Origin: Minwuiaceae bacterium
GTDB taxonomy: Bacteria > Pseudomonadota > Alphaproteobacteria > Minwuiales > Minwuiaceae
DNA length: 64,000 bases
Reading direction: 5' to 3'
Assembly: GCA_028278525.1 (NCBI GenBank)
Contig: JANQEE010000032.1
Location: 1 to 64,000 of the forward strand
A program made the translations under genes and the position numbers. This document shows positions 1 through 64,000 of the stretch, one piece after another (the stretch's first letter is position 1; each line of letters begins with the position of its first letter). The notes beneath the pieces were generated by a model. The model searched no databases and was not told the origin of the DNA. It was given only the letters and a program-made list of their open reading frames with translations.

Positions 1-33
1 GGGTGGTTGGGACGGGGGAGCGGGCCGGCTAGG
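1..33. repeat. Partial copy of a palindromic dispersed repeat
   Basis: The first 33 bases carry one arm of the repeat that is complete at 45514-45588: the arm reads GGGTGGTTGG followed by a G/A-rich run and GCGGGCCGGC, with one or two differences from the complete copy. The other arm, if present, lies outside the window. The remaining bases to about 185 show no gene that I can support. Confidence 0.6.
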
Positions 34-185
34 CTCTCGAAAATGCGTCCCGAGACGCATTTTTGGAAAGACACAGAGTCTCCGGGCTCGCGCGAGTGGC
101 CGAAATCCGTCGCTTGCGTTCATAAAGCCGCGACCGACGCTCCGCCATACGCACGCAGTCAGATGCCCGACATCCGCCGAGACGA

Positions 186-557
186 TCAACGCTTGGCGGC
201 CAGAAGCGCCACCTGCATTTCCAGCCGCTTTAGGGCGCGCAGCGTGCGGTTCGCCTGGAACGACGGCAGCAGGCCGACCTTGGCGATAACCGAGACCAGC
301 AAAAAGAAGATCGCGATCAGGCCCCAGCGAACCACGTCCACCACTTCGGTCAACGCGAAGGCTTTCCAGGCCGCGTAAAGACCGAACGCAAAAAACACGA
401 TCATCCCCGCGATCAGCAACAGGTTCAACAGACCGACCTTGCCGCGAAACAGATCGCTTGCCATTTCGGTGGAGCTTTGCTCCCAGCCGATCCTGTCCAG
501 GATCTCGCGGTCTTCGTCGTCCAGCGTTTCGCTGATCATTTTGTCCAGCTTATCCAT
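186..557 (-). CDS. DUF6768-like small membrane protein, partner of the ECF sigma factor
   Basis: A 123-residue protein with a charged N-terminal cytoplasmic part (residues 1-40, rich in Asp/Glu) and two hydrophobic segments at about 44-66 and 76-98, followed by a basic tail. It resembles the DUF6768 family, usually found next to sigma-70 family genes. Its ATG lies inside the end of the sigma-factor gene: the start ATGGATAA overlaps the sigma stop by 8 bases, so the two are translationally coupled. I infer that it holds or modulates the sigma factor at the membrane; it has no zinc anti-sigma HxxxCxxC motif. The family name is from memory of the N-terminal pattern. Confidence 0.75.
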   Translation of the reverse strand: MDKLDKMISETLDDEDREILDRIGWEQSSTEMASDLFRGKVGLLNLLLIAGMIVFFAFGLYAAWKAFALTEVVDVVRWGLIAIFFLLVSVIAKVGLLPSFQANRTLRALKRLEMQVALLAAKR

Positions 558-1110
558 GACCTTCTCCTTCCAGTGCCGCCCGCAGCCGTTGGCGTGCGTG
601 CATCAGGCGGGACTTCACGGTTCCCACCGGTATGTCCAGGGCGACCGCCACCTCGGCGACGCTCATCTCTTCCAGGTAAAACAGCGCCACCGCCGCGCGG
701 TGCTTGGCCGGCAGTTGCGCCAGTGCCTCGCGCACCGGCTTGCGGTCCGCCGCCAGTTCGTTGTCCGCTTCGGCCCGGTTGCCCGGCGTCGGCTCGCAGG
801 CGACCGTCTCCATCATCGCGCGGGTCCGCTGCAGGCCGGCGATATACTTGGCGCATCGCCGGGTGACGATGCGAAACGCCCAGGCCTGAAACGCCCCGTC
901 GTCCTTGAGCTTCGGCAGTCCGCGCACGATCTCCACCCATCCGTCCTGTACCGCCTCCTTGGCCTGCTCGGCGTCGCCCAGCAGCCGGTAGGCGTGGCGA
1001 AGGAACTTCTTCTGATACCGGACTACCAATTGCTCCTGCGCCGCCCTGTCCCCAAGCCGGGCGCTGGTGACCAGGTATGCCTCGACAATCCGTTTGGGTT
1101 TCTGCGCCAC
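550..1110 (-). CDS. ECF-type RNA polymerase sigma factor
   Basis: Extracytoplasmic-function sigma factor of 186 residues. Sigma region 2 lies at about residues 30-90 (YQKKFLRHAYRLLGD, then the helix ending FRIVTRRCAKYI) and region 4 at about 128-182, with the helix-turn-helix SVAEVAVALDIPVGTVKSRL. The frame stays open upstream, but I chose the GTG at 1110 because GGCAGGGA sits 5 bases in front of it and the length then matches the family; the upstream extension would add 99 residues crossing a dispersed repeat. The downstream DUF6768-like gene overlaps by 8 bases. Its regulon cannot be read here. Confidence 0.9.
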   Translation of the reverse strand: MAQKPKRIVEAYLVTSARLGDRAAQEQLVVRYQKKFLRHAYRLLGDAEQAKEAVQDGWVEIVRGLPKLKDDGAFQAWAFRIVTRRCAKYIAGLQRTRAMMETVACEPTPGNRAEADNELAADRKPVREALAQLPAKHRAAVALFYLEEMSVAEVAVALDIPVGTVKSRLMHARQRLRAALEGEGHG

Positions 1111-1277
1111 GTTCCCTGCCTTCACGTCACAGAGGTTTCCGAGCAGCCTTTGCGTATTAAGTGGCAGGATGTCCGTATCCGGTTCACGCCGGAACAAAAA
1201 AAGCTCGGGAGATGTAGCCCGAACGCTGTACGTGTCCGGGAATATGTTGGCCGATTGCGCGGCCACGGCCCTAAAAG

Positions 1278-1316
1278 CCCTCTCCTCGGGGAGAGGGTTG
1301 GGTGAGGGGAGGATCC
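1278..1316. repeat. Dispersed hairpin repeat (CCCTCTCC...GGAGAGGG family), copy 1
   Basis: A hairpin CCCTCTCC/GGAGAGGG followed by TTGGGTGAGGGG and GGATCC. A near-identical unit occurs at 5791-5828. This unit is a common dispersed element in proteobacterial genomes. Here it lies in the 296-base gap between the divergent sigma factor and PaiB-like genes. Apart from this repeat I see no convincing promoter in that gap. Confidence 0.8.
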
Positions 1317-1406
1317 GTTGTTGCCGCATAGTGAGGGCGACAAGGTTTGCCGGAATAGCCCGCCTGTGCCAGCATCGCCGCCAATCGACCATGTAGCCTA
1401 TGGACA

Positions 1407-2039
1407 ATGCCGGTGAACGACGCCTACCCGCTGCAACCTTTCCGTATCCGAAATCGCCGGACGCTCTGCGCCATCATCCGGGCCTATCCGCTCGCAACCC
1501 TGATGTCCGGCTCGGCCGGCAACGCGACGATGACCCTGATCCCGCTTCTGGTCGACCATGACGAAACCGCCGACCGCATCCACCTGACCGGCCACCTGGA
1601 CCGCAACAACGACCACGCGCAACACCTCCGCCCCGGCGCGCCGATCTCGTTCCATGTCGCCGGCCCCGACGCCTACGCCTCGCCGGACCTCTATTCGGAC
1701 CTGCAGCTACCGGGCTGGCTCTACGTCGCTGTGCAGGGCGACGGCGAAGTCTCGGACCTGCTCGACGCGCCCGACCTCCGCGCCGCGCTGATCCGCTCCA
1801 CCAACGAATTCGGCGCCAAGGATCAAAAGTTCGCCCTCGACCCGGCGGACCCCCGCATCGACAAATTCCTGTCCGGCATCGTCGGTTTCCGCATTGCGGT
1901 CACCCGGATCAGCGGTATCGCCAAACTCGCCCAGGACAAAGGCCTGGCCCATGCCCGCATCGCATCGGATTTCCTGGCGGGGCAGGACAACGCTGCGTCC
2001 AGCGATCTGTTCGAAAAGCTGCTGCGGGAAACCCTCTGA
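1407..2039 (+). CDS. PaiB-like FMN-binding protein
   Basis: A 210-residue protein of the FMN-binding split-barrel type (PaiB family, originally described as a negative regulator in Bacillus). Typical family features are the N-terminal IIRAYPLATLMS strand (about 24-35), IPLLVD (about 45-50), a GHLDRNN turn where other members have GHxARxNP, a PDAYASPDLY motif (about 87-96) and a C-terminal IVGFRIAVTRISGIAKLAQD. The stretch between the PDAY motif and LYVAV is shorter than in typical members and lacks the usual tryptophan, so cofactor binding is uncertain. The gene stands alone, divergent from the sigma factor and convergent with the alpha/beta hydrolase. The start could be a few codons further in, because there is little Shine-Dalgarno signal. 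Confidence 0.75.
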   Translation: MPVNDAYPLQPFRIRNRRTLCAIIRAYPLATLMSGSAGNATMTLIPLLVDHDETADRIHLTGHLDRNNDHAQHLRPGAPISFHVAGPDAYASPDLYSDLQLPGWLYVAVQGDGEVSDLLDAPDLRAALIRSTNEFGAKDQKFALDPADPRIDKFLSGIVGFRIAVTRISGIAKLAQDKGLAHARIASDFLAGQDNAASSDLFEKLLRETL

Positions 2040-2052
2040 CGGCCTGCCGCCG

Positions 2053-2943
2053 TCAACCGCTCTTTTCGGAATTGCCGTCCCAAAACGCCGTCAGCGCATC
2101 CGCCAACCCGCTCGGATTGTCTTCCTGCACCGAGTGACCGGCGTTCTCGACGACCCGCATGGTCCCGTTCGGGCATTTATCGGCGAAGTTTTGGGCGGCC
2201 TTTTCGGTCAGGATGCGGCTCAGCCCGCCGCGCACGACCATGCAGGGCCACGCCATTTTCGGCGCCAAGCGGTCCAGATGCGCGATGTGGTCCAGGATGT
2301 GTCCGAAATCGACGGGTCTTCTGTCGTCGCGTTTCCAGCGCCAGGTGCCGTCGGCGTTCTGCTTCACCAAAGCGGCGTAGCGGTAAATAAGTTCGGCGTC
2401 GGAATTGCGCGCGCCCAGGTTCCGCGCCTCGGCGATCAACGCCGGGACCCCGCCCTTCACCGTATCGGCCAGCACGAACTCGCGCAGGCGGCTCGACGCG
2501 CCGAACGAGACGCCGGGCGCCACATCGACCAGGGTCAGGCTGCTCGGCGCGAAGGATGTCGCCGACAGCGCCGCATGCGCCGCCACGATCCCGCCGAGCG
2601 ACATGCCGACCAGATCGGGCGCGCGCCACCCAAGCTGCTCGATAACCCCGTGCACGTCGCCCACATGCGCCGGAATGGAATAGTCGTCCGCCCAGTCGCT
2701 GTCGCCATGTCCGCGCAGGTCCAGCGCCACGCACCGCCGCTCGTGGCGCAGCAGCGAACAGCACAGCATCCAGGTATGCGCCGAAAGCGCCCCGCCGTGC
2801 AGGAACAGAACGCCGGGCTCCGTGCCGCCCCAGTCCAGGCCATGCAGCCGCCCGCCGTCGCGCCGGTCGAACGTCACGCTCTCCGGCCATGGCCCGGGCT
2901 CAGGCAGCCCCGCCTCGGACGCCAAAAAGCTCAGTCCGCCCAT
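2053..2943 (-). CDS. Alpha/beta hydrolase
   Basis: A 296-residue serine hydrolase of the alpha/beta fold. The oxyanion-hole motif FLHGG is at about 47-51, the nucleophile elbow GMSLGG has Ser115, and the catalytic His lies in NAGHSV near residue 265; an Asp before it completes the triad. There is no signal peptide, so it is cytosolic. GGGAG about 6 bases upstream supports the ATG at 2943. It is a monocistronic leftward gene and the substrate cannot be deduced. Confidence 0.88.
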   Translation of the reverse strand: MGGLSFLASEAGLPEPGPWPESVTFDRRDGGRLHGLDWGGTEPGVLFLHGGALSAHTWMLCCSLLRHERRCVALDLRGHGDSDWADDYSIPAHVGDVHGVIEQLGWRAPDLVGMSLGGIVAAHAALSATSFAPSSLTLVDVAPGVSFGASSRLREFVLADTVKGGVPALIAEARNLGARNSDAELIYRYAALVKQNADGTWRWKRDDRRPVDFGHILDHIAHLDRLAPKMAWPCMVVRGGLSRILTEKAAQNFADKCPNGTMRVVENAGHSVQEDNPSGLADALTAFWDGNSEKSG

Positions 2944-3067
2944 AAGCTACTCCCGCACAAAAAGTGATGCGCCGCGTATCGGATCGACGCCGGGGATGTA
3001 ATCACGCCGCCCCACCCGGATCAAGGACCGGGCGGCCGCCGGGCGCCTCTTTGTCCGCTCGGCAGTG

Positions 3068-3700
3068 CTATTGCCGTGCGACGGCAAGGTTCAAACCAAG
3101 AGCGACCAGGATGCCGCCGCCGATCCGCTGAAAGTTTCGGGCGATGCGCGCCGACGATTTCAGCCGCCGCATCACCGAATGGGACATCTCGATGAGGATG
3201 GCGTCGGTGACCGTGAACATCGCGTTCACGACCGCTCCCAGAACAATCACCTGGGTCCAGATGGCGAATTCCTCGGACGGATCGGTGAATTGCGGCAGGA
3301 ACGCGAGGTAGAACAGCACCGACTTGGGATTCAGCGCTTCGACGACAACGCTGCCCCGCAGCGCCTTGCCGGCCGTCAGGCTTGCGGAAGTCGCATGCAT
3401 CGTGGCGATGGGCGGCGGGCGTCTCAGGTACTTTATACCGAGCCAGACCAAATAGGCCGCCCCGACGAGCTTCATGGCGGTGAACAGCCCCGGCACGATC
3501 TGAAGCAGCACGGAGAGGCCGAACGCCGCCGCCGCGATGTGCCCGAATCCGGCGAGATGAAACCCGAGGGCCGAGTACCAGCCAGCGCGCCGCCCCAAAG
3601 CCAACGTCTGCGCCGCAGCGTAGAACATGCCCGGCCCTGGCACGCAGGCGAAGATCGCTGATGCGACGAAAAAGGGGATGAGCAGGTCGGCCGACGGCAT
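3068..3700 (-). CDS. LysE/RhtB family amino-acid exporter
   Basis: A 210-residue inner-membrane protein with about six hydrophobic segments. The N-terminal PGPGMFYAAAQTLALGRRAG (about 21-40) is the LysE/RhtB signature, and the middle carries AAYLVWLGIKYLR. Family members export amino acids such as lysine, threonine or homoserine lactone; the substrate here is unknown. GGAG 8 bases before the ATG supports the start. Length is normal for the family. Confidence 0.9.
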   Translation of the reverse strand: MPSADLLIPFFVASAIFACVPGPGMFYAAAQTLALGRRAGWYSALGFHLAGFGHIAAAAFGLSVLLQIVPGLFTAMKLVGAAYLVWLGIKYLRRPPPIATMHATSASLTAGKALRGSVVVEALNPKSVLFYLAFLPQFTDPSEEFAIWTQVIVLGAVVNAMFTVTDAILIEMSHSVMRRLKSSARIARNFQRIGGGILVALGLNLAVARQ

Positions 3701-3785
3701 GGCGGTGTCTCCGATGTGTCGCCGGCCAGTCTGTCATGGGGCCTTAGGAACGCGAGGGCGGCAAAATGTCGCCCGCGCCGCAGCT

Positions 3786-4193
3786 TTAACCGCCGTACAC
3801 CAGCAGCAGGACCAGAAAATTGCCTGCCGTCAGAATCAGTCCGAGGGCGAGCAGGGGATGGATGGCCCAGCCAAACCGACCCTGAGTCGTCCGGTCCTGC
3901 AGGGGCTCCAGCGGCACGAATTCATCCCGCAGCCGGTAATACGGCACCATGACGTGGTTCATCAGCCGAACCTCCCGCTCCAGCACCAGGGCCGTGCCGA
4001 TCACGACGAAAACGGAGGCGAGGGGCGGGGCCAGCACCCAGGGCCAGAGGACGTCGATCATGTCGCTGATCGTATACGGCACCGCGCCCAGCGTGGCGGC
4101 CAGCACCGTCCCCGTCACCAGCACGCGCCACACCAGGTCGTGCCGATACTTGTATTCTTCCCAGAGAACGCCGATCCGGTCGATGTCAGACAT
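3786..4193 (-). CDS. Small membrane protein of unknown function
   Basis: A 135-residue protein with three predicted membrane segments: about 24-46, 52-72 and 112-134. It starts with a charged stretch (MSDIDRIGVLWEEYKYRHD). I chose the ATG at 4193 over the in-frame ATG at 4238 because GGGGAGG lies 6 bases upstream of it. The EYKYRHD segment before the first helix recalls small octameric membrane proteins of the RipA kind, but the match is weak and I would call it hypothetical. It lies between the LysE exporter and the cyclase, all leftward. Confidence 0.7.
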   Translation of the reverse strand: MSDIDRIGVLWEEYKYRHDLVWRVLVTGTVLAATLGAVPYTISDMIDVLWPWVLAPPLASVFVVIGTALVLEREVRLMNHVMVPYYRLRDEFVPLEPLQDRTTQGRFGWAIHPLLALGLILTAGNFLVLLLVYGG

Positions 4194-4296
4194 TGCCCGC
4201 CTCCCCAGCAGAATAGGGGAGTCGACCACCGCCGGCACGACACATCAAGAGGCCGGTCTTTGCTACCCCTCACATTGCGCAACCCGCGGCGCCTCT

Positions 4297-5772
4297 TCAT
4301 GCCCCCACCTTGTAAACCACCACCGGCTGCGCCCGCCCGCGCACCGTCACCTGGCCGAGTTCCGTCGCGTCGACCCCGTCGCCCGCCAACTCGCGGGTTC
4401 GGGCGCTGATCAGGATCTTGCTGCCGTAGTCCTTGTTCAGCGATTCCAGCCGGGCGGCCAGGTTCACCTCGTCGCCCAGGATGGTATAGCCGAGCCTGTC
4501 TTCCGTGCCGACCGTGCCGGCCACAACCACGCCGGTGTTGATGCCGATCCGCGTGTCCAGGCGGATACCGTCGGGGCCGAAGGTGCGGTCGCGCAAGAGC
4601 GCCTGCATCTCCTCGGCCGCGCGGATCGCGTTGGCCGCGTGGTCCGGGTCTTCGATCGGTACGTTGAACGAGGCGAATAGCGCGTCGCCGAGGAAGCTGT
4701 TGACCACGCCGTTGTGGCGCCGGATCGGCTCGACCACCACGCCGAGATAGTCGTTCAACAGCCTAATGATCTCGGCCGGCGGAATGTTCTCGGTGATCGC
4801 GGTGAAATTCTCGATGTCGGTGAACATGATGGTGGCGAGCTTGACGTCGCCCGACAGGCTGTCGGGGTCGCGTACCAGTTGCTCGGCGACCGTGCGCGGC
4901 ATGTACTTGCCGAAGGTCTCGCGGATCGCGTTGCGCTCGGCCAGGCCGTCGACCATCTCGTTGAAGCGGCTGGTCAGCACGCCGATCTCGTCATCGGTGG
5001 TGACCGGCGCGCGCGCCGTCATATCGCCGGCGTGGACCCGGTCGATGGTGCCGAGCAGCAGGTCGATCGGCCGGGCGAAGCCGCGCGGCAGGAAGACGAT
5101 GGCGATCAGCAGGATCATGGCCGAGGCCAGCACGTCGACCAGAATGGCCTGCTCGGTCGGCAGCAGTTGGCCGCTGCCGCGCATCGGCGAGAAGTAGAAG
5201 AAGTCGAGGGTGATCGCCACAACCGGCATGATCGAGGTCACCGCCAGCACCGTCACCAGCTTGCGCCGGATGCGGCCGCCGCTCGCCGGCACCAACAACC
5301 CGCGCGTTTCGAACAGCCGCACTTTCAGCCGGGTGACGAAGTCGGCCGTCAGGAAATAGACCAGGAAGGCGCTGGTCAGCGCGAAGGCGCCGGTGATCCA
5401 CAGTATGAAGGCGGTCGGCAGCGGTTGGTCGGCAGTCTCCGGACGCAGCATGTCCATGGTTATGACCAGCGGATAGAGCAGCACGATGCAAAGCGCGACC
5501 CAACCCGCCGTCCGGCCCGGCAGTCGGTTGATCTGCCTAGCCAGGGTATCGACTTGCCCGTTCTCGCCCTGTTCGACGGCCCGCGCCATCGGTCGGAACA
5601 GAGCCAAGTGGCCACCGCCGATGATCGCGCCGCCGAGTACCGCCAAATCGATCGCCAGCACCCGCGGCAGCCCGGCCAGGTTTCCGACCACCCCGGCGAA
5701 CATCACATCGACGCTAAGGAACAGCGCCACCGGCAGCCCCAGGTAAATGTGATATCGCCAAAGCCCGCTCAC
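4297..5772 (-). CDS. HAMP-class III adenylate/guanylate cyclase, membrane bound
   Basis: A 491-residue protein: six hydrophobic segments in residues 1-230, a HAMP linker at about 228-285 (RPIDLLLGTIDRVHAGDMTA), and a class III cyclase domain at about 310-490. The two metal-binding aspartates are Asp319 (FTDIENFT) and Asp363 (FLGDALF); the transition-state Asn437 and Arg441 are in GDEVNLAARLE. The position that is usually the adenine-selecting Lys is Ser359 (VVNSFLGD), so nucleotide preference is uncertain; the partner Thr430 is kept. The start is a GTG without a clear ribosome binding site. Expected to make cAMP (or cGMP) in response to a membrane signal. Confidence 0.88.
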   Translation of the reverse strand: MSGLWRYHIYLGLPVALFLSVDVMFAGVVGNLAGLPRVLAIDLAVLGGAIIGGGHLALFRPMARAVEQGENGQVDTLARQINRLPGRTAGWVALCIVLLYPLVITMDMLRPETADQPLPTAFILWITGAFALTSAFLVYFLTADFVTRLKVRLFETRGLLVPASGGRIRRKLVTVLAVTSIMPVVAITLDFFYFSPMRGSGQLLPTEQAILVDVLASAMILLIAIVFLPRGFARPIDLLLGTIDRVHAGDMTARAPVTTDDEIGVLTSRFNEMVDGLAERNAIRETFGKYMPRTVAEQLVRDPDSLSGDVKLATIMFTDIENFTAITENIPPAEIIRLLNDYLGVVVEPIRRHNGVVNSFLGDALFASFNVPIEDPDHAANAIRAAEEMQALLRDRTFGPDGIRLDTRIGINTGVVVAGTVGTEDRLGYTILGDEVNLAARLESLNKDYGSKILISARTRELAGDGVDATELGQVTVRGRAQPVVVYKVGA

Positions 5773-5790
5773 GGCCCGGTCACCGAAATT

Positions 5791-5828
5791 CCCTCTCCCC
5801 CGGGGAGAGGGCTAGGGTGAGGGGATCC
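5791..5828. repeat. Dispersed hairpin repeat (CCCTCTCC...GGAGAGGG family), copy 2
   Basis: Hairpin CCCTCTCCCC/CGGGGAGAGG with the trailing GGGTGAGGGGATCC that is also seen at 1278-1316. It ends 7 bases beyond the stop codon of the leftward enoyl-CoA hydratase gene, so it would be transcribed in that mRNA's 3' end. Confidence 0.85.
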
Positions 5829-5835
5829 ATGCAGG

Positions 5836-6702
5836 CTATTCGAATTTCCGTTCTTCCCACCATGGGTAATAGTCCGGCATGTCCTGGCTCGGCCGCATCT
5901 TGAATTCGGGCGGTCGCTTCTCCAGGAACGACGCCACGCCCTCGTAGGCGTCCGGCCCCCGGCCCATCGCGTAGATGCCGCGCGAGTCGATCTTGTGCGC
6001 CTCCATCGGGTGGTCGGCGCCCAGCATGCGCCACAGCATCTGGCGGCAGAGCGCCACCGATACGGCGGAGGTATTGGCCGCGATCTCCTCGGCGATGGCG
6101 CGCGCCGCCGGCAGCAGGTCGTCCGGCGGCAGCACGGCCTTGACCAGCCCGCCGGCCAGCGCTTCCTTGGCGTCGAACACCCGCCCCGAATAGACCCATT
6201 CCAGGGCCTGGGAGATGCCGACGACGCGCGGCAGGAACCAGCTCGAACAGGCTTCGGGCACCACGCCGCGGCGCGAGAACACCAGGCCGAACCGCGCCGT
6301 CTCCGACGCCAGGCGGATATCCATCGGCAGGCTCATGGTGACGCCGACGCCGGCCGCCGGGCCGTTCACCGCCGCGATCACCGGCTTTTTCGATTCGTAG
6401 ATACGGAGCGAGACCAGGCCGCCGCCGTCGCGCCAGATCTCGTCCTCCTCCCAGGTTTCGCCGCCGCGCTGGTCGATGTCGAAGGTCGCGGCGCCCGACG
6501 ACAGGTCCGCGCCGGCGCAGAAGGCGCGTCCCGCACCGGTGACGATCACCGCGCGCACCTTGTCGTCCGCGTCCGACTTGTCGAACGCGTCGATCAGTTC
6601 GTCGCGCATCGTCTGGGTGAAGGCGTTCAGCTTGTCCGGCCGGTTCAGCGTGATGGTCAGGATGTTGTCGTCGACGTCGTACTTGATGTGTTCGTAGGCC
6701 AA
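5836..6702 (-). CDS. Enoyl-CoA hydratase/isomerase family protein
   Basis: A 288-residue crotonase-fold enzyme. The oxyanion-hole motifs are GRAFCAGADLSSG (about 58-70) and the NGPAAGVGVTMSLPMDIRLA block (about 114-133), followed by GLVFSRRGVVPEACSSWFLP, where hydratases carry catalytic Glu residues; one Glu (VVPEACS) is present. It probably hydrates or isomerises an enoyl-CoA. The start codon is TTG with AAAGGA about 7 bases upstream; no ATG exists before codon 32, which would remove the first strand. It follows the acyl-CoA dehydrogenase gene by 27 bases in the same direction, so the pair is likely one transcript for an acyl-CoA breakdown route. Confidence 0.9.
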   Translation of the reverse strand: MAYEHIKYDVDDNILTITLNRPDKLNAFTQTMRDELIDAFDKSDADDKVRAVIVTGAGRAFCAGADLSSGAATFDIDQRGGETWEEDEIWRDGGGLVSLRIYESKKPVIAAVNGPAAGVGVTMSLPMDIRLASETARFGLVFSRRGVVPEACSSWFLPRVVGISQALEWVYSGRVFDAKEALAGGLVKAVLPPDDLLPAARAIAEEIAANTSAVSVALCRQMLWRMLGADHPMEAHKIDSRGIYAMGRGPDAYEGVASFLEKRPPEFKMRPSQDMPDYYPWWEERKFE

Positions 6703-6729
6703 GGCCGGTTCCTTTCTTTACTCCCCGCG

Positions 6730-7872
6730 TCAGAGCGAGCGGGCGATCAGTTCCTTCATGATTTCGTTCGATCCGCCGTAGATCCGCTGCACGCGCGAGT
6801 CGGCGTAGGCCCGCGCGATCGGGTATTCCCACATATAGCCGTAGCCGCCGTGCAGTTGCAGGCACTCGTCGACCACGCGGCATTGCAGTTCGCTGCACCA
6901 GTACTTGGCCATCGCCGCCGTGGTGACGTCCAGCTTGTTCTCCAGCACCTGCTCGATGCAATGGTCGATGAAGGTGCGGGCGATGGTCACCTCGGTCTTG
7001 ATCTCGGCCAGCTTGAAGCGGGTGTTCTGGAAGTCGGCGATGGATTTGCCGAACGCCTTGCGCTCCTTGGTGTAGTCGACCGTCCAGCCGAGCGCCGCCT
7101 CGGCCAGGCTGACCGAACCGATGGCGATCTGCAGGCGCTCCCACGCCAGTTCCTGCATCAGATAGACGAAGCCCTTGCCTTCCTCGCCCAGCATGTTGGT
7201 GGTCGGCACCCGCACCTCGTCGAAGAACAGTTCCGAGGTGTCCTGGGCCTTGCGGCCGACCTTCTTCAGGTTGCGTCCCTTGCGGAAGCCTTCAGTGCCG
7301 GCCTCGACGATCACCAGGCTGATGCCCTTGGCGCCCGCGTCCGCGTCGGTCTTGGTCACGACGATGACGATATCGGAAAGCTGGCCGTTGGTGATGAAGG
7401 TCTTTGAGCCGTTGACGACCAGTTCGTTGCCGTCGCGGATAGCCGTCGTCCTGATACCCTGCAGGTCGCTGCCGGCGCCAGGCTCGGTCATGGCGATGGC
7501 GCCGATCAGTTCGCCGCGCGCCATCTTCGGCAGGTAATGGCGCTTCTGCTCCTCGGACCCGTAGCGCTGGATGTAGGGCGCGACGATCTCCGAATGCAGG
7601 CCGAAGCCCGGCCCGGTGATGCCGGCGCGCGAAAACTCCTCGATGAATACCACGCTGTAGAGCCGATCGGCGCCGAGGCCGCCATACTCTTCCGGCATGC
7701 TGAAGCAGAGCAGGCCAAGCTCCCCCGCCCTTTGCCAGATTTCGCGCGGCACCTGGCCTTGTTCTTCCCATTCCTGATGGTGGGGCACGATCTCGGTCTC
7801 GACGAACCGGCGCACCGATGTGCGAAAGATCTCGTGTTCGTCGCTAAACAGGTTTCTGGCTATTGCGTTCAT
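6730..7872 (-). CDS. Acyl-CoA dehydrogenase
   Basis: A 380-residue FAD-dependent acyl-CoA dehydrogenase of normal length. Seen: the substrate/FAD motif AMTEPGAGSDLQGI (about 125-138), TFITNGQ in the middle beta domain, QNTRFKLAEIKTEVTIARTF (helical domain), and the C-terminal signature LQLHGGYGYMWEYPIARAY followed by RIYGGSNEIMKELIARSL; the Glu in GSNEIM is the usual catalytic base. I moved the start to the ATG at 7872 (MNAIARNLFSDEHEIFR) because GGAG precedes it and the upstream 20 codons are not family-like. It oxidises an acyl-CoA to the enoyl-CoA used by the next gene. Confidence 0.93.
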   Translation of the reverse strand: MNAIARNLFSDEHEIFRTSVRRFVETEIVPHHQEWEEQGQVPREIWQRAGELGLLCFSMPEEYGGLGADRLYSVVFIEEFSRAGITGPGFGLHSEIVAPYIQRYGSEEQKRHYLPKMARGELIGAIAMTEPGAGSDLQGIRTTAIRDGNELVVNGSKTFITNGQLSDIVIVVTKTDADAGAKGISLVIVEAGTEGFRKGRNLKKVGRKAQDTSELFFDEVRVPTTNMLGEEGKGFVYLMQELAWERLQIAIGSVSLAEAALGWTVDYTKERKAFGKSIADFQNTRFKLAEIKTEVTIARTFIDHCIEQVLENKLDVTTAAMAKYWCSELQCRVVDECLQLHGGYGYMWEYPIARAYADSRVQRIYGGSNEIMKELIARSL

Positions 7873-7965
7873 ACGGCTCCGCCCGGTTACAATCGGTCTG
7901 TGATACCAGCCCAGGGTAGGGTAGGTGCCCAAGCCAAATCAATCGGTCCTGCAGGAGGGGATTTT

Positions 7966-8253
7966 ATGATCGGAATTGTCGCCACCTTGAAAGCCAAGGA
8001 AGGCATGGAAGCGGAGTTCGAGCAGGCGGCCATCAAGCTGGTCGCCGCGGTCAACGCCAACGAGCCGGGCTGCGAGTTATACGCCCTGCACCGGACCGAC
8101 GACCCGCAGACCTACGTGATGATGGAGCGCTACAAGGACATGGCCGCCGTCGAGGCGCACCGCCAGACCGACCATATGAAGGAACTGGGCGGCGCCATGG
8201 GCGCGTTCATGGCCGGCCGGCCGGACGTGCAGATCCTGCACGAGGTCGAATAG
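7966..8253 (+). CDS. Antibiotic biosynthesis monooxygenase (ABM/YgiN-type) domain protein
   Basis: A 95-residue single-domain protein with the dimeric alpha-beta barrel pattern: MIGIVATLKAKEGMEAEFE, NEPGCELYALHRTDDPQTYV, then EAHRQTDHMKELGGAM. Family members include quinol monooxygenases and small heme-degrading enzymes. AGGAGGGG lies 5 bases before the ATG. Only two bases separate its stop from the next gene's start, so the two are co-translated. Its upstream region contains the divergent acyl-CoA dehydrogenase start (93 bases apart). Confidence 0.88.
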   Translation: MIGIVATLKAKEGMEAEFEQAAIKLVAAVNANEPGCELYALHRTDDPQTYVMMERYKDMAAVEAHRQTDHMKELGGAMGAFMAGRPDVQILHEVE

Positions 8254-8255
8254 CC

Positions 8256-9020
8256 ATGGCGTCGGGGCGGGTCGCCGGCAAGGTTGCGTTGGTCACCGGC
8301 GGCGCGTCCGGGCTCGGCCGGGAATCGGCCATCCTGTTCGCGCGGGAAGGGGCCAAGGTCGCAATCACCGACATCAACGACGAGGCCGGCCGTGCGGTGG
8401 CTGACGAGATCGGCGAGGCCGCGATCTTCGTGCCACACGACGTCACCAGCGAGCAGCAGTGGATCGAGGTGATCGAGACCACGGTCACCCGGTTTGGCGG
8501 CCTCAACATCCTGGTCAACAGCGCCGGCATCGGCCTCGGCAAGTCGGTCGAGGATATCGAGCTGGAGGAATGGCGCCGGGTGCACGCGATCGATCTGGAC
8601 GGCGTCTTCCTCGGCTGCAAGCACGCGATTCCCGCGATGGCCAAGTCCGGCGGCGGCTCGATCGTCAACATCTCGTCGATCGCCGGCATCATCGCCGGCC
8701 ACAACATGGCGGCCTACAATTCGGCCAAGGCCGGGGTGCGCCACCTGTCGAAGTCGGTCGCGCTGCACTGCGCGCGCAAAGGTTACAATATCCGCTGCAA
8801 CTCGGTGCACCCGACCTTCATCGACACGCCGATCCTGGACCGGCACAAGGCCAAGTTCGGCGCGGAAGAGGCGCTGAGCAAGCTCGGCCGGCAGGTGCCG
8901 CTCGGCCGGGTCGGCCGGCCGGAGGAAGTCGCCTACGGCATCCTCTATCTGGCGTCCGACGAATCCAGCTTCACCACCGGCAGCGAGCTGGTGATGGACG
9001 GCGGCATCAGCGCTATGTAA
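8256..9020 (+). CDS. Short-chain dehydrogenase/reductase (SDR)
   Basis: A 254-residue classical SDR. The NAD(P)-binding TGGASGLG is at 14-21, an Asp after beta-2 (TDIND, about 38-42) favours NAD(H), NSAGIG replaces the usual NNAG, and the catalytic residues are Ser140, Tyr154 and Lys158 (YNSAK). The C-terminal GRVGRPEEVAYGILYLASDE and TGSELVMDGG are typical. It oxidises or reduces an unknown alcohol/ketone. It is coupled to the ABM gene upstream, and its last 8 bases overlap the end of the convergent amidohydrolase gene. Confidence 0.93.
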   Translation: MASGRVAGKVALVTGGASGLGRESAILFAREGAKVAITDINDEAGRAVADEIGEAAIFVPHDVTSEQQWIEVIETTVTRFGGLNILVNSAGIGLGKSVEDIELEEWRRVHAIDLDGVFLGCKHAIPAMAKSGGGSIVNISSIAGIIAGHNMAAYNSAKAGVRHLSKSVALHCARKGYNIRCNSVHPTFIDTPILDRHKAKFGAEEALSKLGRQVPLGRVGRPEEVAYGILYLASDESSFTTGSELVMDGGISAM

Positions 9021-10458
9021 CCAGCGGCAGGCTGAGCGGCGTGATGTCCTGCGCCGTGCGGCCGGCATAGTCGTGGTTCGGCACGTCCCGGACCATCCGG
9101 GCCTGCGCCTCGGCCAGCCGGCCGGCGGCGTCGGCCCGGTCCAGGGTCAGCACCTTGCGGTCCGCGACCACCTGCTCGCCGTCGACATAGACATCGCGCA
9201 CCGCCCGCTCGGCGGCGGTGTAGATCAGGCTGCGCAGCGGGTCGCGCGCCGGCATCATGCCAAGGTCGGTCAGGTCGACCAGTACGATATCCGCCTTCAT
9301 GCCGGGCGCCAGCCGGCCCAGGTCGTCGCGGCCGAGCGCCGTGGCCCCGCCGACGGTCGCGGCGTGGAAGATGTCGCCGGTGCCGACGGTCGTGATGTCG
9401 TTCGCGGCGATCCGCGCCAGCACCGCTGCCCAGCGCATTTCCTCCAGCATGTTGTGCGGCGAGGTGTCGGTGCCCATGCCCATAGTGACCCCGGCGCGGC
9501 GATAGCGGCCGAAGTCCTGCAGCACGTCGCCGTACCGCGCGAACGGCGTCGGGCAGTGTGCGACGGTCGCGCCGGTCTCGGCCAGCAGCGTGAGGTCGGT
9601 CGCCGTATGCCAGCCGAGCCTGGAATGCTCGTCGATGAAGATGGCATGGCCCAGGATGCAATCGGGCCCGAGCAACCCGATCTCCGCCGCCCACTGCACC
9701 GGCGTCTTGCCGTGCCGGCGCACGATCTCCTGGAACTCGACGACGCTTTGCGAGACATGGGTCGTGATCGGCCGCCCGGTCTCGCGCGCCACCGCGGCGC
9801 TGTCGCGCAGCAGCTCTTCCGTGCAGGTCTCGATCTGCGCCGGGTAGAGCATGCCCTTGAGCCGGCCTGATGCGTGCCGCTCGGCGGCGTCGATCAGGCC
9901 GAGCGCACGGTCCAGCCCGCGCCGGCCTGCGGCCTCGTCCCATACGAACTTGAGCTCGTGGTTGTTCTCCAGCAGCCAGCGCGACGAGGCGTAGCCCGGC
10001 GCGACGTAGCCGCGCAGCCCGCTTTTCGCCATCATGTCGATCCAGCCGTCATAGTCGAACGACAGTTCCGCCAGCGTCGTCACGCCGGAGGCCAGCAGTT
10101 CCGAATAGGCGACTTCCGCGCATGCCTTCTGGCCGTCCTCGTCCAGATGGTAGGCGAGGGAGCGTTCGTAGAGCCCGGTCATGTACATCTCCGGCACGCC
10201 GTGCTCCTCGCGGATGCCCTTGAAGGCCGGCTCGGAACTGGGGTGGCTGTGTAGGTCGATCAGCCCGGGCATCGCGAACAGCCCGCGCCCGTCGACTTTC
10301 ACATCCGCCGGTCCGTCGTAGCTCGGCCCCACATGCACGATCTCATTGCCCTTGAAGACCACGTCGATATCGCGCCGGTAGACCTGCCGGCCCGCGTCGG
10401 CGTCCCACACGGCGGCCCAATCGAGATTCTCGATACAAATTGTCCTGCTCATGACCAT
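9013..10458 (-). CDS. Amidohydrolase family protein (chlorohydrolase/guanine deaminase-like)
   Basis: A metal-dependent hydrolase of 481 residues when started at the ATG at 10458 (AGGAGG immediately upstream); the ATG at 10452 with a 9-base spacing is equally possible. Motifs: PGLIDLHSHP (HxH metal ligands), THVSQS, GHAIFIDEHSRLGWH (His), AHCPTPFARYG and GTDTSPHNMLEEMRWA (Asp ligand), then APGMKADIVLVDL near the C-terminus. This is the cytosine-deaminase/atrazine-chlorohydrolase-like clade, which removes amino or halide groups from ring compounds. The substrate is unknown. Divergent from the TauD-type dioxygenase, sharing a 67-base promoter gap. Confidence 0.88.
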   Translation of the reverse strand: MVMSRTICIENLDWAAVWDADAGRQVYRRDIDVVFKGNEIVHVGPSYDGPADVKVDGRGLFAMPGLIDLHSHPSSEPAFKGIREEHGVPEMYMTGLYERSLAYHLDEDGQKACAEVAYSELLASGVTTLAELSFDYDGWIDMMAKSGLRGYVAPGYASSRWLLENNHELKFVWDEAAGRRGLDRALGLIDAAERHASGRLKGMLYPAQIETCTEELLRDSAAVARETGRPITTHVSQSVVEFQEIVRRHGKTPVQWAAEIGLLGPDCILGHAIFIDEHSRLGWHTATDLTLLAETGATVAHCPTPFARYGDVLQDFGRYRRAGVTMGMGTDTSPHNMLEEMRWAAVLARIAANDITTVGTGDIFHAATVGGATALGRDDLGRLAPGMKADIVLVDLTDLGMMPARDPLRSLIYTAAERAVRDVYVDGEQVVADRKVLTLDRADAAGRLAEAQARMVRDVPNHDYAGRTAQDITPLSLPLVT

Positions 10459-10525
10459 CAGCCTCCTCGACGTTCTATAATGGATGCTAGCACGGCTGCG
10501 ATGGCGTGAAAGGGAGGGTGAGAGA

Positions 10526-11383
10526 ATGAGTGTGTCGGTGCGGCGCCTGGGCGAAACCTTCGTGGCGGAGGTGATGGGAGTGGACCTGTCCAAGCAGTTG
10601 GACGATGCTGCGCTGGACGCGTTGCATGACGCTTATCAACGCGAGCACGTTCTCGCCGTGCGCGGCCAGGACCTGACGCCCGAGCAAGTGATCGCCACCA
10701 GCCGCCTGTTCGGCCCGGTGGAGCCGCATCTGCTGGAGCAGTATCACCATGACGACCACAAGGAGATCCTGATGGTCTCCAACGTCGTCGAGGGCGGCGA
10801 GGCCAAGGGCCTGGCCGATGCCGGCAGCTACTGGCATTCCGACGTCTCCTACAAGGCCAAGCCGTCGCGCGCCTCCATGCTTTACGCGGTCGAAGTGCCG
10901 GAGGAGGGCGGCGACACCCTGTTCTGCGACATGGTCGCGGCCTACGACGCGCTGCCCGAGGAAACCAAGCGGCGCATCGCCGACCTGAAGGCGGTGCACA
11001 ACTACGCCTATCGTACCAACCAGCAGGTCGCCAATGTCGGCGTCCGCCAGAAGCTTTCAGAGGAACAGTTGGCAGCGGTTCCGGACGCGATCCATCCGGT
11101 GGTGCGCACCCACCCGGAGACCGGCGTCAAGGCGATCTTCATCAATCCCGGCTTCACCGTCCGGTTCGTCGACATGCCGGAAGACGAGAGCGAGGCGCTG
11201 AAGCAGGAACTGTTCGACCACTGCCTGCAGGACCGCTTCATCTACCGCTACAAATGGCGGCCGGGCGACGCGCTGATCTGGGACAACGCCACGGTGATGC
11301 ACAAGGCGACGGTGCTGGAACTGCCGCCCGGCACAAGGCGCACCATGCACCGCACGGTGATCAGCGGCGACGTGCCGTTCTAG
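10526..11383 (+). CDS. TauD/TfdA-family 2-oxoglutarate-dependent dioxygenase
   Basis: A 285-residue Fe(II)/2-oxoglutarate dioxygenase. The metal triad is His104, Asp106 (SYWHSD) and His259 (NATVMHKA); Arg276 (RTMHRTV) should bind 2-oxoglutarate. Members act on taurine, 2,4-D and related anions. GGGAGG and a GAG run before the ATG at 10526 support this start over the in-frame ATG at 10484. It is followed after 15 bases by a quinone-reductase-like gene. Context (amidohydrolase divergent, oxidoreductase downstream) suggests breakdown of an unidentified organic compound. Confidence 0.92.
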   Translation: MSVSVRRLGETFVAEVMGVDLSKQLDDAALDALHDAYQREHVLAVRGQDLTPEQVIATSRLFGPVEPHLLEQYHHDDHKEILMVSNVVEGGEAKGLADAGSYWHSDVSYKAKPSRASMLYAVEVPEEGGDTLFCDMVAAYDALPEETKRRIADLKAVHNYAYRTNQQVANVGVRQKLSEEQLAAVPDAIHPVVRTHPETGVKAIFINPGFTVRFVDMPEDESEALKQELFDHCLQDRFIYRYKWRPGDALIWDNATVMHKATVLELPPGTRRTMHRTVISGDVPF

Positions 11384-11398
11384 CCGGGCCCCGCGCCG

Positions 11399-12397
11399 AT
11401 GCGTTGCGTTCTCTGCGAAGACTGGTGCGACTACGACGATCTCGTGGTCACGGAGACCGAGCCGCCGCCGATGCGGCCCGGCGGCGTTCGGATCCGCATC
11501 CGGTTCGCCGGCGTCAGCTTCGCCACCACCCTGGTCGTCTCCGGCCGCTATCAGCGCAAACCGCCGCTGCCGTTCGTGCCGGGCACCGAAGTGGCGGGCG
11601 AGGTGATCGACTGCGCCGACGGCGTCACCCGCTGCAAACCGGGCGACCGCGTCTTCGCCATGATCGACTGGGGCGGCTACGCCGAACAGGTGGTGGCGGC
11701 CGAAGAGAACGTTCACGTCCTGCCCGACGGCCTCGATCTCGAGGCGGCCGTGGCGCTGCCGAGCTCCTACGGCACGTCCTACGGCGCCCTGGTCTGGCGC
11801 GCCAAACTCCGGGCCAGCGAACGGCTGCTGGTGCACGGCGCCGCCGGTGGTGTCGGTCTCGCGGCGGTTGAGATCGGCAAGGCATTGGGCGCCATCGTCT
11901 ATGCCGTCGCCGGCGGTCCCGACAAGGTGGCGGCGCTGCGAGAGCGCGGCGCCGACGCGGTGATCGATGGCCGGGCGGAGGATTTCCGCGCCCGCGTGAA
12001 AGACCTGACGAACGGAGAGGGCGTCGACGTCGTATTCGACCCCGTCGGCGGCGAGGTGTTCGACAACTCGCTCCGCTGCCTGGCCGACGACGGCCGCCTG
12101 CTCACCATCGGCTATACCAGCGGCACCATCCCGACAATCCCGGCCAACCAACTGCTGCTAAAGAACGTCGCGGTGATGGGTTTCAACTGGGGCCAGTATG
12201 TCGGCTGGGGCCTGAAAGACGAACGCCGCCGCTACGCCGACCGCACCGCCGCCGCGATGGCCGACCTCGTCGCCTGGTGGCAAGCCGACAAACTCAATCC
12301 CACCGTCCACGCCCGCTTCCCCCTGGAAGACTTCCGAACCGCCATGGCCGAAGTCCGCAACCGCCGCGCCATCGGCCGGGTGGTGCTGGCGGTTTAG
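11399..12397 (+). CDS. Zinc-free quinone oxidoreductase (MDR superfamily)
   Basis: A 332-residue medium-chain reductase. The N-terminal GroES-like domain includes GTEVAGEVIDC and GDRVFAMIDWGG; the coenzyme domain has VHGAAGGVGLAAVEIGKALGA (about 142-162), the NADPH-binding glycine motif. There are no zinc-binding Cys/His clusters, so it is the QOR type. DPVGGEVFDNSLRCLADDG is also typical of this class. It probably forms a transcription unit with the dioxygenase upstream. Confidence 0.92.
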   Translation: MRCVLCEDWCDYDDLVVTETEPPPMRPGGVRIRIRFAGVSFATTLVVSGRYQRKPPLPFVPGTEVAGEVIDCADGVTRCKPGDRVFAMIDWGGYAEQVVAAEENVHVLPDGLDLEAAVALPSSYGTSYGALVWRAKLRASERLLVHGAAGGVGLAAVEIGKALGAIVYAVAGGPDKVAALRERGADAVIDGRAEDFRARVKDLTNGEGVDVVFDPVGGEVFDNSLRCLADDGRLLTIGYTSGTIPTIPANQLLLKNVAVMGFNWGQYVGWGLKDERRRYADRTAAAMADLVAWWQADKLNPTVHARFPLEDFRTAMAEVRNRRAIGRVVLAV

Positions 12398-12415
12398 GAA
12401 TCCGATCGCGGCGCT

Positions 12416-14050
12416 CTATCGCGCCTCCGGTCGCCACGCGGCGGCGAGGCGCTGTGCCTCGCCAATCTGCGATTCCTTCAGCCTTCTTGAGGCATTGATC
12501 AGATAGGCGGCCGCTTCCTGGTGGCCCTGGCCGGCGGCGAGTATGAGCCACATAGAGGCTATTACATAAGTGTGGGTATGCAGGGTTTCTTGAGCGTTGT
12601 CTTGCCAATAGCGCTCGTCGAAGTCGTACTGCTTCAAGAGGAAATGGTCCCTAGGCGCAATGTCGTAAAGCCCTACGTTGCCACCCGTGGCATCGAAGAT
12701 TTCACCGCTCATGATGAAAAGGCCTAACTCGAACTGGGACTCTGCGTCGCCGAGATTTGCGGCGCGCCGGTACCATTCGATGGCGGTCGACCTGTCTTCG
12801 GTGACTCCGCTGCCGTGCAGATAAAGCTTCGCGAGATGACGTTGTGCCGCGGCTACATCCTTTGCAGCCAGGTCGCGCCAAATGGGTAATGCTTCATCGT
12901 ACTTTTGGGAAAGTTGGGCCTCCATCCCTCGTTCGAACGCACCCGCATGCGGATCGTTGCGTTGCCGCAATTCGTCCGCATATTTCCGATTGCTTTGCCG
13001 TCGAGCCTGCTGCGCCTTTTCGACCCAATAGATGAACTTGTCCATATTCATCTCGACACCCTGTCCGCCCAAGTAGGCGTCGGCGGCTTTGTGCATGGCG
13101 GTAATATGGCCTTGTGTGGCCGCCGCCAGATACCAGTTGAAGGCCTCCTGGAAATTCTGTTCGACGCCGACACCGTTCATGTACATAAGACCCAGGTAGT
13201 ACTGGGCATCCGGATTGCTTTGCTGTGCCAACCGCACGACGTGGTGTGCCGCTGCCGATCGGTCGTTTCGGAGATAAGCGGCGATACCCTGGATCAGATC
13301 CGGCTCTCCCGCAGCCGCCGATTTCTTGAAGCCCATTTCATCGAGTGCGGCCTGCGCGTCCGGGTCGCCGAGATCCGCTGCCTTGCTGATCCAACGGAGC
13401 GCGATTGTCTGGTTCAACGGGACGCCGTGACCAAGGGCGTAGAGCGATCCAAGATGGCTTGCGGCCCGCGCGTGATCTTGTTCCGCCGCCATACGGTACC
13501 ATTTGGCCGCTTCGGCGTGGTTGGCCGGGATCGATTTACCTTCATAGTACATGACGCCGATCTGAAAGATCGCATCGAGGTTTCTCTTTGAGGCCGCCTT
13601 GCGGTACCACTGCATGGCTTCGTCGTAGCTCTGGTCGAAACCACGTCCGTCATAATACATGTGGCCGATCCGCAATTCCGCGAAGCCGTCGTCGTCAACC
13701 ATTGCTTTCTTGTACCAATCGAAGGCGGCGGCGTAGTCGATCGGAACACCCCGTCCGAGTTCATAGGCAAGGGCGATTTGGACGTATGCGGCCTCAACCC
13801 CTTGGTTGGCCGCCTTCATTAGCCACCGAAATGCTTCCTTGTAATCCTGAAGCGGCTCGTCCGCGAAGGTGAGGGTGAGGCCGAGGGCGAACTGCGCAGC
13901 GACATCGCCTTGTTGCGCCAACGGCAACAGTTCGCGATAGGCCGCGTCGAAATCCCCGCGATTGAAGGCGTCGGCTCCTTCGTCGTAGCCGGCCCAGGCC
14001 GGTTGGGCGACTGCCAAGAACAATAGAATTGCGCCCAATCTCATCTGCAT
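12416..14050 (-). CDS. Exported Sel1-repeat (SLR/TPR-like) protein
   Basis: A 544-residue protein. Residues 1-20 form a signal peptide (MQMRLGAILLFLAVAQPAWA, cleavage near AWA). The mature part begins YDEGADAFNRGDFDAAYRELLPL, a TPR-like unit, followed by about ten Sel1 repeats of roughly 36 residues (pattern AxxxLGxxYxxGxGVxxDxxEAxxWYxKAAxQG). Sel1 proteins are solenoid scaffolds for protein-protein contacts, often at the envelope. GGGAGGG 5 bases upstream fixes the ATG at 14050. It lies just downstream of the giant homologue on the same strand (67 bases), so the two may be co-transcribed. A binding partner cannot be inferred. Confidence 0.9.
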   Translation of the reverse strand: MQMRLGAILLFLAVAQPAWAGYDEGADAFNRGDFDAAYRELLPLAQQGDVAAQFALGLTLTFADEPLQDYKEAFRWLMKAANQGVEAAYVQIALAYELGRGVPIDYAAAFDWYKKAMVDDDGFAELRIGHMYYDGRGFDQSYDEAMQWYRKAASKRNLDAIFQIGVMYYEGKSIPANHAEAAKWYRMAAEQDHARAASHLGSLYALGHGVPLNQTIALRWISKAADLGDPDAQAALDEMGFKKSAAAGEPDLIQGIAAYLRNDRSAAAHHVVRLAQQSNPDAQYYLGLMYMNGVGVEQNFQEAFNWYLAAATQGHITAMHKAADAYLGGQGVEMNMDKFIYWVEKAQQARRQSNRKYADELRQRNDPHAGAFERGMEAQLSQKYDEALPIWRDLAAKDVAAAQRHLAKLYLHGSGVTEDRSTAIEWYRRAANLGDAESQFELGLFIMSGEIFDATGGNVGLYDIAPRDHFLLKQYDFDERYWQDNAQETLHTHTYVIASMWLILAAGQGHQEAAAYLINASRRLKESQIGEAQRLAAAWRPEAR

Positions 14051-14117
14051 TGAAACCCTCCCTGGTGAAGCGCCATCCTGGATGGCGCTTCCAAGCACGT
14101 TCGGTCAGTCGGATTCT

Positions 14118-17100
14118 CTAATCCGTATTTCCGCTGCCGCCGGTCAAGCTCGTCAGTTCCTCAAGCTTTTCCGCGGCTTCTTCCACGCCATTTACGGCTG
14201 CGATGCGATACCACGAGATCGCGGCCTCTCGATCCTTTGGCAATCCGACGCCGTCGAGATAGCGCTCGGCCAGGGCGAAAGCACTTGTGCCGTGGCCCTG
14301 TTCCGCCGCCTTGCGATACCAGATCAATGCGGTTTCAGTGTCTTGTTCGATGCCCTCCTGTCCATGTTCATGAATGTAGCCATAGGTGTACATCGCCTCG
14401 ACATGATCCTGCGAGGCTGCTTCGGACAACAGTTCGATTGCTCGGCCGCGGTCCTTTGGAACGTAGTCGCCGTTCCAAAGCATGACGCCGAGCTCGAATT
14501 GCGCATTCACGTTTCCTTGGTCGGCTGACTTCTCGTACCACTGCGCCGCGACCTTGGCGTCCTGCGGGACGCCAAACCCGTCCTCATACATTGTCCCGAG
14601 CCTATATTGAGCGACCGCGTCGCCCTGGTCGGCGGCCAAGCGGAACAGTCGGGCTGCTTCCGCATCGTCCTGTGCAACGCCTTCGCCGTTGTAGTACATC
14701 AATCCGAGTCTGTTCTGGGCGGTCGAAAGGCCAGACGAAGCAGCCTTTCGGTACCAGGCGGCGGCCTCCGCCAAATCGGCGGGCACGCCCGTGCCGTTCT
14801 CATACATAATGCCCAGGTAATAGGCGGATAGGGCGTCGCCCTCGTCGGCGCGCGCAGACCAGTGACGATAGGCCAGGTCGAAGTCGCCGCGTTCGTAGGC
14901 GGCTTGCGCCTCCTGGTCGGAAATAGCCGCCACGTTGTCGTTGGATGAACTGTTCGTCGGGCCGCCAAGTTCGCGGAGACGCACGGCCGCCTGTTCGTGG
15001 CCTTGCTCCGCAGCTTTGCGGTACCATATCAGCGCGGTTTCGAGATTCTTTTCGGTGCTCTGGCCCTCCTCTTGTATTTGTCCGTAGGCGTACATTGCCT
15101 CGAGGTGACCCTGCTCTGCCGCCTTCGACAGCAAATCGATCGCTCTATCCCGGTCTTCCGGAAGCTCGTCGCCTTTCCAAAGCGAGAAGCCGAGCTTGAA
15201 CTGCGCATCTGAGTTTCCATGGTGGGTTGCCTGTTCATACCAGTGGGCCGCTTCCTCGGCGTCTCTTGCGACACCGACGCCATCCTCGTACATCGTCGCG
15301 AGCCTGAACTGGGCAACGGCATCGCCTTGCTCGGCGGCCAAACGGTACAACCTGACGGCTTCCGATTTGTCTTGCTCGACGCCCTCGCCCCGGTAGTACA
15401 TCAGGCCGAGTCTGTTCTGGGCGATCGAAAGACCGGATGAAGCGGCCTTTCGGTACCACTTGGTTGCCTCCGCCAAATCGGCGGGCACGCCCTCGCCCCT
15501 CTCATACATGATGCCCAGATAATGGGCGGACAGGGCGTCGCCTTTGTCGGCCAATGGGCGCAAAATGCGAAGCGCTGTTGCGTAGTCGTGTTTGAGGTAA
15601 GCGACGACCGCGTCAACGTGCGTGGCTGTCGTTGCGTCGTCTGTCGATCGCTCCGCTGCCTTGTCCTTTTTCGCCTCGCCCAATTTGCGCAGGCGCTCGG
15701 CCGCCTCTTCGTGTCCCTGGGCGGCAGCCTTGGCGTACCATTTCCTCGCTTCGTCCAGGTCCCTTGCCACGCCAATGCTGCCCAGCTCGTAGACCAGGCC
15801 AAGATGCGACTGTGCCTCTGCAAGGCCCTGTTCGGCCGCCCTGCGCAAAAAGCGTTGCCCTTCGGCATGGTCGATTTCGCCTGCAACCCCGGTTATGAGT
15901 GCGCCACCCACAACGTACTGCGCCTCCGCGTTGCCGTTCTCGGCTGCCCTGCGGTACCACCGAAGTCCCAGAAAGTAGTTCTGAGTGACGCCATTGCCGA
16001 AGTAGTAGCGCTTTCCCAAAGCTGCTTGCGCGTCTACCAGCCCCTGTTCCGCCGATTTTGTGAACCACTTGATTGCCGTTTCGGCATTCGGCGCGACACC
16101 AATACCTTCCTCGTACATGGCGCCGAGCAGAAACTGGGCATAGGCGCCTCCCAATTCGGCGGACTCGCGAATTAGCAGGTACCCTTGTCGCTTGTTCTGT
16201 TCGATGCCTTCTCCAGTGGCATAGGCTTCGCCCAATGCGGTCATCGCGTCGACGTCACCCGCTTTCGCCATCGGCACCCATCGTTTCAGGGCTGTGGCGT
16301 AATCGCCGATAGCCCAGGCGTCCAATGCCTCTTGTTCGGACGGGAGGCCCGCGACGTCCGGCGTGGAACCGGTATCCCCGTTCGCTTGTTCGTTTTTCGG
16401 GAAGGCGCGCAGGCCGTCGTCGTATTCGGCCTCTATGCTGAGCGTGCGTCGCAGCTCCCCTAGCAGTTCAACCGCCCTTTCTTGGCCCTGGGCGGCCGCT
16501 CTCTCATACCATTGCTCAGCAGCCTGCCAATCGATGTCGACACCTTCACCGGCTTCGTAAAGGCTGCCCATCAGAAGTTGCGCTCTCGGTTCGCCCTGCT
16601 CCGCCGACTTCAGCAGCCACTGAGCGGCGGTGGCGTAGTCCACTTCCAGGCCGATCCCTTCGACATACATCACGCCGAGATGATACTGCCCCTCGGCGTT
16701 GCCCTGCTCGGCCGCCAGCCGAGCCATGTTCACGGCCGCTTCGTAGTCCCGGTCGACACCGATGCCGTGATAGTACGCGAGTGTCATCTTAACCTGCGCT
16801 TCGGCATGGCCTTGGTCGGCGGCCTTACGAAACCAGGCGACTGCCGCGACCGAGTCGGCTTCGACGCCGTCGCCATCGGCATACATGAGGCCGAGATAAA
16901 ACTGCGCCACCGCGCTTCCCTGATCCGCCGCGCGCGAAAAGTGTGTAGCCGCTTTCGAAAAGTTCTGCTCAGTGCCGAGTCCTTCGTAATAGAAGGTGCC
17001 CAGCGCTTCGTCGGCCTCTCGGGCGCCTTCGTCGGCATATTGCAGCCAGTATTGAAAGACCGTAGCGTAATCGCCGCGCTTGAGAGCCGCATCGGCCTCC

Positions 17101-17555
17101 CCGCCGGTGATTGTCGGGCCGCCAAGCGCTTGTAACCGTTCGGCCGCCTTTTCGTTCCCCTGGGCGGCGGCTTCGGCGTACCATCGCCTGGCTTCATTCA
17201 TGTCCTTTGCGAAACCGTCGCCGCCAAACTCATAGAGCGTCGCGAGCGCTGCCTGCGCCTTTTCGTGGCCTTGCTCGGCTGCCAGCCGGAGCAGTCGATG
17301 CGCCTCCCGCTCATCCGCCTCGACGCCTTCGCCGATCGTCAGCATATAGCCCGCATTGTATTGCGACCGTGCGTCTCCCCGTTCCGCTGCGATCCGCCAC
17401 CAGCGCAGGGCCTTTACATAGTCCTGCTCGACGAATTCACCTTCGTAGTAGTACTCGGCCAACTTCGTCTGGGCTTCCAAATAGCCCTGGTCAGCCGATT
17501 TCGTATACCAATCAATCGCCGCTGCGGCGTCCGGCGCAACCGCTCTGCCGCCCAT
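14118..17555 (-). CDS. Giant Sel1-repeat protein, C-terminal part after a frameshift
   Basis: This 1,145-residue open frame has no signal peptide and begins in the middle of a Sel1 unit (MGGRAVAPDAAAAIDWY). It is the continuation, in the +1 frame, of the gene ending at 17557; the two frames are separated by TTTAATATG. It contains about 25 Sel1 repeats grouped in larger modules. Each module opens with a TPR-like unit containing GDYATA or a variant: near residues 152, 405, 646 and 881. The modules at 646-866 and 881-1100 are near copies (offset 234). The ATG has no Shine-Dalgarno site; reinitiation one base after the stop is possible. See the finding on the frameshift. Confidence 0.85.
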   Translation of the reverse strand: MGGRAVAPDAAAAIDWYTKSADQGYLEAQTKLAEYYYEGEFVEQDYVKALRWWRIAAERGDARSQYNAGYMLTIGEGVEADEREAHRLLRLAAEQGHEKAQAALATLYEFGGDGFAKDMNEARRWYAEAAAQGNEKAAERLQALGGPTITGGEADAALKRGDYATVFQYWLQYADEGAREADEALGTFYYEGLGTEQNFSKAATHFSRAADQGSAVAQFYLGLMYADGDGVEADSVAAVAWFRKAADQGHAEAQVKMTLAYYHGIGVDRDYEAAVNMARLAAEQGNAEGQYHLGVMYVEGIGLEVDYATAAQWLLKSAEQGEPRAQLLMGSLYEAGEGVDIDWQAAEQWYERAAAQGQERAVELLGELRRTLSIEAEYDDGLRAFPKNEQANGDTGSTPDVAGLPSEQEALDAWAIGDYATALKRWVPMAKAGDVDAMTALGEAYATGEGIEQNKRQGYLLIRESAELGGAYAQFLLGAMYEEGIGVAPNAETAIKWFTKSAEQGLVDAQAALGKRYYFGNGVTQNYFLGLRWYRRAAENGNAEAQYVVGGALITGVAGEIDHAEGQRFLRRAAEQGLAEAQSHLGLVYELGSIGVARDLDEARKWYAKAAAQGHEEAAERLRKLGEAKKDKAAERSTDDATTATHVDAVVAYLKHDYATALRILRPLADKGDALSAHYLGIMYERGEGVPADLAEATKWYRKAASSGLSIAQNRLGLMYYRGEGVEQDKSEAVRLYRLAAEQGDAVAQFRLATMYEDGVGVARDAEEAAHWYEQATHHGNSDAQFKLGFSLWKGDELPEDRDRAIDLLSKAAEQGHLEAMYAYGQIQEEGQSTEKNLETALIWYRKAAEQGHEQAAVRLRELGGPTNSSSNDNVAAISDQEAQAAYERGDFDLAYRHWSARADEGDALSAYYLGIMYENGTGVPADLAEAAAWYRKAASSGLSTAQNRLGLMYYNGEGVAQDDAEAARLFRLAADQGDAVAQYRLGTMYEDGFGVPQDAKVAAQWYEKSADQGNVNAQFELGVMLWNGDYVPKDRGRAIELLSEAASQDHVEAMYTYGYIHEHGQEGIEQDTETALIWYRKAAEQGHGTSAFALAERYLDGVGLPKDREAAISWYRIAAVNGVEEAAEKLEELTSLTGGSGNTD

Positions 17556-17556
17556 A

Positions 17557-18492
17557 TTAAAGGGAGCCGAGCATAAGCTGCGCTCCGGCGTTTCCGAGTT
17601 CTGCCGCTTCGCGGATCAGCAGATATGAAAGCCTCAGGTCCTTTTCGACACCTTCGCCGAACAAATACATCAGGCCCAAGGCAACCATCGAGTCGGTATC
17701 GCGCGCTTTGGCCAACGGCAGCCACCGTTGCAACGCGGTCGCGTAGTCTCCCCGCCCGTGAGCCTCCCATGCCTCTTCGTCGGAGATGGCCGCTGCTGCG
17801 GTCTTAGTCGCAGAGTCGGCGCCGCTTTCCGCGAAAGCGCGCAATCCGGCATCGTAATCGGCTCCAATTGTCCGGGCGGATCGGAGCTCCTTGAGCGTCT
17901 GCGTGGCGGCTTCGTGATCCTGCGCGGCTGCTTTCTCAAACCATTTTTCCGCCTTGTCCCAGTCCAAATAGGGACCGTTGACGTCGTAGTGGATAAGCGC
18001 CAGGAGGTATTGTCCGGTGGCATTGCCGCGTTCGGCCGCGAGTTGCGACCAGTGGATGGCAACCTGGGGGTCCTGCTCGACGCCATCCCCGAAGTAGTAC
18101 TTGAACGCCAATTGTGTTTGCGCTACGGCATGGTTTTGCTCCGCAGCTTTGCGATACCATCTGATTGATTCTGCGGCCGATTTCTCGACGCCTGCGCCCT
18201 TCGAGTACATGGCGCCAAGGTAGTACTGGGCTCTGGCCAGACCTTTTTCAGCGGCTCGCCGGAACAGAGCGGCAGCTTCCGCGTAGTCCTGTTTAACCCC
18301 CTGTCCTTCGTAGTAGAGCGCGCCCAATAAGAACTCGGCTTCGGTGTGGCCTTGTTCGACAAGGGGGCGAAGCTCGCGCAGGGCCGTCTCGTAGTCGCCG
18401 CGATCGACGGCGGCGATGCCTTCGTCGTAGCCGGCCCAGGCCGGTTGGGCGAGTGTGAGCATGAGCGCGAGCGCGCCGAGACGAAGCCGCAT
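17557..18492 (-). CDS. Giant Sel1-repeat protein, N-terminal exported part
   Basis: A 311-residue frame starting at the ATG at 18492 (GGGAGG 7 bases upstream), with a signal peptide MRLRLGALALMLTLAQPAWA. The mature protein begins YDEGIAAVDRGDYETALREL, then five Sel1 units, a linker (YDAGLRAFAES), a second TPR-like start (WEAHGRGDYATALQRW) and two more units, ending at TAA inside a Sel1 repeat (LGSL-stop). The reading continues in the +1 frame for 1,145 more codons, so the intact protein would be about 1,457 residues. The signal peptide and first 30 mature residues are close to those of the 544-residue homologue downstream. Confidence 0.88.
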   Translation of the reverse strand: MRLRLGALALMLTLAQPAWAGYDEGIAAVDRGDYETALRELRPLVEQGHTEAEFLLGALYYEGQGVKQDYAEAAALFRRAAEKGLARAQYYLGAMYSKGAGVEKSAAESIRWYRKAAEQNHAVAQTQLAFKYYFGDGVEQDPQVAIHWSQLAAERGNATGQYLLALIHYDVNGPYLDWDKAEKWFEKAAAQDHEAATQTLKELRSARTIGADYDAGLRAFAESGADSATKTAAAAISDEEAWEAHGRGDYATALQRWLPLAKARDTDSMVALGLMYLFGEGVEKDLRLSYLLIREAAELGNAGAQLMLGSL

Positions 18493-18587
18493 TGCAATCC
18501 TCCCTGGCCGAAAGGCCCCCAACACCCTTATAGCATGTCTACGGCGTACGTAGAGAAGTTTGTACACTTTTTGTTCTTTTTTGACTA

Positions 18588-19112
18588 TCAGGTCTCTTTG
18601 GGCGGAGCGAGACGCTCATAGACGGCGACGTCGAGGTTCTTGAATTGCCGGTTCCCGATGGGGGTCATGCCGAGCTTCTGGATGACCCGGGCAGAGGCAC
18701 GGTTCTCCGGCAGGACCAGGGCGATGATGCGGTCGAGGCCGACGGTGCGGAAGCCGTACTCCATGCTGGCACGCGCCGCCTCGGTGGCGTAGCCCCGGCC
18801 CCAGGCGGGCCGGTCCAGCATGTAGAGCACTTCGACGGCGTCGAAGTCGGGGAGCCGAAGCAGGCCGCAATGACCGATCAGGCGGTTCGAGTCGCGCTCG
18901 ATTACGGCCCACAGGCCGAAGCCGTGGTCCCGCCAGTGTTGGATGAAGTCGGGGATGCGGGCGGCGGCGATCGCCTCCGCGTCGGCCGCCGCTTCCGCGC
19001 CGCCCGGCAGGTAGCGGACCACGTCCGGGTCGGATCGGATGCGCGCGTAGGCCGGTATGTCGTCGATCGCGAACGGACGGAGCAAGAGCCGGGGCGTTTC
19101 CAGCACGGTCAT
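18588..19112 (-). CDS. GNAT-family N-acetyltransferase (RimJ/RimL-like)
   Basis: A 174-residue GNAT enzyme. It begins with ETPRLLLRPFAIDDIPAYA, the usual RimJ/RimL opening, has IGHCGLLRLP in the middle and the acetyl-CoA loop DRPAWGRGYATEA (about 112-124), then GLDRIIALVLPENRASARV. Substrates of this group are protein N-termini or small amines. It starts 2 bases after the stop of the upstream NAD(P)-binding gene, so the two form an operon. Confidence 0.9.
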   Translation of the reverse strand: MTVLETPRLLLRPFAIDDIPAYARIRSDPDVVRYLPGGAEAAADAEAIAAARIPDFIQHWRDHGFGLWAVIERDSNRLIGHCGLLRLPDFDAVEVLYMLDRPAWGRGYATEAARASMEYGFRTVGLDRIIALVLPENRASARVIQKLGMTPIGNRQFKNLDVAVYERLAPPKET

Positions 19113-19114
19113 GG

Positions 19115-19792
19115 TCAGAACTCCGCGGTCAGCCGCAGCATGTCGTCGTTATGGTGGATGTGGGTGCCGGTCATGCCGCTCATCGACGCGCCGATCATCG
19201 CGGCGGCGACGGTCTCCGGGTCGATGCCGCGGTATTTGCGCAAGCCCCCGACCATCAGCGGGCCGAGCCACGGCGCGACGGCGACGCCGAACCGCTCGCC
19301 GGGCCGGCTTTCCGTCCGCTGGCTAAGCAGCAGGCCCGGCCGGAAGATGTGCAGCGTCGGGAACCCCAGCCGCCTGACCGCTTCCTCGGTCTCGCCCTTG
19401 ACGCCGAGATAGAAGTTGGACGCGCCGGCGCGGGCGCCGACCGACGAGACCAGCATGAACCGGGCGGCGCCGGCGGCGCGGGCGAGGCGCGCCACCGCAA
19501 CGATGTAATCGTGATCGACCAGCCTGAACGCGGCCTGCGACCCGGCCGCCCGCATCGTGGTGCCCAGCGCGCAGAACACGTCCGTCGCGGCGAGGGTGGC
19601 AGCATGTCGGCTGAGGTCGTCGAAGTCGATGACGGGATTGCGCAGCAGCGGGTGGCTGACATCCAGGCGGCGGCGGGTCACCGCGGTAACGCCGGCGAAG
19701 GCCTGGTGGCTGAGCGCCATATTCACCAGCAGCCCGCCGATCAGCCCGGTCGCGCCGGCGATCAGTGCGCGACGCTCACCCGTCTCGCTCAT
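19115..19792 (-). CDS. NAD(P)H-binding oxidoreductase-like protein (HTATIP2/YbjT-type)
   Basis: A 225-residue atypical SDR. The Rossmann motif GATGLIGG lies at about 13-20; further motifs are DVFCALGTTMRAAGS, ARFMLVSSVGARAGASNFYL (where YxxxK would be, Tyr-Leu-Gly-Val-Lys) and TLHIFRPGLLL. This matches the oxidoreductase HTATIP2-like group. The function in bacteria is not established. It is the first gene of a two-gene leftward unit with the GNAT enzyme. Confidence 0.85.
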   Translation of the reverse strand: MSETGERRALIAGATGLIGGLLVNMALSHQAFAGVTAVTRRRLDVSHPLLRNPVIDFDDLSRHAATLAATDVFCALGTTMRAAGSQAAFRLVDHDYIVAVARLARAAGAARFMLVSSVGARAGASNFYLGVKGETEEAVRRLGFPTLHIFRPGLLLSQRTESRPGERFGVAVAPWLGPLMVGGLRKYRGIDPETVAAAMIGASMSGMTGTHIHHNDDMLRLTAEF

Positions 19793-19878
19793 GCGTTACC
19801 TCGAAATTCACCTGTAAGTCCCTACCGCGGCGGATAGTTTAAGCTCGCATTTGGCGGGCGCAAGGTTCGGTCGGGCAG

Positions 19879-19907
19879 TTGCGGGCACTTTCGGTTGGGG
19901 GTATAAT
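19879..19907 (+). promoter_or_regulatory. Sigma70-type promoter of the marR-emrAB-acyl-CoA operon
   Basis: TTGCGG (19879-19884), a 17-base spacer and a perfect TATAAT (19902-19907) lie 38 bases before the marR start. The A+T-rich stretch AATAGTTCGTATCATTAATTATT (read in two parts, 19905-19927) is an imperfect inverted repeat over the start site and could be the MarR operator. Position and sequence are seen; the regulatory role is inferred. Confidence 0.65.
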
Positions 19908-19944
19908 AGTTCGTATCATTAATTATTGGCCATGCGACTAGCTT

Positions 19945-20400
19945 ATGGACCAAATCGTAGCCGATCCGGCCAGCGAAACCCTGGATGAATTCGGCGTCAA
20001 ACTGGGCGAAATGGGAAGGCTTTGGCGGACGCAGATGCACCGCCGTCTGAAGTCGGTAGGTCTGGGATACATGCAGTGGAGCGCGCTGCGCTACCTGGCG
20101 CAGGTCGGCGACGGCTGCGTGCAGAAGGATCTGGCCGTGGCGCTCGGCATCGAAGGGCCGACCATGGTCGGCGTGCTCGACCGGCTGGTCGCCATGGATC
20201 TGGTGAAGCGGCGGGAGGCGCAACACGACCGGCGCTTTAAGACCGTCCATCTGGCCCCCACGGCGCACGACCTGCTCGACAGGGCGGAAAACGAACTGCG
20301 CGGCCTGCGCGCGGAGATGCTGCGCGACGTGCCGGAGGCGGATATCAAGACCTGCATTCGCGTGTTCGAGGCGATGGCCGAGCAGGCGGAGGTGCTATGA
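19945..20400 (+). CDS. MarR-family transcriptional regulator
   Basis: A 151-residue winged-helix repressor. The DNA-binding domain spans about 38-110: YMQWSALRYLAQVGDG, the recognition region GIEGPTMVGVLDRLVAMD and the wing RREAQHDRRFKTVHL. MarR proteins usually repress a neighbouring efflux or catabolic operon and release DNA on binding an aromatic compound or CoA thioester. Its stop overlaps the next start by ATGA. It is the first gene of a probable six-gene operon that includes EmrAB efflux and acyl-CoA enzymes. Confidence 0.93.
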   Translation: MDQIVADPASETLDEFGVKLGEMGRLWRTQMHRRLKSVGLGYMQWSALRYLAQVGDGCVQKDLAVALGIEGPTMVGVLDRLVAMDLVKRREAQHDRRFKTVHLAPTAHDLLDRAENELRGLRAEMLRDVPEADIKTCIRVFEAMAEQAEVL

Positions 20401-21587
20401 GCCGGATCGTCGCCCGCAACACGGCTGCCGAGCCGATCGAGTATCCGGGGTCGCGCACCGAACCGCCGGCGGAGGCGCCCGCGCCCAGGCCGGATGGCCG
20501 GCGCCGGCTGTTCAAGTATCTGCGGATCGGTCTTGTCGCCGCGCTACTGGTCGGGGTCGGCGCCTGGGCCGCGGATTGGATCCGTAGCTCGTTCCTGTAC
20601 GTGCACGAGACGGACGCTCGGGTCCATTCGGAGATGGTGTCGGTCAGCAGCCGCGTCTCCGGCTGGATCGTCGAGATGCCGGCGACGTCGGGCCTGGTGG
20701 TGACCAAAGGCTCGATGCTGGCCCGCATCGACGACCGCGATGCCCGGCTGCGGCTGACCGAGCTGGAGGCTGAGCTGGAAGGCATCGAAGCCGAGCGGGC
20801 CCGCATCGAGGCCGAAATCTCGATGGTCGATCTGCGGACGGAGAGTCGCTATACCAGCGAACAGGCGAAGCTGACCGCCGCGAAAGCCCTGGTCGAGTCC
20901 CTGGAGGCGGAGGTCGCCTACGCCAAGGCCGAGTTCGAACGGGCGGATACCCTGTCGAAACGCGGCGTCGTCCCGGCCCGGGAGCTTGACCGGCAGCGAA
21001 CCGCTTACCTGCGCGCCGAGCAGGAGCTGTTGCGCGCGCAGGCGGCGGTGGCGACCGAGACGGCGTTGCTGGCGGAAGCCAAGGCTGACCGACAGCAGAT
21101 CGATGTGCTGCAGCGCGAGCGCGCGTTGCTCGATCACCGCAAGGCGGAGATCCAGGCGAGGATCGACCGCCAGAAACTGGATATGCAGGACCGCACCATC
21201 GCCAGCACGGTGAACGGCGTGGTCTCGCGCACTTTCGTGGCGCCCGGCGAATACGTAATCCCGGGCCAGCGCATCGCCATGGTGCACGATCCGGAAGACA
21301 TCTGGGTCGAGGCCAATATCCGCGAGACGGAAGTGCGCAAGTTGGAAGTGGGACAGGAAGTGACCGTTGAGGTCGATGCCTACCCGGACCGGCCGTTCAC
21401 CGGTCGCGTCGCCCGCATCGGCCATGCCGCGACCAGCCAGTTCTCCTTGCTGCCGTCCAGCAACCCGAGCGGTAATTTCACCAAGATCACTCAGCGCCTG
21501 CCGGTGCGTATCGCCGTGGAACAGGAAGACGGGCTGCTGCGGCCCGGGATGATGGTCGAAGTCTTCATCGATGTCCACGACCGCTGA
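20397..21587 (+). CDS. emrA: HlyD/EmrA-family membrane fusion protein
   Basis: A 396-residue periplasmic adaptor. After a basic N-terminus a single membrane anchor is at about 40-62; the barrel-sandwich strands flank a long coiled coil (about 115-265, ELEAELEGIEAERARIEAEI and similar heptads). The C-terminal half has VNGVVSRTFVAPGEYVIPGQ and RPGMMVEVFIDV, typical of the EmrA branch. It bridges an inner-membrane MFS pump to an outer-membrane channel. The gene overlaps marR by 4 bases and the emrB homologue by 17. No outer-membrane channel gene is present nearby. Confidence 0.92.
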   Translation: MSRIVARNTAAEPIEYPGSRTEPPAEAPAPRPDGRRRLFKYLRIGLVAALLVGVGAWAADWIRSSFLYVHETDARVHSEMVSVSSRVSGWIVEMPATSGLVVTKGSMLARIDDRDARLRLTELEAELEGIEAERARIEAEISMVDLRTESRYTSEQAKLTAAKALVESLEAEVAYAKAEFERADTLSKRGVVPARELDRQRTAYLRAEQELLRAQAAVATETALLAEAKADRQQIDVLQRERALLDHRKAEIQARIDRQKLDMQDRTIASTVNGVVSRTFVAPGEYVIPGQRIAMVHDPEDIWVEANIRETEVRKLEVGQEVTVEVDAYPDRPFTGRVARIGHAATSQFSLLPSSNPSGNFTKITQRLPVRIAVEQEDGLLRPGMMVEVFIDVHDR

Positions 21588-23133
21588 CGCGCCGCGCCGG
21601 ATCGGGCCGGCCGTCGACGAACGGCAATTCGGCAAGTGGTCGGCCACCCTGACGGTGATGATCGGCATGATGACGACGATCCTGTCGTCGACCATGATCA
21701 ACGTCGCCATCCCCGACATCATGGGCGCCTTCGGCGTCGGCCAGGACCGGGCGCAGTGGATGTCCTCCGGCTTCCTTGCGGCGATGACCTGCCTGATGCT
21801 GCTGAACGCCTGGTTCGTGCAGAACCTGGGTGTGCGCAACACCTTCACCTTGGCGATCGTGGTGTTCTCCGCGGCGTCGATCTACGGCCAGACCGCCGCG
21901 GATTTCAACGTCGTGGTCGCCTGCCGGGTGATACAGGGCGCCTGCGCCGGCCTGCTGCAACCGCTGGCCATGACGGTGATCTACGCCAGCTTTCCGCCGA
22001 AAGAGCGCGGCATGGCGATGGGCATCTTCGGTATGGGCGTGGTGTTCGGGCCGGCGATCGGCCCGACCATCGGCGGCATCATCGTCGACAATGCCGACTG
22101 GCGGTTCGTGTTTACCGCGGCTTTGCCGATTACCGGTATCGCCGGCCTTCTGGGTATGCGCTTTCTGCCGGGCCGCGACGACAGCCTGCCCCGGGTCAAC
22201 CTGAACTGGATCAGCTTCGCTCTGGTCTGCGTCGCCGTCGCGACCCTGTTGACCGGCATCGCCAACGGTCAGCGGCAGGGCTGGGGCTCGGTTTATGTGA
22301 ACACCTATCTGCTGGTCGCGTTCCTCGCCGCCGCCGGCTTCATCATGGTGGAAAGCCGTACGGCCAACCCGATCATCCAGGTCCGGCTGTTCGCCGACCG
22401 CACTTTCGCGGTCTCCGCAATCGTCGCCTTCATGTTCGGCGTCGGGATGTTCGGCTCGTTCTACATCGTGCCGATCTTCGTGCAGACCATCCTGGGCTTC
22501 ACCGCGACCAAGGCCGGCATGATGCTGATGGTCGCCGGCATCGGTTTGCTGATCGTCTTTCCCGTTGCCGGGCGGCTGGCCGGGCAGGTGGCGCCGGGCT
22601 ATCCCATCGCCACGGGCATGTGCCTGTTCGGCGTGTCGTCGTTCGCGCTGGCCGGCGCGACCGTCGATTCCTCGTTCTGGTTCCTGGCGGCGTGGAGTGC
22701 GTTCGGCCGTGTCGGGCTCGGCCTGATCACACCTTCGCTGAATACCGGCGCGCTGGCGGCGATCCGGCCGGACCTGGTGCCCTACGGCGCCGGCGGGCTG
22801 AACTTCATCCGCATGCTGGGCGGCGCGCTCGGCGTCAACGTGTTGGCAGTGATCCTGGAACAACGAACCGAGCTGCATACGGTGGCCTTCAAGGCAACCC
22901 AGACAAGCGCCAACCCGCAGACCCAGGAATTGTTGCGCCACGTCTATGAGGTGCTGGCTCAGCAGGGTATCGTTGCCATCGACGCGACCCGTATCGCCAT
23001 GGCGTATCTCGGCCGGACGGTCAACGCCAAGGCCAGCATGCTCGCGTTCCAGGACGGCTTCATGATCCTGGGGTTGAGTTTTACCGGCGCGGCCCTGGCC
23101 GCCTTGCTGTTGACCCGCAAGCCCGGTAGTTAA
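21571..23133 (+). CDS. emrB: MFS transporter, DHA2 (EmrB/QacA) family
   Basis: A 520-residue drug:proton antiporter with 14 predicted membrane segments. The start of the first segment has STMINVAIPDIMGAFGV (motif D1-like), GFLAAMTCLMLLNAW (segment 2), and the motif-C-like GPAIGPTIGGIIVD (about 161-174). It would export hydrophobic or aromatic compounds together with the EmrA homologue. Being placed between a MarR repressor and acyl-CoA catabolic genes suggests that it expels the substrate, or a toxic intermediate, of that pathway. Confidence 0.94.
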   Translation: MSTTADAPRRIGPAVDERQFGKWSATLTVMIGMMTTILSSTMINVAIPDIMGAFGVGQDRAQWMSSGFLAAMTCLMLLNAWFVQNLGVRNTFTLAIVVFSAASIYGQTAADFNVVVACRVIQGACAGLLQPLAMTVIYASFPPKERGMAMGIFGMGVVFGPAIGPTIGGIIVDNADWRFVFTAALPITGIAGLLGMRFLPGRDDSLPRVNLNWISFALVCVAVATLLTGIANGQRQGWGSVYVNTYLLVAFLAAAGFIMVESRTANPIIQVRLFADRTFAVSAIVAFMFGVGMFGSFYIVPIFVQTILGFTATKAGMMLMVAGIGLLIVFPVAGRLAGQVAPGYPIATGMCLFGVSSFALAGATVDSSFWFLAAWSAFGRVGLGLITPSLNTGALAAIRPDLVPYGAGGLNFIRMLGGALGVNVLAVILEQRTELHTVAFKATQTSANPQTQELLRHVYEVLAQQGIVAIDATRIAMAYLGRTVNAKASMLAFQDGFMILGLSFTGAALAALLLTRKPGS

Positions 23134-23166
23134 GTCAGTAACGAAAAGACAGGGTAGGAAACCGAC

Positions 23167-24993
23167 ATGCCGAGTTACGCGGCGCCGCTGGACGACCTGC
23201 GGTTCCTGATCAACGACCTCTTCGATATGCCGAACGACCCGGACGTGCCGGGCACGGCGGACGTGACGCCGGACCTGATCGACGCGGTGCTGGAAGGCGG
23301 CGCCAAGATCTGCGAACAGGTGTTCCAGCCGCTCAACCAGTCCGGCGACGCGGAAGGCTGCACCTGGGACAACGGCGTGGTCCGCACGCCGGTGGGCTTC
23401 AAGGCGGCGTTCGACGAGTATGTCGGCGGCGGCTGGCATACCCTCAGCCTGGATCCCGCATGGGGCGGACAGGGGCTGCCGTTCTTCCTGTCGATGGCGA
23501 TGACCGAGATGACGGTCGCCTCCAACCACGCGCTTTCGACCTATATCGGCCTCACCTCGGCGGTGATCGGCTCGCTGCGCGGCTTCGGCACGGACGAATT
23601 GAAGAACACCTACATCCCGCCGATGGTCGAAGGCCGCTGGACCGGGACCATGAACCTGACCGAGCCCCACTGCGGCACCGATCTCCGCCTGATGCGCACC
23701 AAGGCGGTGCCGCAGGACGACGGCACCTACCGTGTCACCGGCACCAAGATCTTCATCACCGGCGGCGAGCATGACCTGGCCGAAAACATCGTGCACATGG
23801 TGCTGGCCAAGATCCCCGGCGAGGACGAGGGACTGGGCGCGGTCAACCTGTTCCTGGTGCCGAAGTTCCTGGTCAACGAAGACGGCAGCCTCGGCCCGCG
23901 CAACGGTGTCACCTGCGGCAGCATCGAAAACAAGATGGGCATCCGCGGCTCGGCTACGGCGGTGCTGCATTACGAGGACGCGGTCGGCTACCGCGTCGGC
24001 GGCGATCGCGCGGAAAAGCAGGGGTCGAACGGCAAGGGCTCGTCGAAGGGCATGGCCGGCATGTTCGCGATGATGAACGCGGCCCGGCTCGGCGTCGGCA
24101 TGCAGGGCATGGCGTTGTCGGAAGTCGCCTACCAGAACGCCGCTTCCTACGCCAAGGAGCGGCTGGCGGGCCGGTCGCTGACCGGGCCGAAACATCCGGA
24201 CCTGCCGGCGGACCCGATCATCGTCCACCCGGATGTGCGACGCATGCTGCTGCATATCCGCAGCTTCACCGAAGGCGCCCGCGCGCTCGCCATGTTCGCC
24301 GGCCAGCAGATCGCCAAGGCCGGCCGCCAGTCGGACGAGGAGACGCGCAAGGCCGCGTCCGATCTGGCGATGCTGTTGACGCCGACGATCAAAGCCTACT
24401 TCACCGATATGGGTTTCGACTGCGTCAACATGGCGATGCAGTGCTTCGGCGGGCACGGCTACGTCAAGGACCACGGCATGGAGCAGTTCGTGCGCGATGC
24501 GCGTATCCTGCAGCTCTACGAAGGCGCCAACGGCGTGCAGGCGCTGGATCTGGTCGGTCGCAGGCTGCCGACCAACCAGGGCGAGGCGGTGCGGGCCCTG
24601 TTCGCGATGATCCAGAAATTCGTCGATGATCATAAAGACGACGCTGACATGAAGCCGTTCGTCGATCCGGTGCAGGACGGCCTGAACCGGCTGATCGGCG
24701 CCAGCGCCTGGCTGGCGCAGCACGCGCCGGCCAACCGCGACGAGGCGGGCGCGGGTGCCAGCGACTACCTGAAGCTGCTCGGCACCGTTCTGTTCGGCTA
24801 CATGTGGGCGCGGATGGCCGCGGTGGCGCAGGCCAGGCTCGCGGCGGGCGAGGGCGACAAGGCCTTCCTTGAAATGAAGCTCCATTGCGCGTGCTATTGG
24901 ATGACTCGGATGATGCCGGAAACCGCCTTGCTGGCCGAGCGTGTCGCCGCCGGCGCGGATACCCTGATGGCGCCGGAGGCGGCGGCGTTCTGA
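23167..24993 (+). CDS. Acyl-CoA dehydrogenase, long (about 600 aa) type
   Basis: A 608-residue acyl-CoA dehydrogenase of the extended form with a C-terminal extra domain. Seen: MTEMTVASNHALSTYIGL, MNLTEPHCGTDLRLMRTKAV (FAD/substrate motif, about 162-181), YRVTGTKIFITGGEHDLAEN, NKMGIRGSATAVLHYEDAVG, ARLGVGMQGMALSEVAYQNA and CFGGHGYVKDHGMEQFVRDARIL with the Glu of LYEGANGVQALDL as catalytic base. This subgroup handles medium to long or aryl-alkyl acyl-CoAs. It follows emrB after 33 bases and overlaps the next gene by one base (TGATG). Confidence 0.93.
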   Translation: MPSYAAPLDDLRFLINDLFDMPNDPDVPGTADVTPDLIDAVLEGGAKICEQVFQPLNQSGDAEGCTWDNGVVRTPVGFKAAFDEYVGGGWHTLSLDPAWGGQGLPFFLSMAMTEMTVASNHALSTYIGLTSAVIGSLRGFGTDELKNTYIPPMVEGRWTGTMNLTEPHCGTDLRLMRTKAVPQDDGTYRVTGTKIFITGGEHDLAENIVHMVLAKIPGEDEGLGAVNLFLVPKFLVNEDGSLGPRNGVTCGSIENKMGIRGSATAVLHYEDAVGYRVGGDRAEKQGSNGKGSSKGMAGMFAMMNAARLGVGMQGMALSEVAYQNAASYAKERLAGRSLTGPKHPDLPADPIIVHPDVRRMLLHIRSFTEGARALAMFAGQQIAKAGRQSDEETRKAASDLAMLLTPTIKAYFTDMGFDCVNMAMQCFGGHGYVKDHGMEQFVRDARILQLYEGANGVQALDLVGRRLPTNQGEAVRALFAMIQKFVDDHKDDADMKPFVDPVQDGLNRLIGASAWLAQHAPANRDEAGAGASDYLKLLGTVLFGYMWARMAAVAQARLAAGEGDKAFLEMKLHCACYWMTRMMPETALLAERVAAGADTLMAPEAAAF

Positions 24994-26834
24994 TGGACAC
25001 ACCGGTCAAACCCCCGTTCCTGAAACTCGACCGTCCGGAACCGGCGATCGATGTCGACAGGCGCGACGACGGCAGCATCGTCGTTGCCTCGTCCTACAAG
25101 CTTGGGCCGATCGCCGACAATCTCTGCCTGTTCCTCCGGCGTTCGGCGGCGGACCATCCGGACCGCACTTTTTTGGCTAAGCGCCATGGCGGCGGCGACT
25201 GGCGCCGTCTGAGTTATGCGGACGCGGTAGCCGGGTCGGACGCTGTGACCCAGTGGTTGCTCGACCGCTCCGTCGACCGGCCGGTGATGATCCTGTCGGA
25301 GAACTCGATCGAACATGCGCTGATGGCGCTCGGTGCCATGGCCGCCGGGCTGACGGTGGTGCCGGTCTCCCCGGCCTATTCGTTGCTCAGCCAGGACTTC
25401 GGAAAACTCCGCTATATCTTTGATTTGATTCGGCCCGGCGTCGTCTTCGTGCAGGACGAGGCGGCCTACGGGCGCGCCCTGGACGTCCTGGATCTGACAG
25501 GTGTCGAACTGGTCGCCGTCGACGGCGCGTCCGCGACGTCGTTCGCCGATATCGCACAAACGGCACCGGGTCCGGGTGTCGCCCGGGCTCTGGCGAACGT
25601 CGACGGCGACACGGTCGCCAAGATCCTGTTCACGTCGGGCTCCACGGGCATGCCGAAAGGCGTGGTCAACACCCATCGCATGCTGTGCGCCGCGCAGGAG
25701 ATGGCGGCGGCGGTCGGCGAGGAGAAGGATCCGGACCGTCCTACCGTGATCCTGGATTGGCTGCCCTGGCACCACACCTTCGGCGGCAATGCCAGCTTCA
25801 ACGCCATCATGCGCGGCGCCGGAACGCTCTACATCGACGACGGCCGCCCGGTGCCGGGCCGGTTCGAGACGACCATCGCCAACTTACGCGAAATCTCGCC
25901 GACCCGGTTCAGTTCGGTGCCGGCGGCGCTGGCCATGTTGGCCGACGCGCTGGAAAAGGACGGAGCGCTCCGCGCCAATTTCTTCAAGAACCTGCGCGGC
26001 CTGCTCTATGGCGGCGCGTCGATGCCGCAGGCGACCTACGACCGCTACCAGGCGCTGGCGATCGACACCATCGGCCTCCGCATCCCATTCGCCAGCGGCT
26101 ACGGCATGACGGAGACCAGCTCCGTCAATACCGCGATCTACTGGGAAACGGAGCGCATGGGCGTGATCGGCCTGCCGTTCCCGGGCATGCAGTTGAAGCT
26201 GGTGCCGTTCGGCGACAAGTACGAAGTGCGGGTCAGGGGACCGCACGTCATGGCCGGCTATCTGGAACGGCCCGACCTGAACGAGACGGTGTTCGACGAG
26301 GAAGGTTTCTTCAAGACCGGCGACGCGGCGCGCTGGGCCGATCCGGACGACCCTTTGCAGGGCCTCGCTTTCGCGGGCCGCGTGGCGGAAGAATTCAAGC
26401 TGGCGTCCGGCACCTGGGTACAGGCCGGCGCGCTTCGGATTGCTGCATTGAACGCGCTGGCGCCGCTGGTCCAGGATACGCTGGTGGCCGGCCAGGATCG
26501 CAATTTCGTCGGGCTGCTGGCCTGGCCCAACCTCGCCGCCTGCCGCGCGCTGGCGGACGATCTGCCGGCCGGCGCGTCGGCCGATCAGGTGGTGGCGCAT
26601 CCGGCGGTGCGCCGCGCCGTGGCCGAACGGTTGGCCCGCTACAACGAAACCCACGGCGCGGGCAGTACACGCCTGAACCGCATGATGCTGATGACCGAAC
26701 CGCCGTCCATCGACGGCCACGAAATCACCGACAAGCAGTACATCAACCAGCGCGCGGCGCTCGACCGCCGCGCCGATCTGGTCGAACGGCTTTATGCGTC
26801 GCCGCTCGATGCCGATGTGATCCTATCCGAATGA
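24993..26834 (+). CDS. AMP-dependent acyl-CoA synthetase, feruloyl-CoA-synthase-like
   Basis: A 613-residue ANL-family ligase. It starts at the ATG in the TGATG overlap at 24993. The P-loop-like AMP motif is ILFTSGSTGMPKGVVNTHRM (about 209-228), followed by DWLPWHHTFGGNASFN, SGYGMTETSS (about 369-378) and GFFKTGDAARWAD. The combination PKGVxNTHRMLCxxQ and DWLPWxHTFG is what I recall from feruloyl-CoA synthases rather than fatty-acid ligases, and the C-terminal catalytic Lys region is of the same atypical type. It would activate an acid (hydroxycinnamate or relative) with CoA and ATP for the neighbouring dehydrogenase and hydratase. Confidence 0.85.
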   Translation: MDTPVKPPFLKLDRPEPAIDVDRRDDGSIVVASSYKLGPIADNLCLFLRRSAADHPDRTFLAKRHGGGDWRRLSYADAVAGSDAVTQWLLDRSVDRPVMILSENSIEHALMALGAMAAGLTVVPVSPAYSLLSQDFGKLRYIFDLIRPGVVFVQDEAAYGRALDVLDLTGVELVAVDGASATSFADIAQTAPGPGVARALANVDGDTVAKILFTSGSTGMPKGVVNTHRMLCAAQEMAAAVGEEKDPDRPTVILDWLPWHHTFGGNASFNAIMRGAGTLYIDDGRPVPGRFETTIANLREISPTRFSSVPAALAMLADALEKDGALRANFFKNLRGLLYGGASMPQATYDRYQALAIDTIGLRIPFASGYGMTETSSVNTAIYWETERMGVIGLPFPGMQLKLVPFGDKYEVRVRGPHVMAGYLERPDLNETVFDEEGFFKTGDAARWADPDDPLQGLAFAGRVAEEFKLASGTWVQAGALRIAALNALAPLVQDTLVAGQDRNFVGLLAWPNLAACRALADDLPAGASADQVVAHPAVRRAVAERLARYNETHGAGSTRLNRMMLMTEPPSIDGHEITDKQYINQRAALDRRADLVERLYASPLDADVILSE

Positions 26835-26866
26835 ACTGAAATCAGATTGCCAGGGAGAACAGCCAG

Positions 26867-28954
<2,088 letters not shown>

Positions 28955-28963
28955 GGGCGTCGC

Positions 28964-29860
28964 CTAAGGAGCAGTGGGATCTGTTTTCCGCTGCTCCTTG
29001 GACTGGCTGGCGATGACCAAGGCGGTCAGCACGAAGGCGCCGCCGACATACTGGATCGTCGCCAGCCGCTCGCCGAGCAGGACGGCGGCCGCCAAAATCG
29101 ACACCAGCGGTTCCAGGTTGAACCAGAGCGCCGTCCGTGTCGGCCCGGCCAGCCGGATCGCGATGAACATGGTGGCGATGGCGCAAACGAAAAACAGGTT
29201 GGCGCCGGTGAAGCCGGCCCACCCTGTTGCCGTCTCCGGCAGCACGAAACTGCCGAGCGATAGCAGGATCACCGCGATCAGCGGCAGGCCGGCGAGATTG
29301 GTGTAGAAGGCGAGCGCAAGGCTGTCGACCCGATCCAGCACCCGGGCGCTGGCGATGAAGATCGTGGTTGCCCCAGCGGCGCCCGTCAGGGCCAGCGCCA
29401 CGCCGCGCCAGTCGAGCGAATAGAACGTCGGCCCAAGCGCCAGAACGATCCCGAGAAACGCAATCGGGAAGCCGATTGCGAGATCCCGGCGGATCGGCGT
29501 TCCCTCCGTGAACGGCGCGATTGCCGCCACCATCATCGGATAGGTGTAGAAGATCATTGCCGCCAGGCTGACGGGAATGAAGAACACCGATGACAGGTAC
29601 CCCGCGCCCAACGCGACGGTGCCCAGCGTCACGCCGGCCATCGGCAGGATCGCCGCGCGGTCGATGCGAAACGAACGCCGAAGCCCCAGGGCCAGCAAAC
29701 CGACCGCCAGCGAGCCGAAAATGTAGCGGGAGATCACCAGCCCGGTCGGGCTGCCGCCGCCCTGATAGGTCAGGGCCGCCAAACTGGTGATTACGCCGAA
29801 GGACGCTGCGGCGATGACCGTGAAGATCAGGCCTAGTGATGTCGCGGATCGTTGACCCAC
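28964..29860 (-). CDS. DMT-superfamily (EamA) transporter
   Basis: A 298-residue membrane protein with ten hydrophobic segments in two EamA halves. The first half starts SLGLIFTVIAAASFGVITSL, and the second half includes ATMFIAIRLAGPTRTALWFN and LGERLATIQYVGGAFVLTAL. It is a drug/metabolite exporter of unknown substrate. Its GTG start is 3 bases after the stop of the DapA-like gene upstream, so translation is coupled. The 3' end faces that of the fadB-like gene with 9 bases between. Confidence 0.9.
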   Translation of the reverse strand: MGQRSATSLGLIFTVIAAASFGVITSLAALTYQGGGSPTGLVISRYIFGSLAVGLLALGLRRSFRIDRAAILPMAGVTLGTVALGAGYLSSVFFIPVSLAAMIFYTYPMMVAAIAPFTEGTPIRRDLAIGFPIAFLGIVLALGPTFYSLDWRGVALALTGAAGATTIFIASARVLDRVDSLALAFYTNLAGLPLIAVILLSLGSFVLPETATGWAGFTGANLFFVCAIATMFIAIRLAGPTRTALWFNLEPLVSILAAAVLLGERLATIQYVGGAFVLTALVIASQSKEQRKTDPTAP

Positions 29861-29863
29861 CTG

Positions 29864-30814
29864 TTAGCCGGCGTCGAAGCTGAATCCCTGGCCGGCCAGT
29901 ACGTCGACCAGCGCATCGCCTTGCGCCTGATCCAGCGCGGTCAGCGGCGGCCGCACGCGCCGCCAGGCCGGCTCGCCCCGGTAATGGGCGACCAGATGCT
30001 TCAGCGTCGGCACCATCGGCGTCGCTTCGATGGCTTTGCGTGTCGCCGTGATGGCGGCCTGCAGGTCGTCGGCGTCGCCCTGTCCGGCCTGAAAGGAATC
30101 CCAAACCGCCCGGATCGCTTTCGGATTGGCGTTGGCGGACGCGGTGATGCAGCCGGCGCCGCCCTGCTTCAGCATTGGCAACAGGAACGTCTCTGACCCC
30201 GGAAAGATCGCCAGTTCCGGAAAGCGCTCGATCAGCATGCTCATGTTGGCGGGATCGCCGGAGCTGTCCTTCAGACCGGCGATGTTGTCGGGGTAGGCCG
30301 TCGCCAGCATGTGGATCAGGTTCGCTGTGATCGGCACGCCCGACAGTTTCGGGAAGTGATAGAAATAGATCTTGAGTTGCGGGTCGCCGACGCGCTCGAT
30401 CACCTGGGAATAGCTGTCGAACAGTCCCTGGTCGGAGACGCCTTTGTAGTAGAACGGCGGCAGCATCAGCACAGACTTGCAGCCGAGCCCGGCGGCATGG
30501 GCGGTAAGCTCCACGGTTTCCGGCAGCGCGCAGAGCCCGGTGCCGACCATCAGCCGTTCCGGCGCGACACCTGCTTCCAGCAGCGCCTCCAGCAGCATCT
30601 TGCGTTCCGCCATGCCGAGCGATGTCGCCTCGCTGGTCGTGCCGAACGCGGCGATGCCGTGGCAGCCCTGGGCCAGCAGCCATTTCACATGGGCGACATA
30701 GCGCGCCGTGTCCGGCGACAGATCGTCGTTAAACGGGGTTATCGCCGGGGACCAGACACCCTGTGCCAGCCCAGGCCGCGTCTCCGTCGCCGTGGTTGCT
30801 TCCGCCGTGGACAT
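29864..30814 (-). CDS. DapA-family (dihydrodipicolinate synthase-like) aldolase/lyase
   Basis: A 316-residue class I aldolase of the DapA/NanA superfamily. FGTTSEATSLGMAERKMLLE (about 57-76) is the GTTxE motif, FYYKGVS and IYFYHFPKLSGVPI contain the active-site Tyr (YHFP), and GLKDSSGD contains the Schiff-base Lys. The superfamily cleaves or forms bonds to pyruvate; the exact substrate is unclear and need not be lysine biosynthesis, as the gene sits with catabolic hyuAB and an exporter. AAGGAG 9 bases upstream supports the ATG at 30814. Confidence 0.92.
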   Translation of the reverse strand: MSTAEATTATETRPGLAQGVWSPAITPFNDDLSPDTARYVAHVKWLLAQGCHGIAAFGTTSEATSLGMAERKMLLEALLEAGVAPERLMVGTGLCALPETVELTAHAAGLGCKSVLMLPPFYYKGVSDQGLFDSYSQVIERVGDPQLKIYFYHFPKLSGVPITANLIHMLATAYPDNIAGLKDSSGDPANMSMLIERFPELAIFPGSETFLLPMLKQGGAGCITASANANPKAIRAVWDSFQAGQGDADDLQAAITATRKAIEATPMVPTLKHLVAHYRGEPAWRRVRPPLTALDQAQGDALVDVLAGQGFSFDAG

Positions 30815-30865
30815 CTCTATTTGCTCCTTTTCGTTGCCGCCAGTCTACCGCCCAAGCCGTCCCCT

Positions 30866-30950
30866 GTCATTGCGAGCGCAGCGAAGCAATCTCGATGGGC
30901 CGGGTTCCGTGCCCCCGAGATCGCCGCGGCCCTTCGGGCCTCGCGATGAC
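30866..30950. repeat. Dispersed imperfect palindrome (GTCATTGCGAG...CTCGCGATGAC)
   Basis: An 85-base element with ends GTCATTGCGAG and CTCGCGATGAC (11-base inverted ends with one mismatch). It belongs to the common dispersed type beginning CATTGCGAGCGCAGCGAAGCAATC. It ends one base from the stop codon of the leftward hyuB gene and lies 52 bases upstream of the DapA-like gene's start. It could fold in the intercistronic mRNA. Confidence 0.85.
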
Positions 30951-30951
30951 G

Positions 30952-32643
30952 TTAGCGCTTCTTGCTTGTACCGCTGTAATGCGACTTAAGGAAGTCGTCC
31001 GAAAACTTCCCGCTGCGCCGGTCGGCCGCGATATCGTCCGCATCGCGTTCGGCCGGGTCGCCATACCCCCCGGCGCCCGGCGTTTCGACGATCAGCCGTT
31101 GATCCGGCGTTACCGTGACGCCCATCGGTTTGATCTCCAGGCCGCGACCCTCGCTGCCGTCGTCCTGCAGAACGAACCGGCCGGTGCCGCCCGGTTGCCC
31201 GCCGAACACGCCCCAGGGTTGGTGACGGAACCGTTCGCCGGCGCCGTTGAACAGACAGTCGTGGCCGACCGGCCGGACCACGCGCCGGAGCCCCATGCCG
31301 CCGCGCTGTCGGCCCGCGCCGCCGGAATCCGGGACCAGCCCGTATTCCTCGACCAACAGCGGATACTCCATTTCGATCGCCTCGACCGGCAGGTTCGACG
31401 TGTTGGTGATATGCACCTGCACGCCGTCCTTGCCGTCGGCCGCGGCGCGCGCGCCCATGCCGCCGCCGAGCGTCTCCAGGTAAAGATAGGCTTGGCCGTT
31501 GCGCGGGTCGGTGCCGGCGAAAACCGCGGTCGTGTTGGCCCCGTTCGCGGCGCCGATCACGCGGTCGGGCAGGGCCGGGGCCAACGCGCCCAGCACCACG
31601 TCGATGATCCGCTGGCTGGTATTGGCGCGGGCCGCAACCGGGGCCGGGAACACTGCGTTCAGCAGCGTGCCGGGCTCGGCCGCAATCTCGGCCACGTCCA
31701 GCACACCCTGGTTGTTCGGCACTTCCGGGTCCAGCAAGGCCTTCAGCGCATAGGCGACGCTCGCCACCGTGGCGTTCAGCGTGACGTTGATGTTGCCGGC
31801 GACCTGCGGGCTGGTGCCGGCGAAGTCGAACCGGATGCGGTCGCCGTCGACATCGACCTGAAGACGGATCGGGATGTCGACCGTGCCGAGGCCGTCGTCG
31901 TCCATCACGTCGTCGAACCGATAGCTGCCGTCCGGGATCTCACGGATGCCATCGCGCAGCCGCTGGCCGGTGCGGGCGATGATCTCGTCGAAGGCGCGGT
32001 GCAGCACCGCCAGCCCGTTCGCCTTAATCACCTCGCCAAGCCGCCGCGCGCCCAGCCGGCAGGCGGCGATCTGCGCGAAGTAGTCGCCGCGCCGCTCTTC
32101 GGGCACCCGGACGTTCAGCAGCAGCAGGTCCATCAGGTCGTCCTGCATCCTGCCTTCCCGGAACAGTTTGACGACGGGTATCCGCAGACCTTCCTGATAG
32201 ATCTCCGACATGCCGCCGGCCATGCTGCCGGGCGCCATGCCGCCGACATCCGCATGGTGGGCGATGTTGCAGATGAACCCGGCCAGGGCGCCGCCGGCGA
32301 ACACGGGCATCGCCATGTTGATGTCGGGCAGGTGGGTGCCGCCCGCGACATGCGGGTCGTTCGCCACGAACAGGTCGCCTTCGCGGATATCGCCGCCGAA
32401 CTTCTCCAGCAGGCACTGCATCAGCCCGGTCATGGAGGCCAGGTGGATCGGCAGCGACCGTTCCGCCTGCACCACCAGCCGGCCGCGCGGGTCGACGATG
32501 GCGGTGGAGTGGTCGTTGCGTTCCTTGATGTTGGTCGAATAGGCGCTCTTCATCAGCCCGACGAAGGTCTCATCGGCGATGGAACGCAAGGCGTTCGACA
32601 GGATCTCCAGGCCGATCGGGTCCAGTTCGCTCGGTGCCGTCAT
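30952..32643 (-). CDS. hyuB: HyuB-family N-methylhydantoinase/5-oxoprolinase subunit B
   Basis: A 563-residue hydantoinase B/oxoprolinase family protein. It starts LDPIGLEILSNALRSIADET and contains RNDHSTAIVDPRGRLVVQAE, DLFVANDPHVAGGTHLPDIN (the usual metal-binding DP-GGTH region) and GGIGxRAAADG-like and VPDSGGAGRQRGGMGLRR stretches near the C-terminus. With HyuA it catalyses ATP-dependent ring opening of a hydantoin, oxoproline or lactam. Its ATG overlaps the hyuA stop by ATGA. A dispersed repeat abuts the stop. The specific substrate is not determined. Confidence 0.92.
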   Translation of the reverse strand: MTAPSELDPIGLEILSNALRSIADETFVGLMKSAYSTNIKERNDHSTAIVDPRGRLVVQAERSLPIHLASMTGLMQCLLEKFGGDIREGDLFVANDPHVAGGTHLPDINMAMPVFAGGALAGFICNIAHHADVGGMAPGSMAGGMSEIYQEGLRIPVVKLFREGRMQDDLMDLLLLNVRVPEERRGDYFAQIAACRLGARRLGEVIKANGLAVLHRAFDEIIARTGQRLRDGIREIPDGSYRFDDVMDDDGLGTVDIPIRLQVDVDGDRIRFDFAGTSPQVAGNINVTLNATVASVAYALKALLDPEVPNNQGVLDVAEIAAEPGTLLNAVFPAPVAARANTSQRIIDVVLGALAPALPDRVIGAANGANTTAVFAGTDPRNGQAYLYLETLGGGMGARAAADGKDGVQVHITNTSNLPVEAIEMEYPLLVEEYGLVPDSGGAGRQRGGMGLRRVVRPVGHDCLFNGAGERFRHQPWGVFGGQPGGTGRFVLQDDGSEGRGLEIKPMGVTVTPDQRLIVETPGAGGYGDPAERDADDIAADRRSGKFSDDFLKSHYSGTSKKR

Positions 32644-34700
32644 TGTTCAAGTCCGATGATAAGGTTGCCCGCGGCGTCGACCGTTGCGCGGTCGCCCGGA
32701 TACACAAGCGTGGTGGCGTCCAACTGTTCGATGATCGCCGGCCCCTCGACAACGTGGCCCGGCAACAGCGACGCCCGCTGGAACACCGCGCTTTCCACCG
32801 CCGCCTCCGGATCGAAGAAAACCGATTGAGTACCGACGGGATCTGGCTCGCCCACCATGGCGGCCGCTTGTCCGGTGTCGGCCTCGCGGACCATGCGGCC
32901 ACGCGCGGTGAGCCGGAAATTGACCACCTCTATCGGATCGTCCGGATTGAAATAGCCGTAGGCCGTTTCGTGTACGGCGAAGAAACGTTTACGCATGTCG
33001 TCCGCCGACGGCAATGCGCCGATCTTCGCAGGAGTACCGGTTGCAAGCGGTACCGATAGCTCGAAGTTTTGCCCCTGATATCGAGCGTCCAGGCTGAGTT
33101 CCACGACCTGCTCCGCTTCCGGCACCGCCTCTCTGGCAAACCAGCCGGCCGCCCGATTCAGCAGGCCGGCGACGTGGTCTTGCATCCCGTCGGCGTTGGC
33201 GTCGTCGACGGGCGTTCTGTGGCTGACGACGAAATCCTCCTTCAGGTCGGAGACGACGAGTCCTTCGGCGCAGACGATGCCGGGCGCCGCCGGCACCAGG
33301 ATCTCGCTTATGCCGAGCGCGGCGGCAACGTCCCGCGCGTGCAGTGGCCCCGCGCCGCCGAACGGCATCAGGCAGCAGGTCCGAGGATCGTGGCCCCGCT
33401 CCACCGAAATGGTGCGGATCGCCCGCACCATGTTGGCGACGACGATGCCGAGCATGCCGTGAGCGGTCCGTTCCACCGACAGACCCAAACGGTCGGCGAA
33501 TGGGCGGATCGCCTCGGCCGCCAGCGAGCGGTCCAGCGTCATGCTCCCGTCCAGCAGGCCTTGTTCCGGCAGCCGCCCCAGCACCACATTGGCGTCGGAG
33601 ACCGTCGGCTCGGTCCCGCCGCGGCGATAGCAGGCGGGGCCCGGATCGGCGCCGGCGCTGGCTGGCCCGACCTTCATCAGCCCGTCCCGGTCGAACCAGG
33701 CGATGGAGCCGCCGCCCGCGCCGACGGTGTGGATATCGACCATCGGCAGCCGAGTCGGAAAGCCGCCGACCTCCCGGTCGAACGACATGTCGGCCGCACC
33801 GTTGCGCAGCATGGCGACGTCCGCGCTGGTCCCGCCCATGTCCAGGGTGATGATGTCGGGCCGCCCCGCGCTCCGCGCCACATGCAATGCCCCGACCACG
33901 CCGGCCGCCGGGCCGGACAGCGCGGTCCGCACCGGAAATGCCCGCGCCCGGTCCGGCGACATCAGACCGCCGTTCGACTGATTGATGCCGACCGTCGCGT
34001 TCGGCGCCAGGTCCCGCAGCCCGGCCGCCAGCCGTTCGACGTAGCTGTCCATCACCGGCTGCAGGTAGGCGTTCAGCGCCGTGGTGGAAAAGCGCTCGTA
34101 TTCGCGAAACTCCGGCTGAACGGCGGAGGAGAGCGAGATCCTTAAACCCGGCATTGCCCCGCGCAAGGCTTCCGCGACGGCCTTCTCGTGGTCCGGGTTC
34201 AGGAAAGAGAACAGGAAGCAGACCGCACAGGCATCCACTTCGGCCCGGCGAACCGCCTCGACCACGACCTCCAACTCGTCCGCCGCGATCGCGCGCAGTA
34301 CGGACCCGTCCGCCGCGACCCGCTCGGTCAGTTCGAAACGCCACTCGCGCGGCACCAAAGGCGGCGGAAAGTCCTTCTGCAAGTCGTACATATGCGGCCG
34401 GGTCTGCCGGCCGATTTCCAGCAGGTCGCGAAAGCCGCGTGTGGTGATCAACGCCACCCGTCCGCCGCGCCGCTGGATCAAGGCGTTGGTCGCGACAGTG
34501 GTGCCGTGCGACAGCCGGGCAATGTCCGCCGGCTCGATGCCGTTGTCGCGGGTAAGCGCCGCCAGCCCGTCCAGGATCGCCCTCGACGGATCGTCCGGCG
34601 TCGACGGTCGCTTCGCCCGCCTCAATTCGCCCGTTGCGTCGTCTATCGCGTGAAAGTCGGTAAACGTGCCGCCCACATCAACGCCGACGATCCAACCCAC
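32640..34700 (-). CDS. hyuA: HyuA-family N-methylhydantoinase/5-oxoprolinase subunit A
   Basis: A 686-residue ATP-binding subunit. The N-terminal GVDVGGTFTDFHAID (about 6-20) is the actin-like phosphate-1 motif, and LSHGTTVATNALIQRRGGRV and ITLDMGGTSADVAML are further family marks; AYLQPVMDSYVERL precedes a GGLMSPDRARAFP motif. It works with HyuB on an amide ring. The start codon is GTG with GGAGG 7 bases upstream; just beyond lies a 15-base tandem duplication (34713-34742). It is the first gene of the leftward hyuA-hyuB-dapA-like-DMT group. Confidence 0.93.
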   Translation of the reverse strand: MGWIVGVDVGGTFTDFHAIDDATGELRRAKRPSTPDDPSRAILDGLAALTRDNGIEPADIARLSHGTTVATNALIQRRGGRVALITTRGFRDLLEIGRQTRPHMYDLQKDFPPPLVPREWRFELTERVAADGSVLRAIAADELEVVVEAVRRAEVDACAVCFLFSFLNPDHEKAVAEALRGAMPGLRISLSSAVQPEFREYERFSTTALNAYLQPVMDSYVERLAAGLRDLAPNATVGINQSNGGLMSPDRARAFPVRTALSGPAAGVVGALHVARSAGRPDIITLDMGGTSADVAMLRNGAADMSFDREVGGFPTRLPMVDIHTVGAGGGSIAWFDRDGLMKVGPASAGADPGPACYRRGGTEPTVSDANVVLGRLPEQGLLDGSMTLDRSLAAEAIRPFADRLGLSVERTAHGMLGIVVANMVRAIRTISVERGHDPRTCCLMPFGGAGPLHARDVAAALGISEILVPAAPGIVCAEGLVVSDLKEDFVVSHRTPVDDANADGMQDHVAGLLNRAAGWFAREAVPEAEQVVELSLDARYQGQNFELSVPLATGTPAKIGALPSADDMRKRFFAVHETAYGYFNPDDPIEVVNFRLTARGRMVREADTGQAAAMVGEPDPVGTQSVFFDPEAAVESAVFQRASLLPGHVVEGPAIIEQLDATTLVYPGDRATVDAAGNLIIGLEQ

Positions 34701-34712
34701 CAGCTTGCCTCC

Positions 34713-34742
34713 ACCGTTCCATCCGACACCGTTCCATCCGAT
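34713..34742. repeat. 15-base tandem direct repeat before hyuA
   Basis: ACCGTTCCATCCGAC at 34713-34727 is repeated as ACCGTTCCATCCGAT at 34728-34742, starting 12 bases in front of the hyuA start. It would lie in the 5' leader or core promoter and might be a regulator site; equally, it may be a simple duplication. Confidence 0.7.
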
Positions 34743-35280
34743 CAGGTTTGCCGGACGTTTATAGTCCGCGCGGGCGGCGTTGTCCCCGGCTCGGCGGAAT
34801 CATGTTTAGGTCACGCCGAACGCGATATGGCGGCTTTCCTTGCCGACCGGCGACGGTTGCTGGAGAAGGCGAGCGGAAGGGGGCGGGAAAACGCGCCGCC
34901 TTTCAAACAGATATGCATTGCCGGCGAAAAACCCGGCGAGGTTTGAGTAGATGGCGGCGTAAAGAAACGCCCGCTCATCCCAATGAACCTGGCCGTGAAC
35001 CATTACGTACAGTCAGAGGCATAGCGCCGAAACCCGGACGGGTAATTGCTTCAATTTACGCTACCTAAATGGCGCTGAGGTAATGGTCATACATACGCGG
35101 ATTTTTTTGTGCTAAAGTGTGAAAACTCTCACAGTGCTCTTGATTGAGATTGATAAAGAATAGAAGCAGCCAGTATGTGTAGCGTCTGATTTTTGTAGTC
35201 GCTTCGAAATCCCGCCCTGGTTCGGCCGGTCTCAGACCGTGTATGTAATTCGTATTCGATGCCTGGGAGTCGTGTTTTTG
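34743..35280. other. Long intergenic regulatory region between hyuA and the gtr genes
   Basis: About 540 bases without a convincing gene between divergent transcription units. The right part (35050-35200) is clearly A+T-richer than the rest of the window and carries a CRP-type palindrome and poly-T. Short open frames here lack ribosome binding sites and family features. The G+C dip and divergent flanking genes mark it as promoter DNA for both sides. Confidence 0.6.
35118..35133. promoter_or_regulatory. Perfect CRP/FNR-type palindrome TGTGA-N6-TCACA
   Basis: The 16 bases are TGTGAAAACTCTCACA, an exact match to the TGTGA-N6-TCACA CRP core. Its centre (35125.5) is 41.5 bases before about 35167, and a weak -10-like AAGAAT lies at 35156-35161, which would be a class II activator arrangement for the rightward gtrB-like gene. 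The sequence is seen; binding is inferred. Two cyclase genes in this window make cAMP control plausible. Confidence 0.6.
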
Positions 35281-36309
35281 ATGCAAAGCCAAATCACACC
35301 CTCAAAGCATACGCTTGCCTGCGCGCCGCGGCTTTCGGTCGTCGTGCCTTGTTACAACGAATATGAATCGCTGTCGGAACTCCATGCTCGAGTGGTCGGT
35401 GTTTGCGAGGGCCAGGTCGGCCCGGAATATGAGCTCGTTCTCATCAACGACGGGTCGACGGACGGGACCTGGATGTTGATACAGGAGTTATGTGGCCGCG
35501 ATTCCCATGTTGTCGGCGTCAACCTGTCGCGTAATCACGGCCACCAGCTGGCCTTGAGCGCCGGCCTGACCATCGCCCGGGGCGACCGTGTCCTGATTCT
35601 GGACGCGGATCTTCAGGATCCGCCGGAACTTCTGGGTGAGATGATGGCGCTGATGGACGCTGGCTCCCATGTCGTCTATGGCCAGCGGACCAATCGGGAA
35701 GAAGAGACTTGGTTCAAGATCCAGAGCGCGTCGTTGTTTTACCGATTGCTTCGCAAGCTGGTGGATATCGAGATCCCGGTCGATACCGGCGATTTCCGGC
35801 TAATGAGCCGGCGTGCCGTCGACCTGCTCAATTCCATGCCAGAGCAGAACCGCTTCATCCGCGGCATGGTAAGCTGGATCGGCCTGCAGCAGTCCGCGGT
35901 TCGGTACGAACGTCAGGCGCGGTTCGCCGGGGAGACCAAGTATCCGTTCTCGAAGATGCTGCGGTTCGCGGTCGACGCGGTGACCGGGTTTTCGATCACG
36001 CCGCTTCGCATCGCCTCCTATCTCGGCATTGTTCTAGGCGTGATGGGCGTCGGGCTGCTGGTCTATACAGGCTACAGTCTGATTATCGGGGAGACCGTTC
36101 AGGGGTGGGCCAGTCTTATGACCGTGGTGGTCATCTTGGGCAGTTTCCAGTTGCTGATTCTAGGCGTCCTCGGCGAATATCTCGGTCGATTGTTTATGGA
36201 AGCCAAACGGCGGCCGATTTTTATCATCGACCAGATTGTCGCGGCGAGCCGGGAGGCGGAGTTGGGGGATCTGACGGATGCTCAAGCCGACGCCCGGCGG
36301 GTTCCCTAG
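35281..36309 (+). CDS. Family 2 glycosyltransferase, GtrB/DPM-like, membrane bound
   Basis: A 342-residue polyisoprenyl-phosphate glycosyltransferase. The GT-A domain has SVVVPCYNEYES (about 17-28), LINDGSTDGT, ILDADLQDPPELL (the DxD-type motif) and GDFRLMSRRAVDLLN. Two C-terminal membrane helices are at about 240-262 and 276-300, ending GVLGEYLGRLFMEAKRRP. It probably loads a sugar on undecaprenyl phosphate at the inner membrane. The start is uncertain: ATG at 35281 (GGGAG 12 bases upstream) versus GTG at 35239. It is followed by a GtrA-like gene, the usual flippase partner. Confidence 0.9.
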   Translation: MQSQITPSKHTLACAPRLSVVVPCYNEYESLSELHARVVGVCEGQVGPEYELVLINDGSTDGTWMLIQELCGRDSHVVGVNLSRNHGHQLALSAGLTIARGDRVLILDADLQDPPELLGEMMALMDAGSHVVYGQRTNREEETWFKIQSASLFYRLLRKLVDIEIPVDTGDFRLMSRRAVDLLNSMPEQNRFIRGMVSWIGLQQSAVRYERQARFAGETKYPFSKMLRFAVDAVTGFSITPLRIASYLGIVLGVMGVGLLVYTGYSLIIGETVQGWASLMTVVVILGSFQLLILGVLGEYLGRLFMEAKRRPIFIIDQIVAASREAELGDLTDAQADARRVP

Positions 36310-36347
36310 CAGGCACGTCTTCGCGTTCGGGCCGTCGATAGATTTCG

Positions 36348-36764
36348 GTGACCGTGTCTTTCGCGCTTAAATTCATGACCGACGCCGGCCTGCGGCGCAT
36401 GGCGAAATTCGGTGCCGTGGGCGTGCTGAACACGGCGATCGATGTCGGCCTGTTTGCCGCTCTGTTCTTCTGGGTTGGTGTCCCAACACTGGCGGCCAAT
36501 ACGGTCGCCTATTGCGGCGGCGTCACCAATAGCTTCCTGATGAACAAATACTGGACGTTTGTCGAGACCAAACAGCATGGCCGGCTGCCGCATCAGTTCG
36601 CCAAGTTCCTGGCCCTGAACCTGGTCGGTTTGGGGATCTCGAATCTGGTCCTATGGTCGCTCGAGAACCACATGCACGTCCTCGCCGCCAAGGGCATGGC
36701 CGTGGTGGCGACCTTCGTCTGGAACTACTGGACCAGCCGGCGCTTCGTCTACACCGCGCAGTAG
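36348..36764 (+). CDS. GtrA-family membrane protein (lipid-linked sugar flippase-like)
   Basis: A 138-residue protein with four membrane helices. KFGAVGVLNTAIDVGLFAAL (first helix), AYCGGVTNSFLMNKYWTF and FVWNYWTSRRFVY (last helix) are the GtrA signature. GtrA proteins are thought to flip undecaprenyl-phosphate-linked sugars made by GtrB. The start is GTG (36348), with another GTG two codons on. It lies 38 bases after the GtrB-like gene. Its last 16 bases overlap the end of the convergent dehydrogenase gene. Confidence 0.9.
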   Translation: MTVSFALKFMTDAGLRRMAKFGAVGVLNTAIDVGLFAALFFWVGVPTLAANTVAYCGGVTNSFLMNKYWTFVETKQHGRLPHQFAKFLALNLVGLGISNLVLWSLENHMHVLAAKGMAVVATFVWNYWTSRRFVYTAQ

Positions 36765-37753
36765 CCGAGTATCCGGTCGTGCAGGGCCTTGCGGAAGGTA
36801 ACGCCCTCCTTTTCCGTCCGCGTCCGGGCTTCCAGGCGCCTGCCGCCGGGCAGCCGGGCGCCCGTCTGACCGGTGATTTCCGAAAATAAAGCTTCGAACC
36901 TGTCCTCGAAATCGGCGCCGGCGGTGGCGTCCGGATTGATCGCGATGAAGAACTGGCCGGTCCGCGGCGAGCCGCCGTCATTGTCGGCGAAGGAAGACGC
37001 CTGGAACGCGAAGTGCGCGCCGGTCATGCCGGCGGCCATGATCTCGACCAGCATGGCGAGCCCGGCGCCCTTGTAGCCGCCGAGCGGCGCCATGGTTCCG
37101 GCCAGCGCCGCCTTTGGATCGGTCGTCGGCTTGCCGTCCGCATCGAACGCCCAGCCCTCCGGGATCGGCTCGTCCTTCTGCGCGTGGACCATGATCTCGC
37201 TCTTGGCGACCACGCTGGAGGATTGGTCGATCACCATCGGCGGGCCTTGCCGGCGCGGCACGCCGCAGGCGATCGGGTTGGTGCCGAACACCGGCCGGGT
37301 GCCGCCCCAGGGCGCGATCGAGCCCGGCGCGTTGACGAAACCGAGCCCGACCAGGCCTTCCTTGGCGATGCGCTCCATGTGGTAGCCGACCACGCCGCAA
37401 TTGTAGGAGTTGGTCACCGCCATCGCGGCGATGCCGGCATACCGGGCCAGCGGCAGCAGCGTTTCCATACCGATGTCGATGGCCGGATGGGCAAAGCCGT
37501 CGCAGGCGTCGACACGCAGGGCGGCGGCACCGGTCTGCGTGCTGAGCGGCGTCGCCTGCCCGTCGATCTTGCCGCATTTGGCATGCTCGCAATAGGTCGG
37601 CAGTCGGGCCAGGCCATGGCTGTGGATGCCGTCATGCTCAGCCGCCATGATCGACCGCGCGACCGACGCCGCGTTGGCTTCGGACGTGTTGCAGGCGACC
37701 AGGGCGCGGCGCGCCAGATTCTCGACCTCGGCTAGTGTCAGCGTGACCGTCAT
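36749..37753 (-). CDS. Malate/L-lactate dehydrogenase family (Ldh2-type) oxidoreductase
   Basis: A 334-residue NAD(P)-dependent dehydrogenase of the Ldh2/MDH2 family. Motifs: AAEHDGIHSHGLARLPTYCE (catalytic-region His, about 52-71), FGTNPIACGVPRR, MVIDQSSSVVAKSEIMVHA, PLGGYKGAGLAMLVEIMAAG. Members reduce keto acids such as delta-1-piperideine-2-carboxylate, oxaloacetate, sulfopyruvate or ureidoglycolate; which one applies here is unknown. Monocistronic and leftward, opposite to the gtr genes. Confidence 0.9.
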   Translation of the reverse strand: MTVTLTLAEVENLARRALVACNTSEANAASVARSIMAAEHDGIHSHGLARLPTYCEHAKCGKIDGQATPLSTQTGAAALRVDACDGFAHPAIDIGMETLLPLARYAGIAAMAVTNSYNCGVVGYHMERIAKEGLVGLGFVNAPGSIAPWGGTRPVFGTNPIACGVPRRQGPPMVIDQSSSVVAKSEIMVHAQKDEPIPEGWAFDADGKPTTDPKAALAGTMAPLGGYKGAGLAMLVEIMAAGMTGAHFAFQASSFADNDGGSPRTGQFFIAINPDATAGADFEDRFEALFSEITGQTGARLPGGRRLEARTRTEKEGVTFRKALHDRILGYCAV

Positions 37754-37823
37754 GCGATCCCTCCGGCTTCGTGCGTCTCGACGCGCTATATTGCGGGATC
37801 GGTCGGGATTTGTCTTGGCCTGT

Positions 37824-37997
37824 CAGGCTGCTGAAAAGGGATCGGCTTGTGGCCTGGATGCTTCGAGACGGCGCTTCGCGCCTTCTCAGCATGAGGGCTA
37901 ACCTATTGAAAACACGACGACCTCATCCTGAGGAGCGGCCCGAAGGGACGCGTCTCGAAGGATGGGCAAACGCCCCGCGCCCTTTTTCAGCAGCCTG
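37824..37997. repeat. Dispersed repeat element with inverted ends, copy 1
   Basis: A 174-base element bounded by CAGGCTGCTGAAAAGGG (37824-37840) and its complement CCCTTTTTCAGCAGCCTG (37980-37997). Inside are GGCCTGGATGCTTCGAGACG, GCATGAGGGCTAACC, ACGACGACCTCA and CGTCTCGAAGGATGGGC, shared with the copy at 55443-55590. It carries no gene. Its right edge touches the stop codon of the threonine dehydratase gene (37998-38000). Confidence 0.88.
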
Positions 37998-39287
37998 CTA
38001 CAGCCGGTCCGCCGACCGGCCGCTCAGTTCGCGGGCCGGATATCCATCGGCGTTCAGCGCGTCGATGATCTCGAGCACGTGCCCGGCGTTGCGGGTTTCC
38101 ACGACGACATCGACTTTGGCCTTGCGCGCCGGCACGTCATAGAACAAACGCTGGTGATAAACCTCGACGATATTGCCGCCCAGCCGGCCGATCGAATTGC
38201 AGACTCTGGCGAGCGTTCCCGGTTGATCGTGAATGTCGATGCGCAATTGGATCAGGCGTCCGTCGCGCACCATGCCTCGGCTGAGCACCGCCGCCAGCAG
38301 CCGGGCGTCGATGTTGCCGCCGCTGATAACCAGGCCGACCTTTTTACCGGCATAACGGTCCGGGTCGGCGAGCAGGGCCGCCAACGGTGCTGCGCCGGCG
38401 CCTTCCGCCACGATCTTTTGCTGTTCGACCAGGATCGTGACCGCCGTCTCCAGGTTCGGCTCGTCAACCAGCGCAAAGTCCTCGACCAGCTTCTCGGCGA
38501 TCGCCCGCGTCAGCTTTCCGGGGCTCTTGACGGCAATACCGTCGGCAATGGTCGATCCGCCCGAGGTTGGATCGGTATGGTGGATCGATTGATGCATGGA
38601 GGGAAACAGCTCCGCTTCCACGCCGACGATCTTGATATCGGGCTTCGCGGCTTTGGCCGCGATTGCCGAGCCGGCCAACAGACCGCCGCCGCCGATCGGG
38701 ATGACAAGCGTATCGAGGTCGGGCCGGTCTTCCAGCATCTCCAGGCCGACCGTGCCCTGGCCGGCAACGATTTTTGGATCGTCGTAGGGGTGAATGAACG
38801 TCAGGCCGTCGCGTTCCCTGATCTCGTTGGCCGCTTCCGCCGCGGCATCGATGCTATGGCCTGCCTGGACGACGTCCGCGCCAAGCGCCTTGGTGCGTTC
38901 CACCTTGCTGAAGGGCGTATCCTCCGGCATCACGATGGTGGCTGGGATGCCCAGTTGCCGGGCGTGGTAGGCCACGCCCTGCGCGTGATTGCCGGCCGAC
39001 ATCGCGATGACCCCGGCGGCCGCTTCCGTGTTGCTCAGGCTTTTCAGCTTGATGTAGGCGCCGCGGTCCTTGAACGAGCCGGTATATTGCAGGTTCTCCA
39101 GCTTGAGAAACAGCGAGCAACCCAGCAGGTCGGACAGGCGCGGCGCCGGGACAAGCGGCGTGCGCACCACCTGGCCGCGCAGCAGATCGGCGGCGGCGCG
39201 GATTTCCTCAATCGTGACAGGCTCGGCCAAGGCACCTTCCTCCGGCGTTTCGTCGTTGCCAAGATGCGTCGTGGTCACGCCCGGCAT
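37998..39287 (-). CDS. ilvA: Threonine ammonia-lyase (biosynthetic/catabolic ACT-domain type)
   Basis: A 429-residue PLP-dependent fold-type II enzyme. The Schiff-base Lys73 is in TGSFKDRGA, the phosphate loop is GGGGLLAGSAIAAKA, and ISGGNIDARL ends the catalytic domain (about 340). The C-terminal 75 residues form an ACT-like regulatory domain (RIDIHDQPGTLARVCNSIGR). The length fits TdcB-type deaminases with one ACT domain. I prefer the ATG at 39287 over a TTG at 39296. The product, 2-oxobutanoate, feeds isoleucine synthesis or catabolism. Symbol used in the loose sense of the family. Confidence 0.88.
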   Translation of the reverse strand: MPGVTTTHLGNDETPEEGALAEPVTIEEIRAAADLLRGQVVRTPLVPAPRLSDLLGCSLFLKLENLQYTGSFKDRGAYIKLKSLSNTEAAAGVIAMSAGNHAQGVAYHARQLGIPATIVMPEDTPFSKVERTKALGADVVQAGHSIDAAAEAANEIRERDGLTFIHPYDDPKIVAGQGTVGLEMLEDRPDLDTLVIPIGGGGLLAGSAIAAKAAKPDIKIVGVEAELFPSMHQSIHHTDPTSGGSTIADGIAVKSPGKLTRAIAEKLVEDFALVDEPNLETAVTILVEQQKIVAEGAGAAPLAALLADPDRYAGKKVGLVISGGNIDARLLAAVLSRGMVRDGRLIQLRIDIHDQPGTLARVCNSIGRLGGNIVEVYHQRLFYDVPARKAKVDVVVETRNAGHVLEIIDALNADGYPARELSGRSADRL

Positions 39288-39463
39288 TGTCCCCAATGCG
39301 ACCAGAATCGTTGGGCATTATAGAGAGTCTGACCGGAAAAGCTTTGTGCACGGTTACCGGACGGCGGAACTGGCTTGACCCAGATTTTGTCCCGTTTTCG
39401 CCAACATCAGACCATGTTTGCGCCCAACGCTCGGTCAACAGCGGAGATCGGAAGGGCTTTGGC

Positions 39464-40477
39464 ATGGCGCGTAGAGGTAGGCCGGCAAGGCGGCTCCTGG
39501 CGGCCACCCTGATGTTGGTCGCAGTTCTTTTCGGCGGCGTCGCGGCCGCCGCTTACGGCCTGTATCGGTGGGCGCCCACGGCCTCCCACGGCCATGAAGG
39601 GCCGAACGCGGTTTGGGCCGCGCACCACTGGGTGGGGCGGAGCCAGACGGCGGCGGACTATGATGGCCTCGTCGGCGAGCTCGACCGCAACGGCATCACC
39701 GACGTTTTCTTTCATGTCGGGCCGCTCGCCGGCGACGGATCGATCCCGACGGCGAAATATCCGAACGCCGCGGAATTGATCCGGCAGATCAAGCAGCGGA
39801 ACCCAGCCTTGCGGTTGCAGGCCTGGATCGGCCAGGTGGAACGGCAGGGCGGCGGTCCCCTGGACCTGTCGAATCCGCAAACCCGCGCCACCGTCGTCGC
39901 GACGGCCGAATCGTTTCTGGACCTCGGCTTCGACGGCATCCATTACAACATCGAACCGATCAGGTCCGGCAATACGGACCTTCTGGCGTTGTTGGACCGA
40001 ACCGCGGCGTCGACCGCTTCGCGCGGCAGGATTCTGTCTATGGCGACCGACGAGATGTCGCTGTTCCCCGGCGCGGATGCGCTGGCCGGCATGATCTCCC
40101 CGCGCGCCTCTTTATGGAGCCCGGCCTACTATCGGCAGGTGGCGGACCGTGTCGATCAGGTCGCGGTCATGATGTACGACACGATGTCGCCGACGGATTG
40201 GATCTTCGGAACCGTGGTGGCCTGGGAAACGTACCGGTTGCTGTCCGTGGTCGGCCGGGACACCACCCTGTTCATGGGCGTGCCGACCTATGAGGAGCGT
40301 CGGCCCGGTTTCCGTCCTGAGGCGGAGAACATGGCCTCGGGCCTGCGCGGCATAAACCTCGGACGACGAATCTCGGATCGTGCGGTGGGGCCGTTCGGCG
40401 TCGCCATCTATGCCCATTGGACCACGGACCTGGATGAATGGCGGACGTACCGCCGCGCATGGCTCGGTCGGCCATAA
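39464..40477 (+). CDS. Exported TIM-barrel-like protein of unknown function (glycosidase-like)
   Basis: A 337-residue protein starting at the ATG at 39464 (GGAAGGG upstream). A basic start (MARRGRPARRLL) and hydrophobic segment at about 12-35 form a signal anchor. The rest looks like a glycoside hydrolase-type barrel: DVFFHVGPLAGDG, LRLQAWIGQVE, FDGIHYNIEPI (a DGIHxxxE stretch like GH18 DGxDxDxE active sites), RILSMATDEM, VAVMMYDTM and FGVAIYAHWTTDLDEW. The Glu in NIEP could be catalytic. I recognise the fold type but no named family. The long upstream open frame has no family-like residues. Confidence 0.7.
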   Translation: MARRGRPARRLLAATLMLVAVLFGGVAAAAYGLYRWAPTASHGHEGPNAVWAAHHWVGRSQTAADYDGLVGELDRNGITDVFFHVGPLAGDGSIPTAKYPNAAELIRQIKQRNPALRLQAWIGQVERQGGGPLDLSNPQTRATVVATAESFLDLGFDGIHYNIEPIRSGNTDLLALLDRTAASTASRGRILSMATDEMSLFPGADALAGMISPRASLWSPAYYRQVADRVDQVAVMMYDTMSPTDWIFGTVVAWETYRLLSVVGRDTTLFMGVPTYEERRPGFRPEAENMASGLRGINLGRRISDRAVGPFGVAIYAHWTTDLDEWRTYRRAWLGRP

Positions 40478-40537
40478 CTGTCCCCGGCCCGTTTCGGTGG
40501 CATACTGTTCCCATAATGGCGAGGGGAGGGCCGGCCG

Positions 40538-41539
40538 ATGAGCGACGGTCGTTCGCGGATTTCGACGGATCTGGATTTCGGGCGGGACGGCAAGCAGGTC
40601 GGCTACCTGAATGTGCCGCATTCGCGCGACAGTTCCGCCTGGGGTACGCTGCTGATGCCGATCACCGTCATTCGCAACGGCGACGGCCCGACGGTGCTGT
40701 TCACCGGCGCCAACCACGGCGACGAATACGAAGGGCCGGTCGCCCTCAGCAAGCTCGCCCGCGCGCTGGAACCGGATCGGATCGACGGCCGCGTCATCAT
40801 CCTGCCGGCGCTCAACCTGCCGGCCTTCAAGGCTGCCCGCCGCCTGTCGCCGATTGACGGCAAGAACATGAACCGTTCCTTCCCGGGCAGCCGCAACGGC
40901 ACCATGACCGAGGTGATCGCCCACTATGTCTATACGGAACTGCTGCCGCTGGCCGATGTCGTCGTGGACCTGCATTCCGGCGGCAAGTCGATGACATTGC
41001 TGCCATGCGCCGTGATGCACCGGCTGTCCGACAAGGCGCTTGAGGCCCGGACCATGGAGGCGCTGCAGGCCTTCGGCGCGCCGGCCGGCCTGGTTCTGGA
41101 GGAACTGGATTCCGAAGGCATGCTCGACACGGCGGTCGAAGAGATGGGCAAGGTCTTTCTGTCGACCGAACTCGGCGGCGGCGGCACGCTGTCGGTGCCA
41201 ACGGTGGCGATCGCCGACCGCGGCGTGCGCAATATTCTAAGCCATTTCGGCGTCTTGGAAGACACGCCTGCGCCGTCCGTTGAGCCGACCCGGCTCATGG
41301 AAGTGCCGGACACCGACTGCTACGTCGCGGCGGGCCACGACGGCCTGTTCGAGCCACTGTTCGAGGTCGGCGACAGCGTCGCGGCCGGCCAGCCGGTCGG
41401 CAGGCTCCATTTCATTGAGGATCCTCACCGGCAGCCAGTCGATCTGCCGGCCCGCCGTGCCGGCACCCTCATCTGTCGGCGCGTGCCAAGTGAGACCGAA
41501 CGGGGCGACTGCGTTGCCGTGATCGCCCAGGACCTCTAA
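40538..41539 (+). CDS. doeB: N2-acetyl-2,4-diaminobutanoate deacetylase DoeB-like (aspartoacylase family)
   Basis: A 333-residue zinc hydrolase of the succinylglutamate desuccinylase/aspartoacylase family. Zinc ligands are His60 and Glu63 (NHGDEYEGP) and His146 (VVDLHSGG). NMNRSFPGSRNGTMTE is the substrate region. In ectoine degradation DoeB (EutE) removes acetyl from the ring-opened product made by DoeA. The doeA and eutB homologues lie just downstream on the opposite strand, which supports this role over plain aspartoacylase. GGGAGGG 7 bases before the ATG supports the start. A C-terminal biotinyl/lipoyl-like barrel (about 260-320) is also normal. Confidence 0.85.
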   Translation: MSDGRSRISTDLDFGRDGKQVGYLNVPHSRDSSAWGTLLMPITVIRNGDGPTVLFTGANHGDEYEGPVALSKLARALEPDRIDGRVIILPALNLPAFKAARRLSPIDGKNMNRSFPGSRNGTMTEVIAHYVYTELLPLADVVVDLHSGGKSMTLLPCAVMHRLSDKALEARTMEALQAFGAPAGLVLEELDSEGMLDTAVEEMGKVFLSTELGGGGTLSVPTVAIADRGVRNILSHFGVLEDTPAPSVEPTRLMEVPDTDCYVAAGHDGLFEPLFEVGDSVAAGQPVGRLHFIEDPHRQPVDLPARRAGTLICRRVPSETERGDCVAVIAQDL

Positions 41540-41576
41540 ATCTCAATGCGTTAAAGCGACTCTTTAATGAGCGGAT

Positions 41577-41798
41577 TCAACGAATATCTTCGGGCAGATC
41601 CATCTCCAGGATCGTCATGTGAAAAGCGTAGGAGATCTCTCCCTCGTCGTCGTCGCGATAGATGACGCCGATAAATTCGTCGGCCAGGTGAACCTCGACC
41701 GAGTCGTCGCTCTTCTCTCGAATTCTTAGTGAAATACGGTCGGTTCCAAGCTTGTCCCGGAGATATTGTTGAAGCCGTACGATTTCGGATGTTTGCAA
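41577..41798 (-). CDS. DUF3126 family small protein
   Basis: A 73-residue soluble, acidic protein: EIVRLQQYLRDKLG, ADEFIGVIYRDDDEGEISY and ILEMDLPED. This pattern is DUF3126, a small alphaproteobacterial family of unknown function. The start codon appears to be TTG (41796-41798); no ATG is available without losing the first helix, and the ribosome binding site is weak. It lies between convergent doeB (37 bases away) and the doeA stop. Confidence 0.82.
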   Translation of the reverse strand: MQTSEIVRLQQYLRDKLGTDRISLRIREKSDDSVEVHLADEFIGVIYRDDDEGEISYAFHMTILEMDLPEDIR

Positions 41799-41955
41799 AA
41801 CGTGTGTCCCACTGTGTTATCGGGCGGCGCGGCCGCCGGTTTTGGCACCCCCTCGGTCCGCGGTTTTGCTGACCCCCGGACCCTGAATTCAGGATGCACA
41901 ATAATTGAACATTGCCACTGCCGCCAGACGCTCCGCGGATGCGCGGCAATTTCGT

Positions 41956-43128
41956 TCAGTCCTTTACGAACAGCTGGCGCGGGAAGTTTGCGAACGGTGT
42001 CGCGCCGGTTTCGGTGACGCGAAAGCACTCGCTGATTTCGACACCCCAATCGTCGAGCCAGATGCCCGGAATCATATGCAGAGTCATATTGGGGCGCAGT
42101 TCGGTTTTGTCACCGGGGCGCAGGCTCATGGTGTGTTCGCCCCAGTCCGGCGGATAGTTGACACCGGTCGAGTACCCGATGCGCGATTCCTTGATCAGGC
42201 CGCTTTTCTCGATCGTCTTGCGCCAGACTGCCTCCACCTCTTCGCAGGTAACGCCGGGGCGGACAAAGTCCAGGGCCGCGTCGATGCCTTCGACCACCGC
42301 GGCGGCCGCATCCGCCAGTTTCTGCGGCGGTTTGCCCAGATGCACTGTGCGCGCCATCGGGCAGTGGTAGTGCAGGCGCGCGGCGGCAAGTTCCAGGATC
42401 GTCGCCTCGCCGGACCTGAACGGCTGGTCGGTCCAGGTAAGATGCGGGGTGGAGGTGCCGACGCCGGTCGGCAGCATTGGGCATAGGCCGGTATAGTCGC
42501 CGCCGAATTCCGGGTGCCCGCCGATCTGCGTCTGGTAAATCGCGGCCACCGCGTCGCATTGGCGGACTCCGGATTCCACCATGTCGATGCCGACCTGCAT
42601 GGTCTTTTCGATCAGGCGGGCCGCCTGTTCCATATAGCCGATTTCGCGCGGCGACTTGATCGCCCGCACCCAGTTGACCAAGCCGGTGGCGTCGGCAAAC
42701 CGGGCGTTCGGCAGGCCGCGCTTCAGCGCCTCGTGGCAGGCGGCGGTGAAGTAATAGGCGTCCATCTCCACGCCGACGGTCTTGGTCCCCCAGGCCGCGC
42801 CGTTCAGGTAATCGGCGACGAAATCCATCGGGTGCTTTTCGGTGTTCTGAACGTAGTCGTCCGGATAGGCGACGATGGCGTCGTGGTCCAGATAGGTCGT
42901 GACCTTGGCCGCGTTGCCGTCCATGCCTCGGCCGATCCAGACCGGCTCCGGCCGGTCCAGCGCGACGATCACCAACTGATGCACGTAGAACGACCAGCCG
43001 TCGTAGCCCGTCAGGTAGTTCATGTTCGCCGGATCGGTCGCCAGCAGGACGTCGATGCCACGCGCCTCCATGCTCGCCTTGGTCTTCGCGATGCGCTCGA
43101 GATATTCGGCTTTTTCGAAAGGCAGCAT
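41956..43128 (-). CDS. doeA: Ectoine hydrolase DoeA/EutD (M24 peptidase-like)
   Basis: A 390-residue member of the Xaa-Pro-aminopeptidase-like (pita-bread) fold. ANMNYLTGYDGWSFYVHQ, GRGMDGNAAKVTTY, YPDDYVQNTEKHPMDFVA, HLTWTDQPF, YHCPMARTVHLG and YPPDWGEHTMSLRPGD are the stretches I recall from DoeA/EutD ectoine hydrolases. It opens the ectoine ring to N-acetyldiaminobutyrates in the cytosol. Three bases separate its ATG from the eutB stop, so the two are coupled. With doeB (opposite strand) it gives a core ectoine catabolic set. Confidence 0.9.
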   Translation of the reverse strand: MLPFEKAEYLERIAKTKASMEARGIDVLLATDPANMNYLTGYDGWSFYVHQLVIVALDRPEPVWIGRGMDGNAAKVTTYLDHDAIVAYPDDYVQNTEKHPMDFVADYLNGAAWGTKTVGVEMDAYYFTAACHEALKRGLPNARFADATGLVNWVRAIKSPREIGYMEQAARLIEKTMQVGIDMVESGVRQCDAVAAIYQTQIGGHPEFGGDYTGLCPMLPTGVGTSTPHLTWTDQPFRSGEATILELAAARLHYHCPMARTVHLGKPPQKLADAAAAVVEGIDAALDFVRPGVTCEEVEAVWRKTIEKSGLIKESRIGYSTGVNYPPDWGEHTMSLRPGDKTELRPNMTLHMIPGIWLDDWGVEISECFRVTETGATPFANFPRQLFVKD

Positions 43129-43131
43129 GCT

Positions 43132-44103
43132 TCAGGCGCCGACGATCTTGTCGAACTTGTCCATGTCGATATTGCCGCCGCTGATCACCACCGCCACCTT
43201 GGCCCCGATGTCGCCGGCCAGGCCGTTCAGCAGGGCCGCGATGCCGACCGAAGCCCCGCCTTCGACGATCAGCCGCTCCTGCCGATAGGCGTGCCGAACA
43301 GCGTCCGCGATCTGTTCCTCGCTGACCAGCAGCATGTCGTCCACATGATCGCGGACCAGATCGAAGGTGTAGTGGTTCTCGAGCCCCAGGCTGCCGGTCA
43401 GGCAGTCCGCCAGGCTCGGCTCTTCGTCGACCGGCACCGGCTTGCCGGCCCGTTGGCTTTCGTACATCGCGGCGCCGTTCTCCATCGTCACCCCGATCAC
43501 CCGGATATCGCGGGTGGCGGATTTCAGCGCCAGGGCGATGCCGCCTATCAGCCCGCCGCCGGACAGCGGCACGATGGCGGTGTCGATGTCCGGCATGTCT
43601 TCCAGCAGTTCCAGCCCGATGGTGCCCTGGCCGGCGATCACGAACGGATCGTCGAACGGCGAGACCCAGACCAGCCCTTCCTCGTCGACCAGGCGGCGCG
43701 CCTCGACCTCGGCGTCGTCCTGGCTGCGGCCGACGATCCTGACGTCGGCGCCCAGGTCCCTGATCGCCTGCACCTTGTTGTCCGGCACCAGATCCGACAT
43801 GCAGATTACGGCGCGGATGCCCAGCCGGCACGCCGCCGCCGAAACGCCGCGGCCGTGGTTGCCGGTCGACACCGCGATCACGCCGCGCGCCCGTTCCGCC
43901 TCGCTCAAATTCATCAGCCGGTTGGTGGCGCCGCGCAGTTTGAACGCGCCGGTGTCCTGAAGACATTCCAGTTTCAGGCAGACCTCGGCGCCGGTCTTCT
44001 CCGACAGGGATGCCGATCGCGCCAGCGGCGTCCGCCGCACGTAGGGTGCGATGGTCCGGCGCGCCCGGTATACGTCGCGTAGCGTAATGTCGCCCGGCTG
44101 CAT
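43132..44103 (-). CDS. eutB: Hydroxyectoine utilisation dehydratase EutB
   Basis: A 323-residue PLP enzyme of the threonine dehydratase fold without an ACT domain. Lys55 in TGAFKLRGAT is the Schiff base, and GGGLIGGIALALKS is the phosphate loop. It starts ITLRDVYRARRTIAPYVRRTP. In the ectoine cluster EutB converts a hydroxylated diaminobutyrate. I chose the ATG at 44103 (AGGGGA 6 bases upstream) over the GTG at 44124. The gene begins 17 bases after folA on the same strand and directly precedes doeA, which favours EutB over ordinary threonine dehydratase. Confidence 0.85.
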   Translation of the reverse strand: MQPGDITLRDVYRARRTIAPYVRRTPLARSASLSEKTGAEVCLKLECLQDTGAFKLRGATNRLMNLSEAERARGVIAVSTGNHGRGVSAAACRLGIRAVICMSDLVPDNKVQAIRDLGADVRIVGRSQDDAEVEARRLVDEEGLVWVSPFDDPFVIAGQGTIGLELLEDMPDIDTAIVPLSGGGLIGGIALALKSATRDIRVIGVTMENGAAMYESQRAGKPVPVDEEPSLADCLTGSLGLENHYTFDLVRDHVDDMLLVSEEQIADAVRHAYRQERLIVEGGASVGIAALLNGLAGDIGAKVAVVISGGNIDMDKFDKIVGA

Positions 44104-44120
44104 AGCGGTCCCCTGGTTGT

Positions 44121-44621
44121 TCACGAACGGTCAAGCACGACGAAACTGTAGTCGTAACCGCCGGCCGGGGCATCGAAATCCTCGCGGGCGGTCTCCCGCC
44201 ATGTTGCCGGGTCCAGATCAGGAAAGCGCGCATCGCCGTCGATGGCGGCGTGGACTTCCGTCAGATAGATCCGGTCGGCTCGGCTCAGGGCCTGGGCGTA
44301 GATCTCCGATCCGCCGGCGATCATGATTTCGTCGGCTCCGTCCGCCCTTGCGACGTCCCCGGCCAGCCGCACCGCGCTATCCAGGTCGTGCGCCACTTTC
44401 ACGCCCTCGGCGTCGAACTCCCTGTCGCGGGTGACGACGATGGTGGTTCGGCCGGGCAGGGGCCGACCAACCGACTCGAAGGTCTTGCGCCCCATCACCA
44501 ATGGTTTGTCCATGGTGGTGGCTTTGAAATACTTCATATCTTCGGAAATGCGCCAGGGCAGGCCGTTGTCGCGCCCGATCACGCCGTTATCGGCGCGCGC
44601 CACGATCAGGGCGATCCGCAT
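44121..44621 (-). CDS. folA: Dihydrofolate reductase
   Basis: A 166-residue DHFR. It begins RIALIVARADNGVIGRDNGL, with the catalytic acid Asp28 (RISEDMK), VMGRKTFESVGRPLPGRTTI (about 44-63, NADPH site) and ADEIMIAGGSEIYAQAL near 95-111. It reduces dihydrofolate, produced by ThyA, to tetrahydrofolate. It starts 8 bases after the thyA stop, the common thyA-folA order. A normal-length housekeeping enzyme. Confidence 0.95.
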   Translation of the reverse strand: MRIALIVARADNGVIGRDNGLPWRISEDMKYFKATTMDKPLVMGRKTFESVGRPLPGRTTIVVTRDREFDAEGVKVAHDLDSAVRLAGDVARADGADEIMIAGGSEIYAQALSRADRIYLTEVHAAIDGDARFPDLDPATWRETAREDFDAPAGGYDYSFVVLDRS

Positions 44622-44629
44622 GGCCGCCC

Positions 44630-45424
44630 TTAAACCGCGACCGGCGCCGCGATATGCGGATGGCTCTGGTAGTTCCTGAGTTCGATATCGTCGTAAGTGA
44701 ACGCGAAGAGATCGGTCACCGCGGGATTGAGGTGGACGGTCGGCAATGGCAGCGGCTCCCGCTTAAGCTGCTCGTCCACTTGCTCAAGATGGTTGAGGTA
44801 GAGATGCGCGTCGCCGAAGCTGTGGATGAACGATCCGGGCTCTAGGTCGCAGACCTGCGCGATCATCAGCGTCAGCAAGGCGTAGGAGGCGATGTTGAAC
44901 GGCACGCCCAGGAAAATGTCGGCGCTGCGCTGATAAAGCTGGCAGGACAGCTTGCCGTCGGCGACGTAGAACTGGAACAGGCAGTGGCAGGGCGCCAGCG
45001 CCATGCGGTCGATGTCGGCCACGTTCCAGGCGTTGACGATCATCCGCCGCGAATCCGGGTTGGTCCGGATCTGGTCGATCAACTCTGCGATCTGGTCGAT
45101 CTTGCGTCCGTCCGGCGCGGGCCAGGAGCGCCATTGCGCGCCGTAGATCGGCCCAAGATCGCCGTCCGGCCCGGCCCATTCGTCCCAGATCCTGACGCCG
45201 TTGTCCTTCAGGTATTTCACGTTGGTGTCGCCGGCCAGGAACCAGATCAGTTCGTGCACGATCGACTTCATGTGCAGCTTCTTGGTGGTCACCAGCGGAA
45301 ACCCGTCGGCCAGGTCGAAGCGCATCTGATAGCCGAAAATGCTGCGCGTGCCGGTCCCCGTCCGGTCCGATTTCTCGGCCCCGTTGTCCCGCACATGGCG
45401 CATCAGATCCAGGTATTGCTGCAT
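44630..45424 (-). CDS. thyA: Thymidylate synthase ThyA
   Basis: A 264-residue ThyA, the same length as the E. coli enzyme, with Cys146 in the catalytic [11 protein letters not shown] stretch and the dUMP-binding [11 protein letters not shown] upstream of it. It starts at the ATG at 45424 with AGGAGA 5 bases upstream; the in-frame extension to 45658 reads through a palindromic repeat and is not coding. It converts dUMP to dTMP using methylenetetrahydrofolate. First gene of a leftward thyA-folA-eutB-doeA string. Confidence 0.96.
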
Positions 45425-45513
45425 CGCTTCTCCTACCCACCCGACCGCATGAGTCTTAGTCCGAGTCGGGGCGGGTCGGCAAGGATACTTGCTCGTTGTT
45501 AAGCGTGGACCAA

Positions 45514-45588
45514 GCCGGCCCGCTCCCCCTTCCCAACCACCCACACGAGGGTACCCTATGGGTGGTTGGGAAGGGGGAGCGGGCCGGC
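45514..45588. repeat. Perfect 29-base inverted repeat (75-base palindromic element)
   Basis: GCCGGCCCGC... at 45514-45542 is repeated exactly inverted at 45560-45588 (29 of 29 bases), around a 17-base loop that itself contains GGGTACCC. One arm also occurs at 1-33. The element lies between the thyA start (45424) and the stop of the leftward mttB-like gene (45615), 26 bases beyond the latter, and could act as a terminator or mRNA stabiliser; no poly-T follows. Confidence 0.9.
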
Positions 45589-45614
45589 GAGGCGACTTCC
45601 ATTGGGGCAAAGCC

Positions 45615-47141
45615 CTAAGCGGCCTGCACACCGCCTTCCTGTTTGCGCCGGGCAACATAATCCTCGAGTTCCTCGCGGACCGCCGGATCCAGCGGCGGCG
45701 GCTGATACTCGGCCAGGATCTGTTTGTAGATCTTGTTGGCGCGATGCGTCGCGTCGACCGAGCCCGCTTCTTCCCAGGATTCGTAGTTGCGCCAATCGGA
45801 CAGGATCGGCGCGTAGAAGGCGTTCTCGTAGCGCTCCAGCGTATGCGCGGCGCCGAAGAAATGGCCCCCGGGGCCGACCTCCGCCATCGCGTCCACGCCG
45901 ATTTCCGCGTCGTCTACCTTGATCGGCATCAGGAACTCCGCCATGCCCTGCAGGATCTCGGCGTCCAGCACCATCTTCTCGAACGAGGCGCAAAGCCCGC
46001 CTTCCAGCCAGCCGGCGCCGTGCAACACCATGTTGGCGTGGCCCATCACCGCGCCCCAGACCGACATTTCCGATTCGTAAGCCGCCTGGGCGTCCACGGT
46101 GTTCGACGCGTTGGCGTTGGACGACCGGTAGGGCACGCCGTAGCGCCGGGCGAGCTGACCGCCGGCCAGGGCCGCGCGGGTATATTCCGGCGTGCCGAAG
46201 GCGGGTGCGCCCGACTTCATATCGACGTTGGAGGTGAAGCCGCCATAGATCACCGGCGCGCCCGGGTTGACGATCTGGGTGAAGGCCAGGCCGGCCAGCG
46301 CCTCCGCGTTCTGTTGGGTCAGCGCGCCGGCCAGCGACGCCGGCGCCATCGCGCCGGATAGCGTGAACGGCGTGATGCAGACCGCCTGATTGCGCGTCGC
46401 CATTTCCATCAGGCCGGCGATCATCGGGCCGTCCAGGCGGAGCGGCGAGGAGGTGTTGACCACCGTCCACAGGCTCGGCTCCCCGGTCATTTGCTCTTCC
46501 GTGAGGCCGCGCGCGATCCGCGTCATCTCGATGCCGTCCAGGATGCGCTCCGCGCCCAGGGCATAGGAGAAATAGAACTTGTCGGTCTCCGTGATGCAGG
46601 CCAGCACCGCGTCCAGATGGCGGGTCTCTGGGGGTAGGTCGACGGGCTCGACCGGGTAGCCGCCGACCAGATGCACGATGTTCAGGCTCTGCGCCAGCCT
46701 GAGCAGGTTGCAGTAGTCCTCGTAATTGCCAACCCGGCGTCCGCCGTCCATGTCGGAGACGTTCGGCGCGCTGCCGACCGTCGCGAAATTGATCCGGTTG
46801 CCGCCCATCTTGAGGTTATGCGCCGGGTTGCGGGCATGCAGGGTGAAGCTGGACGGCGCCTTGGCCATGCTCTCCATGATCAGCCCGCGGTCGAACCGGA
46901 CCCGCTCGCTACCAGGTTCCACATCGGCGCCCGCCTCCTTCAGCAGCCGCAGCGCTTCCGGGTGGAGGAAATCCATGCCGATCTCCTCCAGCACGCGGAG
47001 GGAGGCGTTGTGGATCGCTTCCACCTGCTCGGGATGCAAAACCTCGATCGGCGGCAGCGGGTTCTCTATCTCCCGCCAGCCGGTCTGTAGTATCGCCCCG
47101 GCGTCCCGCCGGCGTCTGCGCGTGCTTCTGTCTCGCGACAT
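45615..47141 (-). CDS. Trimethylamine methyltransferase (MttB) family protein, non-pyrrolysine
   Basis: A 508-residue MttB-superfamily protein. Seen: [58 protein letters not shown]-type segments and [20 protein letters not shown] near the C-terminus. True MttB proteins have an in-frame UAG (pyrrolysine); this frame is uninterrupted, so it belongs to the non-Pyl branch, some members of which demethylate glycine betaine or other quaternary amines. Its partner corrinoid protein is not in view. GAGAGG 5 bases before the ATG at 47141 supports the start. Substrate unknown. Confidence 0.88.
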
Positions 47142-47305
47142 GCAACCTCTCAAGCGGTTTGTTCCGTTCAGTCAAGCAACAGCCCGGGCGGGCCGCTATA
47201 GCAAACGCGACAAAATTCGGGATTCCATGTCGCTGGCGCTGGCCAGACACGGCCGTTCGGGCGATGCTGCCGCCGCTGAGCGGAGGAAATGCCGGAGAGG
47301 GAGCG

Positions 47306-48241
47306 ATGTCAGCGGAGAAATTGTTCAGGGCCACGGCGCCATTTATGGGCGTCCCCCAGACGACTGACCTGTCGGGCGCGAAGGCGGCCATCGTCGGCAT
47401 GCCGTTCGACTGCGGCGTCAATCCGGTCCGCATCGGCTCGCGCCTCGGCCCCGCCTCGATCCGGGAGCAGTCGGCGTTGCTCCGCCCTTACTGCCCGCCG
47501 GGCAACGACTACGATGCGATGGCCGCGCTCGGCTTGGTCGATTGCGGCGACGCCGACGTGATCCCCAGCCAGATCGAGGAATCGTTCGCTGCGATGGAGG
47601 GGGCGGTTCGCCACGTCGTCGACGCCGGCGCGATCCCGATCACCATGGGCGGCGACGGGGCGGTGACCCTGCCGCAATTGCGCGCGCTGCGCGATGCCTA
47701 TCCCGATCTGGCCCTGCTGCATATCGACGCCCACACCGACGCCTACCCCTTGCCGGGCTACAACAACGCCACCACCTTCACCCGCGCGACGGAGGAGGGC
47801 GTGCTCGACCTCGCCCATTCGATCCATGTCGGCCCGCGCGGCCCGACCGATCCGTCCGGTGTGTTCGAGTTCACCCGCCAGGTCGGCTACGAACTGATCG
47901 ACGGGTCGGAACTGGCCGAACGGGGCATCGCCGAAATCACCGGCTATCTTCGGTCCAGACTGGAAAACCGCCCGATATATCTTTGTTTCGACATGGATTT
48001 CTTCGACCCATCGGTCGCGCCGGGAGTCTGCACGCCGGTCTGGGGCGGCGCGACGGCGCGCGAGGGCCTGGCACTGCTCTCGGGCTTGTCCGGCCTCAAC
48101 TTCGTAGCCTTCGACGTCAACACCGTCAGCCCGCCGCACGATACCGCGGGGATGACGGCGTTCCTGGCCGGCCGGGTGATGCTGGAATGCCTGTATCTCG
48201 CCTGCGCCGCGCTGGACCTCGTGCCGTCGCCGGAACCATGA
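47306..48241 (+). CDS. Arginase/agmatinase (ureohydrolase) family protein with altered metal site
   Basis: A 311-residue ureohydrolase. The family marks are SRLGPASIREQS, IDAHTDAY (Asp141, His143, Asp145) and FDMDFFDPSVAPGVCTPVWG (Asp229, Asp231). The first motif, normally GGDHS, reads GGDGAV, so the metal-binding His is Gly118. The rest is intact, which suggests a changed or weakened binuclear metal site rather than decay. It starts at the ATG at 47306 (AGAGGGAG upstream) and is divergent from mttB (164 bases between starts). Hydrolysis of agmatine, guanidinobutyrate or another guanidine compound is possible. Confidence 0.85.
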   Translation: MSAEKLFRATAPFMGVPQTTDLSGAKAAIVGMPFDCGVNPVRIGSRLGPASIREQSALLRPYCPPGNDYDAMAALGLVDCGDADVIPSQIEESFAAMEGAVRHVVDAGAIPITMGGDGAVTLPQLRALRDAYPDLALLHIDAHTDAYPLPGYNNATTFTRATEEGVLDLAHSIHVGPRGPTDPSGVFEFTRQVGYELIDGSELAERGIAEITGYLRSRLENRPIYLCFDMDFFDPSVAPGVCTPVWGGATAREGLALLSGLSGLNFVAFDVNTVSPPHDTAGMTAFLAGRVMLECLYLACAALDLVPSPEP

Positions 48242-48285
48242 ACACGGCCCGGGCATAGCGTTGTCCGACTAAAAGTATTGCCGGG

Positions 48286-49575
48286 CTACCGCGCCGTGCC
48301 GGCCTCGCTTTGCATCACATTGTCCGGTCTGTCCAAAAAGAAGACAGAGATGATTGCGGCTATGTTCAGGCCGACCAGCAGATAGATCGGCCACACGACA
48401 TGCTGCAGATGGGCGATTACGCCCAGCGCGAAAGAGAGCGGCATGGCGAGAACGCCGATGGTCGATCCGGCGGCGGCGATGTAGTACGCGCGCCGTGACT
48501 CGGGCGCGGCTTCCACCAGATAGAGCTTGCGCGCGATGGCGATGCCCTGGCTGGCTGCGGAGACCGCAAAGAAGACGAACCCGTAGTAGATCTCGTGATG
48601 AAGGAAAGGCATCTCCTGGATAACGCTGGCGAATGCGCCGGCTATGGCGGCCAAGGTGCAGCCGACGATCATCACGGCCGTCAGAGACGTCCGGGATAGC
48701 CATTGCCAAAACGGCCCGCCGACGATCAGCCCGATGCTCGCCGCGATAACGAAACTTCCCAGGCTGCCGTGCTTATCCGCATGCAGGGAGGCTGCATGGA
48801 TGGCATAGAACGGCATGGCCAAATCAATGGAGGCGAACAAGAACAGGGTGACCATGAAGCGCCGGAACCACGCCACGCGGAAGGCTTCCGCCGTGCCCGC
48901 GCGAATTTCTTCGAAATAACTGGTTTTCTGGGCGGCTGCGGGCCCCCTGTTCAGGTCTTGGCCTGAACGGCGGGTTTCCTGCAAAGTCGAGGCAATTATG
49001 GCGGAAAGCAGATAGCCCGCCACGCCTGCCCAGAGCAGCGCCAGATGGCTGGCGAAGGAGTCGACGTCGACAAAGACATAACGCAAGAGCAGTGCAACGG
49101 CGATGGCGACCACCCCGCCGATGGCCGTTTGCGTAAACAGCAACGCGCCGCGCCGCTCTTTGGGCATCATGGAACCCAGCATTTGCTGAAAGGCGACCTG
49201 GCCGATCGCCTGGCCGAGGCCGATTCCGATCATGGCCGCCATGAAGATGATGGCGATGATATGGATCGACGCCGCGTCAATCGTCAGACCCGTGCACGCC
49301 AAAGCCGCGGCAATCACCAGCGACGCGGCGGCCAGATACCTCTTGTGGACGGGTGCAGCGGAAATCAGTGGCGCGGAGAGCATCTGCCCCGCGATACGGG
49401 AAAGCTGGACCAAGGGAATCAGCGCCCCTGCCAGGAAAACGGGCGCGCCCAGGGCCAGATAGAGATACGGTAATACAAGCTTCGGGCTTGCCAGGTTCCG
49501 GGCGATGTCCACGCAGATGCCCTGGGCCAGAAACACCGGGTAGTTTCGGCGATAGCCTGTTGACGTCGCCGCCAA
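48286..49575 (-). CDS. MFS transporter
   Basis: A 429-residue transporter with twelve predicted membrane segments and a loop in the middle (about 206-235). It has FQQMLGSMMPKERRGALLFT as a loop 2-3-like motif in the first half and AIARKLYLVEAAPESRRAYY in the second. The start is TTG with AAGGAAA about 6-8 bases upstream. Substrate unknown. It lies leftward, convergent with the arginase-family gene. The 3' end leaves 44 bases to that gene. Confidence 0.85.
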   Translation of the reverse strand: MAATSTGYRRNYPVFLAQGICVDIARNLASPKLVLPYLYLALGAPVFLAGALIPLVQLSRIAGQMLSAPLISAAPVHKRYLAAASLVIAAALACTGLTIDAASIHIIAIIFMAAMIGIGLGQAIGQVAFQQMLGSMMPKERRGALLFTQTAIGGVVAIAVALLLRYVFVDVDSFASHLALLWAGVAGYLLSAIIASTLQETRRSGQDLNRGPAAAQKTSYFEEIRAGTAEAFRVAWFRRFMVTLFLFASIDLAMPFYAIHAASLHADKHGSLGSFVIAASIGLIVGGPFWQWLSRTSLTAVMIVGCTLAAIAGAFASVIQEMPFLHHEIYYGFVFFAVSAASQGIAIARKLYLVEAAPESRRAYYIAAAGSTIGVLAMPLSFALGVIAHLQHVVWPIYLLVGLNIAAIISVFFLDRPDNVMQSEAGTAR

Positions 49576-49935
49576 TGCGCTTTCCTTGTTTTTGCTGAAA
49601 TGAATGTCGCGGAATGCAGCGTTTTACAGGTGCCGGTGATACGTGGCGTCGAGCTCGCAGTCCACCTGCCAATCCTGACCGAATTCGGACTCTAATCGTC
49701 CAATTCGACGTAATCTGGCGCGTCGGGCGTTGTCCGTTCGTCCGTTTTGGCGGACTCGCGGCCCTGCGCGCACGGCTGCTTCATGGCCCGTTCGATCTGC
49801 TCGCAAAGCTGGCTCGACGCATTGGGTTTCCGTATGGACTGGTTTTTGGCGTGAAGCTCTTTTTAAGAGAAAGTTGACAGGCGTGGGCGCAATTGGATTT
49901 CAAATTAGGGTCTTTTGCTGGAGCTCCGAAGATCT
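49576..49935. other. Intergenic region before the TPR gene
   Basis: About 360 bases between divergent genes without a convincing reading frame. A perfect -35 TTGACA is at 49874-49879, but the matching -10 (TTTCAA at 49898-49903 or AAATTA nearby) is weak, so a promoter for the rightward TPR gene is only possible. Confidence 0.4.
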
Positions 49936-50568
49936 ATGACGGGACACCGCCTGCTTCGCTTGAATATCGCTCTCCTGTTTGGCGCGGTTACTCTTGCTTC
50001 GTCGGGTACGGCCCGGGCCGACGCGGCCTGCCTGGACGTCAACCGGTCGGCCGGGGGCGTGGTTTCCGCCTGCACGAAAGCGATCGGCGCGGCGGGGGCG
50101 GACAGCCGTGCGGCGGCCCCGCTCTACAACGCGCGGGCCCTGGGCCAACGTGGCGCCGGACGCGACGACCTGGCGCTGGCGGATTTCGATGCCGCGATCC
50201 GGGTGGACCCGCACTTCGCCGGCGCCTACGCCAACCGCGGCGACCTCAACCGGGACGCCGGCCGGCACGAGCGGGCAGTCACCGACTACGGCACCGCGAT
50301 CTGGCTGAAGCCGAAGTTCGCCCGCGCCTATCTGGGGCGCGGCCGAAGCCTGTTCGCGATCCGCCAATGGAACCGCGCGATCGCCGACTTCGACGCCTTC
50401 CTGCGGCAGCGTCCAAACGGCGCGGCCGGTTACTACTATCGTGGCCTCGTTTTCGAAGCCAAGGGCGTGCGCGCGCTGGCCGAGGCCGATTTTCGGCAGG
50501 CACTGAAACTGGCCCCGGACGACCCGGCGATCAGGCGGAAAGCCCAGGCGTTCGGCCAGGTTAAGTAA
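49936..50568 (+). CDS. Exported tetratricopeptide-repeat protein
   Basis: A 210-residue protein beginning at the ATG at 49936 (MTGHRLLRLNIALLFGAVTL...), with a signal peptide ending near TARADAA (residue 30). Four TPR units follow (for example AGAYANRGDLNRDAGRHERA and ARAYLGRGRSLFAIRQWNRA), each with alternating Ala/Leu and Gly/Asn turn residues. TPRs mediate protein contacts; nothing here fixes a partner. A Cys pair (ACLDV and SACTK) in the N-terminal region may be disulfide linked. A TTG at 49915 is a less likely start. Confidence 0.82.
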   Translation: MTGHRLLRLNIALLFGAVTLASSGTARADAACLDVNRSAGGVVSACTKAIGAAGADSRAAAPLYNARALGQRGAGRDDLALADFDAAIRVDPHFAGAYANRGDLNRDAGRHERAVTDYGTAIWLKPKFARAYLGRGRSLFAIRQWNRAIADFDAFLRQRPNGAAGYYYRGLVFEAKGVRALAEADFRQALKLAPDDPAIRRKAQAFGQVK

Positions 50569-50583
50569 ACCCTGTCGCGCGTC

Positions 50584-51708
50584 TTATTCGGCGATGAACC
50601 CGGTCAGCAGCCCGTTCACCTCGGCCGCTTTCTCCATATGCACCATGTGGCCGGCATCGTCGAAGCGGTGGACTTCTACCTGCGGCGGCAGGGTGTCGGC
50701 GTGGGCCGCCGGCACGATCCGGTCTTGCGTGCCCCAGATCACCTGAACCGGCGCCGAGACGGCTTCGACCTGGTCGTTCATCACCGTCGCCTGCCTGCCG
50801 CCGGCAAAGGCGGCGCCCGCGATGGTCTGCAGGGCGGCGACCGCGCCGTCCAGCCGCTTGTACTTGATGATGTCCTCCATCATGTCGCGGCTGACCAGTT
50901 CCGGGTCGGCGAACAGTTGTTCCAGCACCGGCTTTAGCTGCTTGCGTCGGCCGGCGGCGATGAAGCCTTCGATATAGTCCATGTTGATGTCGGGTCCGAG
51001 CCCGGCCGGACAGACGAGGGTCAAAGACGCGGCCCGCGTCGGATCGTCCAGCGCGATCGCCAGCGCCACCGCGCCGCCCAGCGAGTGGCCGGCCAGGTGC
51101 GCGCGGTCGATGCCGAGCGCATCCATGAAGTCGGTCGCCGCCGCGGCCAGCGCCGCCACGTCGCCCGGCCCGACCTCCTTGGCGGACCCGCCGTGGCCCG
51201 GCAGGTCCAGGGCGAAGACCGGTCGGTCCTCGGCCAGGGCCGGCTGGTTGAACATCCAGCTATTGAGGTCGCCGCCGAAGCCGTGCAGCAGCAGGGCCGG
51301 CGTGGCGTCGCCGTCGCCCGCCTTCAGGTAGCGCAACCGCCGGCCGCCGGCTTCCGTGACTTCCGGTTCCGGGCCGCCGCCCTCCGCGGCCGCCGCCGCT
51401 TCGGCATCGAAATTGGCCTCGAAGTCGGCGATGAAGGCGTCGATGTCCGCGTCCGTCACATCCGCGCCGGCGACCACGGCCAGCAGCGCGCCGACCGGCA
51501 CGGTCTCGCCCTCGGCGACCACCTGCCGCCGCAGCACCCCGGCGCCGGGGGCTTCGAAGGCGTTGGTGATCTTGGTCGTCTCGATGTCGAGGATCTCGTC
51601 GCCGGCGGCGATCTCGGAGCCTTCCTCGACGTGCCAGGCGGCGACCATGCCTTCGGTCATCGCCAGACCCCACTTGGGCATGGTGACCGCCTGGATCGTC
51701 TTGGTCAT
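50584..51708 (-). CDS. acoC: Acetoin dehydrogenase E2 component, AcoC-like (lipoyl domain plus alpha/beta hydrolase)
   Basis: A 374-residue two-domain protein. Residues 1-80 are a biotinyl-lipoyl domain with lipoyl Lys46 (IETTKITN). The remainder is an alpha/beta hydrolase with LLLHGFGGD, Ser209 in LAGHSLGG and a C-terminal DAGHMVHME His. This fusion, rather than the classic three-domain E2, is characteristic of AcoC of acetoin dehydrogenase systems, where it accepts the acetyl group. It follows acoB with a 4-base ATGA overlap. Confidence 0.93.
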   Translation of the reverse strand: MTKTIQAVTMPKWGLAMTEGMVAAWHVEEGSEIAAGDEILDIETTKITNAFEAPGAGVLRRQVVAEGETVPVGALLAVVAGADVTDADIDAFIADFEANFDAEAAAAAEGGGPEPEVTEAGGRRLRYLKAGDGDATPALLLHGFGGDLNSWMFNQPALAEDRPVFALDLPGHGGSAKEVGPGDVAALAAAATDFMDALGIDRAHLAGHSLGGAVALAIALDDPTRAASLTLVCPAGLGPDINMDYIEGFIAAGRRKQLKPVLEQLFADPELVSRDMMEDIIKYKRLDGAVAALQTIAGAAFAGGRQATVMNDQVEAVSAPVQVIWGTQDRIVPAAHADTLPPQVEVHRFDDAGHMVHMEKAAEVNGLLTGFIAE

Positions 51709-52712
51709 GCCGCCGCGACCTCGCGCACCGCCGCCTCGATCTTGTCGGGTGTCGGGATATAGAGGTCTTCAAGTCCCGGCGCGAATGGCACCGGCGTATG
51801 CGGCGGCGTCACCTGCCGGACCGGCGCTTTCAGCGCCCCGAACGACCGCTCGGCGACCAGCGCCGCGATGTCCCTGGCCATCGAACAGCGCGGATTGGCC
51901 TCGTCGACCACCACCACGCGCCCCGTCTCCTCGGCGCATTCCAGGATGGTGTCCTCGTCCAACGGCGACGTGGTGCGCGGGTCGACCACCGTGCAGGAGA
52001 TGCCGTCCGCCTCCAGCTTGTCGGCGACCTGGTTGGAGAACTGCACCATGCGGCCGATCGCCACGATGGTGACGTCGTCGCCCTCTCGGGTCAGGTTGGC
52101 CTCGCCGAACGGGATCGTGTACGGGTCGTCCGGCACGTCCTCTTCCTCGTCGTACATCGCCTTGTGCTCGAAGAACATCACCGGGTCGTCGTCGCGGATC
52201 GCCTGGGTCAGCAGCCCCTTGGCCTCGTAAGCGGAGGAGGGGATCGCGACCTTCAGCCCCGGAATGTGGGTGAAGATCGGATAGAGGCACTGGCTGTGCT
52301 GGCTCGCGGCCCGGAAGCCGGCACCGTACATGGTACGGATCACCATCGGTGTAACCGCCTTGCCGCCGAACATATAGCGGAACTTGGCCGCCTGGTTGAA
52401 GATCTGGTCAAAGCAGACCCCCATGAAGTCGACGAACATCAACTCGGCGACCGGGCGCAGGCCGGTTGCCGCCGCGCCCGCGGCGGCGCCGACATAGGCG
52501 CTTTCGGTCAAGGGCGTGTCCAGCACGCGCTCCCGGCCGAACTCGGCGACCAAACCCTTGGTTACACCCAGCACGCCGCCCCAGGCGTCGTCCTCGCCGG
52601 GTGAACCGGCGCCGCCGGCGATGTCCTCGCCCATTACGATGACGGTGGGATCGCGCCGCATTTCCTGGAGCAGGGTTTCGTTGATCGCTTCGCGGAATGA
52701 TTTTTTAGCCAT
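51705..52712 (-). CDS. acoB: Acetoin dehydrogenase E1 beta subunit, AcoB-like
   Basis: A 335-residue transketolase-like beta subunit. It begins REAINETLLQEMRRDPTVIV and has GEDIAGGAGSPGEDDAWGGV, TPLTESAYVGAAAGAAATGL, AEL-MFVDFMGVCFDQIFNQA and the C-terminal DEANPRCSMARDIAALVAER. With AcoA it forms the TPP-dependent E1 that cleaves acetoin (or a related 2-oxo compound). GAGGGGAAAAGG upstream supports the ATG. It overlaps acoC by 4 bases. Confidence 0.93.
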   Translation of the reverse strand: MAKKSFREAINETLLQEMRRDPTVIVMGEDIAGGAGSPGEDDAWGGVLGVTKGLVAEFGRERVLDTPLTESAYVGAAAGAAATGLRPVAELMFVDFMGVCFDQIFNQAAKFRYMFGGKAVTPMVIRTMYGAGFRAASQHSQCLYPIFTHIPGLKVAIPSSAYEAKGLLTQAIRDDDPVMFFEHKAMYDEEEDVPDDPYTIPFGEANLTREGDDVTIVAIGRMVQFSNQVADKLEADGISCTVVDPRTTSPLDEDTILECAEETGRVVVVDEANPRCSMARDIAALVAERSFGALKAPVRQVTPPHTPVPFAPGLEDLYIPTPDKIEAAVREVAAA

Positions 52713-52724
52713 GACCTTTTCCCC

Positions 52725-53690
52725 TCAATACGACACGTAGACATCGGTGAGCAGTTCCTCGGCCGCGGGCGGCGGGGCCGCTTTGGCTTCGTCGACCGCT
52801 TCGTCGATCAGGCTGGTCACTTCCGCGTCGACCGCGTCGAGTTGGGCGGCGTCCAGCAGGCCGGCTTCGGTCACGTGTTTGCGGAACAGTTGGATGCAGT
52901 CGGCTTCGGCGCGCAGCTTCTCGACCTCGCCGTCGCCGCGATAGGTCATCGCGTCGCCTTCGAAATGGCCGTAGAAACGGTTGAGCCGGGCGTGGATCAG
53001 GCTCGGTCCGCCACCGTCTCGGGCGCGTTCGACCGCTTCGCGCGCGACCTCGTGCATCGCGACCAGGTCGTTGCCGTCGACCTCGTAACCCGGCATGCCG
53101 AACGCATCGGCCCGCTTGGATTGGCTGCCGGCGACCGCATAGGCGCTGGAGGTGGATTCCGCGTAGCCGTTGTCCTCGACCACGAAGATCGCGGGCAGCT
53201 TCCACACCTTCGCCAGATTGTAGGATTCCAGCGTCGTGCCCTGGTTCGACGCGCCGTCGCCGACGAAGGCGACCGCGACGCCGCCGGTCTTCAGCGTCTT
53301 GGTGGTCAGCGCCGCGCCGCAGATCAGCGGCGGTCCGCCGCCGACGATGCCGTTGGCGCCCATCATGCCCTGCGACAGGTCGGCGATATGCATTGACCCG
53401 CCCTTGCCGCCGCACAGGCCGCCGGCCCGGCCGTAGATCTCCTGCATCATGCCTTTGACGTCGCAGCCCTTGGCGATGCAATGGCCGTGGCCGCGGTGCG
53501 TGCTGGCGATGTAGTCGCCGTCCTTGAGGTTGAGGCAGACGCCGACGGCGGACGCTTCCTCGCCGGCATAAAGATGAACGAAGCCCGGGATGTCGCCGGT
53601 CGCGAACTCGGTATGCACACGTTCCTCGAACTCGCGGATCGTGCGCATCTGCCGGTACGCTTGAACCAATTCGTCACGATTTAGTTGCAC
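52725..53690 (-). CDS. acoA: Acetoin dehydrogenase E1 alpha subunit, AcoA-like
   Basis: A 321-residue TPP-binding subunit. The TPP motif GDGASNQGTTLESYNLAKVW begins near residue 142 and ends in VEDN; GHGHCIAKGC and SMHIADLSQGMMGANGIVGG are normal E1-alpha sequences. The start codon is GTG with GGGAGGAG 6 bases upstream. It is the first gene of acoABC, 12 bases before acoB. No E3 (lipoamide dehydrogenase) gene is in the window, so E3 must be shared. A pyruvate-type 2-oxo acid cannot be ruled out as substrate. Confidence 0.92.
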   Translation of the reverse strand: MQLNRDELVQAYRQMRTIREFEERVHTEFATGDIPGFVHLYAGEEASAVGVCLNLKDGDYIASTHRGHGHCIAKGCDVKGMMQEIYGRAGGLCGGKGGSMHIADLSQGMMGANGIVGGGPPLICGAALTTKTLKTGGVAVAFVGDGASNQGTTLESYNLAKVWKLPAIFVVEDNGYAESTSSAYAVAGSQSKRADAFGMPGYEVDGNDLVAMHEVAREAVERARDGGGPSLIHARLNRFYGHFEGDAMTYRGDGEVEKLRAEADCIQLFRKHVTEAGLLDAAQLDAVDAEVTSLIDEAVDEAKAAPPPAAEELLTDVYVSY

Positions 53691-53810
53691 GTCGCTCCTC
53701 CCAAATTATCTGTTATCCGGTTGCGCCGCGCCGTATGCGCCAAAAAACTATACGACCGTAACGTGACGAGCGGAAGTTCAACCGGGTTGATCGAAAGCGT
53801 TATTTCTTGC

Positions 53811-54320
53811 CTATTCGGCGAAGGTCCAGCCGTAGGCAATTTCCTTGAGCGAGATTGCGCCGAATTCTTGCGTCTTCTCATCGACGATCTTGCCGCCTAA
53901 TCGTTCGTAGAAACCGCAGGCCGGGTTCGCTTCGAGCACCCAGAGCGTCATGTGCCGGTAGCCGTTCCGTCTAAGATCGTTGCAGGCGGTTTCGAACAAG
54001 CGGCGACCGAGGTCCTTTCCTTTAAAGCCGTCCAGCAAGTAAACGGCGTAGAGTTCGGCATGGTCCGCAAGGTCCTCCTCCGACCGCAACGGACCAGCGC
54101 TCGAGAAGCCGACGATTACCTGTTCGATCTCGGCCACGTGGACAATCGTATCGCCGCCGGGCTCCAGAACGTTTTGCCATAACGCCAACCGTTTCTGATA
54201 GGTGAGGGCGTCAATGTAGTCCTGCGGAACGATACCGCGATAGGTCTCGCTCCAGGCGCGGATATGGACGTCGGCTATTCCCGGCGCATCGGCCGGTGAG
54301 GCTCGGCGAATGTCGGGCAT
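53811..54320 (-). CDS. GNAT-family N-acetyltransferase
   Basis: A 169-residue acetyltransferase. DIRRASPADAPGIADVHIRA opens the fold, LYAVYLLDGFKGKDLGRRLF contains the acetyl-CoA loop, and LWVLEANPACGFYERLGGK is the GNAT C-terminal motif. It is a lone leftward gene between acoA and ilvE. The substrate is unknown. Confidence 0.9.
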   Translation of the reverse strand: MPDIRRASPADAPGIADVHIRAWSETYRGIVPQDYIDALTYQKRLALWQNVLEPGGDTIVHVAEIEQVIVGFSSAGPLRSEEDLADHAELYAVYLLDGFKGKDLGRRLFETACNDLRRNGYRHMTLWVLEANPACGFYERLGGKIVDEKTQEFGAISLKEIAYGWTFAE

Positions 54321-54465
54321 GGTCCCATCGATCCTCGTTCGGTGTCGATTAGCGCAGGCTGGGCGCCAATGCTAACCTGACCGGGTCCGCTTGCCGAAAC
54401 GAGTTGTCGCCAAAAAGGGCGTGCGGCTATAACCGCTGTTGTTCGGGTTTTAAGGAGATATCGTC

Positions 54466-55410
54466 ATGCCCGCATCGAAGTACATCATGATGGACGGAGA
54501 ACTGGTGCCGAGCGCCGAAGCCAAAATCCACGTCTACACGCCCGCGGTGCGGTTCGGTGCCCATGTGTTCGAGGGCATTCGTGCCTATTGGAATGATGAG
54601 CACGAGGAGCTCTACGTGTTCCGTCTGCGTGAGCATCTGGAGCGGCTCCGCCAGGGCATGAAGATCATGCGTTACGACACCGTCGCGACCGTCGAGGACA
54701 TGACTGATCAGGTGCTGGAGACGATCCGCGCCAACGAATACCGCGGCGACGTGGGCATCCGCCTGTCGGCCTACGTGGCGGGCGAGGGCTTTATCGACGC
54801 GACCGGGCCGGTCAGCCTGATGGTCGGCGTGGAGCCGGGCGCGGCCAAATCGCTCGCCGACAAGGCGTCGCGCGGCTCCGTGTCGTCATGGCGCCGGATC
54901 GACGACAACGCCATGCCGCCGCGCCTGAAATGCGCGGCGAACTATCAGAACAGCCGCCTCGGCCTGCTGGACGTGCGCAACGATGGCCATGACGAACCGA
55001 TCTTCCTCACCCAGGAAGGCAAGGTCGCCGAAGGGGCGGGGGCCTGCCTGATGATGGTTCGCGACAGCCAGCCGATCACCTCGCCGATCACCGCCGGCAT
55101 TCTGGAGAGCGTGACCCGCGACACCATGTTTTGGATGTTCGAGGAGCATTTCGGCAAGCCGGTCGAGGAGCGTGCGGTGGACCGCACCGAACTCTATGTC
55201 GCCGACGAACTGTTCCTCTGCGGTTCGGCCTATGAAGTCATGCCGCTGACCACCGTCGACGGATTGCCGGTCGGCGACGGCGAGGTCGGCGAAATCACCA
55301 CCAAGGTCTGGCAGACCTATGACGGCGTGGTGCGCGGCACGCTGCCCGACCATCCGGCCTGGCGCACGCCGGTCTACGGTGGGCAGCCGGAAGTCCGGGC
55401 GGCGGAATGA
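54466..55410 (+). CDS. ilvE: Branched-chain amino acid aminotransferase
   Basis: A 314-residue class IV PLP aminotransferase. It has VRFGAHVFEGIRAYW (about 28-42), Lys155 in PPRLKCAANYQNS (PLP Lys), EGAGACLMMVRD, ITAGILESVTRD and FLCGSAYEVMPLTTVDG. It transfers amino groups to or from leucine, isoleucine and valine. AAGGAG 8 bases upstream supports the ATG. A dispersed repeat follows the gene. Confidence 0.94.
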   Translation: MPASKYIMMDGELVPSAEAKIHVYTPAVRFGAHVFEGIRAYWNDEHEELYVFRLREHLERLRQGMKIMRYDTVATVEDMTDQVLETIRANEYRGDVGIRLSAYVAGEGFIDATGPVSLMVGVEPGAAKSLADKASRGSVSSWRRIDDNAMPPRLKCAANYQNSRLGLLDVRNDGHDEPIFLTQEGKVAEGAGACLMMVRDSQPITSPITAGILESVTRDTMFWMFEEHFGKPVEERAVDRTELYVADELFLCGSAYEVMPLTTVDGLPVGDGEVGEITTKVWQTYDGVVRGTLPDHPAWRTPVYGGQPEVRAAE

Positions 55411-55442
55411 GTTGGTGGCGGCCCGTCGAGGTCGTCACGCAT

Positions 55443-55590
55443 GGTGGCCTGGATGCTTCGAGACGCTTGCTGCGCAGGCTCCTAAGCATGAGGGCTAACT
55501 TGTTTGGAATCACGACGACCTCACCCTGAGGAGGCGCGTAGCGCCGTCTCGAAGGGTGGGCAACCGCTCCACACTTGGCTTTGGCAGCCT
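55443..55590. repeat. Dispersed repeat element, copy 2
   Basis: Carries the same blocks as the element at 37824-37997: GGCCTGGATGCTTCGAGACG, AGCATGAGGGCTAAC, CACGACGACCTCA and GTCTCGAAGGGTGGGC, followed by TTTGGCAGCCT. The left CAGGCTGCTG end is missing or degenerate. It lies between convergent ilvE and the class I aminotransferase and ends one base from the latter's stop. Confidence 0.85.
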
Positions 55591-55591
55591 A

Positions 55592-56818
55592 CTAACGATT
55601 GAGGCCGGTCACGAACCGCTCGATCCGGTCGCAGGCTTCTTCCAGCCGTTCGCGCGGCGCCGTCAGCGACATCCTCAAGTAGCCTTCGGCGCTTGGCCCG
55701 AACCCGTCGCCCGGCAGGATCGATAGCGCTTCGGCGTCGACCAGCCGCGTGGCGAACTCAATCGAACTCAGACCCGAGTCGCGCACGTCGATCATCGCGA
55801 ACATCGATCCTTCGGGCGGGCGGCAGCTCACCAACGGCATGGCGTTGATCCGTTGCGCGACCATGTCGCGCCGGTGGCGGAATTCCTCGTGCATCTTGTC
55901 GATCTCTTGGAACTCCCGGCTCAGCGCGACCACCGCCGCGTCCTGAATGAACGGCGGCGTGCCGAACAGCATGCATTGCGCCAGGTTGCCCAGATGCGCC
56001 GGCAGGTCGCCCGGCGCAACCGCCCAGCCGAGGCGCCAACCCGGCATGGCGTGGGATTTGGACAGGCTGCTGATCACCACGGTGCGGTCCGCCATGCCCG
56101 GCAGGGTGCAGGGCGACAGGTGTTTGCCCTCATAGACCATCGTCGCATAGACCTCGTCCGACACCAGCCACAGGTCATGCTTGCGGCAAAGCTCGGCCAG
56201 GCCTTCCAACTCGTCCGCGGTAATCGTCGCGCCGGTCGGGTTGTGCGGGAAGTTGATCAGCAGCACGCGGCTTCTGGGCGTGATCGCGGCGGCCACGTCG
56301 TCCGGGTCGATGTGGAAACCGCGCTCGCCGCGAAGCGGCACGTCGACCATCGTCGCGCCGCAGGCGCCGACCACCGCCTCGTAGGTGGCGTAGCGGGGCT
56401 CCGGCGCGATCACCTCGTCGCCCGGCCCGGCCAGGCACATCAGGGTGCTGTACAGGGAAGCCTGGGCGCCAGCCATCACCACCACGTTCTCGCTCTCGAC
56501 ATGCTGGCCGGTCACCGCCTTGTGGCGCTTGGCGACGGCGGCGCGCAGCTCGGGAATGCCGGACATGCCGACATAGTGGGTGCGGCCGCCGCGCATGGCG
56601 TCGACCGCCGCCTCGACGACCGGGCTGGGTGTGTCGAAGTCCGGATCGCCGACGCTCAGGAAAATCACGTCGCGGCCCTGTTCGGCCAGCCGCATGGCCC
56701 GGCCATGCACGGCCCACGCCGTGGCGCCACGCCCGGCGATGCGGGTCGTCAGCGACGAATAAGGCAGGCCGGACTGGCCGTCCATCGGCCGTTTCAGCGG
56801 AACTGAGTGCTCGGTCAT
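55592..56818 (-). CDS. Class I/II PLP-dependent aminotransferase
   Basis: A 408-residue fold-type I aminotransferase. FLSVGDPDFDTP (about 53-64), NFPHNPTGATIT (Asn of the PLP contact), VSDEVYATMVY, and Lys254 in SSLSKSHAMPGWRLGW (PLP Lys) are clear; the Arg for the substrate carboxylate is in GYLRMSLTAP. The substrate may be aspartate, an aromatic or another amino acid. I chose the ATG at 56818 (AGGA about 10 bases upstream); the extension to 56929 is unlikely. It is divergent from the RraA-like gene by 136 bases. Confidence 0.92.
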   Translation of the reverse strand: MTEHSVPLKRPMDGQSGLPYSSLTTRIAGRGATAWAVHGRAMRLAEQGRDVIFLSVGDPDFDTPSPVVEAAVDAMRGGRTHYVGMSGIPELRAAVAKRHKAVTGQHVESENVVVMAGAQASLYSTLMCLAGPGDEVIAPEPRYATYEAVVGACGATMVDVPLRGERGFHIDPDDVAAAITPRSRVLLINFPHNPTGATITADELEGLAELCRKHDLWLVSDEVYATMVYEGKHLSPCTLPGMADRTVVISSLSKSHAMPGWRLGWAVAPGDLPAHLGNLAQCMLFGTPPFIQDAAVVALSREFQEIDKMHEEFRHRRDMVAQRINAMPLVSCRPPEGSMFAMIDVRDSGLSSIEFATRLVDAEALSILPGDGFGPSAEGYLRMSLTAPRERLEEACDRIERFVTGLNR

Positions 56819-56954
56819 CTGTACGTCATCCTGTACTGAACAAACTCGGCGCGGCGCAACGTAGCTCAGCCGGCCGTCCGAAACAAAGCGAAAGCACGCG
56901 GCTTGCGTCTGACCGGCCGGCGCGGGCACTATCGCTTAGGGAAGGAGACAGACC

Positions 56955-57665
56955 ATGGCGACGGAACTTTTGAACGAGGCTCAATTGGCGGCGCTCCGCG
57001 AGCTGGATACGCCGACCATATGCAACGCGTTGGAGGTTCTGCTGCCGGAACGGCGCGCCCACGGCTACACGGAAGAGACCTTCGAATGCGTCGAGCCGAC
57101 GCTGGCCCCGATGGTCGGCTACGCGCGGACCGCGACCATCCGCAGCGTGCGGCCGGGCACGAAACAGGGCGACGAGATGCGCGAACAGCGCATGGCCTAC
57201 TACCGCTATGTCCAGGACGGGCCGGCGCCGGGCATCGCCGTGATCCAGGATCTGGACGGCGCGCGCGCCGGCTACGGATCGTTCTGGGGCGAGGTCAATT
57301 CCGCGGTGCATCGCGCGCTCGGCTGCCTCGGCGGCATCACGGACGGCTCCATGCGCGACCTCGGCGACATCGCCCCGGGCTTCCAATTGCTCGCCCGCAA
57401 GGTGGTGCCGAGCCACGCCTTCGTCCACCTGGAAGACTTCGGCTGCCAGGTCAATGTCTGCGGCATGGTCGTCCGGTCCGGCGACCTGATCCACGCCGAC
57501 CGGCACGGCGCGGTGGTGATCCCGCAAGAAGTCGCGGCCGACGTGGCCGGCGCGGCGGAGACCGTGGCCGGCCGGGAGAAGCACGTGCTGGACGCGGTGC
57601 GCGATCCGAACTTCACCTTCGATATGCTGGAAGCGGCTTTCGCGGAAATGACCAAAAGCCGCTAA
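56955..57665 (+). CDS. RraA-like protein (dimethylmenaquinone methyltransferase/HMG aldolase family)
   Basis: A 236-residue RraA-like protein. LDTPTICNALEV opens it; GEVNSAVHRALGCLGGITDG and SMRDLGDI form the active-site region with the conserved Arg-Asp pair (MRDL); GDLIHADRHGAVVIP is the last core motif. Relatives include 4-hydroxy-4-methyl-2-oxoglutarate/oxaloacetate aldolases and the RNase E regulator RraA; the length and RD motif favour an aldolase or decarboxylase-like role. AAGGAG 9 bases upstream supports the ATG. A strong terminator follows about 85 bases downstream. Confidence 0.88.
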   Translation: MATELLNEAQLAALRELDTPTICNALEVLLPERRAHGYTEETFECVEPTLAPMVGYARTATIRSVRPGTKQGDEMREQRMAYYRYVQDGPAPGIAVIQDLDGARAGYGSFWGEVNSAVHRALGCLGGITDGSMRDLGDIAPGFQLLARKVVPSHAFVHLEDFGCQVNVCGMVVRSGDLIHADRHGAVVIPQEVAADVAGAAETVAGREKHVLDAVRDPNFTFDMLEAAFAEMTKSR

Positions 57666-57750
57666 ATCGCCGTCGCCGGCCGTTAAAGCTTCTTTTAGAC
57701 GATATTGGCATAATTACGACTGGCAACTTGCACCTTTTGCCGTACATGTG

Positions 57751-57789
57751 AGCCCCGTGGCCCAATTTCGGACCACGGGGCTTTTCTTT
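57751..57789 (+). terminator. Rho-independent terminator after the RraA-like gene
   Basis: AGCCCCGTGG (57751-57760) pairs with CCACGGGGCT (57773-57782), a 10-base stem around a 12-base loop, and is followed by TTTCTTTG. This would end rightward transcription; the Lrp-type gene ends just beyond it on the other strand. Confidence 0.9.
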
Positions 57790-57791
57790 GT

Positions 57792-58289
57792 CTACTCGGC
57801 TCCCTGCGGGCCCAGAGCCAGATCGATCGGCAGGACCGACGGCGTCTTGACCGCCTTCATCGAGAAACTGCTGCGCACGTCGTTCACGCCCGGCAGTTTC
57901 AGCAGTGTGTCGAGGACGAAGCGCGAATAGGTCTCCAGATCCGGCGCCACGACTTCCAGCAGGAAATCGGCGTCGCCGGTGACCACGTGGCAGGCAACCA
58001 CTTCGGAGCAGCGCTGGATCGCCGCTTCGAAGGCTGCGGCGTTCTCGTCGTTGTGACTGCCGATGCCGATGCTCACGAAGGCCGTCAGTCCCAGCCCGAC
58101 CTTGCGTCGGTTGAGCATCGCGCCGTAGCCCTCGATGAAGCCCTCGGTTTCCAATCGGCGGACGCGGCGCAGGCAGGGCGTCGGCGATAGGCCGATGCGG
58201 TCGGCCAGGGTGACGTTGGTCTGGCGGCCGTCGTTCTGAAGTTCCTTCAGGATATCGCCGTCAAATTGATCTAGAGAGGATTTTGGCAT
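57792..58289 (-). CDS. Lrp/AsnC-family transcriptional regulator
   Basis: A 165-residue Lrp-like regulator. The HTH is QNDGRQTNVTLADRIGLSPT with PCLRRVRRLETEGFIEGYGA, and the RAM domain is at about 75-150 (VACHVVTGDADFLLEVVAPD). It is divergent from a leucine-dehydrogenase-like gene, so it probably controls that gene in response to branched-chain amino acids. It starts at 58289 with little ribosome binding site, 129 bases from the dehydrogenase start. Confidence 0.93.
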   Translation of the reverse strand: MPKSSLDQFDGDILKELQNDGRQTNVTLADRIGLSPTPCLRRVRRLETEGFIEGYGAMLNRRKVGLGLTAFVSIGIGSHNDENAAAFEAAIQRCSEVVACHVVTGDADFLLEVVAPDLETYSRFVLDTLLKLPGVNDVRSSFSMKAVKTPSVLPIDLALGPQGAE

Positions 58290-58309
58290 GATTCACTCGA
58301 TCAAAGCTG

Positions 58310-58324
58310 GAATTTAGTGAATTC
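58310..58324. promoter_or_regulatory. Possible Lrp-type operator between divergent lrp-like and leucine dehydrogenase genes
   Basis: GAATT-TAGTG-AATTC at 58310-58324 is a 15-base palindrome with five-base arms, the size of an Lrp/AsnC site. Nearby ATTCACTCGATC (58291 on) and ATCACTCGAATTG (58332 on) share CACTCGA, so several dimers might bind. The sequences are seen; the role is inferred from position. Confidence 0.5.
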
Positions 58325-58418
58325 GACCAGTATCACTCGAATTGAAACACAACAAGCAATGACTTGCTAATCGGATGGTTGCTACCTTGCCGCTGTCGAA
58401 CCGACGGGAGGGACCGGC

Positions 58419-59468
58419 ATGGGTGTTTTCGAGCATGACGCGCTTCGCGGCCACGAACGGATCGTGTTCGCCGCGGATGAGGCAAGCGGGCTTCGGGCGA
58501 TCATCGCCATACACAGCACCGTTCTCGGGCCGTCCGGCGGTGGCGTGCGCTTCTATCCCTATGCGTCCTCGGACGAGGCGTTGACGGATGCGCTGCGGTT
58601 GAGTTGGGCCATGACGTCGAAATTCACCTTGGCCGGTCTGCCGTTCGGCGGGGGCAAGTCGGTCATCATCGGCGATCCCAGGAAAATCAAGACCGACGGG
58701 CTGTTGGAAGCCTTCGGCCGCGCGGTCGACGATTTGGGCGGCCGTTATGTCTGCGGCGAGGATGTCGGAACCACGCCGGAGGACATGGCCGTGATCCATC
58801 GGACCACGGAGCACGTCGCCGGCCGGCCGGACACCACGGGCGACACCTCGCCGGCAACCGGTGAGGGTCTGTTCCATGCAATCCGCGCGGCCGTGAAGCA
58901 ATGGCTCGGCAGGTCCGATGTCGAGGGCGTCAGCGTCGCGGTGCAAGGCGCCGGCAACGTGGGCTATCACCTGTGTAAGCATCTCTCCGAACACGGCGCG
59001 CGGTTGTTCGTCGCGGACATCGACCGCGCCGCGGTCGATCGGGCGGTGGACGCGTTCGGCGCGACGGCCGTGCCGGCCGACGAGATCTTAAGCTTCGACG
59101 CGGACGTGCTGTCGCCCTGCGCGCTGGGCGCGGTGCTGAACGACCGCACGATTCCTGAAATCAAGGCGCCGATCATCTGCGGCGGCGCCAATAACCAGCT
59201 CGCGGAAGAACGGCACGCGGACGTCCTGGCGGAACGCGGCGTTCTCTTCGTGCCGGATTTTCTGGCGAACGCGGGCGGCGCGATCATCGGCACCAGCCCG
59301 TTCCTCGGCGTCGGCGAGGCGGAGGTCGCGCGCAAAGTCGCGGCGATCTACGACACCTGTATCAGTTTGTTGGAACTGGCGGAGCAGGAAAGCGTTCCGC
59401 CGAACCAGGCCGCCGAACGGCTGGTCGAACAACGCCTGGCGGCGGCCCGTGCCGGTAAGGCCGGATAA
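58419..59468 (+). CDS. Glu/Leu/Phe/Val dehydrogenase (leucine dehydrogenase-like)
   Basis: A 349-residue amino acid dehydrogenase, the length of leucine dehydrogenases. GPSGGGVRFYPYASSDEALT opens it, the catalytic Lys region has Lys68 (MTSKFTLAGLPFGGGKSVI, Lys80), GEDVGTTPEDM follows, and the NAD motif is VQGAGNVGYHLCKHL near 180. It deaminates leucine or a related amino acid with NAD. The divergent Lrp-type gene and the nearby ilvE support a branched-chain role. GGGAGGG about 5 bases before the ATG supports the start. Confidence 0.92.
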   Translation: MGVFEHDALRGHERIVFAADEASGLRAIIAIHSTVLGPSGGGVRFYPYASSDEALTDALRLSWAMTSKFTLAGLPFGGGKSVIIGDPRKIKTDGLLEAFGRAVDDLGGRYVCGEDVGTTPEDMAVIHRTTEHVAGRPDTTGDTSPATGEGLFHAIRAAVKQWLGRSDVEGVSVAVQGAGNVGYHLCKHLSEHGARLFVADIDRAAVDRAVDAFGATAVPADEILSFDADVLSPCALGAVLNDRTIPEIKAPIICGGANNQLAEERHADVLAERGVLFVPDFLANAGGAIIGTSPFLGVGEAEVARKVAAIYDTCISLLELAEQESVPPNQAAERLVEQRLAAARAGKAG

Positions 59469-59474
59469 AGAAAA

Positions 59475-59498
59475 ACCCGCCGGCTCCTGCCGGCGGGT
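59475..59498 (-). terminator. Terminator behind the HU gene
   Basis: ACCCGCCGGC (59475-59484) and GCCGGCGGGT (59489-59498) form a 10-base perfect stem with the 4-base loop TCCT. On the minus strand the stem is followed by TTTTTCTTT, so it ends leftward transcription of the HU gene; on the plus strand the downstream T-run is missing, so it is weak for the dehydrogenase. Confidence 0.9.
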
Positions 59499-59522
59499 CT
59501 CATCGTAACGACTATTGTTCGG

Positions 59523-59807
59523 TCAGCAGCCGGCGGCGGTCTTAAGCTGCGCGGACGGCCGGAACCGCAGGCTCTTCGACGCCTTGATCTTGATCGGCTC
59601 GCCGGTCCGCGGGTTGCGGCCCTTGCGCGCTTTGCGCTTGGTCACTGCGAAGGTGCCGAACGTGCCGATCGTATACTTGCCGGTTTTCTTGGATGCTTTC
59701 AAACCGGCTTCGACTTCACCGAAGACGAGTTCTACAGCTCTCTTGGCTTCTGCGCGGCTCATCTTGCCTTTTTTGGCGACCCGCTCGATAAACATTGCCT
59801 TGCTCAT
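59523..59807 (-). CDS. HU/IHF-family DNA-binding protein
   Basis: A 94-residue bacterial histone-like protein. ERVAKKGKMSRAEAKRAVEL is the dimer helical part, TIGTFGTFAVTKRKARKGRN-PRTG the beta-arm region with the GRNPxTG signature, and SLRFRPSAQLK the C-terminal strand. It starts at the ATG at 59807; the in-frame codons upstream are not family-like. It ends with Lys-Thr-Ala-Ala-Gly-Cys, an unusual terminal cysteine. It probably organises or bends DNA. Confidence 0.93.
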   Translation of the reverse strand: MSKAMFIERVAKKGKMSRAEAKRAVELVFGEVEAGLKASKKTGKYTIGTFGTFAVTKRKARKGRNPRTGEPIKIKASKSLRFRPSAQLKTAAGC

Positions 59808-60047
59808 GATGTTGCCCCATTGATTGGATAAGACCCAAGATGTGGTATACCTGCACTGGATCGCGGATGAAAAGAAATTTCTGCGTCCGATCCGCCTAAA
59901 ACCCTTATTTTTTCGATGATTCCGGGCCATTGGTGCCGGAAATCCGCCCTGATAAAGGAAATGGTGCAGGGTGGGGCGTCAAAAATCGCCTATCTGGCTG
60001 GTCGCGCCGTGGAAGTGCGAATCGAATTCGCGGTCGCGCAGCCGGTT

Positions 60048-61910
60048 TTATCGCAGCCGGAACACTTCGATCGGTTCGCTTCGGCCCTTCACGGCGTGGG
60101 CCCCGACGTCCTCGGCGTTGGCGGCTGTCAGGCCGGCGGCCGTCGCCTCGCTTGCCAGGATCACGACGTCGTCGCCTTCGGTCATGAACTGCTTGCCGAG
60201 TTGTTCCAGGCGCTGGCCTACGTTCACGGTGTCGCCGACGATGGTGTAGTTGATCCGCCCCGGCGAGCCGATATTGCCGACGGTCACCGGCCCTGAATGC
60301 AGCCCGATCCGCATCTGCACTGGCGCCAATCCCTCGGCCCGCCGCTGCTCGTTCTGTCGGTGCAGGCTGTCGGCAATGGCCCGAGCTGCCCTTACCGCCC
60401 GTTCGGCGTGGTCGGGCAGGTGTTCGGGTGCGCCCCAGAATGCCATCATGCCGTCGCCGATAAACTTGTCGACCGTGCCGCCTTCCGCCTCGATCGCCGA
60501 CGCGACCATGGCGAAATGCTGATTGAGGAAGTCGGCGACGCTGGCGGCGGGCAGCCCTTCGGCAAGACGCGTGAACCCGACGATGTCGGTAAATAAAACA
60601 GTGATTTCCCGTTCGACGGATTCCAGCGAACTCGATTCCACCTGCGTCAACAGGCGTTGTACCAGGGAACGGGGCACATAGATCTCGAACCAGCGCAGGC
60701 CCCGCAGCATCGAATTGAACGCCACCGACTGCTCATCCAATTCGCGCAGCCCGCTCGGCGGCAGTTCGCCGACACTGGAGAATTCAAGTTTGCCGATATG
60801 TCCGGCGGCGTCGGCGAGCCGGCTGATCGGGCGCACGATCCGGCGCGCCAGCCATATCGCCGTCAACACCGAAACGATCAGCACGAACAGTCCGGCGAAG
60901 CCCGACATGGCGAACCGTCGGAACTCGGCGGATACGTCGTCGCTCAGGAAATAGGTGCCGACGATCAGAGGTTCCGGCCCGTATCCGGGGCGTTCCGCAT
61001 ACAGAAAAATGTAATCCTCGTCGTAGACTTCGATGGCCTTGCCTTGAATCCCCTGGCTCACATTGATCTGAAGTTCCCAGGCTTCTTCTCCGGTCCAGAG
61101 CGAGCCGAGCACGGGATCGCCGAAACCGATCAGCTTTGGCAGCGGGTTCTGTTCGGACAGGTTGTCCTGGGGACCCAGCAGCAGGCGATGCGCCAGCACC
61201 GAATTACGGCCGTAAAGGATGAACGCGTTACCGCCGACACCGCTTTCCATGCGTCCCAGATAGCTGGAAAGTTCCTGGATCGAAACGACGGAAACGATGA
61301 TGCCGAGGAACTCGCCGCCCGGCCGCACGGGCTGACGGAGATTGAGGTATGTCGCGCCGGCTTCCTTCCACCAGATCGGATCGGCCCAGGTCGCGCCGGT
61401 CGCCGTCTTCGCGCGCGCAATCGCGTCGATGATGCGCGGGTCGCTGCTGCTGTCGTTGCTGAAGGGACGCGGCGTGCTTGTGGAGCGATCGATTCCCACG
61501 ACCTGATAATTGCCGTCGATGAACACCAGCGATCCGATCTGCGGCGCGGCCGCGAGCGCGCCGGTCAGCACGTTGATCATGGCCGTGGTATCTTTCGGGT
61601 CCAGAGCGCCGGTTTCGATCAGGTTGGCGATGTAGCGGGATTGTTCTTCGACCGGAGTGAGATGGGCCGTGACACTGTCGGTCATTCCCGTGACCAGCAG
61701 TTCCGCCACCTCGCCCTGCAGGTTGATGAGTGTCGTCCGTCCAGCCTTGAGATGAATACCGAGCACGGCGGCGACCGCCACCAGGACCAGAAGGCCGAAG
61801 CTTCCGGCCAGGACCAAGGTCAGGGAAACGGAACGACGTCTCCGTCTCGGCGCGGCTTCCGTGTCGTTTCCGACCTGCGCCAGTTTTGGCTGGTCTGCGA
61901 TCTGGCTCAT
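60048..61910 (-). CDS. Sensor adenylate cyclase with periplasmic Cache-type domain, HAMP and class III catalytic domain
   Basis: A 620-residue membrane protein. A transmembrane helix at about 28-52, a periplasmic dCache-type sensor region (about 55-330: YIANLIETGALDPKD, LVFIDGNYQVVGIDR, GEFLGIIVSVVSIQELSSYL), a second helix at about 335-356, HAMP to about 400, and a cyclase domain at 435-620. Metal Asp442 (FTDIVGFT) and Asp486 (FIGDGMMA), adenine-selecting Lys482 with Thr556, and Asn563/Arg567 are all kept, so cAMP is the likely product. It would sense a small ligand outside the cell. Confidence 0.92.
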   Translation of the reverse strand: MSQIADQPKLAQVGNDTEAAPRRRRRSVSLTLVLAGSFGLLVLVAVAAVLGIHLKAGRTTLINLQGEVAELLVTGMTDSVTAHLTPVEEQSRYIANLIETGALDPKDTTAMINVLTGALAAAPQIGSLVFIDGNYQVVGIDRSTSTPRPFSNDSSSDPRIIDAIARAKTATGATWADPIWWKEAGATYLNLRQPVRPGGEFLGIIVSVVSIQELSSYLGRMESGVGGNAFILYGRNSVLAHRLLLGPQDNLSEQNPLPKLIGFGDPVLGSLWTGEEAWELQINVSQGIQGKAIEVYDEDYIFLYAERPGYGPEPLIVGTYFLSDDVSAEFRRFAMSGFAGLFVLIVSVLTAIWLARRIVRPISRLADAAGHIGKLEFSSVGELPPSGLRELDEQSVAFNSMLRGLRWFEIYVPRSLVQRLLTQVESSSLESVEREITVLFTDIVGFTRLAEGLPAASVADFLNQHFAMVASAIEAEGGTVDKFIGDGMMAFWGAPEHLPDHAERAVRAARAIADSLHRQNEQRRAEGLAPVQMRIGLHSGPVTVGNIGSPGRINYTIVGDTVNVGQRLEQLGKQFMTEGDDVVILASEATAAGLTAANAEDVGAHAVKGRSEPIEVFRLR

Positions 61911-61992
61911 GGCTCGCCTTCGATGCCCACCTGTATGTGAGGGCGGGGTGTCCGCCGGTCAAGCAAGTAGTTAGACGATCGTCGGACCTGTT

Positions 61993-62385
61993 TTAATCCG
62001 CTTGGGCGTCTGTCGGCCAGAAATCCGCCACTCTTTCGGCTTCGTCATGGCCCGGCCACGGCGGCATCGTGGTCAGCAGAAACACCAGCGGCTCGGTTCC
62101 GATATTGCGAAACTGGAAATGCGCGCCAACCGGAATGGCGATCGACGTGCCGGGTCCGGCCGAAACGACGTCTTCCCTGTCACCGTGCTTGCGCCAAATC
62201 TCGCCCGCGCCGGAAATGAAGAACCAGACCTCTTCGACCGTGCGGTGCCGCACCGCCAGGGAGACTCCGCCGGGCGGCAACGTGCAGTGAGCCATGCTGC
62301 CGCGTGTCGTCTCGGCCAACGGGCGGACTTCGGATCCGTCCGGCGCGACGACGTGATCGTCCGGCATTTTGACTGTCCAGGACAT
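61993..62385 (-). CDS. Cupin-domain protein
   Basis: A 130-residue single-domain cupin starting at the ATG at 62385 (GGAGGAA 7 bases upstream). Cupin motif 1 is around VRHRTVEEVWFFISGAGEIW with one His and the Glu; motif 2 is PVGAHFQFRNIGTEPLVFL with one His. Metal binding and a small enzymatic or sensing role are possible. It lies between the sensor cyclase and the HAMP-only protein, all leftward, with intervals of 79-82 bases. No catalytic assignment can be made. Confidence 0.85.
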   Translation of the reverse strand: MSWTVKMPDDHVVAPDGSEVRPLAETTRGSMAHCTLPPGGVSLAVRHRTVEEVWFFISGAGEIWRKHGDREDVVSAGPGTSIAIPVGAHFQFRNIGTEPLVFLLTTMPPWPGHDEAERVADFWPTDAQAD

Positions 62386-62464
62386 CTGAGATTCCTCCGG
62401 CGGTTTTTCCGCCGGGACTTTACCTGTTTCGCGTAGTCGCGGCAGCCGATATCGGCGCGCGGCG

Positions 62465-62884
62465 TCAGGCTTCGTCCGCGGAGATGTCCGTGCCGGCGAA
62501 GCGCGCGGCGGTTTCCACGTCGTCCGCGGGCCGCTGTGGCTCCCTCGGCTTGGTGCGCCGGTCCGGCGGAGAGGGATGGGTGGCGTGCAGCTCGTCGACC
62601 AGCAGGCGGAGCGACCAGGCCAGTTCGCCAAGTTCGTCGCGGCGGTGAAGCGGCGTCTCCACCGGCGTGGCGCCGTTGCGGTAGGCGTCGATGGTCTGTT
62701 TCAGATCGGCGATGGGGTCGGTGAAATGCCGGGCCAGGCTGCCGGCGGCCAGGATCGCGGCCGCCAGGCAAAGCAGAATGGCGACCATTGCTTCGGCAGT
62801 CGAACTGGTCGCGGCTACGGCCAGGCCGGTCAAGCCGGCCGCCGCCATCGTGAAGCCGATAAGCTTGGCGCGAATGCCCGTCAT
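62465..62884 (-). CDS. HAMP-domain membrane protein without an output domain
   Basis: A 139-residue protein: two membrane helices at about 8-28 and 31-51 with almost no periplasmic loop, then a HAMP segment (DPIADLKQTIDAYRNGATPV and DELGELAWSLRLLVDELHAT, about 55-105), and a charged, Pro-rich tail. It lacks any kinase, cyclase or methyl-accepting domain. HAMP-only proteins are uncommon; it may be a regulatory partner of the nearby cyclase or a remnant of a larger receptor. The ATG at 62884 has GGGGAC upstream. Confidence 0.75.
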   Translation of the reverse strand: MTGIRAKLIGFTMAAAGLTGLAVAATSSTAEAMVAILLCLAAAILAAGSLARHFTDPIADLKQTIDAYRNGATPVETPLHRRDELGELAWSLRLLVDELHATHPSPPDRRTKPREPQRPADDVETAARFAGTDISADEA

Positions 62885-62977
62885 TGTCGGTCCCCGGCGT
62901 TAGGCCTCTCAACCTAGCCAGATAGGGTAAAGGGCTTGCTAACGCCGGGCCGGGCCTTACGCGCAGTGGCGTGGCGG

Positions 62978-64000
62978 TCAGGCCGCGCCGGCCGCCATCC
63001 GCCGGTCGAACTCCTCGGCCACCTGGTTGTCCTGTTCCAGCAGGGCGTCGGTGTCGATCTGGGCGAAATCCAGGCAGCCCATGTCGGCATAGGCTTTCTG
63101 AACCTTGTCGCCCCACAGGCCGATATCCTTGATCACCGGCACGATACGGCTGAACAGCCGGGTCCGGAACTGGCGCATGCCGTCGGACTTGTCGACATAC
63201 TCGACGCACTCGGCCTTGGGCAGGCCAACCACCTCCCACACTTCCTCGGACAGGAATCGGTCGCGCATGTGGTAGCAGGCTTCGACCACGAACTCCTCGC
63301 GCTCGTCCCGCTCGGCCTGGCTCAATTCCGGGTAGTAGTCGCGCAAGGCCAGCCGGCCGAAAGCCACATGCCGCGCCTCGTCCTGCATGACATAGGCGTT
63401 GACGGAGCTGGCCAGCGGATTCTTCGATGCATCGCGGATGCGGTGGAAGGCGGCGAGCGCCAACCCCTCGATCAGCACCTGCATACCGAGATAGGTGAAG
63501 TCCCAACGCTTGTCGGTGATGATGTCGTTCAACAGCGCCTTCAGCGGCGGCGTGATCGGATAGGCCAGTTCGAACTTCTCGTGCAGCAGCCGGGAATAGG
63601 CTTCCACGTGCCGCGCCTCGTCGATCACCTGGGTCGCCGCATAATATTTGGAATCCAGGTTCGGCACTTCCTGAACGATCTTGGCGGTGCAGACCAGCGC
63701 GCCCTGTTCGCCATGCAGGAACTGGGAGATCTGCCACGCCTGCAGGTGATGGCGCAGGTTCGCCTTTTCCTTGTCGTTCATTTTTTCCCACATCGGCGAG
63801 CCGTAGATCGAAATCGCCTCGTCCGGCGTTTCCATCGGGTTGTGCGGGTCCAGGTCCTGCGACCAGTCGATCCGCTCGGCCGCGTCCCACTGCTGCTTCT
63901 TGCCCTTGTCGTAGAGGTTCAGCAGCGAGTCGCGCCCGTCCTCGTATTCCCAACGCAGGACGGTTTCCATTTCGCCATTCACCGTCCAATTCGTCTGGTC
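62978..64000 (-). CDS. Ferritin-like diiron protein (possibly 5'-partial)
   Basis: At least 330 residues of a four-helix-bundle diiron protein. Two DEARH motifs are visible (VIDEARHVEAYSRLLH and MQDEARHVAFGRLALRDYYP), with EQG (HGEQGAL) and a further Glu (VLIEGLAL) giving the expected six ligands (four Glu, two His). This is the ferritin-like/AurF-like oxygenase group. A GTG at 63982 and an ATG at 63970 could be starts, but the frame is open to the window edge and upstream residues (TNWT) look family-like, so the true start may lie outside. Substrate unknown. Confidence 0.82.
   Translation of the reverse strand, partial: DQTNWTVNGEMETVLRWEYEDGRDSLLNLYDKGKKQQWDAAERIDWSQDLDPHNPMETPDEAISIYGSPMWEKMNDKEKANLRHHLQAWQISQFLHGEQGALVCTAKIVQEVPNLDSKYYAATQVIDEARHVEAYSRLLHEKFELAYPITPPLKALLNDIITDKRWDFTYLGMQVLIEGLALAAFHRIRDASKNPLASSVNAYVMQDEARHVAFGRLALRDYYPELSQAERDEREEFVVEACYHMRDRFLSEEVWEVVGLPKAECVEYVDKSDGMRQFRTRLFSRIVPVIKDIGLWGDKVQKAYADMGCLDFAQIDTDALLEQDNQVAEEFDRRMAAGAA

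Follow-up and report, generated by a model that had tools for sequence, protein, structure and literature searches.

Among the closest described counterparts of the protein considered here are single-module Sel1 proteins. HcpC of Helicobacter pylori (1ouv) is a single solenoid that carries cysteines in its repeats, bridging cysteines in each repeat being the mark of the cysteine-rich Hcp family. RgsF of Sinorhizobium meliloti is a periplasmic protein made of one TPR and six Sel1 repeats, and is part of a protein-interaction network (PMC7327166). As for how repeat proteins lengthen, a survey of 24 proteomes, in which long-spaced internal similarity revealed block duplication, found that they usually do so by copying several repeats together (Bjorklund et al., 2006, PMC1553488). 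Growth by blocks of repeats is thus already well known and no new mechanism is at issue here. Sel1 is not named among the cases of that survey (PMC1553488); in the protein described below, what was duplicated is an entire capped module. A search of the literature on Sel1 duplication returned no paper with this architecture.

The window, i.e., the whole stretch of DNA that was analysed, covers positions 1 to 64,000 of contig JANQEE010000032.1 from a Minwuiaceae bacterium of the Alphaproteobacteria (assembly GCA_028278525.1). On its minus strand, the span 14118-18492 is made of two open frames lying in different reading frames: the first (18492-17557, 311 aa) starts with a probable signal peptide, and the second (17555-14118, 1145 aa) is without one. 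A first-pass annotation of this DNA had taken 14118-18492 as a single gene for a giant Sel1 protein, though it spoke of a reconstructed protein. The span proved not to be a single open frame, as module B contains a +1 frame break that divides it into 311 aa and 1145 aa. This break is the main point that the annotation overlooked. In the following, the giant designates the joined protein, in which the two translations are linked by an X and the DNA bases are unaltered. Its features are, in order of translation:

18433..18492, minus strand: MRLRLGALALMLTLAQPAWA, the giant's predicted Sec signal peptide, recognized from the sequence itself and near-identical to that of the neighbouring gene
17809..18432, minus strand: module A, a TPR-like leader (GDY), four Sel1 units and a cap, with the linker ADYDAGLRAF
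17097..17808, minus strand: module B, a leader and five Sel1 units, split by the frame break
17553..17559, minus strand: frame break, with a stop codon TAA (17557-17559), one base, then the ATG (17553-17555), with which the 1145-aa frame starts in +1 relative to the frame upstream
16362..17096, minus strand: module A', a leader and five Sel1 units, with the linker EAEYDDGLRAF
15633..16361, minus strand: module B', a leader and five Sel1 units
14922..15632, minus strand: module C, a leader (HDY) and five Sel1 units, also supported by the predicted fold
14121..14921, minus strand: module C', a leader (GDF) and six Sel1 units, also supported by the predicted fold and followed by the stop codon (14118-14120)

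Our preferred reading, to which we give a probability of about 0.78, is that of an exported Sel1 scaffold that grew by block-wise tandem duplication and whose frame is broken in module B. PF08238 (Sel1) is the only strong Pfam family in both frames, with scores of 129 bits in the N-terminal frame and 675.6 bits in the C-terminal one for a cut-off of 30.7; both carry tandem 36-residue repeats above this cut-off and belong to the Sel1-like repeat family. The Pfam model counts 4 units in the N-terminal frame and 22 in the C-terminal one, and a local model finds 29-30 in the whole giant. A leader model recognizes exactly six TPR-like leaders, at residues 23, 239, 464, 720, 960, and 1193, each opening a module. 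The earlier proposal that every super-module starts with a GDY or GDF unit is true for five of these six leaders, module C having HDY instead. The layout of RgsF (signal peptide, TPR-like leader, and about six Sel1 repeats), compared here by description only, is the same as that of each giant module; RgsF has one such module, however, and the giant six in a row together with a broken frame, so that the giant resembles RgsF repeated and not RgsF itself.

That a second level of organization exists above the 36-residue repeat, as the first-pass annotation had proposed, is clear from an ungapped self-comparison of the joined protein, in which long off-diagonals were counted apart from the 36- and 72-residue periods. 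Three were found: at offset 234 for C/C' (residues 949-1144, 64% identity), at offset 481 for B/B' (residues 223-457, 52% identity), and at offset 441 for A/A' (residues 24-206, 42% identity), with a background of about 35-44% identity between non-sister modules. The self-alignment is therefore not one of 36-residue periodicity alone, the outcome that had been named as contrary to the proposal. The motifs cited in its favour are located as claimed, both EARRWYAEAAAQG/EARKWYAKAAAQG and GADYDAGLRAF/EAEYDDGLRAF being offset by 481 residues. The offset of about 481 residues given for A-B versus A'-B' is right for B/B' and for the linker, but as far as residue 206 the A/A' pair runs at 441, owing to the additional Sel1 unit in A'; after this stretch, the linker alignment is back at 481.

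Module pairing and unit order give the same picture. The reciprocal-best pairs are A-A' (46.7% identity), B-B' (54.3%), and C-C' (66.5%), and the tree of the modules groups C with C' (100/100), B with B' (99/99), and A with A' (77/88). When the Sel1 units within one module were shuffled into every possible order, the observed arrangement was reached by 2 of 720 orders for C-C' (0.28%), by 1 of 120 for B-B' (0.83%, the single best order), and by 6 of 120 for A-A' (5%). Tandem duplication of whole blocks of about 480 and 234 residues, as initially suggested, is thus strongly supported for B/B' and C/C', and moderately for A/A'. Tandem block duplications giving (A-B)(A'-B') and C-C' are the best reading of the self-alignment and the tree taken together. 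Since A+A' is only moderately supported (77/88, and 5% in the order test), a single duplication of an (A-B) block is less sure than the duplications of B/B' and C/C'.

The nested duplication is not only real, but also old. Synonymous divergence (dS) is 1.2 for C-C', 1.6 for B-B', and 1.7 for A-A', i.e., near saturation, with dN/dS values of 0.20, 0.24, and 0.25, respectively; the copies of each pair are old and both have been kept under long purifying selection. The description of C and C' as near copies at offset 234 was correct as to the offset, but with dS values of 1.2-1.7 the term is overstated: these are old copies, whose DNA is 70% identical (dS about 1.2). Of note, codon identity is uneven along this pair. 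In a patch at its start (residues 974-1033; 15393-15572 versus 14691-14870), 33 of 44 codons are identical, compared to 29 of 67 in the part that follows, which is near the 40% expected from codon usage. The patch is compatible with later gene conversion, although the numbers are small.

Whether duplication alone accounts for six modules is a separate question, and the giant could instead have arisen when several distinct one-module Sel1 genes fused. Each of its modules is indeed laid out in full like a stand-alone Sel1 protein (leader, repeats, and cap), and the linker motif ADYDAGLRAF resembles AGYDEGIAAV, the mature start of such proteins. In a wider tree, furthermore, C/C' group (93/86) with a one-module protein from a member of the same bacterial family, leaving A/A' and B/B' unplaced; because C/C' pair with the protein of another family member and not with A/B, the giant may combine differently derived modules. 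A single clade for the six modules is nonetheless not rejected, their monophyly being neither supported nor rejected (AU p = 0.33), and the sister pairs B/B' and C/C' require internal or tandem duplication anyway. We consider such a fusion rather unlikely. Under block-wise tandem duplication, the ancestor would have been a complete single-module Sel1 protein, with a TPR-like leader, about five Sel1 repeats, and a capping helix. The A-B pair would then have been duplicated as a unit to give A'-B' (the order of events being deduced), and C duplicated separately to give C', with later gain or loss of single Sel1 units leaving A with one fewer and C' with one more. The giant is in this way a clear bacterial case of growth at two levels, 36-residue repeats first and whole capped modules next, and would be a useful one for studying the gain of length and valency by exported Sel1 scaffolds.

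An AlphaFold2 model of C-C', obtained from a 13-row alignment, is all helical, with a mean pLDDT of 91 and a pTM of 0.55; the pLDDT drops below 50 in the linker (residues 225-232). The model thus predicts two confident solenoid bodies without fixed relative orientation, separated by a disordered linker. The predicted C-C' fold is an alpha-alpha solenoid as in HcpC. Taken singly, a modelled module matches HcpC (1ouv) with a TM-score of 0.82 and 6ork of Oxalobacter with 0.88, both scores being normalized by target, so that one whole protein of this kind corresponds to one predicted module of the giant; HcpC is a single solenoid, whereas the giant has six modules in tandem. It also differs from the cysteine-rich Hcp family, as cysteine is absent from the giant's sequence and its modules accordingly lack the bridging residues. 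The best matches in both sequence and fold, the long Sel1 proteins 6ok3 (Oxalobacter) and c5321 (4bwr, E. coli), extend over about 500 residues, but matches spanning both modules reach a TM-score of only about 0.44, consistent with a different relative orientation of the two halves. Rigid solenoids on flexible linkers fit these models. In an intact form of the giant, each module would fold as a rigid alpha-solenoid of the size of HcpC, and flexible linkers would join the six into "beads on a string", a multivalent protein-binding scaffold of the periplasm or exterior. Export and this scaffold function are what we infer; the N-terminus MRLRLGALALMLTLAQPAWA is plausible by eye as a Sec signal peptide and is shared with the neighbouring gene. 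The genes around the giant encode TauD, alcohol dehydrogenase, GNAT, MarR, HlyD, and MFS proteins, and point to no functional context or partner for it.

Because of the break, the signal peptide, module A, and the first part of B lie in one frame and everything after them in another, so that no single frame encodes the full-length protein. Its base context is CCCTTTAATATGGG, in which there is no long homopolymer. The alignment of B with B' is gap-free across the break, the residue expected at this position is the conserved Sel1 tyrosine, GC3 is 0.70 on either side, and the 1145 codons downstream remain open. For these reasons, the break reads as a very recent indel or as a sequence error; with the downstream frame still open, it must be very recent if it is real at all. 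The most likely cause is a recent mutation with loss of function, or else an error in the sequence.

A real inactivating mutation, which we put a little below an even chance, would make the locus a young pseudogene, or one from which only a secreted fragment (A and the start of B) is made. The assembly, as given, contains the break, and the Sec route would be closed to the large part, whose frame lacks a signal peptide; the 4.4 kb are, however, free of any second damaging change. A sequencing or assembly error, in which case the cell has an intact gene of about 1457 codons, is given almost the same probability, somewhat short of an even chance. The long open downstream frame with normal GC3, the gap-free passage from B to B' through the break, and the tyrosine expected there all speak for an error, but the break site is not a long homopolymer and the inspected neighbouring genes in the window look intact. 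Should the mutation be real, the +1 break would cut the signal peptide, A, and the start of B off the remainder, and the full-length protein may be absent from this strain.

The sequence at the break also invites a comparison with recoding sites. A CUU codon followed by a stop is the form of the +1 shift site in the bacterial release factor 2 gene, and the giant shares with it a shift-prone leucine codon right before the in-frame stop (CTT TAA), where a slip would go in the required +1 direction; the ATG lying one base after the stop additionally offers stop-restart coupling at TAATATG. Unlike the release factor 2 site, that of the giant shows, by eye, no Shine-Dalgarno-like stimulator just upstream, nor is any such stretch seen close upstream of the ATG. 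The flanking RNA folds are ordinary (z-scores of -1.6 and +1.0), a conserved tyrosine is expected at the very site, and no relative with the same site was found, all of which makes a programmed shift or a restart very improbable. Even less credence is given to the fuller version, in which a functional CTT TAA T ATG break would let one locus yield both a short exported module and a very long form, the latter by way of a +1 shift or of restart; if true, the length of a modular binding scaffold would here be under switchable control.

Sel1 proteins are common across the class, with matches in 334 of the 385 genomes. In the sample of relatives, the giant's genus is represented by its own genome alone. 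Searches that included the class genomes returned no ortholog of the giant, no syntenic locus was found in nine genomes of the family when the genes for TauD and an NAD(P)-binding protein that flank the giant were used as anchors, and plasmid records held only ordinary Sel1 proteins with less than 60% identity to it. One apparent relative from a contig scan, L031, was discarded, as its match turned out to be a composite of separate short Sel1 genes. Smaller multi-module Sel1 proteins can be recognized by sequence in other lineages of the sample (G317 and G263). The 1478-aa frame of G317 (locus L096) has, like the giant, a predicted signal peptide and leader-Sel1 modules in tandem (offset 221, 69% identity), but only two of them, with a long Pro/Ala-rich tail behind; in the wider tree the two group together (100/99), which indicates a duplication independent from that of the giant. 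This tail (G317:C147) is very long, rich in Pro, Ala, and Glu, and has its own repeat of about 106 residues. In G263, a 1285-aa frame has several internal leader junctions. It belongs to a cluster (L103, G263:C12:9000-20000) of several long Sel1 frames (1285, 516, 404, and 367 aa), all lying on the same strand, in which leader junctions occur internally. Proteins of family f68 have single internal junctions.

With strict cut-offs applied to 190 genomes of the class and 398 of the phylum, a full leader junction is detected only in that of the giant. Calibration with a model lacking the G317 row showed that these cut-offs miss true cases. The idea that leader junctions are unique to the giant's genome was in fact rejected, since a model built solely from the giant recovers full-span junctions of 25-73 bits, partly below the strict cut-offs, in G317, G263, the neighbouring gene, and f68. 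The five junctions of the giant are the most among the genomes sampled, and because true cases escape the strict cut-offs, only this can be claimed for them.

Other long Sel1 proteins are organized differently. Those of loci L052, L054, and L108 have the 36-residue period only. By eye, a serine-protease-like stretch lies upstream of the Sel1 array in L108 (G256:C67), and in L052 (G024:C86) a serine-protease-like and a probable peptidoglycan-binding stretch lie downstream of it, in each case within one frame. A 2035-aa Sel1 frame in L053 (G013:C60) has an off-diagonal at 514 residues (66% over 233 aa) and no leader was found in it, which points to a block duplication of a different kind from that of the giant.

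Downstream of the giant lies the gene with which it shares its 5' end:

12416..14050, minus strand: secreted Sel1 protein of 544 aa, the giant's neighbour, which has its signal peptide and leader in common with the giant
18419..18452, minus strand: 34-bp stretch of the giant identical to 13977-14010 of the neighbour, covering the end of the signal peptide and the mature start

That the two genes share the signal peptide and first unit had been noted before, and the 34 bp bear this out: they are the longest exact DNA match in the whole 6-kb region, and the probability that all codons of AQPAWAGYDEG agree by chance, given codon usage, is about 3e-4. The common origin also proposed for the two genes is supported for the 5' end; beyond the leader they are 34% similar, no more than to other Sel1 proteins. 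These comparisons support a common 5' end or a conversion tract between the two genes, and the 34-bp identity has the appearance of a gene-conversion tract or of a recent exchange of 5' ends. The neighbour itself has one weak internal module junction (residues 332-435). Between the stop codon of the giant and the ribosome-binding site of the neighbour, a perfect hairpin (14067-14091, stem of 11-12 bp, z-score -3.1) without a T run is possibly a terminator-like or translation-controlling element.
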